DNA from: a virus | Virus record (IMG/VR): IMGVR_UViG_3300036770_007547 | Coordinates: 124,001 to 188,000 of that record | Length of the DNA: 64,000 nucleotides | Strand: one strand, 5' to 3' | Notes under the pieces: generated by a model | The model's input: only the letters and a program-made list of their open reading frames with translations | Databases searched by the model: none | What the model was told of the DNA's origin: nothing | Position numbers and translations under genes: made by a program | Part shown: positions 1 through 64,000 of the stretch, one piece after another | Position numbering within the stretch: the first letter of the stretch is position 1 | Layout: each line of letters starts with the position of its first letter

Positions 1-209
1 GTCCAATTGGCTCCTAGATCAGCGCTGTAATATATGGTACCGGTGCCGCCGGGCTCGGCCGATTGTGCCATGGCAAACATGGCACCATCAGAGGTGATGT
101 CTAGTTGCCAACCGCCAGCTGGTGAACTGTTCAATGATCCTACTAGAACAAAGCCGCTGACTATGCCTGTGCCTGGACTATATCCTGCCAAAAGATTATA
201 GATGCTCAT
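1..209 (-). CDS. Virion/tail-type protein, N-terminal 69 residues only (runs off left edge)
   Basis: The start codon at 207-209 overlaps the stop of the preceding 1312-aa gene (TAATG), so the two are translationally coupled. The visible 69 residues begin MSIYNLLAGYSPGTG, are rich in Gly, Ser and Ala, and have no Lys or Arg, like the neighbouring fibre proteins. There is no recognisable domain in what is visible. Its position at the end of the minus-strand tail-fibre bank suggests another receptor-binding or fibre component, which is inference. The C-terminus lies outside the window. Confidence 0.65.
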   Translation of the reverse strand, partial: MSIYNLLAGYSPGTGIVSGFVLVGSLNSSPAGGWQLDITSDGAMFAMAQSAEPGGTGTIYYSADLGANW

Positions 210-3200
210 TAACTGAGCCCGCCGCCCGTGATCACAAAAGTGTTGGCGTCGGTACAAAACACTGTGGCCAATCCGTTTTGTGCCAGTGTGCGATTTCCTG
301 AGTTTGTGGTGCCCACTTGATACATGGTCACTCCTGCGTCTGAGATCAACAAAATGTTGCCTTCGCTGCGATTGAATATGGTCACGCTCTGTCCGGCCGA
401 AAACACGCCATTGGGCACCGTGATGTTGGCATTGCTGTTGATGTAGAGACCTGCATCGTTCAAGGTCAAGGTATAATCTTCGTTTTTAGTGGCTGCAGGA
501 ACTGTGCGCAAATCGCCTTTGCTGTCACTGACTGTGTTACCAGTGACTTGCGAGGCTGAAATGTTTCCTGCCGTGATGTTGCTAGTTGCAGCTATGGCAC
601 CTGTTGTGTTGAAGTTGGCAGCGTCTATGTTTCCTGTAAACACACCAATGCCACTGCCAATGTTGCCAATGTTCGCATTACCGGTCACAGTCAGTATACC
701 TGCAGTTGAAACATTGCCAGCAGAGATGTTTGCAGTGGCTTGTATCCCCAAGGTGGTGATCCAAGAGTTGCTGCTGTTGTCAAACAACCAGGTGGCATAT
801 TCTGAGCCCACCGGGCCTACTTTGATTCCTCCGCCGTCGGCCTGGCTGGCGTTGGCTGCATTGTTGGCGAGATTGAAGTCTTTGTCATTGATGGTGACTG
901 TGACTGAATCCACAGTGGTAGTGGTTCCGGTGACCTGCAGATTTCCGGCCACTATCACCAAACCGCTTGACCCTGCTGCGGCTGGATCAATTGTTATGGT
1001 GCCGTCGGCGCTGGTGATGCTGTCACTTGATATAGAGATATTTCCCACTGTGACTGTGTTGGCTTCAACCAAGTTGGCTGCCACATTGGTTGATGTGACA
1101 TTTCCGATCACCGAAGTAAAGTTTCCAAGGTTGGCGTTGACATTGACTGCGATAACAGTGTTTGAGTCAATGGTGGTGGCTTCAATCACTTCGGGCAGTG
1201 CTAGGTTGCCCGAACTGGCATCCAATGTGGTGTTTCCGATTTGTATCACATCGGGCAAAATTAGATTGCCGCCTGAAGCCGAGATGTTGGCCTCGCCCAA
1301 GAAAATTGTAGAATTTGATAGATAGAGATCTCGCCAGCGATTGGTGGCGTTTCCGAGGTCGTAAGTGATATCGCTGCTGGGTATCACATTGCCACTGATG
1401 TTGGCTAGATTGGGCGTTTCTGTGACACTGATACTGGTGGCAGCCTCCATCTCAGCCCATTGATTGGAATCTCCGTCGCTGAAATAGATGAATTGAACAC
1501 CTGTGGCAGTATCAATCCAAATGTCACCCTGACTGGGGCTGGCTGGGGCGGTGCCTGACACAGTGACATTGGCACCAAACTGTATGCCAGTGAGCTGGCT
1601 ACCATTACCAATAAAATAAGACGCGTCAACATTGGCTGTGGTAGTGATGTTGCCAGTGAGGCTGTTGAGATTTCCAGTATACGTGGGTAGATACGCGGCC
1701 ACGTTGGCATTGGAGTAGTTGCTCTCACCACCGCCACCTGCCGAGAATGCCTGGAACGCCTCCATTTCGGCCCATTGGCTCGTGACCCCATCATTGAAAT
1801 AGAGATATTGGATGGCAGTATCACTGTCAATCCATATGTCCCCGATCACAGCATTGGCTGGATATTCGCTCTGCACATAGACGTTGCCTACGTTGATTCC
1901 TGTGAGCTGGCTACCGTTGCCCAGGAAATAGTTGGCAGTGATGTTGCCGGTGGCTGATACCGCACCAAATTCACCGGTAGTGTTTCCTGCACTGTTTCCG
2001 GTGACTATAAACTCGGCGCCCTCGGGCCCGGTGAATGTGATCGAAGTACTGTTGGCCGATATCTGGGCTCCATCTCCCAGATAGATGGTGTTGCCCGAGA
2101 GATAGAGATCTCTCCAACGCAGATTGGTGTTTCCTAGATCATAGGTGATGTCCGCGGCTGGCAACAGATCGCTGCCGACCAAACCAACTTCGATGTTTCC
2201 AGTAACAGTCAGTGTATTGTTGTCAAACGTGAGGTTGGGCGAACTTGCGAGATTGCCCGAAGAGTTGAACTGTATCTCTCCGGTGTTGCCGCTGAGTGTG
2301 GTCTGTATTCCGGTCAGGAAGGCACCGTTGCCCAAAACATAGGCGCCACTGATGTTTCCCGAAGCTGTGATGTGCAAGTTGGCAGTTATGTTGGCGCCGG
2401 CTGTGATACCACCGCGACTCACAAAAAGTCCACCATACGTGGCTATGGGGCCATAATTGATGCTTTCGCCGGCCATCACTGTGATGGTTCCTAGATCTCC
2501 GGTGACATTAGCAGCTTGTGTGACTAGATCATAGTCAACCTCGCTGGGCTCGGCACTGATGATGACCTTGAGATTGGCTGGATCCGAAGAAATGTCAATG
2601 CCTGGTCCGCCCACGAGATTGAGATCGCCGGTGGTGTTGGCCGGCACACTGTTGGCTGTTTCGACATCACCGGGTATTTCTGCACCGGGTATGATGTTGT
2701 TGAAGGCCGAAGTAATGGTGAGACCGGTGAGGAATCTACCATTGGCCAAGATGTATTCGCTGGTGAGATTTCCATTGGCAGTGAGGCCAACTGAATCAAT
2801 GGTCACGATGTTGTTGCCGTTGACGTTGGCTTCGATGTTGCCGTTGGCGTTGACGATGCGCACCAAGCTGTTGCCATTGGCTATCAGCGTGGTGTCAATA
2901 CCGCTGAGGAATCGACCGTTGCCCAGCACAAAGTTGGCAGTGATGTTGCCATCAATTTCTACCAGCTCTGGTGATATGGTCATCACATTGGTGCCGGCCA
3001 CGTTGGCTATGATGTTGCCACCGTTGCTGATCACCTGTACCAAGCTGTTACCGTTGCTGATCAAAGTGGTGTCAATGCCGGTCAAGAGAGCACCGTTGCC
3101 CAAGAAGTAGTCGGCAGACACGTTTCCGGCCACGATGATTTCGTCGGTACTGAGTCCGTCATTGATCTCAACAAACGTGGAATCGTCGGATCTTATGGTG

Positions 3201-4147
3201 TTGACAAAGAGGTTGGTGGCAACAAGATTTCCGGGTGCGTTGGCCGATCCATCGTCGACTATCACCACTTCTTGACCATACAAACGTATGGTGCCATCAT
3301 AGCCCACGTAGTTGTTGGCAGTGACGTTGCCAAATGTGACCAGTCCTGTGGTATTGACTACAACAATGTTGGCTACGCCACCCACCGTGATGTTGGCCAC
3401 ACCGTCTGCTTCGGCCAAAGCCACGTTACTGGTGCCAAACTCGATGCGAGTACCTGCTGCCGCAGCGATGTTTGTGAGGCCGCTACCGTCACCAAAGAAG
3501 AAATTGGCTGTGACGTTGCCGGGGTTGACAAAAACGCCGGTGCCATCGATGTAAGTGAGCTTGCTGCTGGCCGCTAGATTTCCATTGACGTTGTACTGTA
3601 TCTGGCTGTTGCTGCCCGATGCTACCACAGCAATGTCCACGGTCTTGGTGGTGGCATTGCCGGTTATAGAAATGTTGTTGCTGGCCGTGATCGAAAGAGT
3701 GTCGCCCACGGTGTTGGCCAACACTGCGGTGCCATTGGCATAGATGTTGCCAAACGCATAGGCCGAATTCTGTTCAAATATCAGTTCAGTGACGCCCAGG
3801 ATTATGGGGTCGTTGGATACCAGTTTCCACTGCGTGTCTTTGTACACAGTGCCTTCGGTGACCATCACGATCATGCCGGCTTCGATCTCGCCATCCTCGT
3901 TGGCATCCGAACTGCGTACCCAGGTACCATTGCTTCCGGTGCCGGGTATCAGCACACGATAGATACCGTTTTGTTTTTTGTCGGTCTGGCCGTTTACCAG
4001 CACCCGATCGATGTCCAGCAAACTGACACCGTCGACCACCAATGGCGCGCCACCCGATAGGGTGACGTTGGTATCACTCAGGGCTCGTACGCTCTGTTTG
4101 TAGTCCAGATTTAAAATCTGTCCGGCGCGTATCTTGGTAAGACCCAC
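209..4147 (-). CDS. Large repeat-built tail-fibre-like structural protein (1312 aa)
   Basis: A GTG start at 4145-4147 lies 5 bases after the upstream stop, with a weak AGGA ribosome site. The N-terminus (MGLTKIRAGQIL) resembles the starts of the 995-aa and 247-aa neighbours and may be a shared attachment segment. Residues about 20-130 form a fibre-type module containing DRVLVNGQT, NGIYRV and W-R-S-S-D-A. The rest is dominated by about ten copies of a GN-(I/V)-TA, F/Y-LGNG, L-T-G-I repeat, plus two G-D-I-W-I-D, Q-W-A-E-M-E-A modules (around 1440-1530 and 1760-1860). The composition is Asn/Gly/Thr/Ala rich, as in beta-strand fibres of aquatic T4-like phages. A role in the distal tail or adsorption is inferred; no receptor can be assigned. 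Confidence 0.75.
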   Translation of the reverse strand: MGLTKIRAGQILNLDYKQSVRALSDTNVTLSGGAPLVVDGVSLLDIDRVLVNGQTDKKQNGIYRVLIPGTGSNGTWVRSSDANEDGEIEAGMIVMVTEGTVYKDTQWKLVSNDPIILGVTELIFEQNSAYAFGNIYANGTAVLANTVGDTLSITASNNISITGNATTKTVDIAVVASGSNSQIQYNVNGNLAASSKLTYIDGTGVFVNPGNVTANFFFGDGSGLTNIAAAAGTRIEFGTSNVALAEADGVANITVGGVANIVVVNTTGLVTFGNVTANNYVGYDGTIRLYGQEVVIVDDGSANAPGNLVATNLFVNTIRSDDSTFVEINDGLSTDEIIVAGNVSADYFLGNGALLTGIDTTLISNGNSLVQVISNGGNIIANVAGTNVMTISPELVEIDGNITANFVLGNGRFLSGIDTTLIANGNSLVRIVNANGNIEANVNGNNIVTIDSVGLTANGNLTSEYILANGRFLTGLTITSAFNNIIPGAEIPGDVETANSVPANTTGDLNLVGGPGIDISSDPANLKVIISAEPSEVDYDLVTQAANVTGDLGTITVMAGESINYGPIATYGGLFVSRGGITAGANITANLHITASGNISGAYVLGNGAFLTGIQTTLSGNTGEIQFNSSGNLASSPNLTFDNNTLTVTGNIEVGLVGSDLLPAADITYDLGNTNLRWRDLYLSGNTIYLGDGAQISANSTSITFTGPEGAEFIVTGNSAGNTTGEFGAVSATGNITANYFLGNGSQLTGINVGNVYVQSEYPANAVIGDIWIDSDTAIQYLYFNDGVTSQWAEMEAFQAFSAGGGGESNYSNANVAAYLPTYTGNLNSLTGNITTTANVDASYFIGNGSQLTGIQFGANVTVSGTAPASPSQGDIWIDTATGVQFIYFSDGDSNQWAEMEAATSISVTETPNLANISGNVIPSSDITYDLGNATNRWRDLYLSNSTIFLGEANISASGGNLILPDVIQIGNTTLDASSGNLALPEVIEATTIDSNTVIAVNVNANLGNFTSVIGNVTSTNVAANLVEANTVTVGNISISSDSITSADGTITIDPAAAGSSGLVIVAGNLQVTGTTTTVDSVTVTINDKDFNLANNAANASQADGGGIKVGPVGSEYATWLFDNSSNSWITTLGIQATANISAGNVSTAGILTVTGNANIGNIGSGIGVFTGNIDAANFNTTGAIAATSNITAGNISASQVTGNTVSDSKGDLRTVPAATKNEDYTLTLNDAGLYINSNANITVPNGVFSAGQSVTIFNRSEGNILLISDAGVTMYQVGTTNSGNRTLAQNGLATVFCTDANTFVITGGGLS

Positions 4148-4152
4148 GGGTG

Positions 4153-7140
4153 TTATCCTATTCTCATGAATTGAATTCTTGTCTTGGTATTTCCTGTACC
4201 GTACACTGTGACCGAGTTGTTGACTTGCCAGGTATAAGTGTCATTGGCCGCGACTGATATGATATCCGTGACGCTGTTCTTGAGCTGAGAGCCATTTGCT
4301 TGATTGTAACGATCGCCAGCCAATCCATTGATACCACCCCAGGCATCGGGATCAGCACTGACATTGTAGGCCACGTTGACTTGATACACACCGGCCTGGC
4401 TGAATGTGAACACACCGGTACCGTCCAAGGTACCAAAACTGCTGCCTTGGCTGAAATAGGGTGTGGTATTAAATGTCACGTTACCGGTACCGGTGACGTC
4501 GCTGTCTTTCTGGAAACCCAGCACACTGAACACAACAGTACCATTGTAGTAGTCGGCAGTGATGTTGCCCTGTGCTATCACATTGCCGGATATGTTGGTG
4601 TACTCGCCGGTGATGTCTACGTTGGCCACCAGTTCATCAACAGCAACGATGGCGTTGGCCGGAGTGTTCGAGATCCTGACCACGTCAGTGGTGGTGGTCA
4701 ACAAACGTGCATCAATGAAATCACTGGCTTCAGGCGGTTCAGTGAATGTCAGCACATTTCCAGACACTGAATAAGCAGTGGTGGGTATTTGTACCACACC
4801 GTTGATAGATACAATCACCGATGCAGTGGTAGCATCTTGGCTCAACACGAATGCCACCGTGGATCCGTCACCGTTGAACGAGTCTGCTGTGACAATGGTG
4901 ATGTCTTCTTTGGTTTGGTTCCAAGAGTCGTTGTCGTAGTATTCTAGGTCGTTGATGGTGGTGTTGAAACGTATCATACCTTGCACAGGACTGGCAGGTC
5001 TCTGTGCAGTGTTGCCCACTGGTAACAACAAAGAATCCGTGGTACCAATCTTTAAACTGGCGCCCGAAGTAACTGTGGCAGATCCAACGATGACTGCATC
5101 ACTGCCAGCATCAACCACCAGCATGTTGGCATTGTTGTCGCTGGCCACGCGGAAATCAACATCAGCACCGGCATTGTTTATGACAACTATGCCGTCGGTG
5201 CTGGTTATGTCATTGCCGCTGATCACGATGTTGCCAATGTTGGCCTGTGTGTTGGCCTGCACTATGTTGCCTATGATGTTGCCGCTGGCATCAATGTCTG
5301 AAGCTGTGACAAAACTGTTGGCATTGACGTTGGCTGCCAATACGTTGCCTGACGCCGTGACTGTGGCTGTGCTCACATCTGATGTGATCACTGCATTGTT
5401 GGCATTGACGTTGGCAGTGGCAGTGAGCGTGGTGGTTGTTACATTTGTGTTGGCATTGACGTTGGCGGCCAGGATATTGCCCGAAGCTGTGACTGTGGCT
5501 GTGCTCACATCTGATGTGATCACTGCATTGTTGGCATTGACGTTGGCAGTGGCAGTGAGCGTGGTGGTTGTTACATTTGTGTTGGCATTGAGATTGGCCA
5601 CCGTGACATTGCCTGACACATTGGCTGTTTCTAACCAAGCGTTGCCAGCTTCCAAAGTTCCATATTCAACGATGGTGACCACATCATTGGCCACCGTGAC
5701 GTTGCTGGCCAACACCATGTTTGCTGAACTGTTGATCCAGCCCATGAATGCTGCTTGTTGCTGCGTGTTGGTTGTGCTGTAATACACCAGTTCGGTGCCG
5801 CGATCTTTGCCATCATTGGTGGTCAAGACATTGCCGTTTGGACCGGTACCCAACATGATGATGGGATCTTCTACTCGCAAGTCATCGATGTTGATGTAGG
5901 TGAGATTGCCTTGTACTGTGAGGTTACCAGAGATCAAAGCATCGCCGGTTATGTCCAGTGTATTTCCGTACAATCCGCTGTTGGCAATCACGTTTGCAGC
6001 CGTGATGTTTCCTGATGCTACCACAGTGGTGGTATCAACCACACCGTTGGCGATGATATTTGCGGCAGTGACATTGCCAGTGGCCGAAACATAGCCCGTG
6101 ACTTCAATACCAGTCTCGCTGACTGCGGCTACCACATTACTGGTGTCGGTGCCACCCACCATGAGTTTGATGTAGGTACCGGTGGTTTCAGGATTGAGGA
6201 TTAGATTTCCACCATGATTGTGTAGGTATGAATCGTGGGCATAAAATCCCGGATAATCTACAGGATCATCGTATGTGCTGCTGTTGATACCAAGATTAAC
6301 ATAATAGTTGTCGTCGTCGCCATCATCAGCCGTAGCCACATAGTCTGTGGATGCTAGATTGCCTGCGTTGATGTTCTGGAAGTTGACTTGGCTGTAAGCG
6401 TTGACATTGCCACTAAACTGTACCACATGATCGCTGCCCAGCGGTGTGTAATTGGCCACACCGGCATAGAGAGCGTTGTTGCCAGTGGGGTCATCGCCCA
6501 AGAAAATACCTGTGAGACCTTGGAAGATAGAGTTGGGAGCGTCGATGTTGCCGCCGATGTAGATGTCGTTGGTGATGTTGGCAGCATTGGCTGTGATCAG
6601 CTCAGTGGCATTGATGTTGTTGCCATCGATGTTGGCGATGGCGATGAGATTGCCAGCAGATAGATTGCCGGTGACCGAAAAGTTTCCAAGTATATTACCA
6701 CTGAAGGTGATGTTGCCGGTGATGTTGGCATCCACTGCTGTGAGATTGGCCACACGGAGATCTGCATAGCTGTTGATGGTGACCGTGGTATTGGTGAGAT
6801 AGTCGGAGGTGTAGATCGTGGCAAATTCAGAATTGCTTTCGTCCCAGACAAACCCTATGTTGAGTTCGGTACCACGTGCACCAATGAATCCAATGTCAAG
6901 GCTGGGCGATCCAACTTGATCTTTGGCCAGGAGAATGATGGGATCTTCTACCACGAGATCGTGGCTGTCGATCGATGTCACATTGCCTTGTACAGTGAGA
7001 TTTCCGCTGACCGTAAGGTCGCTGCCGTACACGAGATTGTTGGCAATTTTCCCGGATGTGATCGAATAATCCAGCAGTTTTGCGGCTGCATTGACCGTCA
7101 GATCAGTGATCTGATTGTTTTTGATACGGGTAACCGCCAT
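4153..7140 (-). CDS. Repeat-built tail-fibre-like structural protein (995 aa)
   Basis: ATG at 7138-7140 follows an AGGAGA ribosome site and a late promoter (7164-7171). The N-terminus MAVTRIKNNQIT parallels the flanking fibre genes. Two copies of a module of the form QGN-(V/L)-T, (V/L)-EDPII-L occur near residues 50-75 and 410-435. The centre is GN-I/V-TA repeats, including a near-exact 44-residue tandem duplication (about residues 515-600). The C-terminal third carries an RPASPVQG, RFNT, LEYYD module, then a GDGST, VNGVVQ-type beta-sandwich module, and ends in a jelly-roll-like segment of about 130 residues that could be a receptor-binding head (inference). It is probably a trimeric fibre. 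Confidence 0.72.
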   Translation of the reverse strand: MAVTRIKNNQITDLTVNAAAKLLDYSITSGKIANNLVYGSDLTVSGNLTVQGNVTSIDSHDLVVEDPIILLAKDQVGSPSLDIGFIGARGTELNIGFVWDESNSEFATIYTSDYLTNTTVTINSYADLRVANLTAVDANITGNITFSGNILGNFSVTGNLSAGNLIAIANIDGNNINATELITANAANITNDIYIGGNIDAPNSIFQGLTGIFLGDDPTGNNALYAGVANYTPLGSDHVVQFSGNVNAYSQVNFQNINAGNLASTDYVATADDGDDDNYYVNLGINSSTYDDPVDYPGFYAHDSYLHNHGGNLILNPETTGTYIKLMVGGTDTSNVVAAVSETGIEVTGYVSATGNVTAANIIANGVVDTTTVVASGNITAANVIANSGLYGNTLDITGDALISGNLTVQGNLTYINIDDLRVEDPIIMLGTGPNGNVLTTNDGKDRGTELVYYSTTNTQQQAAFMGWINSSANMVLASNVTVANDVVTIVEYGTLEAGNAWLETANVSGNVTVANLNANTNVTTTTLTATANVNANNAVITSDVSTATVTASGNILAANVNANTNVTTTTLTATANVNANNAVITSDVSTATVTASGNVLAANVNANSFVTASDIDASGNIIGNIVQANTQANIGNIVISGNDITSTDGIVVINNAGADVDFRVASDNNANMLVVDAGSDAVIVGSATVTSGASLKIGTTDSLLLPVGNTAQRPASPVQGMIRFNTTINDLEYYDNDSWNQTKEDITIVTADSFNGDGSTVAFVLSQDATTASVIVSINGVVQIPTTAYSVSGNVLTFTEPPEASDFIDARLLTTTTDVVRISNTPANAIVAVDELVANVDITGEYTNISGNVIAQGNITADYYNGTVVFSVLGFQKDSDVTGTGNVTFNTTPYFSQGSSFGTLDGTGVFTFSQAGVYQVNVAYNVSADPDAWGGINGLAGDRYNQANGSQLKNSVTDIISVAANDTYTWQVNNSVTVYGTGNTKTRIQFMRIG
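5357..5591 (-). repeat. Tandem 132-bp repeat inside the 995-aa fibre gene
   Basis: Bases 5357-5459 and 5489-5591 read identically, at a spacing of 132 bases (44 codons). The intervening 29 bases of each unit have diverged at synonymous positions. The identity at DNA level shows a recent duplication, or gene conversion, of one GNI-TA fibre repeat. Confidence 0.85.
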
Positions 7141-7163
7141 CCATGTTCTCCTAGTTCTCGGAG

Positions 7164-7171
7164 TATTTATT
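7164..7171 (-). promoter_or_regulatory. Late promoter element AATAAATA
   Basis: The minus-strand octamer AATAAATA sits 24 bases upstream of the 995-aa gene start. It matches the T4 late consensus TATAAATA except at the first base. The predicted start near 7158 leaves a leader of about 18 bases that contains AGGAGA. Confidence 0.7.
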
Positions 7172-7193
7172 CTTGCACGCTACCAAAAAAGCG

Positions 7194-7937
7194 TTACAAG
7201 AATCGGACGTCAATGATGTCAGTGGATAGCGGTACCTCTGCAAAAGTGATGCTGTTGCCAGTCACTGTATAGGCCACCGTGGGCAACTGCACCACACCGT
7301 TGACTGCCACCAACGTCGCTGCTGATGTGCTGTCACGGTCTAACGTAAACGTGTTTGCTACCCCATCCGGGGTGATAATCTGTCCGGTAACTCCTGATAC
7401 CACACTATCCCACTCGGTGCCATCATAAACTTCTAAACGCACGTCATCGGTGTTGAATCTCACTGTTCCCACCACCGGGGACGCTGGCCTTTGACTGGTA
7501 TCGCCCACGGGCAACACCAATCCCGAAGTGGTGTCTATGAAAACTTCGGAGTTGCTGGTGGGCTGCAAAGTAATATTTGCTGGACTGTATGTGGGGTATA
7601 TGGTGGTGTCATCGATACTGATGTTTCCCAAGCGATTGCCCACTGCACCGGCTTCAAAATCTACATAATATTTTGTGGCTGCATCACTGTTGGCCACTGG
7701 ATCAGACAAGTTGTTGATGTAGACGTTACCGGCATCCACGTTGCCGGAATAATAGATGGTGACATTGCCCGAGCGCACATTGCCAACAACATCAAAATCA
7801 GTGGTGGGAGTGCTGTTGAGTATACCGACGCGATTGTTTTGTACATCAAAATAGATGAGATTGCCCTGCACTGCGAGGTTGTCGCCGCGCACTAGATTGT
7901 CTTGCAGTATGTTGCCCGATATGCGATTGATTGCCAT
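7194..7937 (-). CDS. Tail-fibre-like structural protein (247 aa)
   Basis: ATG at 7937 is preceded by a late element at 7956-7963. The protein has three visible parts. The N-terminal segment (MAINRISGNILQDN, then QGNLIYFDVQNNRVGI) resembles the start of the 995-aa neighbour. A middle GNV-type repeat region follows. The C-terminal pair is an RPASPVVG, VRFNT, LEVYDG module followed by a TFTLD, AVNGVVQLP, FAEVP-type beta-sandwich. The same two C-terminal modules recur in the 135-aa and 995-aa neighbours, so these genes look like paralogues of a modular fibre family. The exact virion location is unknown. Confidence 0.7.
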   Translation of the reverse strand: MAINRISGNILQDNLVRGDNLAVQGNLIYFDVQNNRVGILNSTPTTDFDVVGNVRSGNVTIYYSGNVDAGNVYINNLSDPVANSDAATKYYVDFEAGAVGNRLGNISIDDTTIYPTYSPANITLQPTSNSEVFIDTTSGLVLPVGDTSQRPASPVVGTVRFNTDDVRLEVYDGTEWDSVVSGVTGQIITPDGVANTFTLDRDSTSAATLVAVNGVVQLPTVAYTVTGNSITFAEVPLSTDIIDVRFL

Positions 7938-7955
7938 GCTGGATCCCTGTCCAGA

Positions 7956-7963
7956 TATTTATC
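7956..7963 (-). promoter_or_regulatory. Late promoter element GATAAATA
   Basis: The minus-strand octamer lies 19 bases upstream of the 247-aa gene start and overlaps the final two bases of the upstream gene. The predicted leader is about 13 bases. Confidence 0.7.
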
Positions 7964-8369
7964 AGACGTCGATCAAGCGCGAGTGTATCACAGAGATAGG
8001 GTCACCGTCGGGCGGGGCTGAAGTAAACGTGATGTCGTATCCACCGTCCACTGTGTAAGCACTGGTGCTGTCTTGATAGATCGATCCCACAAACACCAAT
8101 ATAGCCGAAGCTGCGCTTTCTTGTATGCTCATGGTAAACACTGTGGTACTACCATCTCCGGTAAAGCTGTCGATGGTGTAAGTGACATCGTTGGCTGTGG
8201 TAATGGGTATAAAACTGGTACCGTTGAAGAATTCCAGCTTGGCTATGTCGGTGTTGAATCTAAACTGCCCAAACACCGGAGCCAACGGTCGCTCGGCAGC
8301 CGATCCACCGGGAACTACCACCGATGTCGAGCCAGATTCAAGTATGCGATTTTTGGTAAAATTGCCCAT
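7962..8369 (-). CDS. Small tail-fibre-like module protein (135 aa)
   Basis: The start codon overlaps the stop of the 105-aa gene (TAATG), indicating translational coupling. After MGNFTKNRILESGS the protein is almost entirely the two-module cassette seen in its neighbours: an ERPLAPVFG, FRFNTD, LEFFNG segment (residues about 25-55), then a GDGSTTVFTM, FVGSIYQD, FTSAPPDGD beta-sandwich (residues about 65-125). It probably represents a minimal version of the C-termini of the 247-aa and 995-aa proteins. A structural role is inferred from the modules and the location. Confidence 0.65.
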   Translation of the reverse strand: MGNFTKNRILESGSTSVVVPGGSAAERPLAPVFGQFRFNTDIAKLEFFNGTSFIPITTANDVTYTIDSFTGDGSTTVFTMSIQESAASAILVFVGSIYQDSTSAYTVDGGYDITFTSAPPDGDPISVIHSRLIDV

Positions 8370-8686
8370 TAGATTGCGATCGAGCTCACTGTGACCGTGA
8401 TAGAGTTGGACACATTTGCTTCCACTTCCATGTAGTCGTCGCTGCCCAGCACCAACTTTTCCGTGTTCATCACATAGGTATCATGTGCTGTGACTTCAAG
8501 ATCGCTGTAAATGGTGTTGAGATCGCTGCCGCCCGAGCTGCCATCATCGGCAATGAGGTACACTTGCACTGTCACTGGATTGGCAGTGGTATTGCAAATG
8601 TACACGGTGGTGATAGCAGTGTCTTCGGCGGCACGGAAAACTTCGGTGCTGTCGGTTGTGGTGAGTCGTGTGTTGGTTATGGCCAT
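8369..8686 (-). CDS. Small virion-type protein (105 aa)
   Basis: ATG at 8686 follows an AAGGAA ribosome site. The sequence (MAITNTRLTTTDSTEVF, then ITTVYICNTTANPVTVQVY, ending SNSITVTVSSIAI) alternates hydrophobic and polar residues, as in a single beta-sandwich domain. It resembles small tail or decoration proteins of other tailed phages that bear a V-x-x-I-x-x-C-N-T motif. It is co-transcribed and overlaps the next gene. No catalytic motif is present. A structural role is likely but not proven. Confidence 0.6.
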   Translation of the reverse strand: MAITNTRLTTTDSTEVFRAAEDTAITTVYICNTTANPVTVQVYLIADDGSSGGSDLNTIYSDLEVTAHDTYVMNTEKLVLGSDDYMEVEANVSNSITVTVSSIAI

Positions 8687-8695
8687 CTTGATTCC

Positions 8696-9382
8696 TTACA
8701 GTATGAGGCTGTAAACCACAGCCTTGCGTTTGCTTATCAATTCTTCGTTGCGTGCATCATCCAAAGCATAGAGTCCAGTCTCGCCAGCGCCCACTGTGTT
8801 GTGATACAGTGCCACCGAATTGGCCACAGCCGTGGGTGCTGCTCCTAGATTTCCAAACACAGCATGCCCTTGCAGTGCAAGCTGGTTGATACTCTTGTCA
8901 AACACTAGATTGGCCGATGCATCAAAGTTACCACCAGTGTTGAATTGTACTTGTGTGTTGGATCCCGCAGCGTTCCGTACCACGCTGCCAGTGACTAGAT
9001 TTCCCCAGGATCCACTGTTGCCGTAGACATTGGTGTCAATGCTGATCTGCCATTCGCCTGACAGATTGTCGTATCTCAATCCAGCAAAAGTGGTACTGGT
9101 TTTGTGCGTGAGTATGCCACTGTTGGATGCGTATGTTCCGGTGTTGGAACTGTTGAGCAAAATGAACGGGTCACGGATGTTGAGTTCTTCCACGTTGATG
9201 TACGTGACATTACCGCCAACGTTCAAGTTACCAGCGATGTCGACGTTGCCGATGCCACCATCGTTGGTGTTGATCTCTAGATTACCGCAGTTGATGATGA
9301 CGTTGCCGGTGTAGGTAACACCATCGGGTTCTAGAGTGTTTTCAATGGTGTAATCGCCATCAACTCGCTTGTAAGAAGCCAT
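8696..9382 (-). CDS. Tail-fibre-like structural protein (228 aa)
   Basis: ATG at 9382 has an AAAGGAT ribosome site and a perfect late promoter upstream. After MASYKRVDGDYTIENT, the region at residues 40-75 repeats the GGNVTYINVEELNIRDPFILL module also present twice in the 995-aa protein. Later come an SGILT segment and a GSNTQVQFNTGGNFDAS segment typical of these fibres. The protein ends in a short basic tail (ISKRKAVV). It is probably a fibre or fibre-connector subunit; partner and location are unknown. Confidence 0.68.
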   Translation of the reverse strand: MASYKRVDGDYTIENTLEPDGVTYTGNVIINCGNLEINTNDGGIGNVDIAGNLNVGGNVTYINVEELNIRDPFILLNSSNTGTYASNSGILTHKTSTTFAGLRYDNLSGEWQISIDTNVYGNSGSWGNLVTGSVVRNAAGSNTQVQFNTGGNFDASANLVFDKSINQLALQGHAVFGNLGAAPTAVANSVALYHNTVGAGETGLYALDDARNEELISKRKAVVYSLIL

Positions 9383-9967
9383 TTATAGATCCTTTCCAGT
9401 ATTTATACGTTCCAAAAAAGACTCGATTGGCAGATGAGAGATGTTTGATACACGATCCAGATCTAGATGTCGTGCTGTGGTAGGACCTTGCACACGCACA
9501 AATTCTCGATCTGGAAAATCATTGGCCACACGCACCAACTGGCGTATCCAGTTTCCGGTGTAAGTTGGTGCGGCACCTTGTGGTTTGTAGTTGTCGGTAC
9601 CAGCATACAAATTGTTGAACTTGCCGTCTTGGTTGGGCCCAAGATCAAATCCCAAGAGATAGATGCGTCGATGACGATCTTGCGCAGCTATGGCCACAGC
9701 GATGGGGCCTGAACTGAATCCAAAATAGGGTTTTGGCACTGGCTCAGCTCCGAGATCGGGCAAGGGGCGTCGTGTGTAAAATCTATTTTCTCGACTGTAT
9801 CCACTTTCTTGTATGACTCGGGCGATGGGGTGATCTGTGGCTATCAGGGCTGTGACTCGATGTGTGCGATACAAGGCGTTGCACCCATACACCCGGCCAA
9901 GAGTCATGAGATGGTCAATGTCGATGTTTTCACGGCTCACGCCGTTGCCTAACACAAATGCTGTCAT
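9383..9967 (-). CDS. Conserved phage protein, possible DUF115/MptE-like Rossmann-type domain (194 aa)
   Basis: The gene ends directly at the start of the next gene, with no intergenic space. Its composition (charged, few Asn/Gly repeats) differs from the surrounding fibre genes. The N-terminus MTAFVLGNGVSRENID, then VYGCNALYR and LIATDHP, resembles the LGNGPSL-type opening of DUF115/MptE-like proteins, which bind nucleotide or sugar substrates; that link is only suggestive. A second conserved-looking stretch is IYLLGFDLG. Translation is probably controlled by a hairpin covering its ribosome site (9973-9999). It could be an enzyme acting on fibre or host glycans, but no function is assigned. 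Confidence 0.6.
   Translation of the reverse strand: MTAFVLGNGVSRENIDIDHLMTLGRVYGCNALYRTHRVTALIATDHPIARVIQESGYSRENRFYTRRPLPDLGAEPVPKPYFGFSSGPIAVAIAAQDRHRRIYLLGFDLGPNQDGKFNNLYAGTDNYKPQGAAPTYTGNWIRQLVRVANDFPDREFVRVQGPTTARHLDLDRVSNISHLPIESFLERINTGKDL
9400..9407 (-). promoter_or_regulatory. Late promoter, perfect TATAAATA
   Basis: An exact match to the T4 late consensus on the minus strand, 18 bases upstream of the 228-aa gene and inside the 3' end of the preceding coding region. The predicted leader of about 12 bases includes AAAGGA. Confidence 0.75.
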
Positions 9968-9972
9968 AGAAA

Positions 9973-9999
9973 ATCCTCCCTGTATGTAGCAGGGAGGAT
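9973..9999 (-). promoter_or_regulatory. Hairpin sequestering the ribosome site of the 194-aa gene (possible terminator)
   Basis: Perfect 10-base arms (ATCCTCCCTG and CAGGGAGGAT) flank a 7-base loop. On the minus-strand transcript the 3' arm contains GGGAGGA, the Shine-Dalgarno sequence, 6 bases before the ATG. Folding would therefore hide the ribosome site. A short TTTT follows the stem, so it may also end transcripts from the 178-aa gene. Confidence 0.7.
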
Positions 10000-10015
10000 C
10001 CAGAGCACAACAGAA

Positions 10016-10552
10016 TTAACTGCTTTGTTCGACTCGAGCCAGCGTCACTGTGCCGTTGTTGGCAGCACCAGATTTGATGGCTGTTTCACCTTCAACACCC
10101 TGGAAGAAGTTGAGGAACCAACGATTGTTGTTCCAATCAACACCCCATTTGTTGGTGATGCGCTTGAGACGGATCGCGGTAGAATCACCGGTGTAAACAG
10201 TGATGGTCATGCTGCCCGAAGTGAGTGCGCTGTCGGCCTCATCACTGAGTGTGCAGACTCCAGATGCGCCATTAGTGGGATCGTACACCAAGAACTTGCG
10301 GCTGCCTTTGGCACGAAGGATGTATCCATCTTGTTCGTCTTGGCCAGCGATGTAAACTCGAACGCCGATGGTAGGGAAGTTGGAAGTACCGCCATTGGCA
10401 GTAGTGGTAGTGAGCTGGTCACCGCCCACCACACCATAAAACTCGGCCGAATCCAGACCATCTGGTGTCACTGGGTTGGTAAGAGTGCTGACTTGCGGGA
10501 AACCAATGTCTTTGGTTGTGTTTGCTTTTTGGATTTTGAGAGGACGTCCCAT
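10016..10552 (-). CDS. Conserved virion-type protein beginning MGRPLKIQK (178 aa)
   Basis: I chose the ATG at 10550-10552 because AGGAGA lies 8 bases upstream; an in-frame ATG nine codons earlier has no such site. The N-terminus MGRPLKIQKANTTKDIGFP matches, from memory, a conserved virion-associated protein family of cyanophage-type T4-like phages. Two related-looking beta-rich halves are visible: about 20-90 (TNPVTPDGLD, GVRVYIAGQDEQDGYILRAKG) and 95-175. It lies between fibre and capsid genes. Its role may be in capsid decoration or the tail, which cannot be resolved here. A leader of about 80 bases precedes it. Confidence 0.65.
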   Translation of the reverse strand: MGRPLKIQKANTTKDIGFPQVSTLTNPVTPDGLDSAEFYGVVGGDQLTTTTANGGTSNFPTIGVRVYIAGQDEQDGYILRAKGSRKFLVYDPTNGASGVCTLSDEADSALTSGSMTITVYTGDSTAIRLKRITNKWGVDWNNNRWFLNFFQGVEGETAIKSGAANNGTVTLARVEQSS

Positions 10553-10639
10553 TTTGTTTTCTCCTATAAAGAAGTCCAATGTGGGTTCTAGCCACTACGC
10601 GGCGGGTTAGACCGCATAAGACGCCGATTGCGTCACAAG

Positions 10640-10647
10640 TATTTATG
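10640..10647 (-). promoter_or_regulatory. Late promoter element CATAAATA with a long structured leader
   Basis: The minus-strand octamer lies 88 bases upstream of the 178-aa gene, overlapping nothing coding. The leader is unusually long for this genome and holds short hairpins, for example GACGC/GCGTC arms at 10620-10634. Confidence 0.65.
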
Positions 10648-10648
10648 T

Positions 10649-11248
10649 CTAAGGGGAGATCTGCCAGCTCTTGCTGTAGGTATAGACCCAGACTGGTCGT
10701 GTGATAGTGTTGCTTTGATACAGTCGATTGCTGTTGTCTGTTGATGTGGTTTCGGTCATGTGTGCGTAGAATCTATGACTGGTAAAAGTATCCTGTGCAC
10801 CACCATCAACATCTGCACCTTGTATCACATAGGTAGCACGATTGGTAAAGAATGTACCCCAATAGTCGCGATTGCCAAGATCGGTATGAGTATGGCCTCC
10901 GTAATCAATGCCCGTGCTGTTAAAACTGTTGGAGTTTTGTTGTCGCACGATCTGCCAGTTGCCAGTGATGACGATTCGACAGCGACTGGCAGGGTAGAAA
11001 ACCGAATCTTCGCCCACATAGTCGGTGAGCTGATTTCCAATCACGGCTATGGACCAGTTCGTGGCCTCTACACGCAATGCGCCACCGTCGTCGGGTTTGG
11101 GATGTGTGAGACTTAGTCCAAACGTGGCTTGATCGTTATAGCCTGCCTGGCTGAAATTCCACAGTCCTTGTTCAACAACGGTTAGGCCGTTTGTGACTGT
11201 GAGCTCGGCAGTACCTGATAGGCTGTCTGGTGCAAAGAAACTAGGCAT
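10649..11248 (-). CDS. Unknown virion-type protein next to the capsid gene (199 aa)
   Basis: I start it at the ATG 11246-11248 (MPSFFAPDSLSGTAEL). The frame is open further upstream, but that extension would read through the 11266-11291 terminator and give an atypical basic peptide. No Shine-Dalgarno sequence precedes the ATG; a CTTAAATA element ends 5 bases away, so a leaderless transcript is plausible. The protein is beta-rich, with WNFSQAGYNDQATFGLSL and W-Q-I-V-R-Q-Q segments, and has no recognised family. The location beside gp23 suggests a capsid accessory or tail protein, which is inference. Confidence 0.6.
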   Translation of the reverse strand: MPSFFAPDSLSGTAELTVTNGLTVVEQGLWNFSQAGYNDQATFGLSLTHPKPDDGGALRVEATNWSIAVIGNQLTDYVGEDSVFYPASRCRIVITGNWQIVRQQNSNSFNSTGIDYGGHTHTDLGNRDYWGTFFTNRATYVIQGADVDGGAQDTFTSHRFYAHMTETTSTDNSNRLYQSNTITRPVWVYTYSKSWQISP

Positions 11249-11252
11249 ACTA

Positions 11253-11260
11253 TATTTAAG
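11253..11260 (-). promoter_or_regulatory. Degenerate late promoter element CTTAAATA
   Basis: It sits between the gp23 terminator and the 199-aa gene start and differs from NATAAATA at one core base. The predicted transcript start (about 11247) falls on the start codon. Confidence 0.45.
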
Positions 11261-11265
11261 CCAAC

Positions 11266-11291
11266 AAAAAAGCCCCTTGCGGGGCTTTTTT
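11266..11291 (-). terminator. Rho-independent terminator after gp23
   Basis: Perfect 11-base arms (AAAAAAGCCCC and its complement) enclose a TTGC-type tetraloop, giving a GC stem flanked by A-run and T-run on the transcript. It lies 21 bases beyond the gp23 stop. The symmetry means it would work in both directions. It separates the head operon from the tail-fibre bank. Confidence 0.9.
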
Positions 11292-11312
11292 GATTTGAGT
11301 GTTGCTCTCTGA

Positions 11313-12530
11313 TTAGGAGAACGACAGGTTCGAAACAGCGATCTCACCAACATAGTCGCCTGCGTTACCGAAGGACGAAGCTGTGTTTGTAAGCTCGATG
11401 TAACCGTAGCGAGTCATAAAGCTCACGACGGGTTCGAACGTTGTGGGATCCAGCACAACACCCGAGCTCATCAGGGGGATGTAGGGGCAGTAGAATGCCG
11501 CTGCATCAGCCTCGGACGAACCTTTGTAACCAACCAGCACAGGAGTGCTGTCAGAAGCGTAGGAGTCAACAAACACACGCATAGCGCCGTTCAGTGTTCC
11601 AACGAACTTGGTGTTGGTGGGTGCTTCGAAAGTACCTTCTGTGGTACGAGCGAAAGCAGAAGTTGTTGCGGACTGGAGCACAGTCAGCGAAGCAGGCGAC
11701 ACAACCGCCCAGTTACCAGCACCGCGACGTGTGCGCTGTGCAATCAGGTTGGCAACACGATTGATGAGAACAGCAAGAGCAGCATGCTCGTCACCAACGA
11801 ATGTAGCTGTACCAGAAACGGTAGCTTGGTTGTATGTGAACTCGGTCTGGGCCAGGCTGCGGAGGGACAGGAGGATCTCCTGATCGATTTCAGCAGTGAT
11901 TTCCTGAGCCAGCGCGGCCATGATTTCTGCCTCAACGTCAATGCCGTGCATGGCTTGTGCGTCTTGAGCAGCTTCAAATGTCCAGCGAGCTTGCAGCTTA
12001 CGAGTTTTGGCTTCAACTGCTTGCTTGAGGATCTGCACAGAGATCTGACGACCACCGTTGCCCTCGAGTGTTGCAGTGGGAGAACCAGCATAGCCTTGAG
12101 CAGCAGTCTGGGTCGTGGCAGCGTTAGAAGCACCACGAGCGCCGGCCGAGTAGGCTGTAGCGATCTTGAAGGGGCTGAGTGCCTCTTCACCAGCAACCAC
12201 AGAAGTAGCGGCTGCGGTTTGATCGGTCATTGTAGAAGCATAACGCACACGCAGAGTGTGGATCTGTCCAACAGGACCGGTCATGGGCTGCACACCAACG
12301 ATCTCGTTAGCGATCACAGTGGGCATAACCCGTCGAATCACTGGCAGAATCACACGATTCAGCGTAGCGATATTACCAGACACGGTAGAACCCGAGCTGG
12401 CATTCTCTTTCAGGTACTTACGAGTGTTTTCGAGGATCACACCCATGGTGTTGCGACGGCTTCCTTTGAGGCCTTCCATGAGGGCATCTTTGGTCTCGTC
12501 CCAACGGCTTTCAAGTAGTTCTTGTGACAT
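11313..12530 (-). CDS. 23: Major capsid protein gp23
   Basis: This 405-aa protein opens MSQELLESRWDETKDALM, with LNRVILPVIRRVMPTVIANE and GVQPMTGPVGQIHTLRVRY at about 65-120. These are the hallmark segments of T4-like gp23 (HK97-fold shell protein). It is shorter than T4 gp23 (521 aa), as in other aquatic T4-likes. The family's N-terminal segment is normally removed by gp21 during maturation. ATG has an AGGAGA ribosome site. It lies 24 bases after gp22, has no late element of its own, and ends before a strong terminator, so it is probably read from upstream head-operon promoters. Confidence 0.95.
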   Translation of the reverse strand: MSQELLESRWDETKDALMEGLKGSRRNTMGVILENTRKYLKENASSGSTVSGNIATLNRVILPVIRRVMPTVIANEIVGVQPMTGPVGQIHTLRVRYASTMTDQTAAATSVVAGEEALSPFKIATAYSAGARGASNAATTQTAAQGYAGSPTATLEGNGGRQISVQILKQAVEAKTRKLQARWTFEAAQDAQAMHGIDVEAEIMAALAQEITAEIDQEILLSLRSLAQTEFTYNQATVSGTATFVGDEHAALAVLINRVANLIAQRTRRGAGNWAVVSPASLTVLQSATTSAFARTTEGTFEAPTNTKFVGTLNGAMRVFVDSYASDSTPVLVGYKGSSEADAAAFYCPYIPLMSSGVVLDPTTFEPVVSFMTRYGYIELTNTASSFGNAGDYVGEIAVSNLSFS

Positions 12531-12554
12531 TACTGTCTCCTTTTTACTTTGAAC

Positions 12555-13646
12555 TTATAGACCAGCCAGGCGCTTGATCGCGATCACATTGCTGCGATCA
12601 TCGTCCTGGGGCGCGGCTGGCACGGTTTTATCACCAGTTACTTCTCTAACACTTTCTGAGATCACCTTTCGAGCTTTCACAGAAGTTTCAGCAAGTACGG
12701 CTGGTAGATACTTTTCATATGCGTTCTTGAGACGAGACGTCTGAACGCTTTCCAAGAGATCTTTCATGATCACACGTTTTTCCTCGTTGAGAGGACTCAG
12801 CAATTCTTCCATTACTGCCTGGCGTTGATTGCTTTCGCGGATCTGTTTGATCTCATGTTCTTTGCTCTCGACAAGAGCTTGTTTGCTCTCGGCAAGTTTC
12901 ACGGCTTCTTCAAGTTTCTTGTTCTTTTCCGCAACAAGTTGATTCAGCTCACGGATACGACGATTCTCTTTGAGATGCGTACCGCTGAATTCAGCTGCAA
13001 AAGCTTCAAAGATACGACGACCGAAGTTGTTCTGGCGAGCAGATTCGACGTCTTCTTTGAGTTGAACAAGTTCTTGTTTGAGATGGCTGGTAACGGCCTT
13101 GTTGATCCTTTGGGCACTTTCAGACACAAAACGTGTCTTGAGTGATTCAAGTTTGTCACGGGCTTCGGCAACCAGACGCACTCGTGTTTCCACGAGATCG
13201 CGCTTGTCTTGCTGAAATTCCATGATTTCTTCGGCCAGGGCCTTGACAACGAACTTTTCGAGTTTGGCGATTGATTCGTTGTGTACCTTGCGGTCTTTGC
13301 GGAGCTCTCCGAGCTCTTCGGCCAGTTTTGATACCATGAAGTTGTCAAACTTGCTTGCTGACTCTTTCATGGTTTTCTGGAACCGTACTCGATCTTCGGC
13401 CAGGGCTTTTTTCTCTTCGGCCAGGGCTTGGATCTCGTTGCCGAGACCATCTGTTACCATGCGATCTAGGGCTTCCACCATGACTGCTTTGTCGTGCTCA
13501 TAGCGTTGGGCGAATTCCTCTCGGAGTTCGGCACGCACCTGCTCACGTGCTTCCACCAGCTTTTGTTCCCAAGCTTCGTTGAGTTCTTGGCTGACTTCTT
13601 CAGTGATTAGGCCGCTATCGATTAATGGTTTGATTGCATCAAACAT
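12555..13646 (-). CDS. 22: Prohead scaffold (core) protein gp22
   Basis: The 363-aa protein starts MFDAIKPLIDSGLITEEV and is almost wholly charged alpha-helical coiled coil (repeated Glu/Lys/Arg heptads through residue about 290), with a conserved end, VREVTGDKTVP, before a short tail. gp22 forms the inner core around which gp23 assembles and is then degraded by gp21. The gene order 21-22-23 supports the call. AGGAGA precedes the ATG. Confidence 0.9.
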   Translation of the reverse strand: MFDAIKPLIDSGLITEEVSQELNEAWEQKLVEAREQVRAELREEFAQRYEHDKAVMVEALDRMVTDGLGNEIQALAEEKKALAEDRVRFQKTMKESASKFDNFMVSKLAEELGELRKDRKVHNESIAKLEKFVVKALAEEIMEFQQDKRDLVETRVRLVAEARDKLESLKTRFVSESAQRINKAVTSHLKQELVQLKEDVESARQNNFGRRIFEAFAAEFSGTHLKENRRIRELNQLVAEKNKKLEEAVKLAESKQALVESKEHEIKQIRESNQRQAVMEELLSPLNEEKRVIMKDLLESVQTSRLKNAYEKYLPAVLAETSVKARKVISESVREVTGDKTVPAAPQDDDRSNVIAIKRLAGL

Positions 13647-13655
13647 CGATTTCTC

Positions 13656-14276
13656 CTAGATTTTGAGATCGCGAATGAGGCGTTTAACTTCCTCTTTCAC
13701 ATATCTCTGTACTTTGTTGTCCTTGCCTGCGTCCCGAGCCATATCCAAAACACGATGTCCATGACGCATGTTCATGAGACCTTCGTATATGGCTTTTGGA
13801 TAAGCGTTGGGTGCGCTGGGTTGGGCAACCACATCAACAGTGACTATTTCAAAGTCACTGACATGTCCGTTGTCACCTACGTTGCCGCTACCACGACTGC
13901 TGACGCCAAGTTTGACTCCGCTGTCTAGCATGCAACGCACTAAATTTCCCATGGGTGTGGGCAGTATCTTGAGTTTACCAAATCCGTTAGGGCCGTCCAT
14001 CCACATGTTCATGATCATGTGACTCACACGATCAAGATTGATTTTGAGATCATCGGGGTGATCGACTTCGCCCAGGACGCTGTGTCCTGTAGAGATTTGT
14101 TCGTTGAGAGTGTTTACGGCTCGCTCAATTTCATTCACGGGATACACACGCTCGTTGGCGTTTTTGACGCCGCCTTGGATGCATATGCCCTTCATGTAAA
14201 GATCCTTACCTTCGGTGCCTTCCAGTACCATCTGGGCAGCATCAAAGGTAAGGTGTTCTTTTAGGTAAAGAGCCAT
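13656..14276 (-). CDS. 21: Prohead core protease gp21
   Basis: The 206-aa serine protease processes the prohead. The family layout is visible: KGICIQGGVKNANERVYP at about 30-46, the catalytic His in LGEVDHPDDL (His73), the nucleophile Ser in GVSSRGSG (Ser127 likely), and the acidic D-V-V-A-Q-P-S-A-P strand near 148-156. The length matches T4 gp21 (212 aa). It sits 9 bases before gp22 and would cleave gp22, gp23 and the core proteins during maturation. Confidence 0.93.
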   Translation of the reverse strand: MALYLKEHLTFDAAQMVLEGTEGKDLYMKGICIQGGVKNANERVYPVNEIERAVNTLNEQISTGHSVLGEVDHPDDLKINLDRVSHMIMNMWMDGPNGFGKLKILPTPMGNLVRCMLDSGVKLGVSSRGSGNVGDNGHVSDFEIVTVDVVAQPSAPNAYPKAIYEGLMNMRHGHRVLDMARDAGKDNKVQRYVKEEVKRLIRDLKI

Positions 14277-14287
14277 TTACCCTATCC

Positions 14288-15073
14288 TCACTGCACTACT
14301 GACTTGGTGTTCACACCAGTGGCCTGGGCCAGGTGTGGTTTTACCGCGGGCTTGACGTTGGGCTTGGTGGTACCACCCATGTCTTGAGCCTTGGGCGCAG
14401 GACGACCATTTTCTTCGCCGCCCACTTCTTTCACGGGTTTGGCAACAGCACCGCGACTGCCGCTGTTGGCAGCTACCACGGCCTTTTTGTTGATTCCACC
14501 CTCTTCGCTGGTGACTGGCTTGGGAGCAGATTTGAGATCTACGTTCTCCATCATGCCCTCGGTTTCAAATTCGTCGTCGACCACTTCTTCGCTGTCCATG
14601 TCAACATCGATGTCATCGCCGCCCATGTCTGCGGTGTCATCCATGTCCACTTCGCCGGCATCGCCGCCGCCCATGAGCTCTTCAAATTCGGCCATGAGTT
14701 CGTCCAGCTTGTCTTCGAGATCGACCACACGGTCTTCGAGTTCTTCGTCGCCGCCAACGTCGTCGTGATGATCGTCTTCGTCTTCTTCGGCTTCCATGGA
14801 AATTCCGGTCTCTTCGGCTTCTACATCATCGATGAGATCGTCGGCTTGATCACCACCCATGGCAGTTTCGTCCATGTCGTGCATGCCTTCTTCCATCTTG
14901 TCTTTTTCTTCTTCGTCGTGATCTTCGGCCTCGTCAACTTCTTCGGCTTCTTCTTGCATCATCTCTTCGTAGATCTGACGGCTTTTTTCTACGACGATGT
15001 CATGGAAAAGCTCGCGAGCTTTGGCATCTTCGTCGTTGATCACGTATTCGATCAGTTGTTCAAATTTATTCAT
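14288..15073 (-). CDS. Acidic prohead core protein (261 aa)
   Basis: I start at the ATG 15071-15073 (MNKFEQLIEYVINDEDAKA), because the GGAGGA five bases upstream is the ribosome site; an in-frame TTG four codons earlier would overlap it. The N-terminal 45 residues (ending VVEKSRQIYEEMM) match, from memory, the prohead core proteins beside gp21 in cyanophage-type genomes. The middle (about 45-175) is a very acidic Asp/Glu tract with V-D-L-E-D-K-L-D-E-L coiled coil. The C-terminus is Lys/Pro/Gly-rich and disordered. It is probably part of the degradable scaffold, analogous to T4 gp67/gp68. Confidence 0.8.
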   Translation of the reverse strand: MNKFEQLIEYVINDEDAKARELFHDIVVEKSRQIYEEMMQEEAEEVDEAEDHDEEEKDKMEEGMHDMDETAMGGDQADDLIDDVEAEETGISMEAEEDEDDHHDDVGGDEELEDRVVDLEDKLDELMAEFEELMGGGDAGEVDMDDTADMGGDDIDVDMDSEEVVDDEFETEGMMENVDLKSAPKPVTSEEGGINKKAVVAANSGSRGAVAKPVKEVGGEENGRPAPKAQDMGGTTKPNVKPAVKPHLAQATGVNTKSVVQ

Positions 15074-15102
15074 GTCTTCCTCCAAAAGGTGAATGGCTCT
15101 GT

Positions 15103-15121
15103 CAAGATATTTAATATCTTG
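15103..15121 (-). promoter_or_regulatory. Palindrome with a degenerate late element ATTAAATA
   Basis: Nine-base arms (CAAGATATT and complement) flank a single central base. On the minus strand ATTAAATA (15108-15115) lies inside the palindrome, with a predicted start about 29 bases before the acidic core protein's ATG. It could be a weak late promoter, a protein-binding site, or both. Confidence 0.4.
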
Positions 15122-15159
15122 TCAAAAAAAGCGTGGTTATTGGAGTCTTTTTTGTGATA

Positions 15160-15190
15160 AATGACGGATTTTTTACGAAATCACGTCATT
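15160..15190 (-). promoter_or_regulatory. Hairpin at the 3' end of the 72-aa core gene
   Basis: AATGACG-GATTT pairs with AAATC-CGTCATT around a 6-base loop, with one bulged A, overlapping the stop codon at 15181-15183. No T-run follows on the minus strand, so it is more likely an RNA-stability or processing structure than a terminator. Confidence 0.5.
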
Positions 15191-15399
15191 GGCTGCGCCG
15201 GGGGTGCATACTGTGTCTGCACTTTTTTGAGCTTTTCCTTGAACTCGTACTGCCGCACATCGTTGAGGCGCCGCAATTGATTGATCTGTCTCAGGGTAAG
15301 TTTGGTTTTGCGGAGATCTCCCAGCCGTGGTTGGCTGTTGTCATTTTTGATGTCTTGATAGGCTTTTGGAGGTTTTGAATAAAGCTCGTTGAGTATCAT
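15181..15399 (-). CDS. Small prohead core protein beside the portal (72 aa, gp67-position)
   Basis: I start at the ATG 15397-15399, giving MILNELYSKPPKAYQDIKN. Upstream codons in the frame lie inside the gp20 gene. The E-L-Y-S-K-P-P-K-A-Y and R-K-T-(K/R)-L-T-L-R motifs match, from memory, a small protein found between gp20 and gp21 in cyanophage-type genomes; T4 has gp67 at this position. It is basic and mostly helical, ending in Q-Y-A-P-P-A-Q-P. No Shine-Dalgarno sequence is present; a perfect late promoter ends 7 bases before the ATG. Confidence 0.75.
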   Translation of the reverse strand: MILNELYSKPPKAYQDIKNDNSQPRLGDLRKTKLTLRQINQLRRLNDVRQYEFKEKLKKVQTQYAPPAQPMT

Positions 15400-15406
15400 G
15401 ATCGAG

Positions 15407-15414
15407 TATTTATA
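15407..15414 (-). promoter_or_regulatory. Late promoter, perfect TATAAATA embedding the gp20 stop
   Basis: The TAA stop of gp20 (15410-15412) is the centre of the octamer. It is the likely main promoter for the downstream run of core protein, gp21, gp22 and gp23. The predicted start (about 15401) is two bases from the 72-aa gene's ATG. Confidence 0.75.
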
Positions 15415-17191
15415 CTGTGGGGGCAGCGCCCGCGGCCGGGGGTGCCGCTGCTCCAGCAGCTGGTTGCTGTCCGGGTGCCATTTCTGCGCCGCCCAGGTCG
15501 GCTCCCAGGTCGGGAGTACCAAGTTCTTGACCGGTGTTGATATCGCTTTCAAGATCCGAAGGTGTTATGCCCACGCTGCGGAGATCGGTGCCTGCCACTG
15601 TGGGTGCATCGGGTTTGGCCCGTTCTTCGTGCCAGAGTTCTTCGTTCTCGCGGATCTCATCTTCGCTGAGTCCAAGATAGCGTTTGAGCAGGAAACGCTT
15701 GCTGAGATAGGGAACTGCATCTAGACTACCAAAAGTGTTGACACGAGTGGTGTCCAGCTCGGCTTCGCGATAGCTGGCAAAGTTTTGTGGAGGATTGAAG
15801 TTGACATTGAACAATCCGGAATCAATGTTGAATCCACGCCAGCGCAGGAACATCTTGAACTCGTCGTCCAACTTTTCTATGATCAATCGCTGCAAACGTT
15901 CACAGTATTGGTTGAATCGGTATTCCTGAATCAGGGCAGTGCCTAGACGTCCATCACTGTAGGTACGGTCGCTGTCGTCGGGCCCGGTGGGTAGATAACT
16001 GGATGGCACACGCAGCGCCCGGATCATCTTGTTGTTGAAGTACTTGAGATCGTCAATCTCACCGAGATTGCTGCCGCCCGGCAACACTTCAACGGATGAC
16101 CCACGCCCATCAGCAGTTTGCGGAAAGAAGTAGTCTTCGTTGATGCTGAGCGGATTGTAGCTGCTGTCCATGATGTTGTTGCCACCGCCGGTGTTGCTGG
16201 GTATGCGACGCTGATGTATCTCGTTTTTCACTCGCTCCACAAAAGCCATGGCCATGTGTGATGGCATGTTGCCCACGTCGATCTTGAACACCCGGCGCTC
16301 TGGAGCACGGGCCACACGATAGATCAACACCGAATCTTCCAAGAGTTCTTTTTGCTTGAACACACGGAATATGGTTTCCAGTATGCTTTGTCCAAACGGC
16401 CAGTAGAAATCCAAACCTTCGGTGAGGCTGAGGTGTACGATGTGTTTGGCATCCAACACAGCCTCGTTCATGGCTGCGGCAAATCTAGTCTGTCCAGTGC
16501 CTACACCACCCGCCGAACTGTTGGGCACAGTGTAGTTCTGTGGTGCGGTATAGCCTAGCGTGGGCGGATTGCTCTGATAGTCGGTGGTGGTCTTGGCAGC
16601 TACCGTGAGATTCTGGAAGTTGGGATTGATGTCGCGGACCACGTATTGCTCGGGACGTTTGCCTTCGCTCTCGTTCACGATCACACGAGCCACTTTGGTC
16701 ATGTCAACCCAGTACAGCTCAAAAGTCTCGGGATCACGCACAAATACCTGATCACCATACTTGAGGGTGTTGCGGAAGATGCGGAAGATGCGCTGATCCA
16801 GCTTGTTGAGTTTGACCCACTGCTGTAATTGTTGTTTGATGATCTTGACTTCGTTGTCAGTAGGATCATCGTTGTAGGTCACACGAAAAGGTACCTGATC
16901 GCCGTCTTCTTTTTGTGTGCTGAATTCGGCCAGGATGTCGAGACAGGCATTGATCTCGCTGTCGCAGTCCATTTGCTCGTATTGATTGTAGCGTTCGATA
17001 CGATTGGGGTGGCCCGAATACACCTCGGGCAAACGGCTGGCATAGTTGCGATAAACGATTTCAGCATGATTGGTTAATGGATCACGCCCATCATTGCGTC
17101 CGTAACCGGGCAGCCCGTCTTCACCGCGACCCGATAGTGGACTGAGTTGACCGCCAGTGTTTGCGACTTTAAAGTATTTTTTCCATGCCAT
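15410..17191 (-). CDS. 20: Portal vertex protein gp20
   Basis: At 593 aa this is slightly longer than T4 gp20 (524 aa). Diagnostic stretches are Y-R-N-Y-A-S-R-L-P-E-V and C-D-S-E-I-N-A-C-L-D-I-L near 45-85, R-V-A-R-A-P-E-R-R-V-F-K-I-D-V-G near 290-305, and RALRVPSSYLP with a G-R-L-G-T-A-L-I-Q-E loop near 390-420. The portal dodecamer initiates head assembly and passes DNA. The C-terminal 60 residues are Ala/Pro/Gly-rich and extend beyond the T4 form. It follows the tape-measure gene by 15 bases on the same strand. Confidence 0.95.
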   Translation of the reverse strand: MAWKKYFKVANTGGQLSPLSGRGEDGLPGYGRNDGRDPLTNHAEIVYRNYASRLPEVYSGHPNRIERYNQYEQMDCDSEINACLDILAEFSTQKEDGDQVPFRVTYNDDPTDNEVKIIKQQLQQWVKLNKLDQRIFRIFRNTLKYGDQVFVRDPETFELYWVDMTKVARVIVNESEGKRPEQYVVRDINPNFQNLTVAAKTTTDYQSNPPTLGYTAPQNYTVPNSSAGGVGTGQTRFAAAMNEAVLDAKHIVHLSLTEGLDFYWPFGQSILETIFRVFKQKELLEDSVLIYRVARAPERRVFKIDVGNMPSHMAMAFVERVKNEIHQRRIPSNTGGGNNIMDSSYNPLSINEDYFFPQTADGRGSSVEVLPGGSNLGEIDDLKYFNNKMIRALRVPSSYLPTGPDDSDRTYSDGRLGTALIQEYRFNQYCERLQRLIIEKLDDEFKMFLRWRGFNIDSGLFNVNFNPPQNFASYREAELDTTRVNTFGSLDAVPYLSKRFLLKRYLGLSEDEIRENEELWHEERAKPDAPTVAGTDLRSVGITPSDLESDINTGQELGTPDLGADLGGAEMAPGQQPAAGAAAPPAAGAAPTV

Positions 17192-17205
17192 GATCAGTTA
17201 CTTAC

Positions 17206-20200
17206 CTAGTTAGCTTGTGCTTGCAGCAACTTCTCCACGGTGCGATTGTTGTCGCGCTGTAGTCCCACAAGATTTTCCAATTGCCGCACAAGATCGCTCA
17301 TGTTCTGCATCTCGACCGGTATTGGCGATGTGTTGCGTAGATTACCGGCAGGCCCCAACAACGATGAAGGTTCAGTTTCGGGAATTTCGGGTTTATTGGG
17401 TGTAGTTGTGTCGGTGTCCAGGCTTGCGTTCACTGTGGTGATGCGATTTTGTATTTCTGCCATTGCTTGTGGCACAAATTTATCAAAACCTCCAATGCTG
17501 TCACCAAACAAACCCATGCCTGAGATAGCTTCTTGACTTTTCTGATTGAACTGACCCATGCCTGTGCCGAGTCGATCAAATCCAAGACCCATGCCTTTGC
17601 TGAGTTCGGCTATGCCACGCTGCTGTGCTTCGTATTGCTCTCGAGTGGCCTTGCGACCATTCACGGTGTACTCTACTCGTTCAGTGGCAGCTTGTTTTTC
17701 AGCCAATCTCAGTTGATCTATGGCTTTTTTGCTGTCACCAAACAGTGTGTCCCAGATGCGATCAAAGAATCCTGGCTTGGCCGTGGGCGGCTCAGCCTTG
17801 TCAGTGCGCTGACCAAAAGTGGCAAATCCCTGTCCAAGGATACGTTTGAGTTCACCAAAAGGATCGTTGACAAATCTCATGGGTATGGATTTGCCTTGCA
17901 AAGGTATCACAGCTTCGGGACCGGCTTCACCTGCGATGCTGGGGCCTTGGGTGATGCCGCCCTTGGCCATGAAATTTTGGCTCAGTTGTTCTAGAGTTTG
18001 CAAAGGTTTGGCTTGGGTAGCGGCTGCCACATCAAGTCCACGATTCACAGCTTCCTGGGTGGACTGGGACAGGATCTCAGCCATCCGTTGCACTTCGGCA
18101 CGGAAACTTTGGCTGTCATTGCGTGATGTCTCAACGATCTCGCTTCTGGTCAGCAGTTTGAGTGTGCCATCAAGCCGTGAGATCTTTTTGATGAGAGCAT
18201 CATTGTCAAGACCTTTGATGTCCACTGGTATGCGCCGGCCATCAGGCAAGGGCACAAAGGCTTCGTTCTGGCCGGCCTCGGCGGCAGTGACCTGCACACC
18301 GCCTGGGCGGGCTGGTATCACCCCACCGTCACGCATGTAAATGTGCGGTGGATCACCAAAGCTGGCACCCCACTTGAATCCGTACTTGTTCAACAAACCC
18401 GACTGTGCCAGGAACGAAGCTTCGTTGGAATTGATGTCAACCGCCATGCCTTGCTGATGTTTGCTCATGCCAGGTGCAGCACGTGGTCTACCACCCGAGT
18501 TGATTCTCGCTTGTTCTTCCACGCTGCGGTAAGCTGAATTGATGCTGAGCACTCGGCCAGTGAGTTGCTGATACTCCGCGCCCATGTTGATCATGGCCTG
18601 CTGCACCGCGGGATTTAATTTTTCAAAATGGTTTTCGCTGCCGGTTCCAGATCCAAATCGGAACAGATCCTGCACACTTGATCCCACCGAAGGTGCTCCT
18701 CCACCACTGGCTCGCGGTATCTGAGCCTGTCCGCCTTTGGGAGCCGGCACAGCTGGCGCGGTGGCTGATCTTGTGCCCACATTGCCAGTAGCGGGAGCGG
18801 ATCTTTGCATGGCTCCCGCGGCCTGTGCAGGTTTGGCAAAATTCTGTTGGGCTTGTATCGTGGCAGATGCCAGTGCCTGCTGTTTTTCCTGTTCGGTGAC
18901 GCGAGCAAACAGTCCCTTGCTCTGACGCAGTATCTTGAGTTTCTGCTCAAACAGTTCCGTGCGTCTTTCCACGTATTTGCGATAGTTTTCGTTGTCTTTT
19001 TGGGCAAACTCAGCATCGTCAAACACATAGTCAAGGGATTTCTTGATCTCGTCGATCTCTTGCTGGCGGATAGCCGCCAAAGCATCGGCTTGATTTGATC
19101 GTTCGCCGGTCAGTTTTTGCCACCAAGACAAATCTTGGTCCACACGTGTCTGGGCTAGATCGCTGGCATCTTTGGCTGTGCGAGCTTGCTGTTGCTCGTG
19201 TTGAATCTGTATCTTGCGCTGGGCTGCGCCAGCACGATTGGCACGTTCGTAGAACTCGTTCCGTGCCTGTTCCTCGGCGGCCTGCTGGATGCGCATGCGC
19301 TCGAATTGCGCTTGATTCGGGCGCATTTTTTCCAAGCGACCTTGTTCGGTGCGTAGCATCTCCCGGCGAAGTTCGTTGATTCGTGATTGATACTGCTGAA
19401 ACCCTTCGCGATCGTTTTCGGCGAACGTCGCGTTGCTCCAGGTGGCCTCTTCGGTCACGCGAGTGCCACGTGTGATGGCTTTTTGTGATTCCAGTTGCTT
19501 GGCAGCTTGATCCACGGCCTGTGCTGCAAGTCCCGTTTGCTGCTGTTTGTTGCTCCAGAGGCGATCCCACCAAGATGCTTCTTTTTGGGCCTGTTCTATG
19601 GCCTGTTGTGTTGCTTGTTTCCGTGCATCGGTTTGTTTTTTCTCGCTGTCACCGGTGCCGCTCTCTTGCTTGTTGTTGCGTTGTTTTTTGTTGTCGACCA
19701 AGCCATAGTCAATGAGACCAAAGTAGCCGGCTGCGCCGCCCAGGGCCGCACCAATACCAGCACCTATGGCTGTCCCAACACCCGGAATGATGCTGCCTAT
19801 GGCAGCACCGGCTGTGCCCAGTGTGGTGGCCCCGGCTGCTGCGCCAACCTTTCCAGTTAGAGCGCCGGTCTTTTCGTCGGTGATTCCGCCCAGGGTGCCT
19901 GATTTTTGCAACACCGACGCATCGCTCAGCGTGGGTATGTCCATGCCAGTTTCTTTGGCCACGTGGCGTATGAAATCGTTGAGTGCGCCGGTGAATTGAT
20001 TCACAGCCTCAGCGGCTGCTGGCATGGCTGCAAACGCAAATGTATCCATCTGACGTGCCAGCTGATCCATGCTCTTCTGCGCATCCACAGTGCTGTCGGT
20101 CAAAGGATCGGTACCTTTGCGCATCTGAGCTTCTTGCTCGTTGGCCAGTCGCACCTGACCGTCAATGATCCGGGCGTTGACTAGATCGCTTTTCTGTGCA

Positions 20201-21858
20201 TAATTGGTCATGACACCGGCCGAGTCGCCCGTGGCTTTGGCGAGATCTCGGCTGGTCTGCATGTTGCGGGACGTGGCTTCTTGCAGTTCTTTGAAGGCCT
20301 GTATCTGATCAATGTGTCCGGCCTTGAGACGATTCATGATGTCCACCGATGCACCACCGGTGTCCACAAACAGTTTTTGTGCTGCTTCGGTGTTGACAAA
20401 TCCCGCTGCTACATCACGGAATCCTTGCCCCATCTCAGGTGCGGCCTTGCTGACCATGGTCTGGAAGTCCAGCATGGCCTTGGCTTCTTTTTCTCGGCCC
20501 TGGGCCACCATCTCGTCGTACTGAGCACGGAATCTAGCTTCGCCCAATGCAGCATCTTGCTGGGATTGGATTTCTTTGCGCTGCATGCCAGTGAGCTTGC
20601 TGAGTTGATCCAGCTCCTTGGCATACTGCATGGCACCTTGTGTGAGCTGTGCGTTGGTCTTGCGCTGGGAAAGACCCAGTCTGGTCTGTTGTGTTACAAA
20701 AGCACCAGCAGTGTCGCTGATGTCGCTGGCACTGAAGCCCAGGCGACGCAGTTGATCACCAAGATCGCTGCGAGTGATGTCGCCCACAAACTTGGAAAAT
20801 CGTTTGGCGCCCTCGCCCACGGTGCCACCAAATCGTGCCAGGGCCGAGGAATTTTCAGCCACAGCACGCTTGTAATCGTCGAGACTGACACCGCTTTCAA
20901 TGAACTGGCGTTGCAGTTCGGTCATGCCACCTGCGGTCAGCGCACCAACTGAACTGACATCACGGAACGCTTCTGCGGCTTTTTGCAGGCGGTCCAACAC
21001 AAACTTGGAACCTTCGGCGGCCAACTGTAGCGACCCCGAAAGAACAGTGCCCAATATGGGTATGCTTTCCAGCATCTTGCCCAAGGACTGGACCACGCCA
21101 TCGATCACGCCGTTGAACTGTGTGAATCCTTTGGTGCTGTCGCCTATCGACAGCAGGCCTTTGCCCAGGCCAACCATGGTCTTGCTGGCGCTTTCTGCGG
21201 CCGATTGCACACGGAGCATCGCCATCTGCACTGCCATCGCGGTCTGGGCATTCTTGGCCAAGCTCGGGCCCAAACGGCTCTTGATGATCATGTCGCCGAA
21301 ACGACCCAGGCGAGATTCTAAGCTGCTGTACTGGTCGATCTGCTTGATGCGTTCCTTGGCCAGCATCTGGCCATAATTGCGTTCATAGCCGATCTTTTCA
21401 TACTGATCTCTGAGTTCGGCTTGCAGAGCTTTCCAACGTTCGGCCTGTAGCTCTTCGGCCTTGCGCTTTTCATAGGCCGCACGTTCCTCGGCGCTCATGC
21501 GAGCCGTGCGAGCAGCATCTTGCTGGGCCTGTGCTAAAGACGCTGCCGAATCAGCGGCTTCCTGATCGGCTTTGGCTTTTTCGATCGAAGCATCGATCTC
21601 GTCTTTGACAGCGTCTGTGGCACGATCCACGGCCTTGACGAAATCTTGCAGTTCTCGATCGGCTTTGGCGCGTGTGACTGTGTCTTTCTTGATCTGGCTG
21701 CCCAAGCGTGCCAGCGCCTGCACTATGCGTTCGGTGCCACGATCAAATTTGCGAGCCGAGTCCTGGCCCGAGGCACCGGTGGTGCCCATTCTGCGAGCCA
21801 CTTGGACAAATTCTTTGAGCTGTGTTACTAGTTCGTCAATGTCATATTGATCGGCCAT
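17206..21858 (-). CDS. Tape-measure-type tail protein with embedded M15 (VanY-like) peptidase domain (1550 aa)
   Basis: The N-terminal 200 residues are charged coiled coil. A central Gly/Ala hydrophobic stretch (about 675-725, with GTAIGAGIGAALGGAAGY) could insert in membrane. Two diverged copies of a helical block begin SWWDRLW and SWWQKLT (about 760-990). Residues about 1085-1180 form a peptidase M15 domain, with SAYRS, the zinc motif SKHQQGMAVDIN (S-x-H-x-x-G-x-A-x-D) and a terminal D-P-P-H-I supplying the last His. The phrases GPSIAGEAGPEAVIPL and AGQNEAFVPLPDGR are classic of tape-measure proteins. It probably sets tail length and cuts peptidoglycan cross-links during DNA entry. The neighbours are the portal and, divergently, gp26/gp51. 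Confidence 0.85.
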   Translation of the reverse strand: MADQYDIDELVTQLKEFVQVARRMGTTGASGQDSARKFDRGTERIVQALARLGSQIKKDTVTRAKADRELQDFVKAVDRATDAVKDEIDASIEKAKADQEAADSAASLAQAQQDAARTARMSAEERAAYEKRKAEELQAERWKALQAELRDQYEKIGYERNYGQMLAKERIKQIDQYSSLESRLGRFGDMIIKSRLGPSLAKNAQTAMAVQMAMLRVQSAAESASKTMVGLGKGLLSIGDSTKGFTQFNGVIDGVVQSLGKMLESIPILGTVLSGSLQLAAEGSKFVLDRLQKAAEAFRDVSSVGALTAGGMTELQRQFIESGVSLDDYKRAVAENSSALARFGGTVGEGAKRFSKFVGDITRSDLGDQLRRLGFSASDISDTAGAFVTQQTRLGLSQRKTNAQLTQGAMQYAKELDQLSKLTGMQRKEIQSQQDAALGEARFRAQYDEMVAQGREKEAKAMLDFQTMVSKAAPEMGQGFRDVAAGFVNTEAAQKLFVDTGGASVDIMNRLKAGHIDQIQAFKELQEATSRNMQTSRDLAKATGDSAGVMTNYAQKSDLVNARIIDGQVRLANEQEAQMRKGTDPLTDSTVDAQKSMDQLARQMDTFAFAAMPAAAEAVNQFTGALNDFIRHVAKETGMDIPTLSDASVLQKSGTLGGITDEKTGALTGKVGAAAGATTLGTAGAAIGSIIPGVGTAIGAGIGAALGGAAGYFGLIDYGLVDNKKQRNNKQESGTGDSEKKQTDARKQATQQAIEQAQKEASWWDRLWSNKQQQTGLAAQAVDQAAKQLESQKAITRGTRVTEEATWSNATFAENDREGFQQYQSRINELRREMLRTEQGRLEKMRPNQAQFERMRIQQAAEEQARNEFYERANRAGAAQRKIQIQHEQQQARTAKDASDLAQTRVDQDLSWWQKLTGERSNQADALAAIRQQEIDEIKKSLDYVFDDAEFAQKDNENYRKYVERRTELFEQKLKILRQSKGLFARVTEQEKQQALASATIQAQQNFAKPAQAAGAMQRSAPATGNVGTRSATAPAVPAPKGGQAQIPRASGGGAPSVGSSVQDLFRFGSGTGSENHFEKLNPAVQQAMINMGAEYQQLTGRVLSINSAYRSVEEQARINSGGRPRAAPGMSKHQQGMAVDINSNEASFLAQSGLLNKYGFKWGASFGDPPHIYMRDGGVIPARPGGVQVTAAEAGQNEAFVPLPDGRRIPVDIKGLDNDALIKKISRLDGTLKLLTRSEIVETSRNDSQSFRAEVQRMAEILSQSTQEAVNRGLDVAAATQAKPLQTLEQLSQNFMAKGGITQGPSIAGEAGPEAVIPLQGKSIPMRFVNDPFGELKRILGQGFATFGQRTDKAEPPTAKPGFFDRIWDTLFGDSKKAIDQLRLAEKQAATERVEYTVNGRKATREQYEAQQRGIAELSKGMGLGFDRLGTGMGQFNQKSQEAISGMGLFGDSIGGFDKFVPQAMAEIQNRITTVNASLDTDTTTPNKPEIPETEPSSLLGPAGNLRNTSPIPVEMQNMSDLVRQLENLVGLQRDNNRTVEKLLQAQAN

Positions 21859-21871
21859 GGTTTTCTGCGCC

Positions 21872-21879
21872 TATAAATA
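21872..21879 (+). promoter_or_regulatory. Late promoter, perfect TATAAATA, for gp26-gp51
   Basis: The predicted start near 21885 gives a 27-base leader to gp26. It faces the minus-strand element at 21892-21899, so the two transcripts overlap at their 5' ends. Confidence 0.75.
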
Positions 21880-21891
21880 ACTGCATCTAGA

Positions 21892-21899
21892 TATTTATT
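21892..21899 (-). promoter_or_regulatory. Late promoter element AATAAATA for the tape-measure gene
   Basis: The minus-strand octamer has a predicted start near 21886, about 28 bases before the tape-measure ATG. With 21872-21879 it forms an inverted pair separated by 12 bases. Confidence 0.72.
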
Positions 21900-21911
21900 A
21901 GCGAGGATCCC

Positions 21912-22748
21912 ATGGAAACCAATCCCTTACGCCAGTATTTCCGGCAACCCGCCATCTATGTAAAATTGCCATCTGGCGGCAAATACTACCCCAAAGACAG
22001 CCTGGAGGTCACCGAAAACGGAGAGTATCCGGTGCTGCCCATGACCACCATGGACGAGATCACTTACCGTACACCAGATGCCTTGTTCAACGGCACTGCT
22101 TCGGTGAATGTGATCCAGAGCTGTGTGCCCAACATCAAAAATGCCTGGCACATGCCCAGCATGGACATTGACACTGTGCTGATAGCCATACGCATAGCCA
22201 GTTATGGTCATGAACTCAAACTGGACACCCAGTGCACCAAGTGTGCCAGCATCAACACGTTTGGCGTGGACTTGCGCACAGTGATGGAACGCATGCGTGC
22301 TCCGGACTACAGCCAGACCCAGACCCTGGGTGACCTCGAAATCTATTTCAAACCCATGGATTATCGGCAGATCAATGACAACAACATGATGCAGTTTGAA
22401 GACCAAAAGATGCTGCAAATGCTACAAGATGCCAACGTCAACGACGAGGACAAGCTGCGTCAAGTCGGTGATGTGCTGCGGAAAATCACCAGCATGACCA
22501 CACGGGCCTTGGCACAAAACATTGCCATGATCAAGACTCCCCAGGCCACAGTGACCGAGATCGAGTGGATCTCCGATTGGCTGGAAAACTGCGATCGTAG
22601 CACGTTTTCCAGCATACGCGATCACATCATCAACACCAAGCAGCAGGGCGAGCTACAGCCGCTGAAGATACAGTGCCCAGACTGCCAGAACGAGTACGAG
22701 CAACCATTCACCTTGGACATGGCAAATTTTTTCGCGGACGCCTCCTGA
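21912..22748 (+). CDS. 26: Baseplate hub subunit / tail assembly factor gp26
   Basis: The 278-aa protein opens METNPLRQYFRQPAIYVKLP, then SGGKYYP, L-P-M-T-T-M-D-E-I, T-P-D-A-L and V-I-Q-S-C-V-P-N-I-K-N-A-W, the conserved core of gp26-type hub proteins in T4-like phages. Two C-x-x-C pairs (CTKC near 107 and CPDC near 255) look like a zinc ribbon. T4 gp26 is a hub-assembly factor. The gene lies directly beside the tape measure, where tail-assembly chaperones are usually encoded. Its last codons contain a slippery run (22724-22733) leading into gp51. Confidence 0.82.
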   Translation: METNPLRQYFRQPAIYVKLPSGGKYYPKDSLEVTENGEYPVLPMTTMDEITYRTPDALFNGTASVNVIQSCVPNIKNAWHMPSMDIDTVLIAIRIASYGHELKLDTQCTKCASINTFGVDLRTVMERMRAPDYSQTQTLGDLEIYFKPMDYRQINDNNMMQFEDQKMLQMLQDANVNDEDKLRQVGDVLRKITSMTTRALAQNIAMIKTPQATVTEIEWISDWLENCDRSTFSSIRDHIINTKQQGELQPLKIQCPDCQNEYEQPFTLDMANFFADAS

Positions 22749-22963
22749 CCCTAGATGCTGACCGCATCACCAAATGGATTGATCAGATGGAAAAGGAGGC
22801 CAAGATCATCCGCGCCGAAACTCTCAAAATGTGCTGGCACATGCGTGGTGGTCTCAGCTACACCGAGGCCATGAATCTCAGCCAGGGCGAACGCGACGAG
22901 ATCGCTACCATGATCAAAGATCATCTGGAAACCACCAAGAAAAGCGGATTACCTTACTTTTAA
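22673..22963 (+). CDS. 51: Baseplate hub assembly protein gp51-like, probably made by -1 frameshift from gp26
   Basis: The open frame is -1 relative to gp26 and overlaps its end. The conserved part begins F-F-R-G, L-L-T-L-D-A-D-R-I-T-K-W and ends C-W-H-M-R-G-G-L-S-Y, then L-E-T-T-K-K-S-G-L-P-Y-F, matching the gp51-type hub-assembly proteins of aquatic T4-likes. No ATG precedes the conserved start. The only candidates are a GTG at 22673 without a ribosome site and an ATG at 22787 that would remove the first third. Entry by slipping at A-AAT-TTT (22724-22730) would fuse it to gp26. The coordinates given are those of the open frame, not of a proven start. Confidence 0.75.
   Translation: MPRLPERVRATIHLGHGKFFRGRLLTLDADRITKWIDQMEKEAKIIRAETLKMCWHMRGGLSYTEAMNLSQGERDEIATMIKDHLETTKKSGLPYF
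22724..22733 (+). promoter_or_regulatory. Candidate -1 ribosomal frameshift site (A AAT TTT TTC)
   Basis: In the gp26 frame the codons are GCA AAT TTT TTC. This satisfies X-XXY-YYZ as A-AAT-TTT and again as T-TTT-TTC. Slipping back one base bypasses the gp26 stop at 22746-22748 and enters the gp51 frame exactly where its conserved sequence begins. Confidence 0.65.
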
Positions 22964-23466
22964 TGGATCAAGTGCAGGCCAGAATTGATGTCACGAACTG
23001 GATCACTGGATTCGTGGAAAAACCTTCGCCGTTGTTGAATGGATGGCCGCCGTGTCCCTATGCTCGGCAGGCCCGGCTAGAGAATCGCGTGGATATACGC
23101 ATGGGATCTCACCCCTATCACGATCTCGAGCAGCTGGCAACACAGGGCTTGGGCGATCTAGACGTGGTGGTGCTGGTGTACGATCCCGGTCAATTTGATC
23201 TGCTCACGTTCCGCAAACACTGGCAATCGGCACAGCAACATCTGCATGCCCGTGGCCTTTTGGTGCTGGAAGATCATCCCAGCGAGCCCGAGATGGTGCG
23301 CGGAGTTTGCATGAATCAAGGCACCTGGGCTTTGTTGTTTGTGCAGGACCTCAAGCGGCTCAACGATGCTGCCCAGCAGCTGGCCACCAAAGGTTACTAT
23401 CACAATTGGCCGCGCGAGTATCTCAACGATCTGTTCCAAGGTCGTGCAGATCCAACACAGACTTGA
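22963..23466 (+). CDS. Conserved phage protein of unknown function (167 aa)
   Basis: The start overlaps the gp51 stop (TAATG), so it is coupled; longer in-frame starts lie within gp51. The motif L-N-G-W-P-P-C-P-Y-A-R-Q-A near residues 25-40 is the recognisable feature and recurs, from memory, in unassigned proteins of aquatic T4-like phages. The central VVVLVYDPGQFD strand and R-G-L-L-V-L-E-D-H-P suggest an alpha/beta fold. The 3' end overlaps the convergent 228-aa gene by 44 bases. The function is unknown; operon position links it to tail assembly only by location. Confidence 0.7.
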   Translation: MDQVQARIDVTNWITGFVEKPSPLLNGWPPCPYARQARLENRVDIRMGSHPYHDLEQLATQGLGDLDVVVLVYDPGQFDLLTFRKHWQSAQQHLHARGLLVLEDHPSEPEMVRGVCMNQGTWALLFVQDLKRLNDAAQQLATKGYYHNWPREYLNDLFQGRADPTQT

Positions 23467-24109
23467 TACGGCTGTCTCGATCACACAACCACTGGTAGTG
23501 TTCAACGTCGTTGCTCCAGGCCGATCCGGTCCACCATTCAAATCCGGCCACACGACTCTTGTAGCGATTCACACGTTCGTAGCCGGGTCCCATGTACACC
23601 CAACGATAGCCGTGCCGACGAGCCCAGGCCAATTCGTGTTCCAGTGTTCGCAGGCCCAGTTTTAGATCGGGCTCGCGATAGTCCCAGGCAAACAGCACAG
23701 TTTCGATGGACCAAGGCGAATAGGGTCTCAGCTTGCTCCAGGCCACGAGATCGCCGCGCCAATCACGATAACCCATGTACACATCATTGGCCAGATCATC
23801 GTTGACTTCAAAGTACTTGCGGAATCCTCGATGCAGGCAGTAGGCCGAGTAGATGTGATCCAATTCGGTGCGCGGTACTGGATCCAGTATCTCGGCATCC
23901 GGCATGATGTCGTAGGTGATGGCGCTGAGATCACAGCGAGTGCTGCGACTCTGATACCATCGCGGCTGTCCTTGATGAGCAGTGGCCAGCCAGCCTAGAT
24001 TGATGGCCTCTTCGTGTTCGTGTGGTTGTACATCTGTGAGCTCGGCGCGATAGTGATAGACTTCGCCTTTTTCCACCAGACCAAAACTGTGATCAAACGT
24101 GAGATTCAT
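23423..24109 (-). CDS. GNAT-fold aminoacyl-transferase-like protein (ATE/Bpt C-terminal type, 228 aa)
   Basis: The C-terminal half (about 105-205) resembles the arginyl/leucyl-tRNA-protein transferase C-terminal domain. It shows a D-V-Y-M-G-Y strand, L-G-L-R-T-L-E-H-E-L-A-W-A-R, then Y-R-W-V-Y-M-G-P-G-Y and a Y-K-S-R-V-A-G-F-E-W-W segment parallel to the Y-K-(S/A)-(Q/R)-(Y/F)-x-P of that family. The Cys-rich N-terminal domain of true ATE/Bpt enzymes is not evident. Such enzymes add an amino acid to protein N-termini for degradation. The target here is unknown, and a generic GNAT acyltransferase is the alternative. It is divergent from the DUF6614-type gene. Confidence 0.5.
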   Translation of the reverse strand: MNLTFDHSFGLVEKGEVYHYRAELTDVQPHEHEEAINLGWLATAHQGQPRWYQSRSTRCDLSAITYDIMPDAEILDPVPRTELDHIYSAYCLHRGFRKYFEVNDDLANDVYMGYRDWRGDLVAWSKLRPYSPWSIETVLFAWDYREPDLKLGLRTLEHELAWARRHGYRWVYMGPGYERVNRYKSRVAGFEWWTGSAWSNDVEHYQWLCDRDSRIKSVLDLHDLGTDR

Positions 24110-24146
24110 CGTAAGTAATTATCTATAGACATAAAGGTACAGCAAA

Positions 24147-24479
24147 ATGGACATCTATCATGTATGGGCCGACAAGCAAGAAGGCATCTCTGACACCGAA
24201 TGGGTGACAAACATGCGAGCATTTTTTGATCATCTAGTCAGCGAAGCACGCATGGAAAGCTATCGCATCACACGATGCAAGATGGGATTCCGCAGCATCG
24301 CGGACTTGCCGGAATGGCATATCATGATGGAATTTCGTGACATGGCACAACTCGAGCAGTGCTTTCAACGAGTAGCTCCACGCGAAGGTGAACTCGAAGA
24401 CAAGCATCGCAGTTTCAATCAGTTCGTGTCAGGAAATATCCAGCATGCGTTGTTCCGGGATTGGCCCGATCAGTTATGA
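24147..24479 (+). CDS. DUF6614-type small protein (110 aa)
   Basis: The sequence M-D-I-Y-H-V-W-A-D, then Y-R-I-T-R-C-K-M-G-F, W-H-I-M-M-E-F-R-D-M-A-Q-L, and the ending L-F-R-D-W-P-D matches what I recall of DUF6614, a cellular bacterial family of dimeric ferredoxin-like proteins of about 110 aa with unknown activity. A possible ribosome site (AAAGGT) lies about 9 bases upstream. The compact fold and lack of phage-specific features suggest acquisition from a bacterium. A perfect palindrome and a T-rich hairpin follow its stop. Confidence 0.6.
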   Translation: MDIYHVWADKQEGISDTEWVTNMRAFFDHLVSEARMESYRITRCKMGFRSIADLPEWHIMMEFRDMAQLEQCFQRVAPREGELEDKHRSFNQFVSGNIQHALFRDWPDQL

Positions 24480-24929
24480 GATCTACTGCGTAGATCTATC
24501 GATTTCGCTGCGCTCATCGATGTTTTTTTTATTGGACCGAGCGCAGCGAGTTCAGCGTATCATCCAGATGCAACGGTCACACTTAGCCCGTTGCCGGGCC
24601 AAGAAAAAACTGAGGCATCATCCGAGTGCATCACAGTCACACAGCGTTAGAGCTACGAACAGACTTGTTCACGTAGGCGGTTGTCCGGTACCTACTCACT
24701 CCGTCTTATCACAACGGCAACACAGGTGTCGTACGCTGTCACGACGCATGTGCCTGGGGTTTCGCTCCCCTCATTGGGCCTTTTGTATCCTTTTCAAACA
24801 ACCAAACGGCAGGTCTTTGCCATCGTCATCCCGGGGGGTAGTGGTTGAGTGCCCACTGGTGCGGTGGGTCTTCCATCCCTGCGACTCGGGGTCCAGGTCT
24901 AGGGCACAAGAAATTGGCCTGTGCGAGCC
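24480..24929. other. Gene-free 450-base stretch rich in inverted repeats
   Basis: No convincing gene on either strand; it lies between two convergent genes. Inverted repeats seen: 24479-24497 (8-base arms), 24498-24521 (6-base arms, then T8), 24505-24515 with 24539-24549 (11-base perfect arms), 24586-24599 (5-base arms, TTGC loop), 24756-24770 (4-base GC arms) and 24852-24868 (5-base arms). Base usage looks unlike the flanking coding regions. It could hold a structured RNA, a processed 3' end, or the decayed remains of a gene. Confidence 0.6.
24498..24530 (+). terminator. Probable terminator of the plus-strand gp26 to DUF6614 region
   Basis: Two ATCGAT arms separated by 12 bases are followed by G and eight T. 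The stem is short, but the T-run is the longest nearby and lies right after the last plus-strand gene. The loop is itself complementary over 11 bases to 24539-24549, allowing an alternative fold or a pseudoknot. Confidence 0.5.
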
Positions 24930-25364
24930 TTAACTACCTAGTTTGCCTTTGATGTGTGATCCATGTACTCGAACCTGTATGTGACCATTGTAGTATTCGT
25001 CTGATTCCAGTACTCGTCGTGCAAATTGTTCGCGTGCTTCGATGTAACTACATTCGGCCTTGGACCTACAGTAGTACAAGATTTCGCGTTGGAAATTTTC
25101 GGTGCCCAGTCGTTCCACGTCTTGATTGAGTTCGTCGTTGCTGCCGTAATAGGTCTGCCAGTCTGAATCGATTTTGTTGCTTATGCGTTTGCGTTTTTTG
25201 TTGCCATTCTTGAGTTTGACCACACGATACGTGGTTTTCTTGAACTTGCTGAGTTTTTTGCCTATGTATTTGCGCCCTGACACTAGATTCGTGATGAGAT
25301 AAACGAAGCCCACATACTCTTCGCCGATGTGTTCCACCACATTTGATTCGAACAGCCAGGTCAT
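24930..25364 (-). CDS. GIY-YIG-type nuclease domain protein (144 aa)
   Basis: The signature reads Y-V-G-F-V-Y-L-I-T-N-L then G-R-K-Y-I-G-K-K (residues about 17-37), a GIY-YIG core with GIY replaced by VYL. A lysine/arginine-rich insertion (45-62) follows, then D-W-Q-T-Y-Y-G-S-N and R-E-I-L-Y-Y-C-R-S-K-A-E-C-S-Y-I-E-A near 68-110, as in small phage GIY-YIG proteins. Typical roles are DNA cleavage in homing, degradation or branch cutting. No intron or split gene is visible beside it, so homing is not supported. It is the last gene of the operon that begins with gp55. Confidence 0.7.
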   Translation of the reverse strand: MTWLFESNVVEHIGEEYVGFVYLITNLVSGRKYIGKKLSKFKKTTYRVVKLKNGNKKRKRISNKIDSDWQTYYGSNDELNQDVERLGTENFQREILYYCRSKAECSYIEAREQFARRVLESDEYYNGHIQVRVHGSHIKGKLGS

Positions 25365-25403
25365 GTTGCGTAGTTAGCTGTGTCACTGATTGATGGTCAA
25401 ATT

Positions 25404-26450
25404 CTACCATTCTGTGGTGTGCTCCTGATCTTTTAATTTTGCTCGTGTGCATTTGCTCCTGCATTCATGGCTGTCAAATTCCAGGAACTCCGTGGACCAA
25501 AACTCGTCGTTTTTGATGTCGGTGAGATTCCTCTGCCAGAGATCAAATCGGCTGGCACGATCATGCCAGACTTGATTGTGATCGTAACGGTTGGCAGTCC
25601 AACAGCAGGGATATATCTGTCCTCGGCTGTTTAAAAACACGCCTTTGTTGCCGATCAAGCAGATGCCCGAATAGGGCGTGTTGCTTTCCAACTGCTGTGC
25701 TCGCTGCCAAAACAATGTTTTTATGTCTTGGCCCGGCCTTGATCTCCGAGTAAGGCGCACATGATTGCGTTCGAATCGATGTCCATCGGGCACTAGGCCC
25801 GGTTGGGTAGGCTCCAGCAGATCTATGCTACCATACTGTTCGGGATATTTACTACCAAATTTGGTGCTACGAGTGAGCTGATAAAGGTCAAACCCCAACT
25901 GCTGTGCCAGGCTTTGCTGCTGGCCCAAATGATATTCATTGAATCTAAATGCGATGCTGTCCCACACTCGATAAGTGCTGGTGTTCACTGATGCAAACGC
26001 TGTGATGCCTGCGATGATGCTGTCCCAGTCCGAGTTCACGCGATATTGCTGATTGCTGTCTTGATCCCAACCATCCAGGCTCCAGTGTACCTCGTCGTGT
26101 TCGCCCAGCACATGCCCCAGATATTGCCACCAGTCTGGTGGTTTGTAACTGCCATTGGTGATGATGGTGATGGCCACTGTGGGATTCAGGGTCTTGAACC
26201 ATACACAGATGTCCACGAGATCGCGACAGTAGATGGGATCTCCGTCGTTGCCGCAGAACGTGATCTTTTTCAGTTCCTGCACATGCTCGGCGCCAAACTG
26301 GCGTTGGAAAAACGCCAAAGTGAGTTGTCGATTCAAGAGACTGTCGGGCAATTCGGCCCTGGGACATCTCGGGCATTTCAATGCGCATATCGAACTGGGT
26401 TCGATATGCCAGTGATCCCATTTCAGCACAGCTTTTCCTCTCGCTGCCAT
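25404..26450 (-). CDS. Radical SAM protein with SPASM-like C-terminus, copy 1 (348 aa)
   Basis: The [4Fe-4S]/SAM motif is S-S-I-C-A-L-K-C-P-R-C (Cys22, Cys26, Cys29). A T-F-C-G-N-D-G-D-P segment near 65-75 corresponds to the glycine-rich SAM region, and a T-I-I-T-N-G strand follows near 95-100. C-terminal cysteines (I-Y-P-C-C-W near 280 and H-E-C-R-S-K-C-T near 325) are placed like the auxiliary-cluster ligands of SPASM enzymes, which modify peptides, proteins or sugars. It overlaps copy 2 by 28 bases, so both are probably made together. The substrate is unknown, and no obvious precursor peptide gene is adjacent. Confidence 0.8.
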   Translation of the reverse strand: MAARGKAVLKWDHWHIEPSSICALKCPRCPRAELPDSLLNRQLTLAFFQRQFGAEHVQELKKITFCGNDGDPIYCRDLVDICVWFKTLNPTVAITIITNGSYKPPDWWQYLGHVLGEHDEVHWSLDGWDQDSNQQYRVNSDWDSIIAGITAFASVNTSTYRVWDSIAFRFNEYHLGQQQSLAQQLGFDLYQLTRSTKFGSKYPEQYGSIDLLEPTQPGLVPDGHRFERNHVRLTRRSRPGQDIKTLFWQRAQQLESNTPYSGICLIGNKGVFLNSRGQIYPCCWTANRYDHNQVWHDRASRFDLWQRNLTDIKNDEFWSTEFLEFDSHECRSKCTRAKLKDQEHTTEW

Positions 26451-27319
26451 TGATCTTGGAAAGCAGTGACATCATGATCGGTGCCACAAGTGCTCAAGCA
26501 AGTTGGTTCGGGGCTGTTGGTATTCCACGACGCTTGCACAGCATCAAAGTCTGTGACATAGTTTTTCAGTCGATTGCCCAGCCAGCAACAGGGATGTATG
26601 CGTCCGCGACAATCCATGTAAAGGCTCTGCTCGTTCAAGGCATGGCATCGTATCTGTTTTTTTCCCGAGCGTGGCTGCGCCCAGTTCACCGGAGCTTCAA
26701 GCCCCGACAGCATGGGCCTCCGAGACACCTTGGCTCGGAACCAACTGAACCCCATGAGGCGCGCGAGATCTCGGCATTCATCGACTTGATGTTGATTGTG
26801 CTTGAACACCAGCATGTCCCAATGCGCTCGTCCACCGCCCGAAATAAATGCTTCCACGTTGGCGATCACTCGACGCCATTCCACACCGCGACGATACACA
26901 GCATTGGTGTCGTCCAGTCCGTCGATGCTGAACACCACGTAATCTTGTTCGCGGTTCATGATACGACCCAGCTCGTACCACCAAAACGTGCCTTGCACAC
27001 CACCATTGGTGTTCATGCCCAGCGTGATGGTGGGATTCTTTTGCCGGAACCAACGATAGATGGCCTGCGTGTTCATGCCCGCTGCGGGATCTCCGTAGTT
27101 TCCACACATGAACATCTTGTCCAGACCCGATATGAATTCGTCGTTGAATTGGGCAGCGATCTGTTCCACACGCAGATGATGGTGCCTGCGCCGATCAAAA
27201 TCAGCGTCGGTTTCTCGACTGCATTGAGCACAGCGTGCCTGGCACACGTCGGTGGGCTCGAGGTGCAGTACTCGTATGTTACGTGATGTCCACGTCGGTG
27301 TTGTAGCTGGTGAATCCAC
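26423..27319 (-). CDS. Radical SAM protein with SPASM-like C-terminus, copy 2 (298 aa)
   Basis: Cys26, Cys30 and Cys33 form the radical SAM motif in E-P-T-D-V-C-Q-A-R-C-A-Q-C. M-F-M-C-G-N-Y-G-D-P-A-A-G (about 69-81), G-M-N-T-N-G-G and V-F-S-I-D-G-L-D follow the family strand order, and the C-terminus has R-I-H-P-C-C-W and C-L-S-T-C-G. It is homologous in layout to copy 1 but clearly diverged. From memory, relatives with the C-G-N-Y-G-D-P motif occur in other aquatic T4-like phages, without known function. The start lies 41 bases inside the end of gp46, showing tight coupling to the recombination nuclease. Confidence 0.82.
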   Translation of the reverse strand: MDSPATTPTWTSRNIRVLHLEPTDVCQARCAQCSRETDADFDRRRHHHLRVEQIAAQFNDEFISGLDKMFMCGNYGDPAAGMNTQAIYRWFRQKNPTITLGMNTNGGVQGTFWWYELGRIMNREQDYVVFSIDGLDDTNAVYRRGVEWRRVIANVEAFISGGGRAHWDMLVFKHNQHQVDECRDLARLMGFSWFRAKVSRRPMLSGLEAPVNWAQPRSGKKQIRCHALNEQSLYMDCRGRIHPCCWLGNRLKNYVTDFDAVQASWNTNSPEPTCLSTCGTDHDVTAFQDQWQREEKLC

Positions 27320-29042
27320 CTTCTTTGATCACTTTCAAAATGTTTTCCACACGTCCGGCCAGCTCGTCTCGATGACTCACCAACCAAACCGATTTGTTGC
27401 GATCACGCACCATCTTTTTCAAGAGTGCGAGACTGTTTTCCACGCCCTGGGTGTCCATGCCCGAATCAATGAGCTCGTCGATGAACAGCACATTGATGGG
27501 ATGATACAAGCTCTCCCAGACATCGCGAAAGGCCCACGACATTGACAGTATCAATCTGTTGCGTTCACCACGGCTGAGATTGTCAAAGTCTAGGTCACGT
27601 CCCAGTTCAGTGATCTCCACAGTGAGATCGTTCTGGAATATCACTTGATGTGGCAGTCCGATGCGATCTAGGTAATGTGTGAGGCGACTGTTGAGATAAC
27701 TGAGATTCTGTTCAATGATCTTCTTGCGTATGAACGAATCCTTGTTGGTCAGTAGTTTGAGCAAGAAGTCTTGGTGTTCGTGCAATCTAGACAGCTCGTT
27801 GATGACATCGTATGTGACTTCCTGCAGTGCCTGATTTCGCATGTCGTCGATCTGTTCTTGATACGGGTCAACATCGCTCTGCCGACTCACGAGATCTTTG
27901 CGCAAGGTGTCAAGACTGTTTTTGTGATTCAAGGCCTGCTCGATGTCGTCGTAGAACACCGTGGGGGCTGTACCCAACTCGCCCAGGTCATCGATCTCAT
28001 TGAGATGTTCTATTCGCTGTGTTTCGTTGGCCAAGAGTTGTAAGGCGATCTCTTGCAAGTTCTTCTGCTTCTCTGCCAGAATCTCGTCTTGCTTGCTGTC
28101 ATGCAGTTCTTGTCCGCAGGCATGACAACGATGTTCTCGCAGCGCATCTATGTCGCGTTGCAGTTTGCTTTGATCCTTTTCCAACTTTGAGTCATCCTGA
28201 TCGATCTGCCGGATCCACTTCTGGTGCTCGTCGATCTGTTTTTTCTGGCTGTGATAGAGTTCGAGATCTCGGTGCGCCTGCACTTCGGCTTCGATGTCGA
28301 TGTGTTCCAATCCGTCGATGGCCTGGATCAAGGCATCGCAGTCTTCTTGCTGTTTCTTGATCCACAGACTCTGGCGCTTTTCCAAACTGATGATCTGTTC
28401 TTCGATCCTTCGATTGGCTTCTTGCACGGCACGGATGCGCATCTCTTCCTGCGAGATGGCGTCCTTGGTGGCGCGGTTCAACTCTTTGATGCGTTCCGCA
28501 CGCTCGCTCAATAGCGTGATGCCCAAGAGTTGCTCGATGATGGCACGCTGATCGTTGGCCTTGAGGCTGAGGAACGGCTCGGTATAAGTGTTGAGTGCCA
28601 GGATATGTCGGAACATGTCGTGGCTCATGCCCAAGAGAGATTCGATGGCTTCCTGGGTCTCGCGACTGTCGCCCTGTGCGTCATCGGTCACAGACTGCTC
28701 TTGATCATTGACATAGAACTTCAGCACATTGGGTTTGCGACCGCGCTCGACTCGATAGCTCTGTCCGTTGACCGCAAAGTCAAGGCTCACCAACATGTTT
28801 TTGTTGTTGGTCTTGTTGATGAGATTGTCTCTGCGTATGTTTGTCAGCGCCTGTCCGTACAAGGCATAACTGAGAGCATTGATGATGGTGGTCTTACCGG
28901 TGCCGTTACGACTACCGTCGCCGCCGAGGTCGAGATTTTCGCCCAACACAAGAGTGAGGTCGCTGCGATCAAAATCCACGGCCTGTGTGGCATTGCCCAC
29001 GCTCATGAAATTTTTGACAGTGAGTTTGGCTATCTTGATCAT
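27279..29042 (-). CDS. 46: Recombination endonuclease subunit gp46 (SbcC/Rad50-like ATPase)
   Basis: The 587-aa protein has the split ATPase of the family: Walker A region G-E-N-L-D then G-T-G-K-T-T (residues 34-52), long coiled coils around a zinc hook R-C-H-A-C-G (near 303-307), the signature L-S-R-G-E-R-N-R-L (near 489) and Walker B V-L-F-I-D-E-L (near 515), then V-S-H-R-D-E. With gp47 it resects DNA ends for recombination-dependent replication and host DNA breakdown. The length is close to T4 gp46 (560 aa). It is separated from gp47 by the 398-aa unknown gene. Confidence 0.95.
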   Translation of the reverse strand: MIKIAKLTVKNFMSVGNATQAVDFDRSDLTLVLGENLDLGGDGSRNGTGKTTIINALSYALYGQALTNIRRDNLINKTNNKNMLVSLDFAVNGQSYRVERGRKPNVLKFYVNDQEQSVTDDAQGDSRETQEAIESLLGMSHDMFRHILALNTYTEPFLSLKANDQRAIIEQLLGITLLSERAERIKELNRATKDAISQEEMRIRAVQEANRRIEEQIISLEKRQSLWIKKQQEDCDALIQAIDGLEHIDIEAEVQAHRDLELYHSQKKQIDEHQKWIRQIDQDDSKLEKDQSKLQRDIDALREHRCHACGQELHDSKQDEILAEKQKNLQEIALQLLANETQRIEHLNEIDDLGELGTAPTVFYDDIEQALNHKNSLDTLRKDLVSRQSDVDPYQEQIDDMRNQALQEVTYDVINELSRLHEHQDFLLKLLTNKDSFIRKKIIEQNLSYLNSRLTHYLDRIGLPHQVIFQNDLTVEITELGRDLDFDNLSRGERNRLILSMSWAFRDVWESLYHPINVLFIDELIDSGMDTQGVENSLALLKKMVRDRNKSVWLVSHRDELAGRVENILKVIKEGGFTSYNTDVDIT

Positions 29043-29086
29043 TGTTTAGTTTAACACGTTTGATGTCAGCATCGCTAGCGATCTGA

Positions 29087-30283
29087 TCAACGCAGTCCCT
29101 GCCGCAGATGATCGCTTTGTTGCTGTTGGAATTTCGAGAAAAAGTGTCGATGATTGTGTTCGATGATGGGTTTCATGTCCTGATAGGCTGCCTGTAGCTG
29201 CTCGGGAGTGCGAGCGGACCAGATCTCCAGCACGTCCATGATTTTTTCGGCTCGAGCCTCGATGTCAGTTTCGAGATCGTAACTTTCGTCCCAGAAGTCA
29301 TGGAAAGTGCGGAATCCAAGATCTCGCAGCATCGAAAGCACTCCGGCACTGCCGAATATCACGAACGGTCTTTGATTGACCACGGGTCGTAGAGTCACAC
29401 GAGTGATGAATGGCCTTGGCAGATTTACCGCGGTCTCAAGCCCCACGTAGATCAATGCGCTGGACATTTCCGGAGAACTCATGTAAGCACTGGCCGCCAC
29501 AGCCTCGGGTGGATCGGGTTGGTGTTCGGGCCATCGATACTGAGACACAGTGCCAAAAGCACGCACACAGCTTTGATGCGCGGGTTCACGTATCACGATC
29601 TCGGGACTGCTGCGAGTGAACGGCGATGCAGTCAAGAAATAACAAGGTGCTGGCTCGATGTCGGCGTCGCGTGTTTGCTGCAGGATCGGACCTTGGTTGC
29701 TGTAACTGATGTATCCGGATCGTTGCAATTGACGAGCATGCAGTCGGCTCATGAAATAGGTACGGTGGAATCTACGCAAACGACTCTGGCAGATAAACGG
29801 CCATTCGATGTTTTGATCCTGCATGGCTATGTTTTTGTAGCCCATGTCGTAGTCCTCGTACCGGTGCCATGGCCGCGGCGGAGTCAAACAGGAGCCCATC
29901 AGCGACGACGAAATCACGGGCATGGGTTGATCACACACCAGCCGCTGAGCCACACGCTCGGCATAGGCATCATAGTCCGGCAAGTTGGTGACCAAGCGCA
30001 CGAAAAAATTGCTGATGTCCAGTTCTCGCAGTATCAATTGGAGATTGTACAAGGTAAACGGCACGGCAGTGTCATCGATCCAGAAATCTAGATCGTCGTG
30101 TTCAAACACCAAACGTTCGTGTGGTTCAAATCTCACAGCATCGCCTTCGAATCGCTGATCTAGATAGTTTTTGAGATCCCAGTACAGCCGTGACATGTCG
30201 CGATCGTAGGATGCCAGGCTGTAGAAACAGCTGATCTTGACATGGTCTCCGGCTAGATGCTGTAGATATTCAAGTGTGAGCAT
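29087..30283 (-). CDS. Conserved unknown protein inserted between gp47 and gp46 (398 aa)
   Basis: No catalytic family was recognised with confidence. The last 130 residues (L-P-R-P-F-I-T-R-V-T-L-R-P, then Q-R-P-F-V-I-F-G-S, L-R-D-L-G-F-R-T-F, W-D-E-S-Y-D, ending I-I-E-H-N) follow a pattern I recall from unassigned proteins of large aquatic phages, some loosely compared with glycosyltransferases. Most of the N-terminal part is charged alpha/beta sequence. It begins one base after gp47 ends and lies within the gp55-led operon, so it is expressed with the recombination genes. Whether it assists gp46/gp47 is unknown. Confidence 0.65.
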   Translation of the reverse strand: MLTLEYLQHLAGDHVKISCFYSLASYDRDMSRLYWDLKNYLDQRFEGDAVRFEPHERLVFEHDDLDFWIDDTAVPFTLYNLQLILRELDISNFFVRLVTNLPDYDAYAERVAQRLVCDQPMPVISSSLMGSCLTPPRPWHRYEDYDMGYKNIAMQDQNIEWPFICQSRLRRFHRTYFMSRLHARQLQRSGYISYSNQGPILQQTRDADIEPAPCYFLTASPFTRSSPEIVIREPAHQSCVRAFGTVSQYRWPEHQPDPPEAVAASAYMSSPEMSSALIYVGLETAVNLPRPFITRVTLRPVVNQRPFVIFGSAGVLSMLRDLGFRTFHDFWDESYDLETDIEARAEKIMDVLEIWSARTPEQLQAAYQDMKPIIEHNHRHFFSKFQQQQSDHLRQGLR

Positions 30284-30284
30284 G

Positions 30285-31301
30285 CTAGAGTGTTTGGTAG
30301 ATCTTCAACAACAAGTTCTTGTCATAGGAATTGGATTCGATGCGCGAGATCTGATCGGTGACGATTTGATCCACGCTTTCGAATCTCACGTCTCCAGGCG
30401 CGAGATCTTCTTCCAGGGCCGATTGCTTGTTGGGTATCAAGGCCATCTCCCGGAGATTGTATTCGTTCACAAACTTTTCTTTGATGTAGTTGGCTTCCTC
30501 GTAGCTGATCTCGATGTCCAGTTTCACACGCACATGCATTTTTTTGCGCAGCACATCGCTGGCATGATCAATGACATGGCTGAGATCCCAGACATTGTAC
30601 AAGGGTTGGTCAGGCCAGGCATGGAACTCGGGGTCAGATCCCCACTCCAAGATCATCATTCCACGTTGATCATCGCCGGCATCGGCAAAGTTGTGCGGGA
30701 AACAGTTTCCGATATAGTTGATGTTGTTTTTCTTTTGTCGGAGATGGAAGTGTCCGGAAAAAACATCACCAAACCCGGAGAAATGCTCGTTCTTGAGTGC
30801 ACCATGGTCTGGCATCTCCACCATGGCATTCATCTTGAAATGCGGCAGTTCGAAATGACCAAACATGTATCTCGCCGACATCTTCTGTATTTTCTTGTGA
30901 TCATCGCCCACCAGCCACGGAGCAATGATGACATCGCCCGCTTGGAACCAGTCGTTGCAGATGTGTATGTTGGGCAGGTGTCGAGCCCACTCCACGCCAG
31001 TGATGTCGCGTTTGTCTCGATAGTAAAGATCGTGATTGCCAGGGATGAAGTAGAATTGGTCAAACGCCGCTGACAATTTTTCCAGGGCACGCAGCGAAAA
31101 TTGCAGGGTCTGTAGATTGATCGATGCACGATGATTGTGCCAGTCGCCCAGGAACATGCCGGTTTCGCAGTTGTTCTCTTTGGCTGTGGCGATGAACCAA
31201 TCTATGAATTGATCACAGTCCTGATTGTGTAGGATGCTGTTGCTTTTGAGACCCCAGTGTATGTCAGTGCATACCGCGGCACGTTGAAATAGATTGGCCA
31301 T
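30285..31301 (-). CDS. 47: Recombination endonuclease subunit gp47 (SbcD/Mre11-like)
   Basis: The 338-aa metallophosphoesterase has the five family motifs: C-T-D-I-H-W-G (Asp13, His15), F-L-G-D-W-H-N (Asp53), P-G-N-H-D (88-91), an M-F-G-H-F-E strand, and S-G-H-F-H. It is the nuclease partner of gp46, giving 5' end resection for recombination and replication restart. The length matches T4 gp47 (339 aa). The start is 3 bases after gp55 ends. Confidence 0.95.
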   Translation of the reverse strand: MANLFQRAAVCTDIHWGLKSNSILHNQDCDQFIDWFIATAKENNCETGMFLGDWHNHRASINLQTLQFSLRALEKLSAAFDQFYFIPGNHDLYYRDKRDITGVEWARHLPNIHICNDWFQAGDVIIAPWLVGDDHKKIQKMSARYMFGHFELPHFKMNAMVEMPDHGALKNEHFSGFGDVFSGHFHLRQKKNNINYIGNCFPHNFADAGDDQRGMMILEWGSDPEFHAWPDQPLYNVWDLSHVIDHASDVLRKKMHVRVKLDIEISYEEANYIKEKFVNEYNLREMALIPNKQSALEEDLAPGDVRFESVDQIVTDQISRIESNSYDKNLLLKIYQTL

Positions 31302-31304
31302 TGA

Positions 31305-32183
31305 TCAGTCTTCGCTGGCCGCGACTTGTTGATACTTGCGATCGGCATCGGCGTATTGCCGACTCCAACTGGGGTTGAGTCCGTTCATTTCCAAGATGTC
31401 GTCCCTGATGTTTTGGTTTTTCTTTTCGATGTTGAGTATGCGAGTAAACGAATTGGTTATGGCTGCTGTGTAGTATGCAAATGGATTTTGCGACTTTGAC
31501 TCGTCGAATTGCAAGCCGATCTGGCTAAGTTGCAACAAGGCCTGTCCACGCATTTCTTCGTTGTAGGTGTAACCCCTCCAGTTCGATCGCGTGGCATAGC
31601 GTTCACACAGTTTCATGAACATTTCGGCCAGCCGCCGGGTCATGGCGCCGTGTTCGCGGCAATAGCATCCGGTTTCGAGATCGCCCTGCCAGTGGCTCTT
31701 GCCCACTAGATAAGGAACACGATGTTCGTTGACACGATAGTGGAAAAACGGAGGAAAGTTCACTCGCACATGAGTGGGATCGACCATGATGTCCGGCACC
31801 AGTTCTTCGGCATCGGTGTCCTCTTCTTCTTCGATGCCCAGTATGTTTTCCAGAGTGCGTTTTTTCTGTGCCACTTTGGGCTGTTTTTTTGGTGCTTGTG
31901 GAATGTGTTCCCAGGTCATGATCCGGAACACAAGGTCAGTGTTGGGTATGTTCTTTTCGTTGACCTCGCTTCCGGACTCTTTGGTGAGTCGAGCTGCGCG
32001 ATTCCTGCGAGCTTCGGCTATGGTCCTCTGGTTGATCTTGGTCACTGCGGGCAATATGATATCGTATTGATGATCTCGCGCAGGATCAAGGAAACTACAG
32101 TAGGTATTCTTGCTTAGGTGTATTTCGCGTAGTATGTCGCGATTGTTGAGATAGTTGACTTTGGTTGTGGTTGGTAAGGACAA
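31305..32183 (-). CDS. 55: Late-transcription sigma factor gp55, N-terminally extended
   Basis: It has a TTG start, chosen because AGGAGA lies 7-8 bases upstream and no nearby ATG exists. Residues about 195-265 carry the gp55 core: W-R-G-Y-T-Y-N-E-E-M, F-D-E-S-K-S-Q-N-P-F-A-Y-Y-T, then R-I-L-N-I-E-K-K-N-Q, followed by N-G-L-N-P-S-W. gp55 directs host RNA polymerase to TATAAATA late promoters. T4 gp55 has 185 aa; this one has 292, with an extra N-terminal region (S-K-N-T-Y-C-S-F, E-A-R-R-N-R-A-A-R-L, acidic tract 118-130). It leads the operon with gp47, gp46 and the radical SAM pair. Early and late promoters overlap upstream. Confidence 0.88.
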   Translation of the reverse strand: MSLPTTTKVNYLNNRDILREIHLSKNTYCSFLDPARDHQYDIILPAVTKINQRTIAEARRNRAARLTKESGSEVNEKNIPNTDLVFRIMTWEHIPQAPKKQPKVAQKKRTLENILGIEEEEDTDAEELVPDIMVDPTHVRVNFPPFFHYRVNEHRVPYLVGKSHWQGDLETGCYCREHGAMTRRLAEMFMKLCERYATRSNWRGYTYNEEMRGQALLQLSQIGLQFDESKSQNPFAYYTAAITNSFTRILNIEKKNQNIRDDILEMNGLNPSWSRQYADADRKYQQVAASED

Positions 32184-32201
32184 GCTGGTTCTCCTGTTGT
32201 A

Positions 32202-32209
32202 TATTTATT
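32202..32209 (-). promoter_or_regulatory. Late promoter element AATAAATA for gp55
   Basis: The minus-strand octamer has a predicted start near 32196, about 13 bases before the TTG start codon, leaving AGGAGA in the leader. It overlaps the -10 box of the sigma-70-like promoter by three bases. Confidence 0.7.
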
Positions 32210-32234
32210 TTAACACAGATCTTGGGTTTGTCAA
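32207..32234 (-). promoter_or_regulatory. Sigma-70-like promoter for gp55
   Basis: TTGACA (32229-32234) and TAAAAT (32207-32212) are separated by 16 bases on the minus strand. This gives the late sigma factor a way to be expressed by unmodified host polymerase before late promoters work. Confidence 0.6.
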
Positions 32235-32262
32235 CCTGATAAACTGTGCCGTTTTTGGGTAC

Positions 32263-32270
32263 CATAAATA
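32263..32270 (+). promoter_or_regulatory. Late promoter element CATAAATA for the baseplate block
   Basis: It lies 18 bases upstream of the 649-aa gene, with ATAGGA as the ribosome site in the short leader. It is divergent from the gp55 promoters 50 bases away. Confidence 0.72.
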
Positions 32271-32287
32271 ACATATAGGAAATCATC

Positions 32288-34237
32288 ATGGCCACGTTGC
32301 TCGAACAACTCATAGAACGCCAAAAACGCGAGATCGCCGAACTAGAAGCCCGGGTAACTGTTCTCGACGGTCGTGCCAACCAAGCCGGTGCTGCCTATCG
32401 CGAAGCACGGCGCAGATACAACGAGGCCGCGGCCAATCCCAGCACCACCCCCGAGCAGCTCCGGGTCCTGGCCGCCACGCGAGATCGGCTTGACCAGGAA
32501 CGCCAAGATGCCTATGCCGAGCAAGAAGCTGCGGTAGATCGACTGGAACGTCTGCGAGACGCCCTGCGCAACAACGAACTACAACTGCAGAATGACACCG
32601 GCGTTGCCACACAGCCCATAGCACCTCCAAGCGGAAGTGTACCAGCTAGTCAGTCACCCCTAGTGGGCGATGACGGCATCAATGACACTCCCACAACAGC
32701 ACCGGTCACTGCCACGAGCACAGTGGTCGTGAGCACAGTTACCGAAACACCGCCACCGGTGATCGGCGATCCCGATGTGCGAGACACCACTACGGTGCTG
32801 CCACCAGACACGCAAGTCACAGACCAACCCGCTGCGATAGCAACAACAACATCGGAAACAGTGACAGGACCAGCACGGACATCAGCGACCCCTCCTGGCG
32901 GAGATTATGCCGAGGCATTTGACGCAGAAACAGGTACCTACGGTGTGTATGATGTCAACACCAACGAATTCGTCGCGACCGGACTGACCAAACAAGAAGC
33001 CACTGCACAGGCCGAAGCTGCCAGTCAAGGCGACCCCGTGGCACGCGAACCTGAATTGACTGGCAGCATCGACACACCAGCCACTTCCGGCACTGAAGTA
33101 GTGGATTCTTACGAAAGCCGCTACGACACCGAATCGGGCACATACGGTGTCTATGATTCCAAGACCGGTCAATTCGTGGAAACCGGACTCACTCGCGAGG
33201 ATGCCGAACAACAAGCAGCACTGGACAACGATGCAGCACTGGGCTTTGAAAACGATCCTTTTGCTGCCGACGAAGAAGATCTAGAACTGGTGTACGAACC
33301 CGATGCTGTGGACGAGGATGACCCGGCTGCAGTGGCGCAGGTCGATCCCGACCTGGAAAGCGATGGCGGTGATGTGTTTGACGAGGATGATCCCGACGGC
33401 AGCGCAGTGATACAAGCCCTCAAAGACAACGCACAGCAGCAGGCATCCATCAACGAAGACATCGGCCAACAGCAAAACACCGACTGGCGTGTGCGGCTCA
33501 GCCTGGCCCAGGGCGCAGACTATCTGTACCGCGATCCCGACATCAATTCATCGGGCATACTCTGGCCACTGAGAAAAACCAATGGTGTGATATTCCCTTA
33601 CACTCCCACCATCACCACCGAATATGGTGCCAATTACAGCAATTATGATCTTACCCACAGCAATTTCCGTGGTTATTTTTATCAGAGCAGCTATGTTGAT
33701 GCAGTGACCATCACGGCCAAGTTCACGGCCCAGGACACCAACGAAGCCAACTATCTCTTGGCCGTGATACATTTTTTCCGTTCAGTGACAAAGATGTTCT
33801 ATGGACAAGACACCAATCGTGGCGTACCGCCTCCCTTGGTGTTCCTGCACGGCTTCGGTGAATTCCAATTCAACAATGCACCTTGTGTGGTCAAGAGTTT
33901 TGCCTACAATCTGCCCGATGATGTGGATTATATCCGAGCCCGCACTGTGAATCAAGCCAATGCAGTGAATCTGGTGTCGCGACGCGATCAAAGCTATCTT
34001 CCTGTGAACTCGGCTGAATTCATCAATGCCAGGCTCACTGGTTCCGGACTGCCGGTGGGCGGCGAAGTATACAGACCGGCACCACCCAATCTTGGTACCT
34101 CTACTCCCACCTATGTTCCCACCAAGATCGACTTTACCATCACGTTGTTGCCGGTGCAGTCGCGAGCCCAGGTCAGTCAGCAGTTCAGTCTCAAAGAATA
34201 CGCCAACGGTGATCTCATACGCAAAGGATTCTGGTAA
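32288..34237 (+). CDS. Baseplate/tail-tube-junction type structural protein with coiled coil and linker (649 aa)
   Basis: Residues 1-100 are a charged coiled coil. About 100-395 is a Thr/Pro/Asp-rich, probably disordered linker holding two copies of a roughly 40-residue repeat (G-T-Y-G-V-Y-D, then F-V-x-T-G-L-T, near 218-260 and 280-320) and acidic clusters. The folded C-terminal domain (about 400-649) starts W-R-V-R-L-S-L-A-Q-G-A-D-Y-L-Y and includes F-P-Y-T-P, F-T-A-Q-D-T-N-E-A-N-Y-L-L-A-V-I and K-M-F-Y-G-Q-D. This recalls baseplate/tube-junction (gp48-like) domains, although the exact T4 equivalent is uncertain. It overlaps the next gene by one base. Confidence 0.7.
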   Translation: MATLLEQLIERQKREIAELEARVTVLDGRANQAGAAYREARRRYNEAAANPSTTPEQLRVLAATRDRLDQERQDAYAEQEAAVDRLERLRDALRNNELQLQNDTGVATQPIAPPSGSVPASQSPLVGDDGINDTPTTAPVTATSTVVVSTVTETPPPVIGDPDVRDTTTVLPPDTQVTDQPAAIATTTSETVTGPARTSATPPGGDYAEAFDAETGTYGVYDVNTNEFVATGLTKQEATAQAEAASQGDPVAREPELTGSIDTPATSGTEVVDSYESRYDTESGTYGVYDSKTGQFVETGLTREDAEQQAALDNDAALGFENDPFAADEEDLELVYEPDAVDEDDPAAVAQVDPDLESDGGDVFDEDDPDGSAVIQALKDNAQQQASINEDIGQQQNTDWRVRLSLAQGADYLYRDPDINSSGILWPLRKTNGVIFPYTPTITTEYGANYSNYDLTHSNFRGYFYQSSYVDAVTITAKFTAQDTNEANYLLAVIHFFRSVTKMFYGQDTNRGVPPPLVFLHGFGEFQFNNAPCVVKSFAYNLPDDVDYIRARTVNQANAVNLVSRRDQSYLPVNSAEFINARLTGSGLPVGGEVYRPAPPNLGTSTPTYVPTKIDFTITLLPVQSRAQVSQQFSLKEYANGDLIRKGFW

Positions 34238-34536
34238 TGGCAAATTACACCAGCATCAGCCCCTATTTTACCACCAACTACAGCCAGTTTTATCTTGATG
34301 TCATGGCCAATCGTGCCATACCCAGGGAATCCGACGATGTCTATTTTGAAATAACACAAACCTATCGATATCGTCCCGATCTCCTGGCGTTTGACCTCTA
34401 TCAACAGCCTGGTCTGTGGTGGGTGTTTTACCAGCGCAATCCCAATACCTTGATGACTCCGCCCTGGGATTTTGACGTGGGAGTCAGTATCTACCTGCCA
34501 AAGATAAGCACACTAAGATCGAGTCTGGGGTTTTAA
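34237..34536 (+). CDS. Small LysM-like baseplate wedge protein (gp53-like, 99 aa)
   Basis: The core Y-R-Y-R-P-D-L-L-A-F-D-L-Y, L-W-W-V-F-Y-Q-R-N-P-N, then W-D-F-D-V-G-V-S-I-Y-L-P is a LysM-like pattern (Y-x-x-x-x-L-W-W-V-I, N, G-x-x-I-x-x-P), as in gp53-type baseplate proteins. T4 gp53 is about twice as long. AAAGGA near the end of the upstream gene is the ribosome site, and the genes overlap by one base. The role in holding wedge or hub together is inferred from family and place. Confidence 0.55.
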   Translation: MANYTSISPYFTTNYSQFYLDVMANRAIPRESDDVYFEITQTYRYRPDLLAFDLYQQPGLWWVFYQRNPNTLMTPPWDFDVGVSIYLPKISTLRSSLGF

Positions 34537-34539
34537 CAC

Positions 34540-37092
34540 ATGGCTGATGTTTCCAAACTCAGCGCCCGACGAGCGCAGCTCATTGACCAGATATCAAATC
34601 TCGCAGCCGAAATCGAAAGCCTGCGGCGAGCCCTGCGTGATTTACAGAGCCGCTTGTCTGTAACACCAGACGAAACCAATCGCCAGCGCATACAACGCAC
34701 CATCAACGACATCAATGCTCGTTTACAGGAACGCACGGCCCAAGAATCGAGATTGAAGCAAGAACTGGATTCGGTGAATCAACAAATTTCAGTGGCAGCC
34801 AAATCCACACAAGGTCCAGTGGTCAGTGCTGGTACTGTGGTGCGCGAGGGACAGGCAGCTCGCGACGACGGGGCTGGCATCGCAAATCCATCACCCACGG
34901 TGGCCTCGGCCGCCGGTCCCGGCATCAGCAACGCCCAACCGTTCCAACCCAATCCCACCGAAGGCATCAATGCACAGACGCGCCCCATCTCTGCCACGCA
35001 GCAGATACCACCGCCTACCGCGCCTGATCCCATACCCAGCCAATGGGAGGCCGAGGGATTTGATGACCCCACAGCCACATCAGTTGATGCCAATCAAACA
35101 CCGCAGAGACCAACCCCAACACAGCAGCGCGGCACCGGTAGTCCAAGCGACGATGCAGTGCAACCGGCCACGCCCACATCCACAGTGGATTCTGCCGGAT
35201 CCAGTTTGGTCAGTCGGTTTGATCGTGCCATCGTACCACAAGACAATGTGCTAGACAAATATGCCAGTTACACCTATAGCCTCAGCATCTACATCATGAG
35301 TCCTCAAGCCTATTCACAAATGCTGAGTAGCAAGCGTAAAACACTGAATGGGTCCAACCTATTGATACAAAGCGGTGGTGCTCCCATCACAGGACGCAAT
35401 CAAGAATTTCCCCTGGACTTTTACATCGATGACATGGAAATGGAACAAGTCATGCCCGGACGCGGCACACACATGGCTCACAATGTCACCAAAATGAAGT
35501 TTCGTATATTTGAGCCCAATGGCATTTCATTGCTGCCTAGGCTGTATGCCGCTGCCAAAAAATACGTGGCCAACACAGCCACCACTGGTCAGACCGATCC
35601 CGGAGAAAATCCCTCCACAGTGAAATCCAGCAATGCCAATCAAAACTATGCCGCGCAAAACTATCTCATGGTGATACGTTTTTATGGCTACGATGATCAA
35701 GGCAACATCATAACCGATCCCACTAGCTACGATGCAGCGCAACGCACCGATGCCAATGCCATCGTGGAAAAGTTCATACCATTCCAATTCACCAACATAC
35801 GATTCAAGATCGCCAACAAGATCACCGAGTACGATTGTGAATGCGTGTGTCCGCAAAATCAAGTGGCCATGGGACAAGGTCGCGGCGTGATCCCTTTCAA
35901 CATCGAGCTCACGGCCACCACATTGAAAAATCTATTGGGAGCCACGGTGCTCAACAATTCGGCACAGGATCCCGGAGCCAACGCACGCGATCAAAACACC
36001 ACTGCTGGTGCTCCCGAGAAAGCCAACTCAGCACCAAGTCCCACGTTGGTGACTGGCCTGGCCGAGGCATTGAATCGATTCCAAGACGAATTGGTGGCCA
36101 AGGGTGTGTACACCAAACCGGATCGATACAAGTTCGTGATCAGTCATTCCGAACTGGCCGAGTCATCGGTGGTGCCGCCCGGTCCCGTCGACAAGAAACT
36201 CACACCCAACGTGACCCCAAACACCGCGGGACAAGCCAAAGACCCCGACCAACAAAGCGTGAACAACAATGCCAAAACATCGTCGAGCACGGCTGGACAA
36301 AGCATCATGCAGTTCCTCAACATGGCAGTGCAAAGAACCGAGTTCATAACCAATCAGCAAACCAAACTCAAGACCAAGGACGAAAATGGCAATCCCAAAG
36401 AGCTGCCAGCAGCATCGGCATCGTCGGCCATGGCCTGGTTTCGCGTGGGCGTGCAAGCCAAGCCCATTGGTGATGTCATAGATCCCAAGCGCGGTGACTA
36501 TCCCTACGAGATCACATACGAGATCGCGCCGTTTGGAATCAATGACATGAAAAGCGAATATTTTCCGGGTGGAAAATTCCGAGGCACACAAAAACGCTAT
36601 GCCTATTGGTTTTCGGGAGAAAACACACAGATATTGGATTTTGAACAGGATTTCAACTATCTCTACTACATCACTGTGACCGGCAGCCAGAAAGATCCTT
36701 CACAAAACACTGCCAGTTATCGCGAAGTCGAGCGCAGGATCTATGCAGCAGCCAGCCCGGAATCCACGCAAGGTGCTGAAAATGGTGTGTTTGATCCCGT
36801 GGCCACTGCCGCTGACTATCTCTACAGTCCCAGTGACTTTGCCAAAACACGCATGACCATACTGGGAGATCCGGCTTGGATCGCCCAAGGCGAAGTATGG
36901 TCGGGCATACGTGGACTCACCAACAACAGTTCGTCATCGGGACAAGATGCCTACTTTGATGCATTCTTGTCGGATGGCACCATAAATTTTGACAGCCAGG
37001 AAGCACTGTTTGAGCTCAGCTGGAATCTGCCCGAAGACTACAATCTGTACACCGGTCTCATGGGCATACAAGGTGACAGGACCAATCGATAA
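34540..37092 (+). CDS. Large baseplate-hub region structural protein with coiled coil and linker (850 aa)
   Basis: Residues 1-85 are coiled coil (R-R-A-Q-L-I-D-Q-I-S-N-L). A linker (about 88-220) opens with G-P-V-V-S-A-G-T-V-V-R-E and is rich in Pro, Thr and Gln. Two folded regions follow: about 225-480 (L-D-K-Y-A-S-Y-T-Y-S-L-S, D-F-Y-I-D-D-M-E-M, F-Q-F-T-N-I-R-F-K-I, with C-E-C-V-C-P) and 500-850 (A-V-Q-R-T-E-F-I-T-N-Q, Y-F-P-G-G-K-F-R-G-T-Q-K-R-Y). It sits between a gp53-like protein and the spike, suggesting a hub or wedge component; no T4 equivalent can be assigned with confidence. Confidence 0.65.
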   Translation: MADVSKLSARRAQLIDQISNLAAEIESLRRALRDLQSRLSVTPDETNRQRIQRTINDINARLQERTAQESRLKQELDSVNQQISVAAKSTQGPVVSAGTVVREGQAARDDGAGIANPSPTVASAAGPGISNAQPFQPNPTEGINAQTRPISATQQIPPPTAPDPIPSQWEAEGFDDPTATSVDANQTPQRPTPTQQRGTGSPSDDAVQPATPTSTVDSAGSSLVSRFDRAIVPQDNVLDKYASYTYSLSIYIMSPQAYSQMLSSKRKTLNGSNLLIQSGGAPITGRNQEFPLDFYIDDMEMEQVMPGRGTHMAHNVTKMKFRIFEPNGISLLPRLYAAAKKYVANTATTGQTDPGENPSTVKSSNANQNYAAQNYLMVIRFYGYDDQGNIITDPTSYDAAQRTDANAIVEKFIPFQFTNIRFKIANKITEYDCECVCPQNQVAMGQGRGVIPFNIELTATTLKNLLGATVLNNSAQDPGANARDQNTTAGAPEKANSAPSPTLVTGLAEALNRFQDELVAKGVYTKPDRYKFVISHSELAESSVVPPGPVDKKLTPNVTPNTAGQAKDPDQQSVNNNAKTSSSTAGQSIMQFLNMAVQRTEFITNQQTKLKTKDENGNPKELPAASASSAMAWFRVGVQAKPIGDVIDPKRGDYPYEITYEIAPFGINDMKSEYFPGGKFRGTQKRYAYWFSGENTQILDFEQDFNYLYYITVTGSQKDPSQNTASYREVERRIYAAASPESTQGAENGVFDPVATAADYLYSPSDFAKTRMTILGDPAWIAQGEVWSGIRGLTNNSSSSGQDAYFDAFLSDGTINFDSQEALFELSWNLPEDYNLYTGLMGIQGDRTNR

Positions 37093-38552
37093 TGTCGGTC
37101 AATGAATTATTGATAGAGATAAGGAAACTGCAAGACCAAAAGCAGACACTGTCTGCCGAAGTCAATTCGGCCACCCAAGCTGCATTGGAGGCCTATGATC
37201 GTGTCAAGGCATCCTACAACGATCGCAACGATCCACCTTACAACGCCGACGGACAAAACTTCGCTGACAAGCAAGCCTACACCAATTATCTGCGCTCGCG
37301 TTACAACACGGCCATGTATCAACGACGGGTGTTGCAGAATCAACTCAATGATGTGACACGACAGATATCGCAGCTAGAACAACAGATCAACGAGACCCGT
37401 ACCGATCAAGGCACCGGGGTCACTGCGTTGACTCTCAGAAACGGTGACGTGGTGGCAGTGTCCAGCCAAAGCCAGATCGAAAATCTCCTGGATCAAGGTC
37501 GTATCAGTGAGGCTCAGGCCGAAACCGCGAGATCGGCATTGACCGAGTCCCAACGCGGCCAACCCGTGGCCAAGGCCCGCGCCGATCAAGGACCGGGCAC
37601 AGTGTCAGCTGGCGAGATCGTGCTCGAAGATTCGCGAGCACGCGGAGAAAGTGCCACATATCAGGCTCCACCATTGCCGCAAGGATCGTCACAGCCCATA
37701 AACGAGGAAACGCTGGGAGAAAGCAATGCTGTTCCCAGCGTGTTGCCCCAGCCAACTCCGTTGTCTCCGCCAGCTGCATTGCCACCAGGCGGAGATCCTG
37801 ATCTAGCGGCCCAGGCCAGACCCGAACCTTCGGTGACCACCAGCTCGGGTGTGGACAGCCTAGAAACTTACTTGCCATCAAGCACCACAGTCAACTACAT
37901 TTACAAGGCCACGCTGTGTGTGAGCAAATTCAGCAAAGGGCGATTCACGCAGGATCTAGAAGGCGTGTTGTTGACTTTTCCCGGACAAGACATCGGCAAA
38001 GACACCGGTACTTTCCAGACTTCGGCCACGGTCGACTCTGCAAGAGAGTCACAAACACCCAATGCCACGAACAATCGTGCGGGCACTGGCACACAGGCCA
38101 ATCCTCAGACCACCAGCGTGGGTTCCAGCAACGGTATCAGCTATCAAGGCACGCCCACGGGTACCACCCAAGGCGTGGTCAAACCAGCCGCTGTGGATGC
38201 GTCGCAGAGCGGCGATCCAACTGCCACTCGTGGATCGATCAACCCACGCACGCTGGCCCCAGCAGCCACAGCCACACCGCCCACCAGTGACAGCCAACCC
38301 GTGGGCTTACAAGCACCACCGGCGGTGGGCACCAACAGCGCCGATGTGTCTATACAGGTATTCTTGACCAACGGCAGCGTGAGAACCGCGACCACGGAAG
38401 CACAGATACAAGAACTTTTTATACAAGGTCAGATAACTGCCCTCGAGCGAACACAGGCCATAAATGGCCTGCAGATCAAACAACGATCGGCGCAGAGTTC
38501 CAGCACAAACACAGTACCACAACGAATAGTAAAGGACGACAATGGCGGATAA
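37092..38552 (+). CDS. Linker-rich virion structural protein paralogous to its upstream neighbour (486 aa)
   Basis: The start overlaps the upstream stop (TAATG). A coiled coil (1-100) leads to a segment L-R-N-G-D-V-V-A-V-S-S-Q-S-Q-I-E-N-L, then a linker beginning G-P-G-T-V-S-A-G-E-I-V-L-E, like that of the 850-aa protein. A small folded region (about 255-310) reads V-N-Y-I-Y-K-A-T-L-C-V-S-K-F-S-K-G-R-F. More linker follows, and the C-terminus repeats the earlier pattern as L-T-N-G-S-V-R-T-A-T-T-E-A-Q-I-Q-E-L. It overlaps the spike gene by 11 bases. It is probably a flexible baseplate or spike-associated component. Confidence 0.6.
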   Translation: MSVNELLIEIRKLQDQKQTLSAEVNSATQAALEAYDRVKASYNDRNDPPYNADGQNFADKQAYTNYLRSRYNTAMYQRRVLQNQLNDVTRQISQLEQQINETRTDQGTGVTALTLRNGDVVAVSSQSQIENLLDQGRISEAQAETARSALTESQRGQPVAKARADQGPGTVSAGEIVLEDSRARGESATYQAPPLPQGSSQPINEETLGESNAVPSVLPQPTPLSPPAALPPGGDPDLAAQARPEPSVTTSSGVDSLETYLPSSTTVNYIYKATLCVSKFSKGRFTQDLEGVLLTFPGQDIGKDTGTFQTSATVDSARESQTPNATNNRAGTGTQANPQTTSVGSSNGISYQGTPTGTTQGVVKPAAVDASQSGDPTATRGSINPRTLAPAATATPPTSDSQPVGLQAPPAVGTNSADVSIQVFLTNGSVRTATTEAQIQELFIQGQITALERTQAINGLQIKQRSAQSSSTNTVPQRIVKDDNGG

Positions 38553-41244
38553 CATCATTCGCACCAAAGGACGTGGTGCCAGTTACAAGTTTGACAAAGG
38601 CGGTGTTCCCGCCGAATTTGGTCCCTATATTGGTGTGATCAAAAACAACATCGATCCCACGAGATCGGGTCGTTTGCAGGTGTACATCGAACAATTGGGC
38701 GGCAACAATCCTGATGATCCCAGTCTGTGGAGAACCGTGAGCTATTGCCCGCCTTTCTATGGTGTGACTCCCAGGAACAACGCCACAGGCAGTGCTGGTA
38801 CCGGTACCTACAAAGGCAATCAGCAGAGTTACGGCATGTGGTTCACTCCGCCCGACCTCGGCGTGCAAGTGATATGCTTTTTCGTGGCCGGAGATCCCAA
38901 TCAAGGCTATTGGTTGGCCTGTGTGCCTGATCCAGGTGTCACCCACATGATCCCGGCCATTGGTGCCAGCCGTAACTATATCACCAAAAACAGTCAGCAA
39001 GAAACTGAGATATCTGCTGCCGATGCAAAACAAATGCCGGTGGTAGAAATCAATCAGGACAATCCGGGTCTTGAAGAGAGTCCAAGATTTTTTGATCAAG
39101 AAAAACCCATACACGATTATGTTTACACAGTGTTGTTGAACCAAGGGTTGTTGGGTGACTATATCCGTGGTCCCATATCAAGCTCGGCACAACGCGAAAG
39201 TCCCAGCTCGGTGTTTGGGATGAGCAGTCCCGGACGACCCATCTACCAAGGTGTGAGCGGCATACAAAGCGAAGAAGAAGTGCTGGCCAAGGTGCAGTCG
39301 GGTGCCATCAAGATCGAAGATGTCAAGATTGAAGGACGACGTGGTGGACACAGCATCATCATGGACGATGGTGATCTGCGCGGTCGCGACAATCTCATAC
39401 GCATACGCACAGCCAAGGGACATCAGATCACCATGAGCGATGAAGCTGATTGTCTCTACATCATCGCAGCCAATGGTCAGACCTGGATCGAGCTGGGCAG
39501 CGAGGGAACTGTGGACGTGTATTCCACCAATTCAGTGAACGTGCGCAGCCAAGGTGAGATCAATCTCCATGCTGACAAAAACATCAACATCAATGCCGGT
39601 GAAAATCTCAACATCCGTGCCAAAAACATGCAGGTTGAGACCAAAGAAACATTGAACATGTCGGCCAGCACCGATTTCACTCTTTACAGCAAAACCAAAC
39701 TGGGCGTCAAAAGCGATGGTGGCATCAACCTGGATGCCAAGACCGGTGGCTGGAAAGCATCGGGTGGTCTCAAACTGCGCGGCAGCCGTATCGACCTCAA
39801 TGGAGGCAGCGCACCGGAATCTGTGACTGCTCCCAAGGTGTTGGTGGAATACAAGTTGGACGACACCAAGTTTGTGGCCGGCACCGGATGGCAAAAACAA
39901 GAAGGCACACTGGAAACCATAGTTCCGCGTGCGCCCACACACGAACCTTATCCCTATCACAATCGCGGCGTGCCCGTGGAAGTTGACCTGTCAGCATCGG
40001 CAAGTTCGCCACCGTCGCCGAGTGTGAGCCAGGCCCTGGGCACAGCATCTTCACAGGTACCATCGACCACGATCAATGCCGCAGATGTTCTCAGCACACC
40101 ACCGGCCAGTGTTGGTATCGGCAGCTTGGACAAATCACAAGTGAGTGGGCTGTTGGCCCAATCCAAGGCCATCACCAATCAAAACAGCAGTGTGTTCAGC
40201 ATCGACAAAGGCATCGGCGAATATGGACTGCAACCCGTGCAACTGGAATCCGCGGGCTATCTCAAACCCGGCACCATGCAACAGGCCTTGGCTGCAGTAC
40301 CATCGGCACCCACAGCCGCTGACATAGCCGAAGCCAATCGTCTCACCGGACTGGGACTCAATTATACCCCACAACAAGTGGCACAACAGCGCACGGTGCA
40401 GGAAATATTGTCTGCTCCCACGTCCTGGACTGGAAAGAGCGGAGTCAGCAGCTTCTCGTCGTTGTTGGGCGACAGCAATCTACAAAATCAAGTACAGCAA
40501 GGTCTATTGCAAAACAGCCTCTCTGGTCTGCAAACATCGGGCTTGGCCAAGGGCACAGAAAGTGCATCGGTGCTGGCACCATTGTTGGCAGTGGCATCAA
40601 AATTTGGAATAGCAAACACATCGTCGTTTGTGAAGGGTGTGGCCGCTCCAGACATCAACAGTGCCATGTCATCGTTGACTCGCAACTCTCAGTTTACCAC
40701 TTCTTTTATCACAGACAAGTTGGGCGCATTCACATCTTTGAGTCGGCGAGCAGCATCGGTGACCAATACTGTGAACCGAGCAGCGGTGGACTCAGCATTG
40801 ACAGCCAGCCTAGGCGATCCAAAAATCCCGGCTCCCAGTTACAAACCACAGGTACGCAAGGAAGATCAGCCGTCTCAGTTCCAAGATCAACGCGACTCGT
40901 TCCAAGACAAAGTAGATGAAGCATCGATATTTTTCAGCGGAGTCAAGACTCAGCTAGATGCTCTCTATGATTCGGCACAGGCCCTTAGATCCAGCGACAA
41001 CATCAGTGCATCCCAAGTCGACGCACTTGAAAGCCGTCTCACCTCAGTGCGCAATCTTTACAACAACAACCGGGAAAAATATCTGCAGCCCATACAAGAC
41101 GCAGTGAATTCGGCCCCCATCGAACTCCGCGATGAATTCAACAGCCAATATCTCGGTTACACGCGGCAAATACGCATATTACAGGGATTGGTGGCCAGCG
41201 TGCGCGAGATCATAGCTGAACTACGGGCAAGACAGACCACATAA
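38542..41244 (+). CDS. 5: Baseplate spike protein, gp5/VgrG-type without an evident lysozyme domain (900 aa)
   Basis: Residues about 25-130 form an OB-fold-type start (Y-I-G-V-I-K-N-N-I-D-P-T-R-S-G-R-L-Q-V-Y-I, W-F-T-P-P-D-L-G-V-Q-V), as in gp5. Residues about 270-430 are a needle of short repeats (V-D-V-Y-S, V-N-V-R-S, I-N-L-H-A, I-N-I-N-A, L-N-I-R-A), the triple-stranded beta-helix pattern. The rest (430-900) is linker and helical sequence, with a C-terminal coiled coil. The T4 lysozyme catalytic region is not seen between the OB fold and the needle. It trimerises to puncture the outer membrane in this family. AAAGGA precedes the ATG. Confidence 0.8.
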   Translation: MADNIIRTKGRGASYKFDKGGVPAEFGPYIGVIKNNIDPTRSGRLQVYIEQLGGNNPDDPSLWRTVSYCPPFYGVTPRNNATGSAGTGTYKGNQQSYGMWFTPPDLGVQVICFFVAGDPNQGYWLACVPDPGVTHMIPAIGASRNYITKNSQQETEISAADAKQMPVVEINQDNPGLEESPRFFDQEKPIHDYVYTVLLNQGLLGDYIRGPISSSAQRESPSSVFGMSSPGRPIYQGVSGIQSEEEVLAKVQSGAIKIEDVKIEGRRGGHSIIMDDGDLRGRDNLIRIRTAKGHQITMSDEADCLYIIAANGQTWIELGSEGTVDVYSTNSVNVRSQGEINLHADKNININAGENLNIRAKNMQVETKETLNMSASTDFTLYSKTKLGVKSDGGINLDAKTGGWKASGGLKLRGSRIDLNGGSAPESVTAPKVLVEYKLDDTKFVAGTGWQKQEGTLETIVPRAPTHEPYPYHNRGVPVEVDLSASASSPPSPSVSQALGTASSQVPSTTINAADVLSTPPASVGIGSLDKSQVSGLLAQSKAITNQNSSVFSIDKGIGEYGLQPVQLESAGYLKPGTMQQALAAVPSAPTAADIAEANRLTGLGLNYTPQQVAQQRTVQEILSAPTSWTGKSGVSSFSSLLGDSNLQNQVQQGLLQNSLSGLQTSGLAKGTESASVLAPLLAVASKFGIANTSSFVKGVAAPDINSAMSSLTRNSQFTTSFITDKLGAFTSLSRRAASVTNTVNRAAVDSALTASLGDPKIPAPSYKPQVRKEDQPSQFQDQRDSFQDKVDEASIFFSGVKTQLDALYDSAQALRSSDNISASQVDALESRLTSVRNLYNNNREKYLQPIQDAVNSAPIELRDEFNSQYLGYTRQIRILQGLVASVREIIAELRARQTT

Positions 41245-41247
41245 ATA
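41240..41247 (+). promoter_or_regulatory. Late promoter element CATAAATA embedding the spike-gene stop
   Basis: The TAA stop (41242-41244) lies within the octamer. The gp25 ATG begins 5 bases after it, so the predicted start (about 41253) falls on the start codon. Confidence 0.65.
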
Positions 41248-41251
41248 GTGC

Positions 41252-41626
41252 ATGCCTACGTTTATCGGTTTCAACACCATCAATCAATACAAAAAATTCA
41301 CGCTCACTGACTTTGACTTGGTCAAGAGAGATCTTTCCAACGCTTTGAACATACAGCAAGGTGAGATTCCCGGGAGACCGCAATACGGCACCACCATATG
41401 GAGCTACATTTTTGAAAACCAAAGTCCCGAGACCAATCAAGCCATACTGCAAGAATTGCAACGAGTGATCGAGCTTGATCCTCGCATCTTTGTCAGCAAC
41501 GCTCGGGTATATCCTCAGCAAAATGGGGTGCTAATCGAACTCGAAGTCACAGTGGCACCCACGACCACACCACAACTGTTGCAACTGTTTTTTGATCAGC
41601 AGACACGACAAGCCATCGCTATCTAA
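41252..41626 (+). CDS. 25: Baseplate wedge protein gp25
   Basis: At 124 aa it matches T4 gp25 (132 aa). The sheath-initiator/gp25 motif is visible as G-E-I-P-G-R-P-Q-Y-G-T-T-I-W near residues 37-50, followed by E-L-Q-R-V-I-E-L-D-P-R and a C-terminal beta strand pair ending L-Q-L-F-F-D. gp25 joins wedge to hub and starts sheath polymerisation. No Shine-Dalgarno sequence is present; a late promoter abuts the ATG. gp6 follows after 49 bases. Confidence 0.92.
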   Translation: MPTFIGFNTINQYKKFTLTDFDLVKRDLSNALNIQQGEIPGRPQYGTTIWSYIFENQSPETNQAILQELQRVIELDPRIFVSNARVYPQQNGVLIELEVTVAPTTTPQLLQLFFDQQTRQAIAI

Positions 41627-41647
41627 AACTGTGTAGTTTATAGCGTC

Positions 41648-41655
41648 GATAAATA
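41648..41655 (+). promoter_or_regulatory. Late promoter element GATAAATA for gp6
   Basis: The predicted start near 41661 leaves a leader of about 15 bases containing AGGTAAAG before the gp6 ATG. Confidence 0.7.
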
Positions 41656-41675
41656 TCGGATACACAGGTAAAGAC

Positions 41676-44600
41676 ATGGCCAAGACCACAAGACAGACCG
41701 CGATATTTGGTGTAGAGGATTGGAAAAGACTCTACCAGACCTATCGCGAAGCCGATTTCCAGAGCTACGATTTCGAGACTCTGCGCAAGAGCTTCGTTGA
41801 TTATCTGCGTTTGTACTATCCCGAAAGCTTCAACGACTACATCGAAAGCAGCGAATTCATTGCCTTGCTGGATGTGATGGCGTTCATGGGACAGGCCCTG
41901 GCCTTCCGCAACGATCTCAATGCACGTGAAAACTTCCTAGACACCGCCGAGCGCCGAGACAGCGTGGTGAGACTGGCCAATCTCGTGGGTTATACACCCA
42001 AGCGCAACGTGCCAGCCGAAGGCTACATCAAGATCATGAGTGTGAGCACCTCGGAAAGCATCACCGATTTCAACGGAGTCAATCTCAGCAACGTGACCAT
42101 AGACTGGGATGATCCTGCCAACCCCAATTGGCTTGAACAGTTTACTACGGTGGTAAACGCGGCCCTGGTGGACAGTCAAAAGTACGGGCGTCCCGGAAAT
42201 CGCCAAACCATACAGGGCGTGGACACCGATGAATACACCATCAATCTGGTCCCGGGATTCTTGCCAGTGATCCCTTATGTGTCCATCGTTGACGGTGTCA
42301 GCATGCCATTTGAAGTGGTCAGTGCCACCAGTACCGGAAAAAATTTCATTTACGAGCCTGCACCACAACCGTCAGGCGCATTCAACATGCTGTATCGCAA
42401 CGACGGCCAAGGGTTTGGCAGCAACGACACTGGGTTCTTCTTTTTGTTCAAGCAAGGCGTGTTGCAAAATCAAGACTTCAATCTCGCCGAAGCTTTGCCC
42501 AACCGAGTGGTCAACATCAACATCGAAGGTTGTAATCAAAACGATCATTGGCTGTTCAAGCTCGATGATGTGGGCAGCATTGAAAGCGAATGGCAGTACG
42601 TGGACAATGTTTTTGCTGGTGCCACCGAACAGCTGGCGCCGGATCAGCGCAAATTCTACACCATCACCAGCCGCACCAATGATCAGATCTCGCTGAGATT
42701 CGGTGACGGTGTGTTCAGCAGCATACCCGTGGGTATCTTCCGTGCCTATGTGCGTGCATCAAATGGATTGGAATACATCATCAATCCCGAAGAGATGCAA
42801 AACATACTGTTGCCCATCAGCTACATCAGTCGTCGTGGTCGCTTGGAAACCATTACATTCACTTGCAGCGTGATGTCGCCGGTCACAAATGCTCAAGCCC
42901 GCGAAAGCATCGCTGAAATCAAGCAGCGTGCCCCGGCCCGTTACTACACGCAGAATCGTATGGTCAACGGCGAGGACTACAACAATTTTCCATTTACACA
43001 ATTCAACTCGATCATCAAGAGCAAGGCTGTGGCTCGCAGTTCTATTGGAACCAGCCGCTACGTAGATCTCACCGACATCACTGGCAAATATTCCAGCACC
43101 AATATATTTGGCAGTGATGGCATGATCTATCGAGAAAATACACTGCCTTCAGTGGAGTTTACCTGGCTCAATCGCAACGACATCGTTGACACCATCAAGA
43201 ATTCTGTGGAACCGTTGATCAGCAGCCGAGGCATGCTGCAATTTTACTATCAGAATTTCCCAAGACCTTCTCTGTCTGTGCTCAATGCCGGGTGGCAGCA
43301 AAGCACCACATTGGTGAACGAGACCACGGGATTTTTCTATCAAGGCAACAGCACGAGACCGCTGCCTATAGGTCCTTACACCAGCAACAATGCGCAATAC
43401 GTGACTGTGGGCAGTCTAGTAAAGTTTGTTCCGCCTTCGGGCTACTTCTTTGATGCCAACAATCGACTGCGTGCTGGAACACCCACACGTGCCGATGAAA
43501 AATTGGTGGTCTGGGCCACAGTGACCAACGTGGTGCTTGAAGGGACCAATCAAGGTCTGGGCAACCTACCCAATGGTGTAGGTCCAGTCACGCTCAACAA
43601 CTTTGTGCCCACGGGCGCTCTAGCCGAATTGGTGATTCCCAAGTTCTCCATAGATCTTCCCGACAGCCTCGAGCAACAGATGATCCAACAGATCGAACTG
43701 TATCGTAATTTTGCCATTGGATACGACAATCTCAACAGCACTTGGTATCTCATCATTTCCAGCAATCTCAACGAAAATGCTGTGTTCAGCCGTACCTATG
43801 CAAAAAACACCCAGGGTCTCAATCTAGATGCATCCTGGTTGGTGCAATTTACCACCGACGGTGTCACATACACTGTGAACAGTCGCAGCCTTGACTACAA
43901 ATTTGCCTCGGTGTTGCAGACACGATTCTTCTACGCAGGATCCGGACAAGTCTATGACAACAAGACCGGCAGCGTGATCAACGATTTCGTCAATGTGCTC
44001 AAGGTCAATGCCCTGCCCGACAGCAATCTCCCATTGCCCACCGACATCGTCATGGACATCATTGGACAGCCGTTGCAAAGCGATGGTTTTGTCAACGACT
44101 ACGAAGTGGTGATCAGCTACAAAGACAGTGACGCAGATGGTGTGGCCGACGATCCTGATTTCTTTGAAACCATAGTGGCTCCCAATGTCAGTCCGGCCAA
44201 CAAACTGGTGTTCTTCCAGCAGGTCACTGACTTTGACAATCTCGAACGCTACCTGCCTTTGACTCCCGGCGAAGTCAACAGCGGATTTGACACTGTGCAA
44301 GACATTGAGCTGGTAAAGGCCGAGTTCATCAACGGGCAAATATTTTATGCACGCACCCAAAACACGTTCTGGGAACTCAAGATCGAACTGATCAATGGAT
44401 TGATCACACGCACTTTGGTACCTCGTTTGGATTTCCTGGCACGCATTGGGCGCGGCGATCTCGCTTTCCAATACCGCCACAACAGTCCATTGACCAATGT
44501 GATTGATCCCGGAACCACGAACATCATTGATCTTTACTTGGTCACCGACAGCTACTACACACAGTATCAAAACTACATCAAAGACACCACTGGTTCCGTG

Positions 44601-45191
44601 CCCGAGCCAGCACCGCCCACCATCTCGGACCTTACTGCGGCCTACAACACACTCAACGAATACAAGATGGTGTCAGACAACATCGTTCTCAATTCAGTGA
44701 CGTTCAAGCCTTTGTTTGGTGCCAAGGCAGCCACCGAGCTGCGCGGTATCATCAAAGTGGTGCGTGCCCAAAACACCGTGGCTTCGGACAGTGAAATCAA
44801 GAGCCAGGTCATATCAAACATCAACAACTATTTCACCATCGACAAATGGGACTTTGGCGACAGCTTTTTCTTCTCGGAACTGGCAGCATATTTGCACGAG
44901 CGCCTGGGCTCCATCATCAGTTCAGTGGTGCTGGTGCCATTGAATCCGCTCAAAACTTTTGGAGACTTGTACGAAATACGTTCAGCGCCCAACGAAATTT
45001 TCGTCAGCGCAGCCACAGTCAGCGATGTGGAAGTCATTGATGCTCTCACACAAACCAACATCCGTAGTCAGACCAGCGTGGCTGGTTTGTATCCGGTAAG
45101 TACATTGGGATCACCGTCACAGACGGTGGGTCAAGCTGGAACCACACCGTTGGTGACTGGTAACAGCGGAACAGATTACGGGACTATTTGA
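41676..45191 (+). CDS. 6: Baseplate wedge protein gp6
   Basis: The N-terminus (F-E-T-L-R-K-S-F-V-D-Y-L-R-L-Y-Y-P-E-S-F-N-D, E-F-I-A-L-L-D-V-M-A-F-M, L-A-F-R-N-D-L-N-A-R-E-N-F-L) is the highly conserved gp6 start. R-D-S-V-V-R-L-A-N-L-V-G-Y follows. At 1171 aa it is much longer than T4 gp6 (660 aa), as in other aquatic T4-likes, with extra beta-rich sequence in the middle and C-terminal third. gp6 dimers form the ring that clamps the wedges. It follows gp25 and shares its stop with the start of the giant gene (TGATG). Confidence 0.92.
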   Translation: MAKTTRQTAIFGVEDWKRLYQTYREADFQSYDFETLRKSFVDYLRLYYPESFNDYIESSEFIALLDVMAFMGQALAFRNDLNARENFLDTAERRDSVVRLANLVGYTPKRNVPAEGYIKIMSVSTSESITDFNGVNLSNVTIDWDDPANPNWLEQFTTVVNAALVDSQKYGRPGNRQTIQGVDTDEYTINLVPGFLPVIPYVSIVDGVSMPFEVVSATSTGKNFIYEPAPQPSGAFNMLYRNDGQGFGSNDTGFFFLFKQGVLQNQDFNLAEALPNRVVNINIEGCNQNDHWLFKLDDVGSIESEWQYVDNVFAGATEQLAPDQRKFYTITSRTNDQISLRFGDGVFSSIPVGIFRAYVRASNGLEYIINPEEMQNILLPISYISRRGRLETITFTCSVMSPVTNAQARESIAEIKQRAPARYYTQNRMVNGEDYNNFPFTQFNSIIKSKAVARSSIGTSRYVDLTDITGKYSSTNIFGSDGMIYRENTLPSVEFTWLNRNDIVDTIKNSVEPLISSRGMLQFYYQNFPRPSLSVLNAGWQQSTTLVNETTGFFYQGNSTRPLPIGPYTSNNAQYVTVGSLVKFVPPSGYFFDANNRLRAGTPTRADEKLVVWATVTNVVLEGTNQGLGNLPNGVGPVTLNNFVPTGALAELVIPKFSIDLPDSLEQQMIQQIELYRNFAIGYDNLNSTWYLIISSNLNENAVFSRTYAKNTQGLNLDASWLVQFTTDGVTYTVNSRSLDYKFASVLQTRFFYAGSGQVYDNKTGSVINDFVNVLKVNALPDSNLPLPTDIVMDIIGQPLQSDGFVNDYEVVISYKDSDADGVADDPDFFETIVAPNVSPANKLVFFQQVTDFDNLERYLPLTPGEVNSGFDTVQDIELVKAEFINGQIFYARTQNTFWELKIELINGLITRTLVPRLDFLARIGRGDLAFQYRHNSPLTNVIDPGTTNIIDLYLVTDSYYTQYQNYIKDTTGSVPEPAPPTISDLTAAYNTLNEYKMVSDNIVLNSVTFKPLFGAKAATELRGIIKVVRAQNTVASDSEIKSQVISNINNYFTIDKWDFGDSFFFSELAAYLHERLGSIISSVVLVPLNPLKTFGDLYEIRSAPNEIFVSAATVSDVEVIDALTQTNIRSQTSVAGLYPVSTLGSPSQTVGQAGTTPLVTGNSGTDYGTI

Positions 45192-48100
45192 TGGCCAAGC
45201 GCAGGACCATAGACTTACTTCCTGAGATTTTCCAGACAGACACCAATCGTCAGTTCCTGTCGGCCACCTTGGATCAGATGATCCAAGAGCCCAGCGTACA
45301 ACGAATACAAGGTTATGTGGGACGTCGCATCGGTCCAGGAGTGATACCCAGCGATCCATATGTCAACGAGCCCACCAAATCTCGCACCGATTACCAGCTC
45401 GAGCCCGGTGTCATATTCCTCAAACCCGACACCTCCACTGCCACTGACACCATCACCTATCCCGGCATGTTGGATGCTCTGCGATTGGACAACGGAATCA
45501 CGGTTCGCCAGGATCGCATGTTCGAGAATCAGTACTACGCCTATGATCCCTTTGTAGATCTCGACAAGTTCAGCAACTACAGCCAGTACTTTTGGTTGAG
45601 CGAAGGGCCCGATGCGGTCGATGTCAGCAGCACTGCCATCCCCATCACCGATGATTTCACAGTCACACGCGGCAGCAACGACTACACTTTTTCAGGAGTG
45701 GCCGGCGAAAATCCCATATTGACCCTGGCACGTGGCGGAACCTATAATTTTGCGGTAAATCAAAACGGTCACAACTTTTGGATCCAAACAGCACCGGGAG
45801 TGAACGGTGTGAATCCCGACTTCCCCAATCTCAGTACTCGAGATGTGCTGGGCGTGATCAACAACGGCGAAGACAACGGCACAGTGCAGTTCAACGTGCC
45901 CTACAAAGACGCACAGAATTTCTACTATGGTCTCAACACCATGGAGCCTGTGGATCTCTTGGGTCAGGGATTCAAGTTCAACGAGATCAACAACATCTAT
46001 GTCAACGATTTCTTGGCCAAGCATCCCCAGGGCATCGACGGTATCACCGAACTCAACGGACTCACCATTGTTTTCCCCAGTCGCATCGGCGATGCCGATG
46101 ATGGCGGTTGGCGCATAGACACACAGTTTGATCCACTGGTGCGTACCACGCCCGATCGTATTGGCACCTACTTCAGCTATGATCTAGTCACGAGAACCGT
46201 GGCCGATCGCACGTCAGAGACTCGCAGCTTTGACTTGGTCACACGCACCGTGCCCAATCAAGTGGTGCAAGAAGTGGGATTCGATGCCACAGTGCTACCG
46301 TTTGACGAGCAGCCATTTGGAGCCACCACCAATGTCGAGACCGGCGTACCTGATCCCTTGGATGGCACACCCGGCACATTTGACTTTGATCCCGAGGACA
46401 GCAGCACCGATGATTGGGGCTTTGACGCTCCTGAAATCGAAGTCACTGCCGGTCCCACCGATCCCTTGGATGGCACACCGGGCACGTTTGACGTCAGTGG
46501 ATTTGAAGAGCCCCAGGTCCTGTCAGTATCGGGTCCACCCGATCCACTGGACGGTGCCGACGGTAGCTATGACAGCCTACCCTATGATCAAGACACCGAC
46601 ATCGTGTTGCGAGCACAGCGTTACAGCGTGTGGCAGATACAGTATGTCGAGGATGCCGACGGCGAATACTACATGACACTGCGCAGCGTGGCACAGATAC
46701 CCAATCTGTCGCGTTTCCGCATCAGCTACGGTGCCGAATACAGCAGCACCGAATGGTGGAAAGATGGTTCAGGATTCTTGGATCGTGTTCCGCCCTTGAG
46801 TGCCGTGCTAGATGAGCTGTGGTATCAGGATTCCACCAATCCCGATATTTTTGGATTGATACGCTTGGTGGATGTGGCCGATGCCAACCCCATCAATGTC
46901 GACGACATAGTGGGGCAGACCAAATACACCAGTCCCAATGGTGTGATATTCACCAATGGACTCAAGATTAAGTTTCGAGGTCCCACCAATCCAGTTGAAT
47001 ATCAAAATCAAGAATTCTATGTAGAAGGTGTGGGCACTGGTCCAGGCAACGAACTCAAAGTGGGATTCGTTGATGGCGAAGCCTACTTTGGGCCGTTCCA
47101 TGTGTTTGAGAATCGACGCATGACCGGTGCCGAACACAGCGACGAGGTGTTGCAGCAGTACATCTATGACACGCTGGAGGAAAGCATAGCCGCCGCTGGA
47201 TCGGCTGGTCCGTTGTTGGCCACCCTAGGAACCGATCCCCAGCCCGGAGTGATCAAGAACAACGGCATCAAATTGATACCGGTCACAGACATGGTCACTC
47301 CTGAGACTTACACTCTCAACGAACCCGTGCCCTACAGCGACTTTGGATTTGATGTTGGCAACTTTGATGCCACGCTGAATGCTCCGTTGTTGCCTGACTA
47401 TATCACCATGAGTCGAGCAAGTCCGGATCAGAACCCCTGGAGTCGCAGCAATCGATGGTTCCACAAAGATGTGATCGCTTACAGCGCCGAGCTCAACAAT
47501 TCAGTACCAGTCTATGACAACGAGTATCGAGCGCAACGTCCCATTATCGAATTCCGTGCCGGACTCAAGCTCTGGAATTTTGGTTCGCAGTCACAGGGAC
47601 AAGTCAATGTGATCGATTTCCTGGAAACTGATGCTCTCAGCAACATCAATGGGCAGATCGGTTATGGCTATGATGGATACGAATTCGTGGAAGGCACCCG
47701 TGTGGTGTTTGCGTCGGACCGAGATCGAGAAGTTCGCAATCGGATCTATCGTGTCACGTTTGTTGACAGCAACGATGACGGCAATTCTCTGATAAGGCTG
47801 GTGGCCGAACCCAATGGCATAGCACAAGCCAATCAAACTTTGGTGTGTTTGAACGGTGTCCAACAACAAGGACAGGCATTCTGGTTTGACGGAAACAATT
47901 GGATACTGGGGCAACAAAAAACATCCATCAACCAGTCTCTGTTGTTTGATGTGTTTGATTCCGACGGTATCAGTTTTGGAAATCAAACTCGTTATCCCAG
48001 CAACACGTTTGTGGGCAATCGACTGTTTGGATATCGGCGCGACGAAACTGCCACAGTGGACTCGGTGCTGGGCTTTGGACTGACCTATCAAAACATCGAA

Positions 48101-51100
48101 AACATCGGCGACATCGTGTTTGAAAATTTCCTGTACACAGAAAATTTCCTCTACATCGAAGACAACGCCAGTATTGAAAAATCCGTGGGCGATGGCTATG
48201 TGCGGCAGTACCTAGATCGTGTGAGTTTCCTCAATCAGATCGGATGGCAACCTGCCCAGGCCGAAAGCCGCAGCCGCCAGGTGTTTAGATTCAATTTCAC
48301 TGGTGCTGATCTCGTGTTGGATGTGCCGGTGTTGTTGGATTACACATATTCTTCCACGCAGATGTTCGTGGAAGGTGTGTTCTATGACACTGATCGATAC
48401 ACAGTATCGATACAAGGTGAAACCACACGCATCAGCTTTGTGGATGCACCTCCCGTGGGCAGCTTGATCGAACTCCAGGTCATCAGTGATTTTGCCAGCG
48501 AGTTGGCATACTATCAAATCCCAATCAATCTCGAAAACAACCCGCTCAATCTCGACAGCACTCGGTTTACCTTGGGCGGATTGCGCAATCACTACGACAG
48601 CATCGGGCAGAATCTCAGGGATCTAGAAGGACCGATCAACGGTGCCAACAACAGTCGCGACCTCGGCAACATACTTCGATATGGTACCAGCATCGTTCAG
48701 ATGAGCGCACCCATGATACTCCCCGGCGTGTTTTTGCGCAAGCCCGAGTATGATGTGTTTGCATCCATCGAATACAACAGCCGCGAGTACATCAAGTACA
48801 AGACACAGTTGCTGGATCTCGCAGCCAAAGGGGATTATGTCAATCTCACTCCCACTGAGATACTAGACAACGCAGTCGAAGAAATCACGCTGGGAAAGAC
48901 CGAATCCTTCCCGTTCTACTGGAGTGACATGTTGCCGTCGGGCGATACCTTCACTCGTTTGCTTTATACAGTGTCGCCCATTACCACCAATGTGTTTGAT
49001 ACCACAAGAATTTTTGACTTGAACAGCTCCAACTTCCAAGGCGTTCTTGTGTTCTTGAACGGGCGCATACTCACACGCAACTACGATTATCTAGTGCCCA
49101 ACGATCGTGCAGTGGTCGAACTCTTGATCCCATTGGCCATCGGTGATGTCATTGAGATACGCGAGTATGACACCACTTATGGCAGCTATGTACCAAACAC
49201 GCCCACCAAGATGGGTTTGTATCCAGCCTTCAAGCCCGAGATATTCATAGACACCAGTTATGCCGAACCAACTGCTATGATACGCGGTCACGACGGTTCA
49301 TTGACTGTGGCATTTGGTGATTTTCGTGACGATGTCTTGTTGCAGTTTGAAACCAGGATTTTCAACAACATCAAGATCAATACTCCGGTTCCGCTAAAAG
49401 ATGTTGATGTGATCCCCGGACAGTTCCGGGACACCGGATACAGCCTGGCCGAAATCAATTCTATATTGCTGCCTGACTTTTTGTCATGGGTGGGGTACAA
49501 CGGTCTCAATGCCAACGAACAAACATACATCGGCACCGATGAGTTTACCTACAATTACAGTCAATCCGGCAATCGACTCACTGGTGAACCATTGCTGGGT
49601 GCCTGGCGAGGAATCTATGATTATTTCTTTGATACCTCGGCGCCCACCACACGTCCTTGGGAAATGCTGGGATTCAGCCAACGACCCGACTGGTGGGAAT
49701 CGGTTTACGGCCCTGCGCCCTATACCTCGGGCAACTTGGTGTTGTGGCGAGATCTCGAACGAGGATACATCGCCGATCCCAACGATCCAAGATTTGATGC
49801 TCGCTATGCCCGACCCGGTTTGACATCGGTGATACCAGCCGGCACCGAGGGACAACTCTTGAGTCCTTTGGGCAGCGTGGTTGGAAAATTTGACAAAAAC
49901 AGTTTCCGACGCAGTTGGGTGTTTGGAGACAACGGCCCGGTGGAATATGCTTGGCGTACCAGCTCGAGCTGGCCGTTCGCTGTGATGCGCTTGCTGGCGC
50001 TCACCAAACCAGCCAAGTTTTTTGGACTGTTTGTGGATCGCGATCGTTATGCCTATGACAGCAATCTCGAACAGTATCTTTGGAACGAAAGATATCGTCT
50101 CGATCCCGCAGACATAGCACCGTTGTACGGCAACGGAGTCAGTCGTGCCAGCTACATCAACTGGATCATTGACTACAATCAACAGACTGGTGCAGACAGC
50201 ACCACCAATCTCACAGTAGATCTCGCCAACTTGGATGTGAGATTGTGTTGGAGGTTGGCTGGATTCACATCCAAGACTCTGCTCAAAGTGTTTACAGAGC
50301 GCTCCACTCCGCGCGGTGACAACCGTAGCTTGATGCTACCAGACGAAAGCTATCAACTGTTGCTGTATCAGAACGAAACCACCGAAGAAGTGGCCTACAG
50401 CAGCGTGATGGTACAGGTGTCCGATCAGGGCTGGACCGTGCTGGGCTACAATTTGCAAAAATCTTATTTTGAAATTCTCACCAGCAATCCAGCCGGTACG
50501 TTCCGGACCATAGAAGCTGCCGGCACTACGGTGCGTGTGCCCGATGAATACACCGACATCGTGACACGAGTACCTTACGGATATACATTCACTAGTCGTG
50601 CTGCGGTGTGTGATTTCTTGTTGAGTTATGGTAGATTCTTGGGTGATCGAGGATTCCGATTCACCACCCAAGAAAATGGCTATACCATGGATTGGTTCCA
50701 GATGGCCAACGAATTCTTGTACTGGAGCAACCAAGGATGGGGCACCGGCAGCGTGATCAATCTCAACCCTGGTGCCAACCTCCTGGAGTTCCAGCGCAGC
50801 GGCGAAGTAGTAGAAAGCGTCACTCCGTTCCGTCCCTACAGCATCGTACTGAATCAAGCACGACAGCCCATGGCAGCGTCTGACTTGGTGTTTGATCGCA
50901 TCGAAGATCAATTCCGTATACGGAATCTCAGCGCAGTCAGCACCATAAACTTTGCCAATGTGCGACTGACCACTTACGAGCACATGATCGTGCTCAACAA
51001 CACCAGCATATTTGACGAATTGATCTACGATCCCAGCACCGGCAATCGTCAGAGTCGCATCCTGGTTTCGGGTTACAAGAGCGCCGACTGGGACGGCACT

Positions 51101-54100
51101 GTGAATGCTCCTGGATTTGTGTTCAACATCAGCAACGTGCCCGAATGGCAGAGCAATCGCAAGTACACCAAAGGTGAGATCGTGCTGTTCAAAGACGAGT
51201 ACTGGTCTGCTTCGACTATAATACAGCCCACCGAGACCTTTGACTACAGCAAATGGATCAAGAGCGACTATGCCGAGATCCAACGCGGGCTGTTGCCCAA
51301 TGCTGCTTTGAGCAGCGACGAACTGTCCAACTCTTATGACATTTATTCAGCGAATCTAGAACAAGAAGTTGACTTGTTCAGCTACGGACTCATTGGATTC
51401 AGACCACGTGCTTACATGCAGTTCTTGGATCTCAATGATGTCAGCCAGGTCAATCTCTATCGACAGTTCCTTGACAGCAAAGGCACACGCATCAGCACTG
51501 GTGTGTTCAACGAAGCTGACCTTGGTAAAGAAATAGCTCGCTACGACATCTATGAATACTGGGCCATGCTCCGCAACAGCTACGGGGCCACTGCCAATCG
51601 CAGCTACTTTGAACTCTTGTTGAACGAAGGCAATCTGCAAAGCAATCCCAGCACCATACAAGTGGTACAGACAGTGGTCACTGACAGCGTGGCTGATCAG
51701 ATAGTGACTGTGGATTCAATATGGAAAAGCAGCTACAAAATCACATCGCCGTCGATATTGCCCACCACGCTTTCTGCAGTTCGTCCCGACCAAGCACTGC
51801 CCAGCGCAGGATATGTCAATCTCGAAGACGTGGACATCACAGTGTTCAGCCTCGAAAACAATGTAGATCCTGACATCATCAATCAAATCAACGTGGGCAC
51901 CACGGTATGGGTAGCCAATGTCAATGTCTATGATTGGAACATCTATCGCACAGAAAAAGTAGATGCAGCAGTGACACGAGTGTCTGACAATCTAAACGGC
52001 ACCAGCACAGTGACGTTTGATCGAGCTCACGATCTCGAGGTTGGCGACACACTGATCATCAAGTATTTCAACGACGATGTCAATGGTTTCTATGTGGTAC
52101 GAGGCACTCCGACATTGACCACTCTCACCATTGATTATGCATTTGATGGCAATGTTACCACGCTGACTGGAACCGGTCTTGGGCTGACCTTGTCAAGCTC
52201 GCGGGTGTCAGAACCCAGTCGTATCGCCCAGCTGCCCTATGCCACTCAGTTGTTTCCAGGAGTGCGAGCCTGGGTTGACACCAATCGTGACAATCGTTGG
52301 ACAGTGTTGCAAAAGACCGAGCCCTTTACAGCGCAGGTGCCCCTCGCCCCCAGCGTGCCGGTGCGATACGAAAACTTTGGAGCATCGATCAGCCAGGGAC
52401 TTTACAATCTCAGTGCGTTGATCGGGGCTCCGGGATACAATCCTCTTGATCTAGCCGCAGCACCGGGTGCAGTCTACAACTATGTTCGCAACGAAGAAGA
52501 CGAATTCGAACAGCGCAGCGTCACCGAGCTCAATGCCATTGGTGTGCAAGGTTACGGAAACGCCATCGATGTGGGCAATCAGAACTGGGCCGTGGCCGGA
52601 GCCAGCGCCAGCAACAACAACATGGGCTATGTGACCACGGTGTATGTGGCACCTGGCACCGAAGATTTCCGACTCAAACAACTGTTGGTACCGCCCGATC
52701 AAGATTTTGGTGATCTAGAGTTTGGATACTCGGTGACCATGAGTCTCGACGAACAGTGGGTTTACATCGGTGCCCCGGGAAAAAACAAAGTTTATGCCTA
52801 CACTCGAGTGGATCAACAGCCGCAGACTGTGAGCTACAACACCGACGGCGCTGCTAAAACGTTCAATTACAGCAACCATCTCGTGGTCAACAGCAATGAT
52901 CCTAGACAGATCGTTGTGTTGTACAATGACCAAGAGCTGGAGTACGCAACCAGTTGGACCGTGGACAGCAGCAATGTGATCCTCACGTTCACACCACCGG
53001 CCGGACATGTTGTAACACTGAGCCGGCGAACCATACAACAGCTGGATCGAGCAGTATCTACCGATCTAATCCCCACCAATATCGTGGGTTCGGGTTCGGG
53101 TGCTAGATTCACATGTGTGACCCAGCGTGGTGAATATCAAATCACTGCCACATCTGCAGGCATCGGATATGCAGTTGGTGATGTTCTCAGCATCGATCAA
53201 GACGACATCGACACCCGGGACGCACCAGCACCGGCCGCAGTGACCACAGCCTACACCGGAGGTAGTGGCACAACAGTGAATGTCACCAGCACCACCGGCA
53301 TTGGCGTGGGCATGACCATCAGCGGCACAGGATTTGAAAGCGCACAGTATGTCACCGAAGTGGTGGACTCGACCACCATCACGACAAATCTAGCCCCAGA
53401 TAGCACACCGTCAGGCAATCTAGTGTTTAGCCACAATGCATTGTTGGTGATCACTGCCGTGGGACAAGAAACCTATGAAGGTGACGGCAGCACAACAACA
53501 TTCAGTATACTAGGTCGTTATACCACCACAACCGAAGTGTACGTGAACTCGGTGCAACAGACATTGGGCGTGGACTACAACTTCAGCGACGACTATTCCA
53601 GCGTGATTTTTGTCACCGCACCGCTGTACGGTGATGCCATTGTGATCGACTTTGGCACACTAGAATCATTTACCACCAACGGACACGGTGTGGCCGACCA
53701 AGCCAATTTCTCCATCGATGACTACTTGGCCACAGCCACTGACCTCTACAGTTTCTTGATCACAGTCAATGATCAAGTCTATCGGCCACATCTAGACTAC
53801 GATCTCAACACAGACAGCTCGTTGGATCCTCCCGAACTGATATTCAACACTGTACCGGCCATAGGATCCAGTATCACTGTGAGCACCGACAGCCATTTCA
53901 AATACGTGAACACTATCTCTGTGTCTGGTTTGGATGAGAACGCACGATTTGGTCACAGTGTGACCTGCAACACCAATGGATCGGTGTTGATAGTCGGTGC
54001 GCCTAACCAAAGCGCTGATCAAGGGCGTGCCTACATATTCGATCGATCGGTACAGAGGTTCCTGGTCACCGATCCCACCGATCAAGTGTTTAGCACTGTG

Positions 54101-57100
54101 CGTGATCTAGAAGTTCCAGGCAACATCAGTGTCAGTGTCAATGGTAGATTTTTGTTGCCTGATACATTGAACATTGGCGGTCAGTTTTCGGTTGATGTGT
54201 CAAATCCTGCCAACCAAACCGTGACTTTGGATTACACACTCAATCTCGGTGACACAGTCGAGATCAACACCAATCAATTTGTGTTGGTAGAAACCGTGTC
54301 AGCCACACAATCAGCTGAAAAACCACAGTATGGATATCTAGTGGATCAGTGTATCAACGATTGCAGTCTTTACATCAGTGCACCACGAGACAGCTACGAG
54401 ATCAGCAATGGTGGCAGCGTTGAATTCTTGCGCAACCAAGCCCGCATATACGGTACCATCACCACAGATGTAGCCAATCCAGTTCTCACCATCGGCGATT
54501 ACATACGCATCAACAATTATTTTGTGGAAGTCACTGGTGCCACAGTGAGCGATCTCGCCGATGACATCAATGCTGCTGCCATACCCAATGCAGTGGCCGC
54601 TGTCACACCGGATCTAGAATTTGCCGGCGATGGCGGTACCAAGATATTCAGCATAGGCAGCATTTATTCTGATGCCACCAGTTACACCACCGTGGTATAT
54701 CTCGACGATGTTTTGCAAACCGAAGGCGTAGACTACACCTACGATGCCGACAACGAAAACATAGTGTTTGTGGTGGCTCCCATCATCACTTCGACTGTGC
54801 GTGTGGTGTCCGGGCGACTGACAATATCGGCCAAAAATATATCAGCAGCGCCCGAGTTAGACAAACTCAAGGTGTCACCGGGCACAGGATCTGTGTTCAC
54901 AGATCTTGGAATAGAAACTTATGTGTATCAACAAACTGTGCGGCCACCGGTCAAGCAAGCATTTGCTGGATTCGGTGAAAGTATGTTTGTCAGCGACGAC
55001 ACCAGCACGCTGATCATTGGTGCTCCCAACGGTAGCACCATACTTGACACCAACTTTGATGATGGCAACACAGTGTTTGACAGCGACGGTACCAACTTTA
55101 TCGATCCCATCGAGCAGAGTGGTGCTGTTTATTCCTACGATTTCTTGGACTCGGCTAACCCATCCATCACCAACCCAGGTCAACTGATTTTTGGGCAACA
55201 GTTCGTGATAGAAGGTCTACAGTCACTGGATCGTTTTGGAGCATCGGTGGACCTGACCACGGGCACACTGTTGATCGGCGCCCCGGGCTACGATCTCGAG
55301 GACAGCGCATTGAGCGATTTTGGCCGTATAGCCCAGTTCCGCAACCTAGAAGATCAGCCGGCCTGGTTCCCGTTGAGACAGCAACAGCCCGTGGTCGATG
55401 TCAATCTCTTGAACACCATATTCATGTACGATCGTGCCAGTGGACAGCCCAGACAATACTTTGATTTCTTGGATCCCTTGCAAGGACGTTTGCTGGGTGC
55501 CGTGCAACAAAACATCGACTACATTGGTGCTGTGGATCCGGCTTTCTACAACCAAGGTGCTGTCAACAATCAAGGCAGCCGCTGGGGACAACAGCAAGTG
55601 GGACGGGTATGGTGGAACACTGCAAACGCTAGATTCATCGATCCCAACCAAGACGATATCATATATGCCAGCCGACGCTGGGCCCAGCTCTTCCCGGGCA
55701 GCACAGTGGATGTTTATCAATGGGTAGTTAGTCCGGTGCCTCCCGCGCAGTATGCTGGAACCGGCACAGTGTTCAGCACACAGAGTTATGTGGTCAGCTC
55801 GTCTATCAACGAACAGGGATTCCTGCAGACACAGTACTACTTCTGGGTCACTGGTATCAGCACCATCGATCGAGATGCCGGAAAGACCTTGAGCATCGAC
55901 ACTGTGCGACGCTACATTGAAAATCCAAGAGCCAGCGGCATCAGTTACATCGCTCCGTTGTCGGCATCGACCCTGGCCATCTACAACGGCAAAAACTATA
56001 TTTCTGCCGAAGACACTGTGTTGCACGTCGAGTTCGACAAAGAACTCAACAACAGTGTGGTACACCAAGAATATCATCTGATCGCTGAAGATCGCAGCGA
56101 TGGCTTCTTGACACCGGTGTTGTACCGCAAGTTCCTGGACAGCATAAGCGGTGCCGACACGTTTGGTAATCAAGTTCCAGATCCTTTCTTGAGCCCCAGT
56201 GAAAGATACGGCATACAGTTCCGTCCGAGACAGAGCTTTTTTGCCAACCGCTTCCTGGCACTGAAAAACTATATCACTCAGACCAACTCGGTGTTGGCAC
56301 GAGTGCCCGTTGCCGAACAACGACGTTTTAGGCTGCTTGCCAGTTTTGATCCCACTCCGCCCGCTAGTTCGGGGCTGTGGAACCTAGAAGTGGCCACATA
56401 CGATGAATTGCTGTATCAGGATCTACGCCAGGTATCCATGGGATATCGTTATCTAGTGGACACTGATCGCACCAACAATGGTCTCTGGACCATATACGAA
56501 GTGGTACCGGGACTGACGCCCAGCGGCAAAGACCTGCAGATCAAGTTGGTGCAAAACTATGACACACGCAAATACTGGACTCGAGTGCCCTGGTATCGTC
56601 CCGGTTACGATCCATTGAGTCGTATCTTTACCACTGTGCCCAATGTGGCCAGCCTGGATACCCTCACAGTGCCCGAAGGCACCAGCGTCAAAGTCGAAGC
56701 CAACCTCGATGCCAAGTGGGAGATCTATCTCCTAGAATCTGGCAGTTGGAACCGCGTGGCCGTGGAAGACGGTACCATACAGATCAGCAACAGTCTATGG
56801 AACTATGGCATTGGAAACTTTGGTTTTGACCGTGAAGTGTTTGATGCACAGTACTTTGACCAGGCTCCGTTGATTGAAACACGCAATGTGATAGAAGGAA
56901 TCAACCAAGAACTGTTCATAGACGATCTTGCCATCGAGCGCAATCGTCTCTTGATCATGATCTTCAATTTCATCCTCAGCGAGCAAGAAGCTCCCGAGTG
57001 GCTCACCAAGACCAGTCTCATCGACGTGGATCACATCGTGCGAGATCTCGTACCGTTCCAGAACTATCGCCGAGACAATCAAGACTTTATCCAGGACTAC

Positions 57101-60100
57101 ATCGAAGAAGTCAAGCCCTATCACACACAGATCAAAGAATTCAATCTCAAGTATCAGGGCGCAGATGTCTATCAAGGCACCACCACAGACTTTGATGTAC
57201 CGGCCTACTGGGATCAGACCGAACAGTTGTTCGTGAGTCCGGTGTTGGACAATACCGGAACACTGAGCCCCACCAGCAGCACTCCCAGCACCAGTGAGAT
57301 ATGGCAAACATCGCCTTGGGATCAATGGTATTCAAATTATCTACTCGGCATCGAAGAAGTCACTGTGCTGGATGGAGGATCTGGATACAACCTAGCCCCC
57401 GAGGTCATAGTCACCGGAGATTGCCAACGACAGGCTGTGATGCGTGCTCGCATCAACAGTGCTGGTCGAGTGGTCGATGTTGTTGTCCTGGATCCAGGCC
57501 AAGGATATCTCACCACAGCGACCATCACGTTCACGGGTGGCAATGGATCTGGCGCCAAAGCTGTGGCCTTGATGAACAACAGCATGGTGCGAGGTATAAC
57601 CACAAACATCAAGTACGATCGCTACGAATATCAGACATCGATACTGACATGGACCGCAGGCGTCACTTATGCACCGGGCAGCCGAGTTCGCTACGATGAT
57701 CGTGTATGGACCAATTCTACCACAATCACCAGCTCTGAGTTTGATCCCACGCAGTGGACCTTGGTGGCAGCAGCTGATCTCAGTGGTGTGGATCGCACCA
57801 TGGGATTCTATGTCCCAACCCCGACCACTCCGGGACTTGATCTTGCTCAGCTGATCACCGGAGTCGAGTATCCTGGCGTGCAAGTGGATGCTCCCGATTT
57901 CGATCAAGACACTGGTTTTGACCGTGGTAGATTTGACATCAATCCCTATGACAACATCAGCATCGACGAGACCGGACAAACCACGTATGATGTGGCCATA
58001 CTTGATGCCATCTATGAAAGCCAGTTTGATGATCCCTTCTTGGGCACACGCCCGTCGGACATCAACGTGGACGGCGGTGCATTCGTTGACACATACTCCA
58101 GTCATGCACCCGAAGAACTTGTGCCCGGCGCCAGTTTCGACACTCTAGACATGCGAGTGTATACCACTGCTGGTGATGATTGGGCCCAGGACGGTCATGG
58201 ATTCCCCATCGCCAGTCGCAATTTTATATTTGACAGCACCGAAGTCGAACTGTCGTTCTCGGGCGCTCTGCCATACCCTGTGGGTGTAGCAGTCTACAAC
58301 GCCACCAAGCGAGTCCAACTCAATCAAGGATTTGATTACACAGTTGATTGGGCCAACTTTACTGTGACCATACTTGACAACGCCGATGACAACAACATTT
58401 TGACCATCAATGTGTACGGTATTGGCGGTGGCAATCAGATACTCACCGAATCCTATCTTGGAACCGACAGTGGTGGCACACTGATATTCCCGGTCCAGAC
58501 CAGCGTGATCGATGAACTTGTTGTGTTCGTCAACGGCGACAATGTCACTGATTTCACCTACGAGCAGTTCAATGTGGCTGACACCAAGATCATATTCAAT
58601 GACAGCACTCTTTATGGTCCCAACGACCGCATCATAGTTTGTGCTCTTGGTGTATCTCCTTTGCGTGTTGGCACATCCTGGAGCACACCAGTAACCGAAT
58701 ATGTGGTATCAGATGGCAGCATTGGATTCACACTCAGCGAGAGCATGTCTGGTACCAATCCAGCCAACCTCATAGTCAACAAAAACGGCGTGCGTGCCCG
58801 CCCACCACAGTCGGCCCGATACATCGGCGACAATACCACAGTCACTTACGATCTGCCACCGCCCGAAGGCTACAGCCAGATCGCTATGGCCGACAACGAT
58901 GTCAGTGTTTATGTAGACAATCAACCATTGATACTGGGCGTGGATTTCGTGCTAGATCCACTAGACGACAGCACCCTATTGCGTACTGTGACCCTGACTG
59001 ATGTGCCCGCAGCCGGTGCACAGATATTGATATCTGTGCGCACTGCCGCACAATACTGGGTGGTTGGAAACACCATCACGTTCCAATCCCGACAAGGTCT
59101 GGTGCCCGTCGAGGGCGACATCATCAGCATAACTTCGTTCAACGACACTGCTTATCAAGACATACTCACACAGGTATTTGTGGGCCCGGTAACACAGTCG
59201 TTTGGATTGGCACAGGCATTTGATGAGCGGCCATTCGACGAGGGCAACATCACCGATGATCCGGGATCTTATGATTATTCATCGGGCAGTGATATATTGA
59301 GCAATCGATTCCCGTTGGGATTTGACATCACAGATTCCAATCGTTTGATAGTCACTTTGGACGGACGTTATCTGCAGCCCGATCGTGGTTACACCATCGA
59401 CGGACAGGTTTTGGTGATTTCTGGACCCACCATCAACGCATCACAGACTGTTACTTGCACCAGCTTTACCATGAAGACTGTGCCCGCTCCGGTGGCATTC
59501 CGTATCTTCCAAGACATGCGTGGTGCACAACGGTTTTATCGCATAACCCCCAGTGCCAGCACCCGGCTCGCTCAGCCGCTCACAGCCACAGCTGATGTGA
59601 TCTATGTGGACGATGTTACCAAACTCGATGACACCAATCCAGTTCGTGGTGTCCTAGGCACCATAACCATCAACGGTGAGCGCTTGCTGTATCGTTACAG
59701 AAATGTGGAAACCAACTCTGTGAGCGGACTGCGTCGAGGAACAGCTGGTACCGGAGCAGCCAATCATGCAGTTGACAGCTGGGTCTATGACATAGGTCGG
59801 GGCAATCTGCTCCCGGCTTTCTATCAAGACACCATATTCCAGCAAGATTTCCTGGCCAACGGCACCAATCGAAGATTTGTCACAGAAGGCATCAATCTCA
59901 ATAGCCTGACTCCCGAGTTTTTCGACCAGGCCGTGCAGATTTATGTGGGCGGATTCTTGCAGACATCGGGCTACTATTTCTTGAGCCAGAGTCCCATCGC
60001 AGTGGAATTTGATGTTGCGCCCCCAGCGGGCTATCAAGTCACTGTGATCGTGAGACAAGGACAAGAATTCTACGAACCCGGACTAGAAAGCACCCTGCAA

Positions 60101-60148
60101 GATTCGGGATCTCTGGCCTCGGTGTTTTTGGCCAGCAATCGCACGTGA
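45191..60148 (+). CDS. Giant baseplate-associated structural protein (4985 aa) with an FG-GAP propeller
   Basis: I use the ATG 45191-45193 overlapping the gp6 stop. The N-terminal 130 residues (R-R-T-I-D-L-L-P-E-I-F-Q-T-D, R-I-G-P-G-V-I-P-S, D-L-D-K-F-S-N-Y-S-Q-Y-F-W-L) match the start of very large virion proteins placed after gp6 in aquatic T4-likes; T4 has gp7 here. Features in order: three P-L-D-G-(T/A)-(P/D)-G repeats (about 387-465), a chitin-binding-like W-Q-S-N-R-K-Y-T-K-G-E-I-V module (about 1980), seven FG-GAP motifs (about 2396-3385) interrupted by GDGST-type beta-sandwiches, a second such W-T-A-G-V-T-Y-A-P-G-S module (about 4155), and C-terminal R-G-T-A-G-T-G-A-A-N-H and beta-sandwich modules. 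It is probably a wedge or arm carrying receptor-facing domains. Confidence 0.8.
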   Translation: MAKRRTIDLLPEIFQTDTNRQFLSATLDQMIQEPSVQRIQGYVGRRIGPGVIPSDPYVNEPTKSRTDYQLEPGVIFLKPDTSTATDTITYPGMLDALRLDNGITVRQDRMFENQYYAYDPFVDLDKFSNYSQYFWLSEGPDAVDVSSTAIPITDDFTVTRGSNDYTFSGVAGENPILTLARGGTYNFAVNQNGHNFWIQTAPGVNGVNPDFPNLSTRDVLGVINNGEDNGTVQFNVPYKDAQNFYYGLNTMEPVDLLGQGFKFNEINNIYVNDFLAKHPQGIDGITELNGLTIVFPSRIGDADDGGWRIDTQFDPLVRTTPDRIGTYFSYDLVTRTVADRTSETRSFDLVTRTVPNQVVQEVGFDATVLPFDEQPFGATTNVETGVPDPLDGTPGTFDFDPEDSSTDDWGFDAPEIEVTAGPTDPLDGTPGTFDVSGFEEPQVLSVSGPPDPLDGADGSYDSLPYDQDTDIVLRAQRYSVWQIQYVEDADGEYYMTLRSVAQIPNLSRFRISYGAEYSSTEWWKDGSGFLDRVPPLSAVLDELWYQDSTNPDIFGLIRLVDVADANPINVDDIVGQTKYTSPNGVIFTNGLKIKFRGPTNPVEYQNQEFYVEGVGTGPGNELKVGFVDGEAYFGPFHVFENRRMTGAEHSDEVLQQYIYDTLEESIAAAGSAGPLLATLGTDPQPGVIKNNGIKLIPVTDMVTPETYTLNEPVPYSDFGFDVGNFDATLNAPLLPDYITMSRASPDQNPWSRSNRWFHKDVIAYSAELNNSVPVYDNEYRAQRPIIEFRAGLKLWNFGSQSQGQVNVIDFLETDALSNINGQIGYGYDGYEFVEGTRVVFASDRDREVRNRIYRVTFVDSNDDGNSLIRLVAEPNGIAQANQTLVCLNGVQQQGQAFWFDGNNWILGQQKTSINQSLLFDVFDSDGISFGNQTRYPSNTFVGNRLFGYRRDETATVDSVLGFGLTYQNIENIGDIVFENFLYTENFLYIEDNASIEKSVGDGYVRQYLDRVSFLNQIGWQPAQAESRSRQVFRFNFTGADLVLDVPVLLDYTYSSTQMFVEGVFYDTDRYTVSIQGETTRISFVDAPPVGSLIELQVISDFASELAYYQIPINLENNPLNLDSTRFTLGGLRNHYDSIGQNLRDLEGPINGANNSRDLGNILRYGTSIVQMSAPMILPGVFLRKPEYDVFASIEYNSREYIKYKTQLLDLAAKGDYVNLTPTEILDNAVEEITLGKTESFPFYWSDMLPSGDTFTRLLYTVSPITTNVFDTTRIFDLNSSNFQGVLVFLNGRILTRNYDYLVPNDRAVVELLIPLAIGDVIEIREYDTTYGSYVPNTPTKMGLYPAFKPEIFIDTSYAEPTAMIRGHDGSLTVAFGDFRDDVLLQFETRIFNNIKINTPVPLKDVDVIPGQFRDTGYSLAEINSILLPDFLSWVGYNGLNANEQTYIGTDEFTYNYSQSGNRLTGEPLLGAWRGIYDYFFDTSAPTTRPWEMLGFSQRPDWWESVYGPAPYTSGNLVLWRDLERGYIADPNDPRFDARYARPGLTSVIPAGTEGQLLSPLGSVVGKFDKNSFRRSWVFGDNGPVEYAWRTSSSWPFAVMRLLALTKPAKFFGLFVDRDRYAYDSNLEQYLWNERYRLDPADIAPLYGNGVSRASYINWIIDYNQQTGADSTTNLTVDLANLDVRLCWRLAGFTSKTLLKVFTERSTPRGDNRSLMLPDESYQLLLYQNETTEEVAYSSVMVQVSDQGWTVLGYNLQKSYFEILTSNPAGTFRTIEAAGTTVRVPDEYTDIVTRVPYGYTFTSRAAVCDFLLSYGRFLGDRGFRFTTQENGYTMDWFQMANEFLYWSNQGWGTGSVINLNPGANLLEFQRSGEVVESVTPFRPYSIVLNQARQPMAASDLVFDRIEDQFRIRNLSAVSTINFANVRLTTYEHMIVLNNTSIFDELIYDPSTGNRQSRILVSGYKSADWDGTVNAPGFVFNISNVPEWQSNRKYTKGEIVLFKDEYWSASTIIQPTETFDYSKWIKSDYAEIQRGLLPNAALSSDELSNSYDIYSANLEQEVDLFSYGLIGFRPRAYMQFLDLNDVSQVNLYRQFLDSKGTRISTGVFNEADLGKEIARYDIYEYWAMLRNSYGATANRSYFELLLNEGNLQSNPSTIQVVQTVVTDSVADQIVTVDSIWKSSYKITSPSILPTTLSAVRPDQALPSAGYVNLEDVDITVFSLENNVDPDIINQINVGTTVWVANVNVYDWNIYRTEKVDAAVTRVSDNLNGTSTVTFDRAHDLEVGDTLIIKYFNDDVNGFYVVRGTPTLTTLTIDYAFDGNVTTLTGTGLGLTLSSSRVSEPSRIAQLPYATQLFPGVRAWVDTNRDNRWTVLQKTEPFTAQVPLAPSVPVRYENFGASISQGLYNLSALIGAPGYNPLDLAAAPGAVYNYVRNEEDEFEQRSVTELNAIGVQGYGNAIDVGNQNWAVAGASASNNNMGYVTTVYVAPGTEDFRLKQLLVPPDQDFGDLEFGYSVTMSLDEQWVYIGAPGKNKVYAYTRVDQQPQTVSYNTDGAAKTFNYSNHLVVNSNDPRQIVVLYNDQELEYATSWTVDSSNVILTFTPPAGHVVTLSRRTIQQLDRAVSTDLIPTNIVGSGSGARFTCVTQRGEYQITATSAGIGYAVGDVLSIDQDDIDTRDAPAPAAVTTAYTGGSGTTVNVTSTTGIGVGMTISGTGFESAQYVTEVVDSTTITTNLAPDSTPSGNLVFSHNALLVITAVGQETYEGDGSTTTFSILGRYTTTTEVYVNSVQQTLGVDYNFSDDYSSVIFVTAPLYGDAIVIDFGTLESFTTNGHGVADQANFSIDDYLATATDLYSFLITVNDQVYRPHLDYDLNTDSSLDPPELIFNTVPAIGSSITVSTDSHFKYVNTISVSGLDENARFGHSVTCNTNGSVLIVGAPNQSADQGRAYIFDRSVQRFLVTDPTDQVFSTVRDLEVPGNISVSVNGRFLLPDTLNIGGQFSVDVSNPANQTVTLDYTLNLGDTVEINTNQFVLVETVSATQSAEKPQYGYLVDQCINDCSLYISAPRDSYEISNGGSVEFLRNQARIYGTITTDVANPVLTIGDYIRINNYFVEVTGATVSDLADDINAAAIPNAVAAVTPDLEFAGDGGTKIFSIGSIYSDATSYTTVVYLDDVLQTEGVDYTYDADNENIVFVVAPIITSTVRVVSGRLTISAKNISAAPELDKLKVSPGTGSVFTDLGIETYVYQQTVRPPVKQAFAGFGESMFVSDDTSTLIIGAPNGSTILDTNFDDGNTVFDSDGTNFIDPIEQSGAVYSYDFLDSANPSITNPGQLIFGQQFVIEGLQSLDRFGASVDLTTGTLLIGAPGYDLEDSALSDFGRIAQFRNLEDQPAWFPLRQQQPVVDVNLLNTIFMYDRASGQPRQYFDFLDPLQGRLLGAVQQNIDYIGAVDPAFYNQGAVNNQGSRWGQQQVGRVWWNTANARFIDPNQDDIIYASRRWAQLFPGSTVDVYQWVVSPVPPAQYAGTGTVFSTQSYVVSSSINEQGFLQTQYYFWVTGISTIDRDAGKTLSIDTVRRYIENPRASGISYIAPLSASTLAIYNGKNYISAEDTVLHVEFDKELNNSVVHQEYHLIAEDRSDGFLTPVLYRKFLDSISGADTFGNQVPDPFLSPSERYGIQFRPRQSFFANRFLALKNYITQTNSVLARVPVAEQRRFRLLASFDPTPPASSGLWNLEVATYDELLYQDLRQVSMGYRYLVDTDRTNNGLWTIYEVVPGLTPSGKDLQIKLVQNYDTRKYWTRVPWYRPGYDPLSRIFTTVPNVASLDTLTVPEGTSVKVEANLDAKWEIYLLESGSWNRVAVEDGTIQISNSLWNYGIGNFGFDREVFDAQYFDQAPLIETRNVIEGINQELFIDDLAIERNRLLIMIFNFILSEQEAPEWLTKTSLIDVDHIVRDLVPFQNYRRDNQDFIQDYIEEVKPYHTQIKEFNLKYQGADVYQGTTTDFDVPAYWDQTEQLFVSPVLDNTGTLSPTSSTPSTSEIWQTSPWDQWYSNYLLGIEEVTVLDGGSGYNLAPEVIVTGDCQRQAVMRARINSAGRVVDVVVLDPGQGYLTTATITFTGGNGSGAKAVALMNNSMVRGITTNIKYDRYEYQTSILTWTAGVTYAPGSRVRYDDRVWTNSTTITSSEFDPTQWTLVAAADLSGVDRTMGFYVPTPTTPGLDLAQLITGVEYPGVQVDAPDFDQDTGFDRGRFDINPYDNISIDETGQTTYDVAILDAIYESQFDDPFLGTRPSDINVDGGAFVDTYSSHAPEELVPGASFDTLDMRVYTTAGDDWAQDGHGFPIASRNFIFDSTEVELSFSGALPYPVGVAVYNATKRVQLNQGFDYTVDWANFTVTILDNADDNNILTINVYGIGGGNQILTESYLGTDSGGTLIFPVQTSVIDELVVFVNGDNVTDFTYEQFNVADTKIIFNDSTLYGPNDRIIVCALGVSPLRVGTSWSTPVTEYVVSDGSIGFTLSESMSGTNPANLIVNKNGVRARPPQSARYIGDNTTVTYDLPPPEGYSQIAMADNDVSVYVDNQPLILGVDFVLDPLDDSTLLRTVTLTDVPAAGAQILISVRTAAQYWVVGNTITFQSRQGLVPVEGDIISITSFNDTAYQDILTQVFVGPVTQSFGLAQAFDERPFDEGNITDDPGSYDYSSGSDILSNRFPLGFDITDSNRLIVTLDGRYLQPDRGYTIDGQVLVISGPTINASQTVTCTSFTMKTVPAPVAFRIFQDMRGAQRFYRITPSASTRLAQPLTATADVIYVDDVTKLDDTNPVRGVLGTITINGERLLYRYRNVETNSVSGLRRGTAGTGAANHAVDSWVYDIGRGNLLPAFYQDTIFQQDFLANGTNRRFVTEGINLNSLTPEFFDQAVQIYVGGFLQTSGYYFLSQSPIAVEFDVAPPAGYQVTVIVRQGQEFYEPGLESTLQDSGSLASVFLASNRT
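46348..46580 (+). repeat. Three-copy repeat in the giant gene
   Basis: A unit encoding (P/T)-D-P-L-D-G-T-P-G-T-F-D occurs three times, the first two almost identical in DNA and the third diverged (A-D-G-S-Y-D). Spacers are Asp/Glu-rich and probably disordered. Confidence 0.75.
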
Positions 60149-60154
60149 TAAATA
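60147..60154 (+). promoter_or_regulatory. Late promoter element GATAAATA overlapping the giant-gene stop
   Basis: The TGA stop (60146-60148) overlaps the first two bases of the octamer. The next gene's tandem ATGs start at 60156 and 60159, so the predicted start (about 60160) leaves essentially no leader. Confidence 0.65.
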
Positions 60155-60155
60155 G

Positions 60156-60326
60156 ATGATGCAAAATGAAACCAAAGATACCAAGCCCGAGCCGGTTGCC
60201 CAGCAATCTCAGCCAAAGACTGTGCGTCCCGGGCGCCCCGATGACTGGGGAGCCATACACATCGATGGCGTGGTACGCATTTTCGATCCGAACACACAAG
60301 AAACCATAGTGAAGACACGCACATGA
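60156..60326 (+). CDS. Small conserved baseplate-region protein (56 aa)
   Basis: This gene starts with two ATGs (60156 and 60159). The first half is a Gln/Pro/Lys-rich tail (K-D-T-K-P-E-P-V-A-Q-Q). The second half reads R-P-G-R-P-D-D-W-G-A-I-H-I-D-G-V-V-R-I-F-D. The P-G-R-P-D-(D/N)-W-G-A-I-H-I motif is one I recall from small proteins in the same position of other aquatic T4-likes. It overlaps the next gene by four bases (ATGA). The final strand pair resembles the N-terminus of that next protein. The function is unknown; it may be a baseplate cap or connector. Confidence 0.7.
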   Translation: MMQNETKDTKPEPVAQQSQPKTVRPGRPDDWGAIHIDGVVRIFDPNTQETIVKTRT

Positions 60327-60925
60327 TTACCATGCCTGTATCAGTCGAGGGGTTTTTAAAGATATACGACCCCAACAATCGCGAAGTCTTTGTAGACAAG
60401 CGCAATGCCATACATTACGAAAACATGAGTATCGCGCTGGCACAGAGCTTGGCCAATAAAAATCTCGGCTACATCTATGCCATGGCCTTTGGTAACGGCG
60501 GCAGTGCCGTGGATCAGACCGGCGTGATCACATATCTCCCGCCCAACACAGTGGGGCAGAACGCCAATCTCTACAACCAGACATACCTCAAAGTGGTAGA
60601 TGACAACAGCTCGGCCAACACCGATCCGAGTCGCAACAAACTCACTGTGTTGCACACAGCAGGAACAGTGTACACGGACATTTTGGTAAGTTGTTTGCTT
60701 GATTACGGTGAACCCGCAGGACAGCAGGCATTTGATAATAGCACCAATTTCAATGGTGAATTCGTTTTTGACGAGTTGGGGTTGAAAGGCTGGGAAGGGT
60801 CGTCCAGTGAGCTTTTGTTGCTCACGCACGTGATTTTCCACCCGGTACAGAAGAGCTTAAACCGTCAGATACAGATTGACTACACAGTGCGCATTCAAAC
60901 TCTAACGAACTTGAGTGCGACATAA
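60323..60925 (+). CDS. Conserved baseplate-region structural protein (200 aa)
   Basis: The ATG overlaps the upstream TGA, giving coupled translation. The protein opens S-V-E-G-F-L-K-I-Y-D-P-N-N-R-E-V-F-V, then H-Y-E-N-M-S-I-A-L-A-Q-S-L and Y-A-M-A-F-G-N-G-G-S, and ends with a beta-rich region (L-L-L-L-T-H-V-I-F-H-P-V-Q-K-S). This pattern recurs in virion proteins of aquatic T4-likes near the giant protein. It may form part of the wedge periphery or a fibre connector; this is inferred from location and conservation. Confidence 0.68.
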   Translation: MITMPVSVEGFLKIYDPNNREVFVDKRNAIHYENMSIALAQSLANKNLGYIYAMAFGNGGSAVDQTGVITYLPPNTVGQNANLYNQTYLKVVDDNSSANTDPSRNKLTVLHTAGTVYTDILVSCLLDYGEPAGQQAFDNSTNFNGEFVFDELGLKGWEGSSSELLLLTHVIFHPVQKSLNRQIQIDYTVRIQTLTNLSAT

Positions 60926-60928
60926 ATA
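60921..60928 (+). promoter_or_regulatory. Late promoter element CATAAATA embedding the 200-aa gene stop
   Basis: The TAA stop (60923-60925) is the core of the octamer. The predicted leader to the 567-aa gene is about 47 bases, with AAGGT/AGGTGA as ribosome site. Confidence 0.7.
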
Positions 60929-60980
60929 TGTGTAGTTAAACTGATGGTAAATATCTTTTACAAGGTAAGGTGACACAAGC

Positions 60981-62684
60981 ATGGCATATACGATTAACTT
61001 AACAGATGGCAGTATTTTTGCTACCATCGCCGACGGTACAATCAATACCAGCTCAAGCATGGTGCTTGTTGGTAAGAACTACGCTGGATACGGCGAGTTC
61101 CTCGACGAGAACTTTATACATCTGCTAGAGAATGGTGCTAACACCACTCCCCCTGGAGCTCCGCTCACTGGACAGTTGTGGTGGGACAAAACCAACAACG
61201 TGATGAAGGTCTATAACGGCACCACGTTCAAGGTTATTTCAGCGTCAACTGCTGCGGCCACACAGCCTACTTCAAACGTGGCTGGTGACCTTTGGTTTGA
61301 CACCGTCAATCAACAGCTCAAAGTCTACAACGGCGCCAACTTTATCCTGGTAGGACCAGCCAGCTCGGCCGGTGAGGGAACGTCAGGTGCGATCGTCACC
61401 ACAATCACTGACAACCTCGCAGTCGATCACGTGGTGATCCAGCTGTATGTGCAGAACGTGTTGGTGGGTTTGATCAGCAAAGACCCCACATTTACACCGG
61501 TTCCCGCTATCTCGGGTTTTGCCACAGTGAGTCCTGGAATCCAGTTGTCGACCACTGTTTCCAGCGTGTTGTTCCGCGGAACTGCCACCAATAGCCAGAC
61601 CTTGGACAGCCTAAACAGCACACAATTTTTGCGCAGCGACACCAACGATACCACGTCAGGCACCCTGGGCATTCTCAACGACACTGGTTTCACAGTGGGT
61701 CTAGACCAAGATGCCAAGATATCGGTCAACACCATTACTTCTGAAATCACATTACAGAACCAAACACAAGATGCCAACCTCAGCCTCAAGGTCAATGACG
61801 GTGGTGCAGTGACCACAGTGTTTTTTGCCAATGGCGCCACTGGTGAGGTCAGCATCCCCACCACAGTCACAGCCACCGGCAACGTCACCGCACCTTACTT
61901 TATTGGTAACGTGATCGGTGGTATTTCGGGCAACATCGGTGCTCCAGGTAACACCACACAAGTGATCTACAATGACACCGGGCTCCTGGCAGCTTCGTCG
62001 AGCTTCACGTTCAACAGCAGCACCAATGCTCTCACAGTGGCCGGCAATATTTCCGGCGGCAACCTTTATGCGTCTGGTGGTATCACCAGCACAGAGAGCT
62101 TGGTCAAAATCGGTGGCAACGGTGTTGGAAACATTGGTCAGAGCACCAACACGTTCAACACAGTGTTTTCGGCCAATGGTGTGTTTACCGCAGCTTCGGT
62201 TGAATCCATCACCAAGACCGGTGCCAACGGTATCGGAAACATCGGATCTAGTACCAGCGTGTTCAACACAGTGTTCGCTAAAGCTACTTCAGCACAGTAC
62301 GCTGACGTGGCCGAGCGTTTTGCTGCCGACGAAGTGTTGGAAGCTGGAACCGTGGTCGAGCTTGGTGGTCCAGCAGAGATCACTCGCTCCACCGAAGAAC
62401 TCAGTGAAAGCGTGTTTGGCGTGATATCAACTCGTGCGGCCTATCTCATGAACTCGGCAGCAGGCGACGATGAAACCCACCCACCAGTGGCTATGACAGG
62501 TCGAGTACCGGTCAAAGTCAAAGGCACGGTGCAAAAAGGTGATCGCTTGGTGTCAGCCGGCGAGGGTATGGCTCGAGCAGCTAAACGCGGCGAAGCCACA
62601 CCGTTTAACACGATTGGTCGAGCTCTTGAAGACAAAACCACAAACGATATCGGAATGGTAGAGGCCATCGTTACTATAAAATAA
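60981..62684 (+). CDS. Tail-fibre-like virion protein with conserved C-terminal domain (567 aa)
   Basis: The N-terminal 130 residues (M-A-Y-T-I-N-L-T-D-G-S, N-Y-A-G-Y-G-E-F-L-D-E-N-F, then two L-W-W-D/L-W-F-D, V-Y-N-G modules) form a family common to aquatic T4-like virion proteins. GN-I-TA/F-IGN fibre repeats fill about 290-430. The C-terminus (about 435-567) begins A-Q-Y-A-D-V-A-E-R-F and includes G-T-V-V-E-L-G-G, V-F-G-V-I-S-T, G-R-V-P-V-K-V-K-G and K-G-D-R-L-V-S-A-G, a conserved fibre-end domain. The repeats link it to the minus-strand fibre genes at the other end of the window. Confidence 0.78.
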   Translation: MAYTINLTDGSIFATIADGTINTSSSMVLVGKNYAGYGEFLDENFIHLLENGANTTPPGAPLTGQLWWDKTNNVMKVYNGTTFKVISASTAAATQPTSNVAGDLWFDTVNQQLKVYNGANFILVGPASSAGEGTSGAIVTTITDNLAVDHVVIQLYVQNVLVGLISKDPTFTPVPAISGFATVSPGIQLSTTVSSVLFRGTATNSQTLDSLNSTQFLRSDTNDTTSGTLGILNDTGFTVGLDQDAKISVNTITSEITLQNQTQDANLSLKVNDGGAVTTVFFANGATGEVSIPTTVTATGNVTAPYFIGNVIGGISGNIGAPGNTTQVIYNDTGLLAASSSFTFNSSTNALTVAGNISGGNLYASGGITSTESLVKIGGNGVGNIGQSTNTFNTVFSANGVFTAASVESITKTGANGIGNIGSSTSVFNTVFAKATSAQYADVAERFAADEVLEAGTVVELGGPAEITRSTEELSESVFGVISTRAAYLMNSAAGDDETHPPVAMTGRVPVKVKGTVQKGDRLVSAGEGMARAAKRGEATPFNTIGRALEDKTTNDIGMVEAIVTIK

Positions 62685-62699
62685 TTAGGACAAAGTAGC

Positions 62700-63683
62700 A
62701 TGACTTATTCTAGCCAGCAGTTAATTGAAGCCGCAGACTACAACGGATTTGTGTCCACCAACGCACAGAACATGAATGGGTTGTTGGGCACAGGTTCTAG
62801 TGATCGTGGTCTTGGACAGACCACATTGAGCACGGTAGCGGCCGAAGAACTAGTCACTGCTACACAATGGGCCACTCTCGTGAACTCTGTAGACAATCTT
62901 GCAGCACATCAGGGCACCACGATAACTGCCAGATCCGCACCGGTAACTGGTAACACCATTGAAATCTTGGCCAACCTAGGTACCGACATCACCAGTCTAG
63001 ACACCAATCGTGGCTGGGCCAACGTGGTTGGTACCACCATCAACACTTTCAGTGGCACCACTTCAAAAACCACCGACACTGGTTCCGGTACATCTGCTTG
63101 GACCATAACCTTTACACACACCATCACTTTTGCCAGTGCCAATGCTGCTAGATACTTTTTCAACGCTGGTGGTCGCATCAAATGGGAAACGTCCAAGACA
63201 TCCACGGGGCAGCAAGCTGACACCGAGTGGAATGATCTAGCCAATACCCTGGTGGGCGACATTTACATCACAGGTGGTGTCACTACACAGAACATCGTTG
63301 GTACCAACTATACTGGCACCACCAAAGTTGGCGGAACCGGCACACCCAACGTGTTGTTGACTGGCACGGGATGGTACGATCTCACCACCAGTGACACACT
63401 GATCTATCGCCAATATGCTGATACTGCCCCCTATACCGGTCAGTACATAGCCATCAATGCCAAAACAGCAGCATCGGGCACTCAATTGGTGTTGACCACT
63501 ACTTGGGTGGATCCGGGCGGTGGCACCTTCAACACCAGCGTGATAACTGGCGGTACAGCCACCAGCAGTCCGTTTACTACATTTGGTACTGCTCCAGCCA
63601 CAGTGGTTACCGTGATTCCTGCTGGCACCACTTATATCACCAATACTTGGGGTACACCCAGCATAGCAGCCTCGGTGGCCTGA
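62700..63683 (+). CDS. Tail/fibre-type virion protein (327 aa)
   Basis: The sequence opens M-T-Y-S-S-Q-Q-L-I-E-A-A-D-Y-N-G-F, then helical (40-80), followed by a long Thr/Gly/Asn-rich beta region. F-F-N-A-G-G-R-I-K-W near 155-165 is a motif I associate with virion proteins of aquatic T4-like phages. The C-terminus is low in charge. It is the last structural gene of the plus-strand block. AGGA lies about 12 bases upstream. A fibre or collar location is likely but unproven. Confidence 0.68.
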   Translation: MTYSSQQLIEAADYNGFVSTNAQNMNGLLGTGSSDRGLGQTTLSTVAAEELVTATQWATLVNSVDNLAAHQGTTITARSAPVTGNTIEILANLGTDITSLDTNRGWANVVGTTINTFSGTTSKTTDTGSGTSAWTITFTHTITFASANAARYFFNAGGRIKWETSKTSTGQQADTEWNDLANTLVGDIYITGGVTTQNIVGTNYTGTTKVGGTGTPNVLLTGTGWYDLTTSDTLIYRQYADTAPYTGQYIAINAKTAASGTQLVLTTTWVDPGGGTFNTSVITGGTATSSPFTTFGTAPATVVTVIPAGTTYITNTWGTPSIAASVA

Positions 63684-63688
63684 TTGGC

Positions 63689-63718
63689 TTGACAATCTGC
63701 CCCGGCATCTAGTACAAT
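63689..63718 (+). promoter_or_regulatory. Sigma-70-like promoter abutting the last gene
   Basis: TTGACA (63689-63694) and TACAAT (63713-63718) are 18 bases apart. The -10 box ends 6 bases before the ATG, so the predicted start is the A of the ATG. There is no ribosome site between. Confidence 0.6.
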
Positions 63719-63724
63719 AACTAG

Positions 63725-64000
63725 ATGAATCCCGAAGACATCGTTGCTTTATCCCGCAGCAGATTCGATCATGAATCTGCTCGCCGGGTGCTCAAAGAAA
63801 AATATCAAGCCAAACTTGTGTTTGCACATGCCGGCGGTATGTGGCAAGCTGGTCCAGAATTGCAGACCACTTTGCTGACTTGTCCAGAACCCGAAGCCGT
63901 GATACTAGATCTCTATGAAACACCGGTAAAAATCAATGTCCAGGATCTTATGACCAAAAGCCAAGAGCGTTGGCAAGAACAAATGACGGCTTGGCTGATC
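63725..64000 (+). CDS. Conserved phage protein, N-terminal 92 residues (runs off right edge)
   Basis: It begins M-N-P-E-D-I-V-A-L-S-R-S-R-F-D-H-E-S-A-R-R, then F-A-H-A-G-G-M-W-Q-A and V-I-L-D-L-Y-E-T-P-V-K-I. R-F-D-H-E-(T/S)-A and F-A-H-A-G-G-M-W are motifs I recall from an unassigned protein of aquatic T4-likes encoded near baseplate genes. It is the only gene here with a sigma-70-like promoter and no late element, suggesting earlier expression than the block before it. The function is unknown. Confidence 0.7.
   Translation, partial: MNPEDIVALSRSRFDHESARRVLKEKYQAKLVFAHAGGMWQAGPELQTTLLTCPEPEAVILDLYETPVKINVQDLMTKSQERWQEQMTAWLI

Follow-up and report, generated by a model that had tools for sequence, protein, structure and literature searches.

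In phage lambda, the tail assembly chaperones G and GT are reportedly made as a short form and a form extended by a -1 ribosomal frameshift near the end of the short gene, which adjoins the tape measure gene (Levin, Hendrix and Casjens 1993; Xu, Hendrix and Duda 2004). The tail assembly chaperones of T4-like phages were identified by Vladimirov, Gautam and Davidson (2022, Virology 566:9-15), according to PMC10885494 and PMC12846349. The first of these papers describes T4-like phages that have a short and a long gene in place of frameshifting; the second cites Vladimirov et al. 2022 for slippery sequences with T runs in T4-like chaperone genes. PMC12846349 also presents the tail chaperone of the Vandenendeviridae and Andersonviridae, with short and long forms and a -1 frameshift at a T run (GTTTTT), as at the locus studied here, although these viruses are a different phage group from the present lineage. 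T4 gp51 is needed for assembly and is absent from the particle (PMC3004832). A previous sequence-only reading of this DNA was not aware of a description of a frameshift at gp26/gp51; in view of these papers the kind of system is already known, and what the present locus can add is its lineage and a covarying stem.

We analysed a stretch of 64,000 nucleotides (the window), positions 124,001 to 188,000 of the virus record IMGVR_UViG_3300036770_007547, whose features are collected in Table 1. We found that the product of the gene starting at 21912 belongs to PF12322, 'T4 bacteriophage base plate protein' (E 5.2e-15, above the curated cut-off), the family of both T4 gp26 and T4 gp51, and that it matches the baseplate hub family PHROG 150 (E 2.6e-17). 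Its AF2 model reached a pLDDT of 89, and the top BFVD matches were T4-like baseplate hub proteins. A comparison with solved tail-chaperone structures gave no significant PDB match by sequence or fold, so we group the protein as working like G/GT and not as a member of the G/GT protein family, which differs by sequence from PF12322. Understood as such a working likeness, the proposed correspondence of the product pair to lambda G/GT was upheld. The exact late promoter consensus TATAAATA was found three times in the window against 0.25 expected, at 9400-9407 and 15407-15414 on the minus strand and at 21872-21879 on the plus strand, and the last of these is a putative late promoter of the chaperone gene.

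Table 1. Features of the chaperone locus, in window coordinates
Feature	Position	Strand	Remarks
Likely tape measure protein, 1550 aa	17206..21858	-	head-to-head with the chaperone gene; weak match to PHROG 23574 (E 8e-5)
T4-type late promoter consensus TATAAATA, matched exactly	21872..21879	+	32 nt 5' of the chaperone ATG
Tail assembly chaperone, short form (TAC-N; lambda G-like, T4 gp26-like)	21912..22748	+	278 aa, frame 0 to TGA 22746-22748
Overlapping heptamer A_AAT_TTT	22724..22730	+	additional slippery site, restricted to part of the lineage (minority of relatives)
Slippery heptamer T_TTT_TTC, conserved -1 frameshift site	22727..22733	+	66/68 representatives
TAC-C extension, -1 frame	22733..22963	+	76 aa, all-helical; C-terminal domain of the 350-aa TAC-NC (lambda GT-like, T4 gp51-like)
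Stem 5' arm GCCUCCU	22740..22746	+	begins 6 nt after the heptamer
Stem 3' arm AGGAGGC	22794..22800	+	window fold; pairing kept in 24/24 aligned relatives

The product of the neighbouring minus-strand gene has an M15-type peptidase domain (VanY, E 4e-6), with which the tail might cut the cell wall. Judged from its sequence, this product is likely the tape measure protein and would then be the probable client of the chaperones. Lambda G lies directly upstream of the tape measure gene on the same strand, whereas here the chaperone gene stands head-to-head with a gene whose tape measure assignment comes from a weak match. The cyanophages P-SSM5 and S-CAM1 also differ from the window in this respect, their chaperone gene being followed on the same strand by a long ORF where a tape measure gene would be expected. 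In Bacillus phage SP-15 (L196) and Listeria phage LIS04 (L197), a PF12322 gene was found just before the tape measure gene; its extension lies in the +1 (or -2) frame after GAR TTT TTT, not in the -1 frame, and a different shift would be needed there.

The chaperone gene ends, at 22719-22748, in ATG GCA AAT TTT TTC GCG GAC GCC TCC TGA. The sequence-only reading had let it end in GCA AAT TTT TTC; this sequence is present, but the gene runs four codons past the slip before it stops. We compared 150 loci with 106 distinct junctions, from which 68 representatives less than 90% identical were taken; eleven weak, distant and mostly partial matches (L174-L184), most of them without the heptamer at the expected place, were omitted. 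T_TTT_TTC was kept in 66 of these 68 representatives, the other two being XacN1 (T_TTT_TTT) and L098, in which A_AAT_TTT is retained and followed by TCC. The double slippery run that had been noted in the window is real in that both heptamers are there, but only T_TTT_TTC is near-universal in relatives; A_AAT_TTT, for which conservation across junctions had been anticipated, is absent from most of them and was rejected as the main slip site. An in-frame T_TTT_TTC with an open -1 frame was identified at the same place in the window, the first 18 IMG/VR relatives, Atu_ph07, Phosso and PA5oct. The heptamer was likewise found in the jumbo phages BF, XaC1, Munch, CBB, RaK2 and GAP32, as well as in cyanophages, Rhizobium LG08, Cronobacter S13 and Vibrio 2.275.O. 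In place of T_TTT_TTC, lambda has G_GGA_AAG.

Altogether, about 98 distinct relatives share the heptamer, the -1 frame and an extension of conserved length. Homopolymers at a frame change are typical error sites in general, and the site might come from faulty sequencing or assembly or from a gene that broke recently; this reading is refuted by the recurrence of the site in independent records, isolate genomes among them, with about 98 distinct junctions, and its probability is negligible. The codon 5' of the heptamer was AAT, AGT, CAT, GAT, ACT, GCT, CGT or TAT in the 68 representatives, encoding eight amino acids (N, S, H, D, T, A, R, Y) with an invariant final T. Calculated from the codon usage of these genes, such invariance has a probability of about 1e-4 in 13 lineages less than 50% identical and a far smaller one in larger sets, figures that are only indicative given shared ancestry. 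Conservation of the last C of the heptamer is partly due to the Arg codon of the -1 frame. The arrangement goes beyond chance: of the 43 window ORFs of at least 200 aa, two combined an X_XXY_YYZ heptamer (Y = A/T) among their 15 final codons with a -1 frame open for at least 70 codons, the other being 14333-15157, which lies opposite a minus-strand ORF. Since bare TTTTTTC is common in the window (16 against 7.4 expected), the case rests on conservation and not on the motif.

The second frame is exactly -1 to 21912-22748, as had been read from the letters; it is already open before the slip and has its first stop at the TAA at 22961-22963. The extension that it encodes was conserved in 40 aligned sequences, opening at the slip with R-x-R/K-L-L; its length was 76 aa nearly always, and 70-73 aa in the enteric jumbo group and PA5oct. 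It was predicted to be all-helical, with an AF2 pLDDT of 89.5, and searches of Pfam and PHROGs with the window extension gave no match. Upstream, the -1 frame was often closed 10-50 nt before the 0-frame stop. The candidate starts of this frame in the window were limited to an unconserved GTG at 22673, which precedes the slip, and to ATGs at 22787 and beyond, 18 codons into the conserved extension, in agreement with the earlier view that the conserved -1 sequence begins at the slip without a usable start.

The -1 ORF could instead be a separate gene whose translation is coupled to, or reinitiates at, the end of the upstream gene. The 0-frame stop of Atu_ph07 and Phosso is overlapped by an ATG (ATGA), and the annotation of Phosso follows this reading. 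The absence of a gp51 ATG, which the sequence-only reading had proposed to look for in relatives, was found in 59 of the 68 representatives, window included, when codons -4 to +10 were inspected; nine do have an ATG there, some as ATGA, where reinitiation could occur. ATG, GTG and TTG were all missing from these codons in 48 representatives, and in none of the 68 did an ATG near the slip come with a Shine-Dalgarno match of at least 5 bases. Moreover, the residue at codon 1 of the extension is Met in some members and I, V or L in others, indicating that the Met need not be a start and can be a plain hydrophobic residue. A separate gene would also leave T_TTT_TTC and the invariant T before it unexplained. 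We therefore consider a separate gene improbable, and frameshifting at T_TTT_TTC the preferred reading.

PHROG 18291 (59 aa) matches the extension of the enteric jumbo group from residue 13 on, which is the ATG used in those annotations. For Munch, CBB, GAP32 and XaC1, the annotations show in place of the extension a small hypothetical protein that begins at a downstream ATG, an annotation artefact like the start of PHROG 18291. At its other end, the -1 frame terminates in a stop codon that shares bases with the ATG of the following ORF (TAATG, 22961-22965), which suggests translational coupling of this ORF (22963-23466, 167 aa) to frameshifted ribosomes; weak relatives of the ORF were found in HMO-2011, CRP-345 and S-RIM32.

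We further identified that a stem of 7 to 17 base pairs is possible in most members, with its 5' arm about 6 nt past the heptamer and its 3' arm within the extension, at a distance that takes at least three values among the members; the arms of L014, for instance, are AAGGCUUUUGUAUCUU and AAGAUACAAAAGCCUU. The 5' arm paired with its own downstream region better than with those of other phages (mean -15.4 against -11.9 kcal/mol; 0/5000 permutations), a test that is partly phylogenetic because arms are shared within a clade. Redrawing the downstream region with synonymous codons weakened the pairing with p<0.05 in 26 of 59 representatives, compared with 1 of 118 upstream control arms. In the register of Atu_ph07 and L014, 96.4% of cells were paired and covariation was 0.564, against 0.197 when shuffled and at most 0.215 when slid, and in the window's register 24 of 24 sequences paired throughout with one compensated position; the sets behind the 0.564 and the 24 of 24 were picked by register, so that the permutation and synonymous-codon tests are the fairer ones. 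These results point to the covarying stem as a likely stimulator of the frameshift.

A stimulatory structure downstream of the slip had been suggested as something to model; such structures are expected 5-9 nt after the heptamer, and across the set a stem at +7 covaries, but it is weak in the window alone and is not seen in the enteric jumbo group. The window region containing GCCUCCU and AGGAGGC folded at -20.6 kcal/mol (z -1.84), which, with a synonymous test p of 0.20, is not significant, and the window's own stem taken alone is suggestive only. Neither the permutation nor the synonymous-codon test revealed a clear long-range stem in the enteric jumbo group. An Rfam search of the locus gave no match, and a literature search limited to open papers found no description of the stem, which may be new to the literature. 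The AGGAGG in the extension was also considered as an internal Shine-Dalgarno site; this was rejected, as no start codon lies at a usable distance in the window and the 3' arm of the stem fits better.

The stem also bears on whether the ribosome or RNA polymerase would slip on the T run. The run consists of six T, on which polymerase slippage might make the fusion; runs that support transcript slippage usually have eight or more, so that six T is short for it, and the covarying stem 6 nt downstream, together with the exact X_XXY_YYZ phasing, fits a ribosomal slip. Polymerase slippage is accordingly very improbable. A programmed -1 ribosomal frameshift, which had been proposed to join the two frames, agrees with the conserved T_TTT_TTC, the -1 frame and the extension without its own start, and it very probably makes the long chaperone form; the conserved site, frame and extension, the covariation of the stem and the occurrence of one gene or two come from sequence comparison, and the slip itself, its rate and the chaperone role are inferred.

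T4 genes 26 and 51 are on opposite strands and both encode whole PF12322 proteins, gp51 having about 48 extra residues. The identification of the -1 ORF as T4 gene 51 was therefore abandoned: the ORF is only the C-terminal domain of a fusion that is likely equivalent to gp51, and the name 'gp51' follows cyanophage annotation. We found two PF12322 genes, a divergent short and long pair, in T4 and four T4-like phages. In these two-gene phages no slippery heptamer is present in the short gene (26), whose end reads GAG TTC TTT GAG or similar, and its -1 frame closes at once. A single PF12322 gene was present in ten complete jumbo phages and in the window's own record, where a single copy is less telling than in complete genomes since the record, with 222,775 bases, may be a fragment. 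P-SSM5, S-CAM1, LG08, S13, Vibrio 2.275.O and CM1 also have a single PF12322 gene. The present lineage thus shares PF12322 and short and long forms with the T4-like gp26 and gp51, but it has one gene plus a probable frameshift where T4 and its close kin have two separate divergent genes without a slippery site. P-SSM5 and S-CAM1, annotated with gp26 and a small 'gp51' ORF, resemble the window in T_TTT_TTC, the -1 extension and the single PF12322 gene, and differ in an extension of about 60 aa that is a closer match to the end of T4 gp51.

The extensions of the cyanophages, LG08 and S13 matched the T4 gp51 C-terminus (hhalign E 2.4e-7, probability 93). The match between the window-type extension and the cyanophage extensions was weaker (E 2.6e-4, probability 42), and the window extension compared directly with the T4 gp51 C-terminus alone gave a weak match (E 0.003, probability 10). 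The full fusion profile aligned collinearly with the gp51 profile (E 1.2e-4, probability 55), which, together with the matches of the extensions to the gp51 C-terminus, indicates that the fusion, and not the small ORF, is likely the gp51 counterpart. The frameshift product would then likely be the equivalent of gp51 (lambda GT) and the unshifted product that of gp26 (lambda G). At the level of coding capacity, a short form and a long form with a C-terminal extension come from one gene plus a -1 frame here and from two genes in T4. In addition, L200 and L201, from the phylum of the L186 genome, encode PF12322 proteins beside phage-tail-like genes, probably of contractile injection systems, with an extension-like C-terminus (YGWAERDILALSPWRRQAYL) fused in frame; perhaps only the long form is made there.

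Based on these comparisons, we propose that the gene at 21912 encodes the tail assembly chaperone of a T4-related phage. Most ribosomes would stop at 22746-22748 and make the 278-aa TAC-N, while a fraction would slip back by one base on U_UUU_UUC (22727-22733), aided by the stem 6 nt downstream, and continue in the -1 frame to make the 350-aa TAC-NC with its helical C-terminal domain, which would be rarer than the short form. By analogy with lambda G and GT, both forms may coat the tape measure protein, recruit tail tube subunits and be absent from the virion. T4 obtains the same two products from the separate paralogous genes 26 (short) and 51 (long). We give about even chances to a broader proposal, in which a long-range stem drives the frameshifting of this chaperone family, with its 5' arm fixed about 6 nt after the slip and its 3' arm moved among at least three positions in the coding sequence of the extension; the ratio of short to long form would then be a tuned, conserved quantity, replaced in T4 by the split into two divergent paralogues.

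These results correct a systematic misannotation: the annotations of many jumbo phages and cyanophages lack the extension, shorten it to begin at a later ATG or call it gp51. With the covarying stem as a defined target, frameshift stimulation could be measured for unculturable phages. Together, one frameshifting gene and two paralogous genes for the same two products make a clean comparative case, and this contrast could be used to test why the relative amounts of short and long tail chaperone matter.
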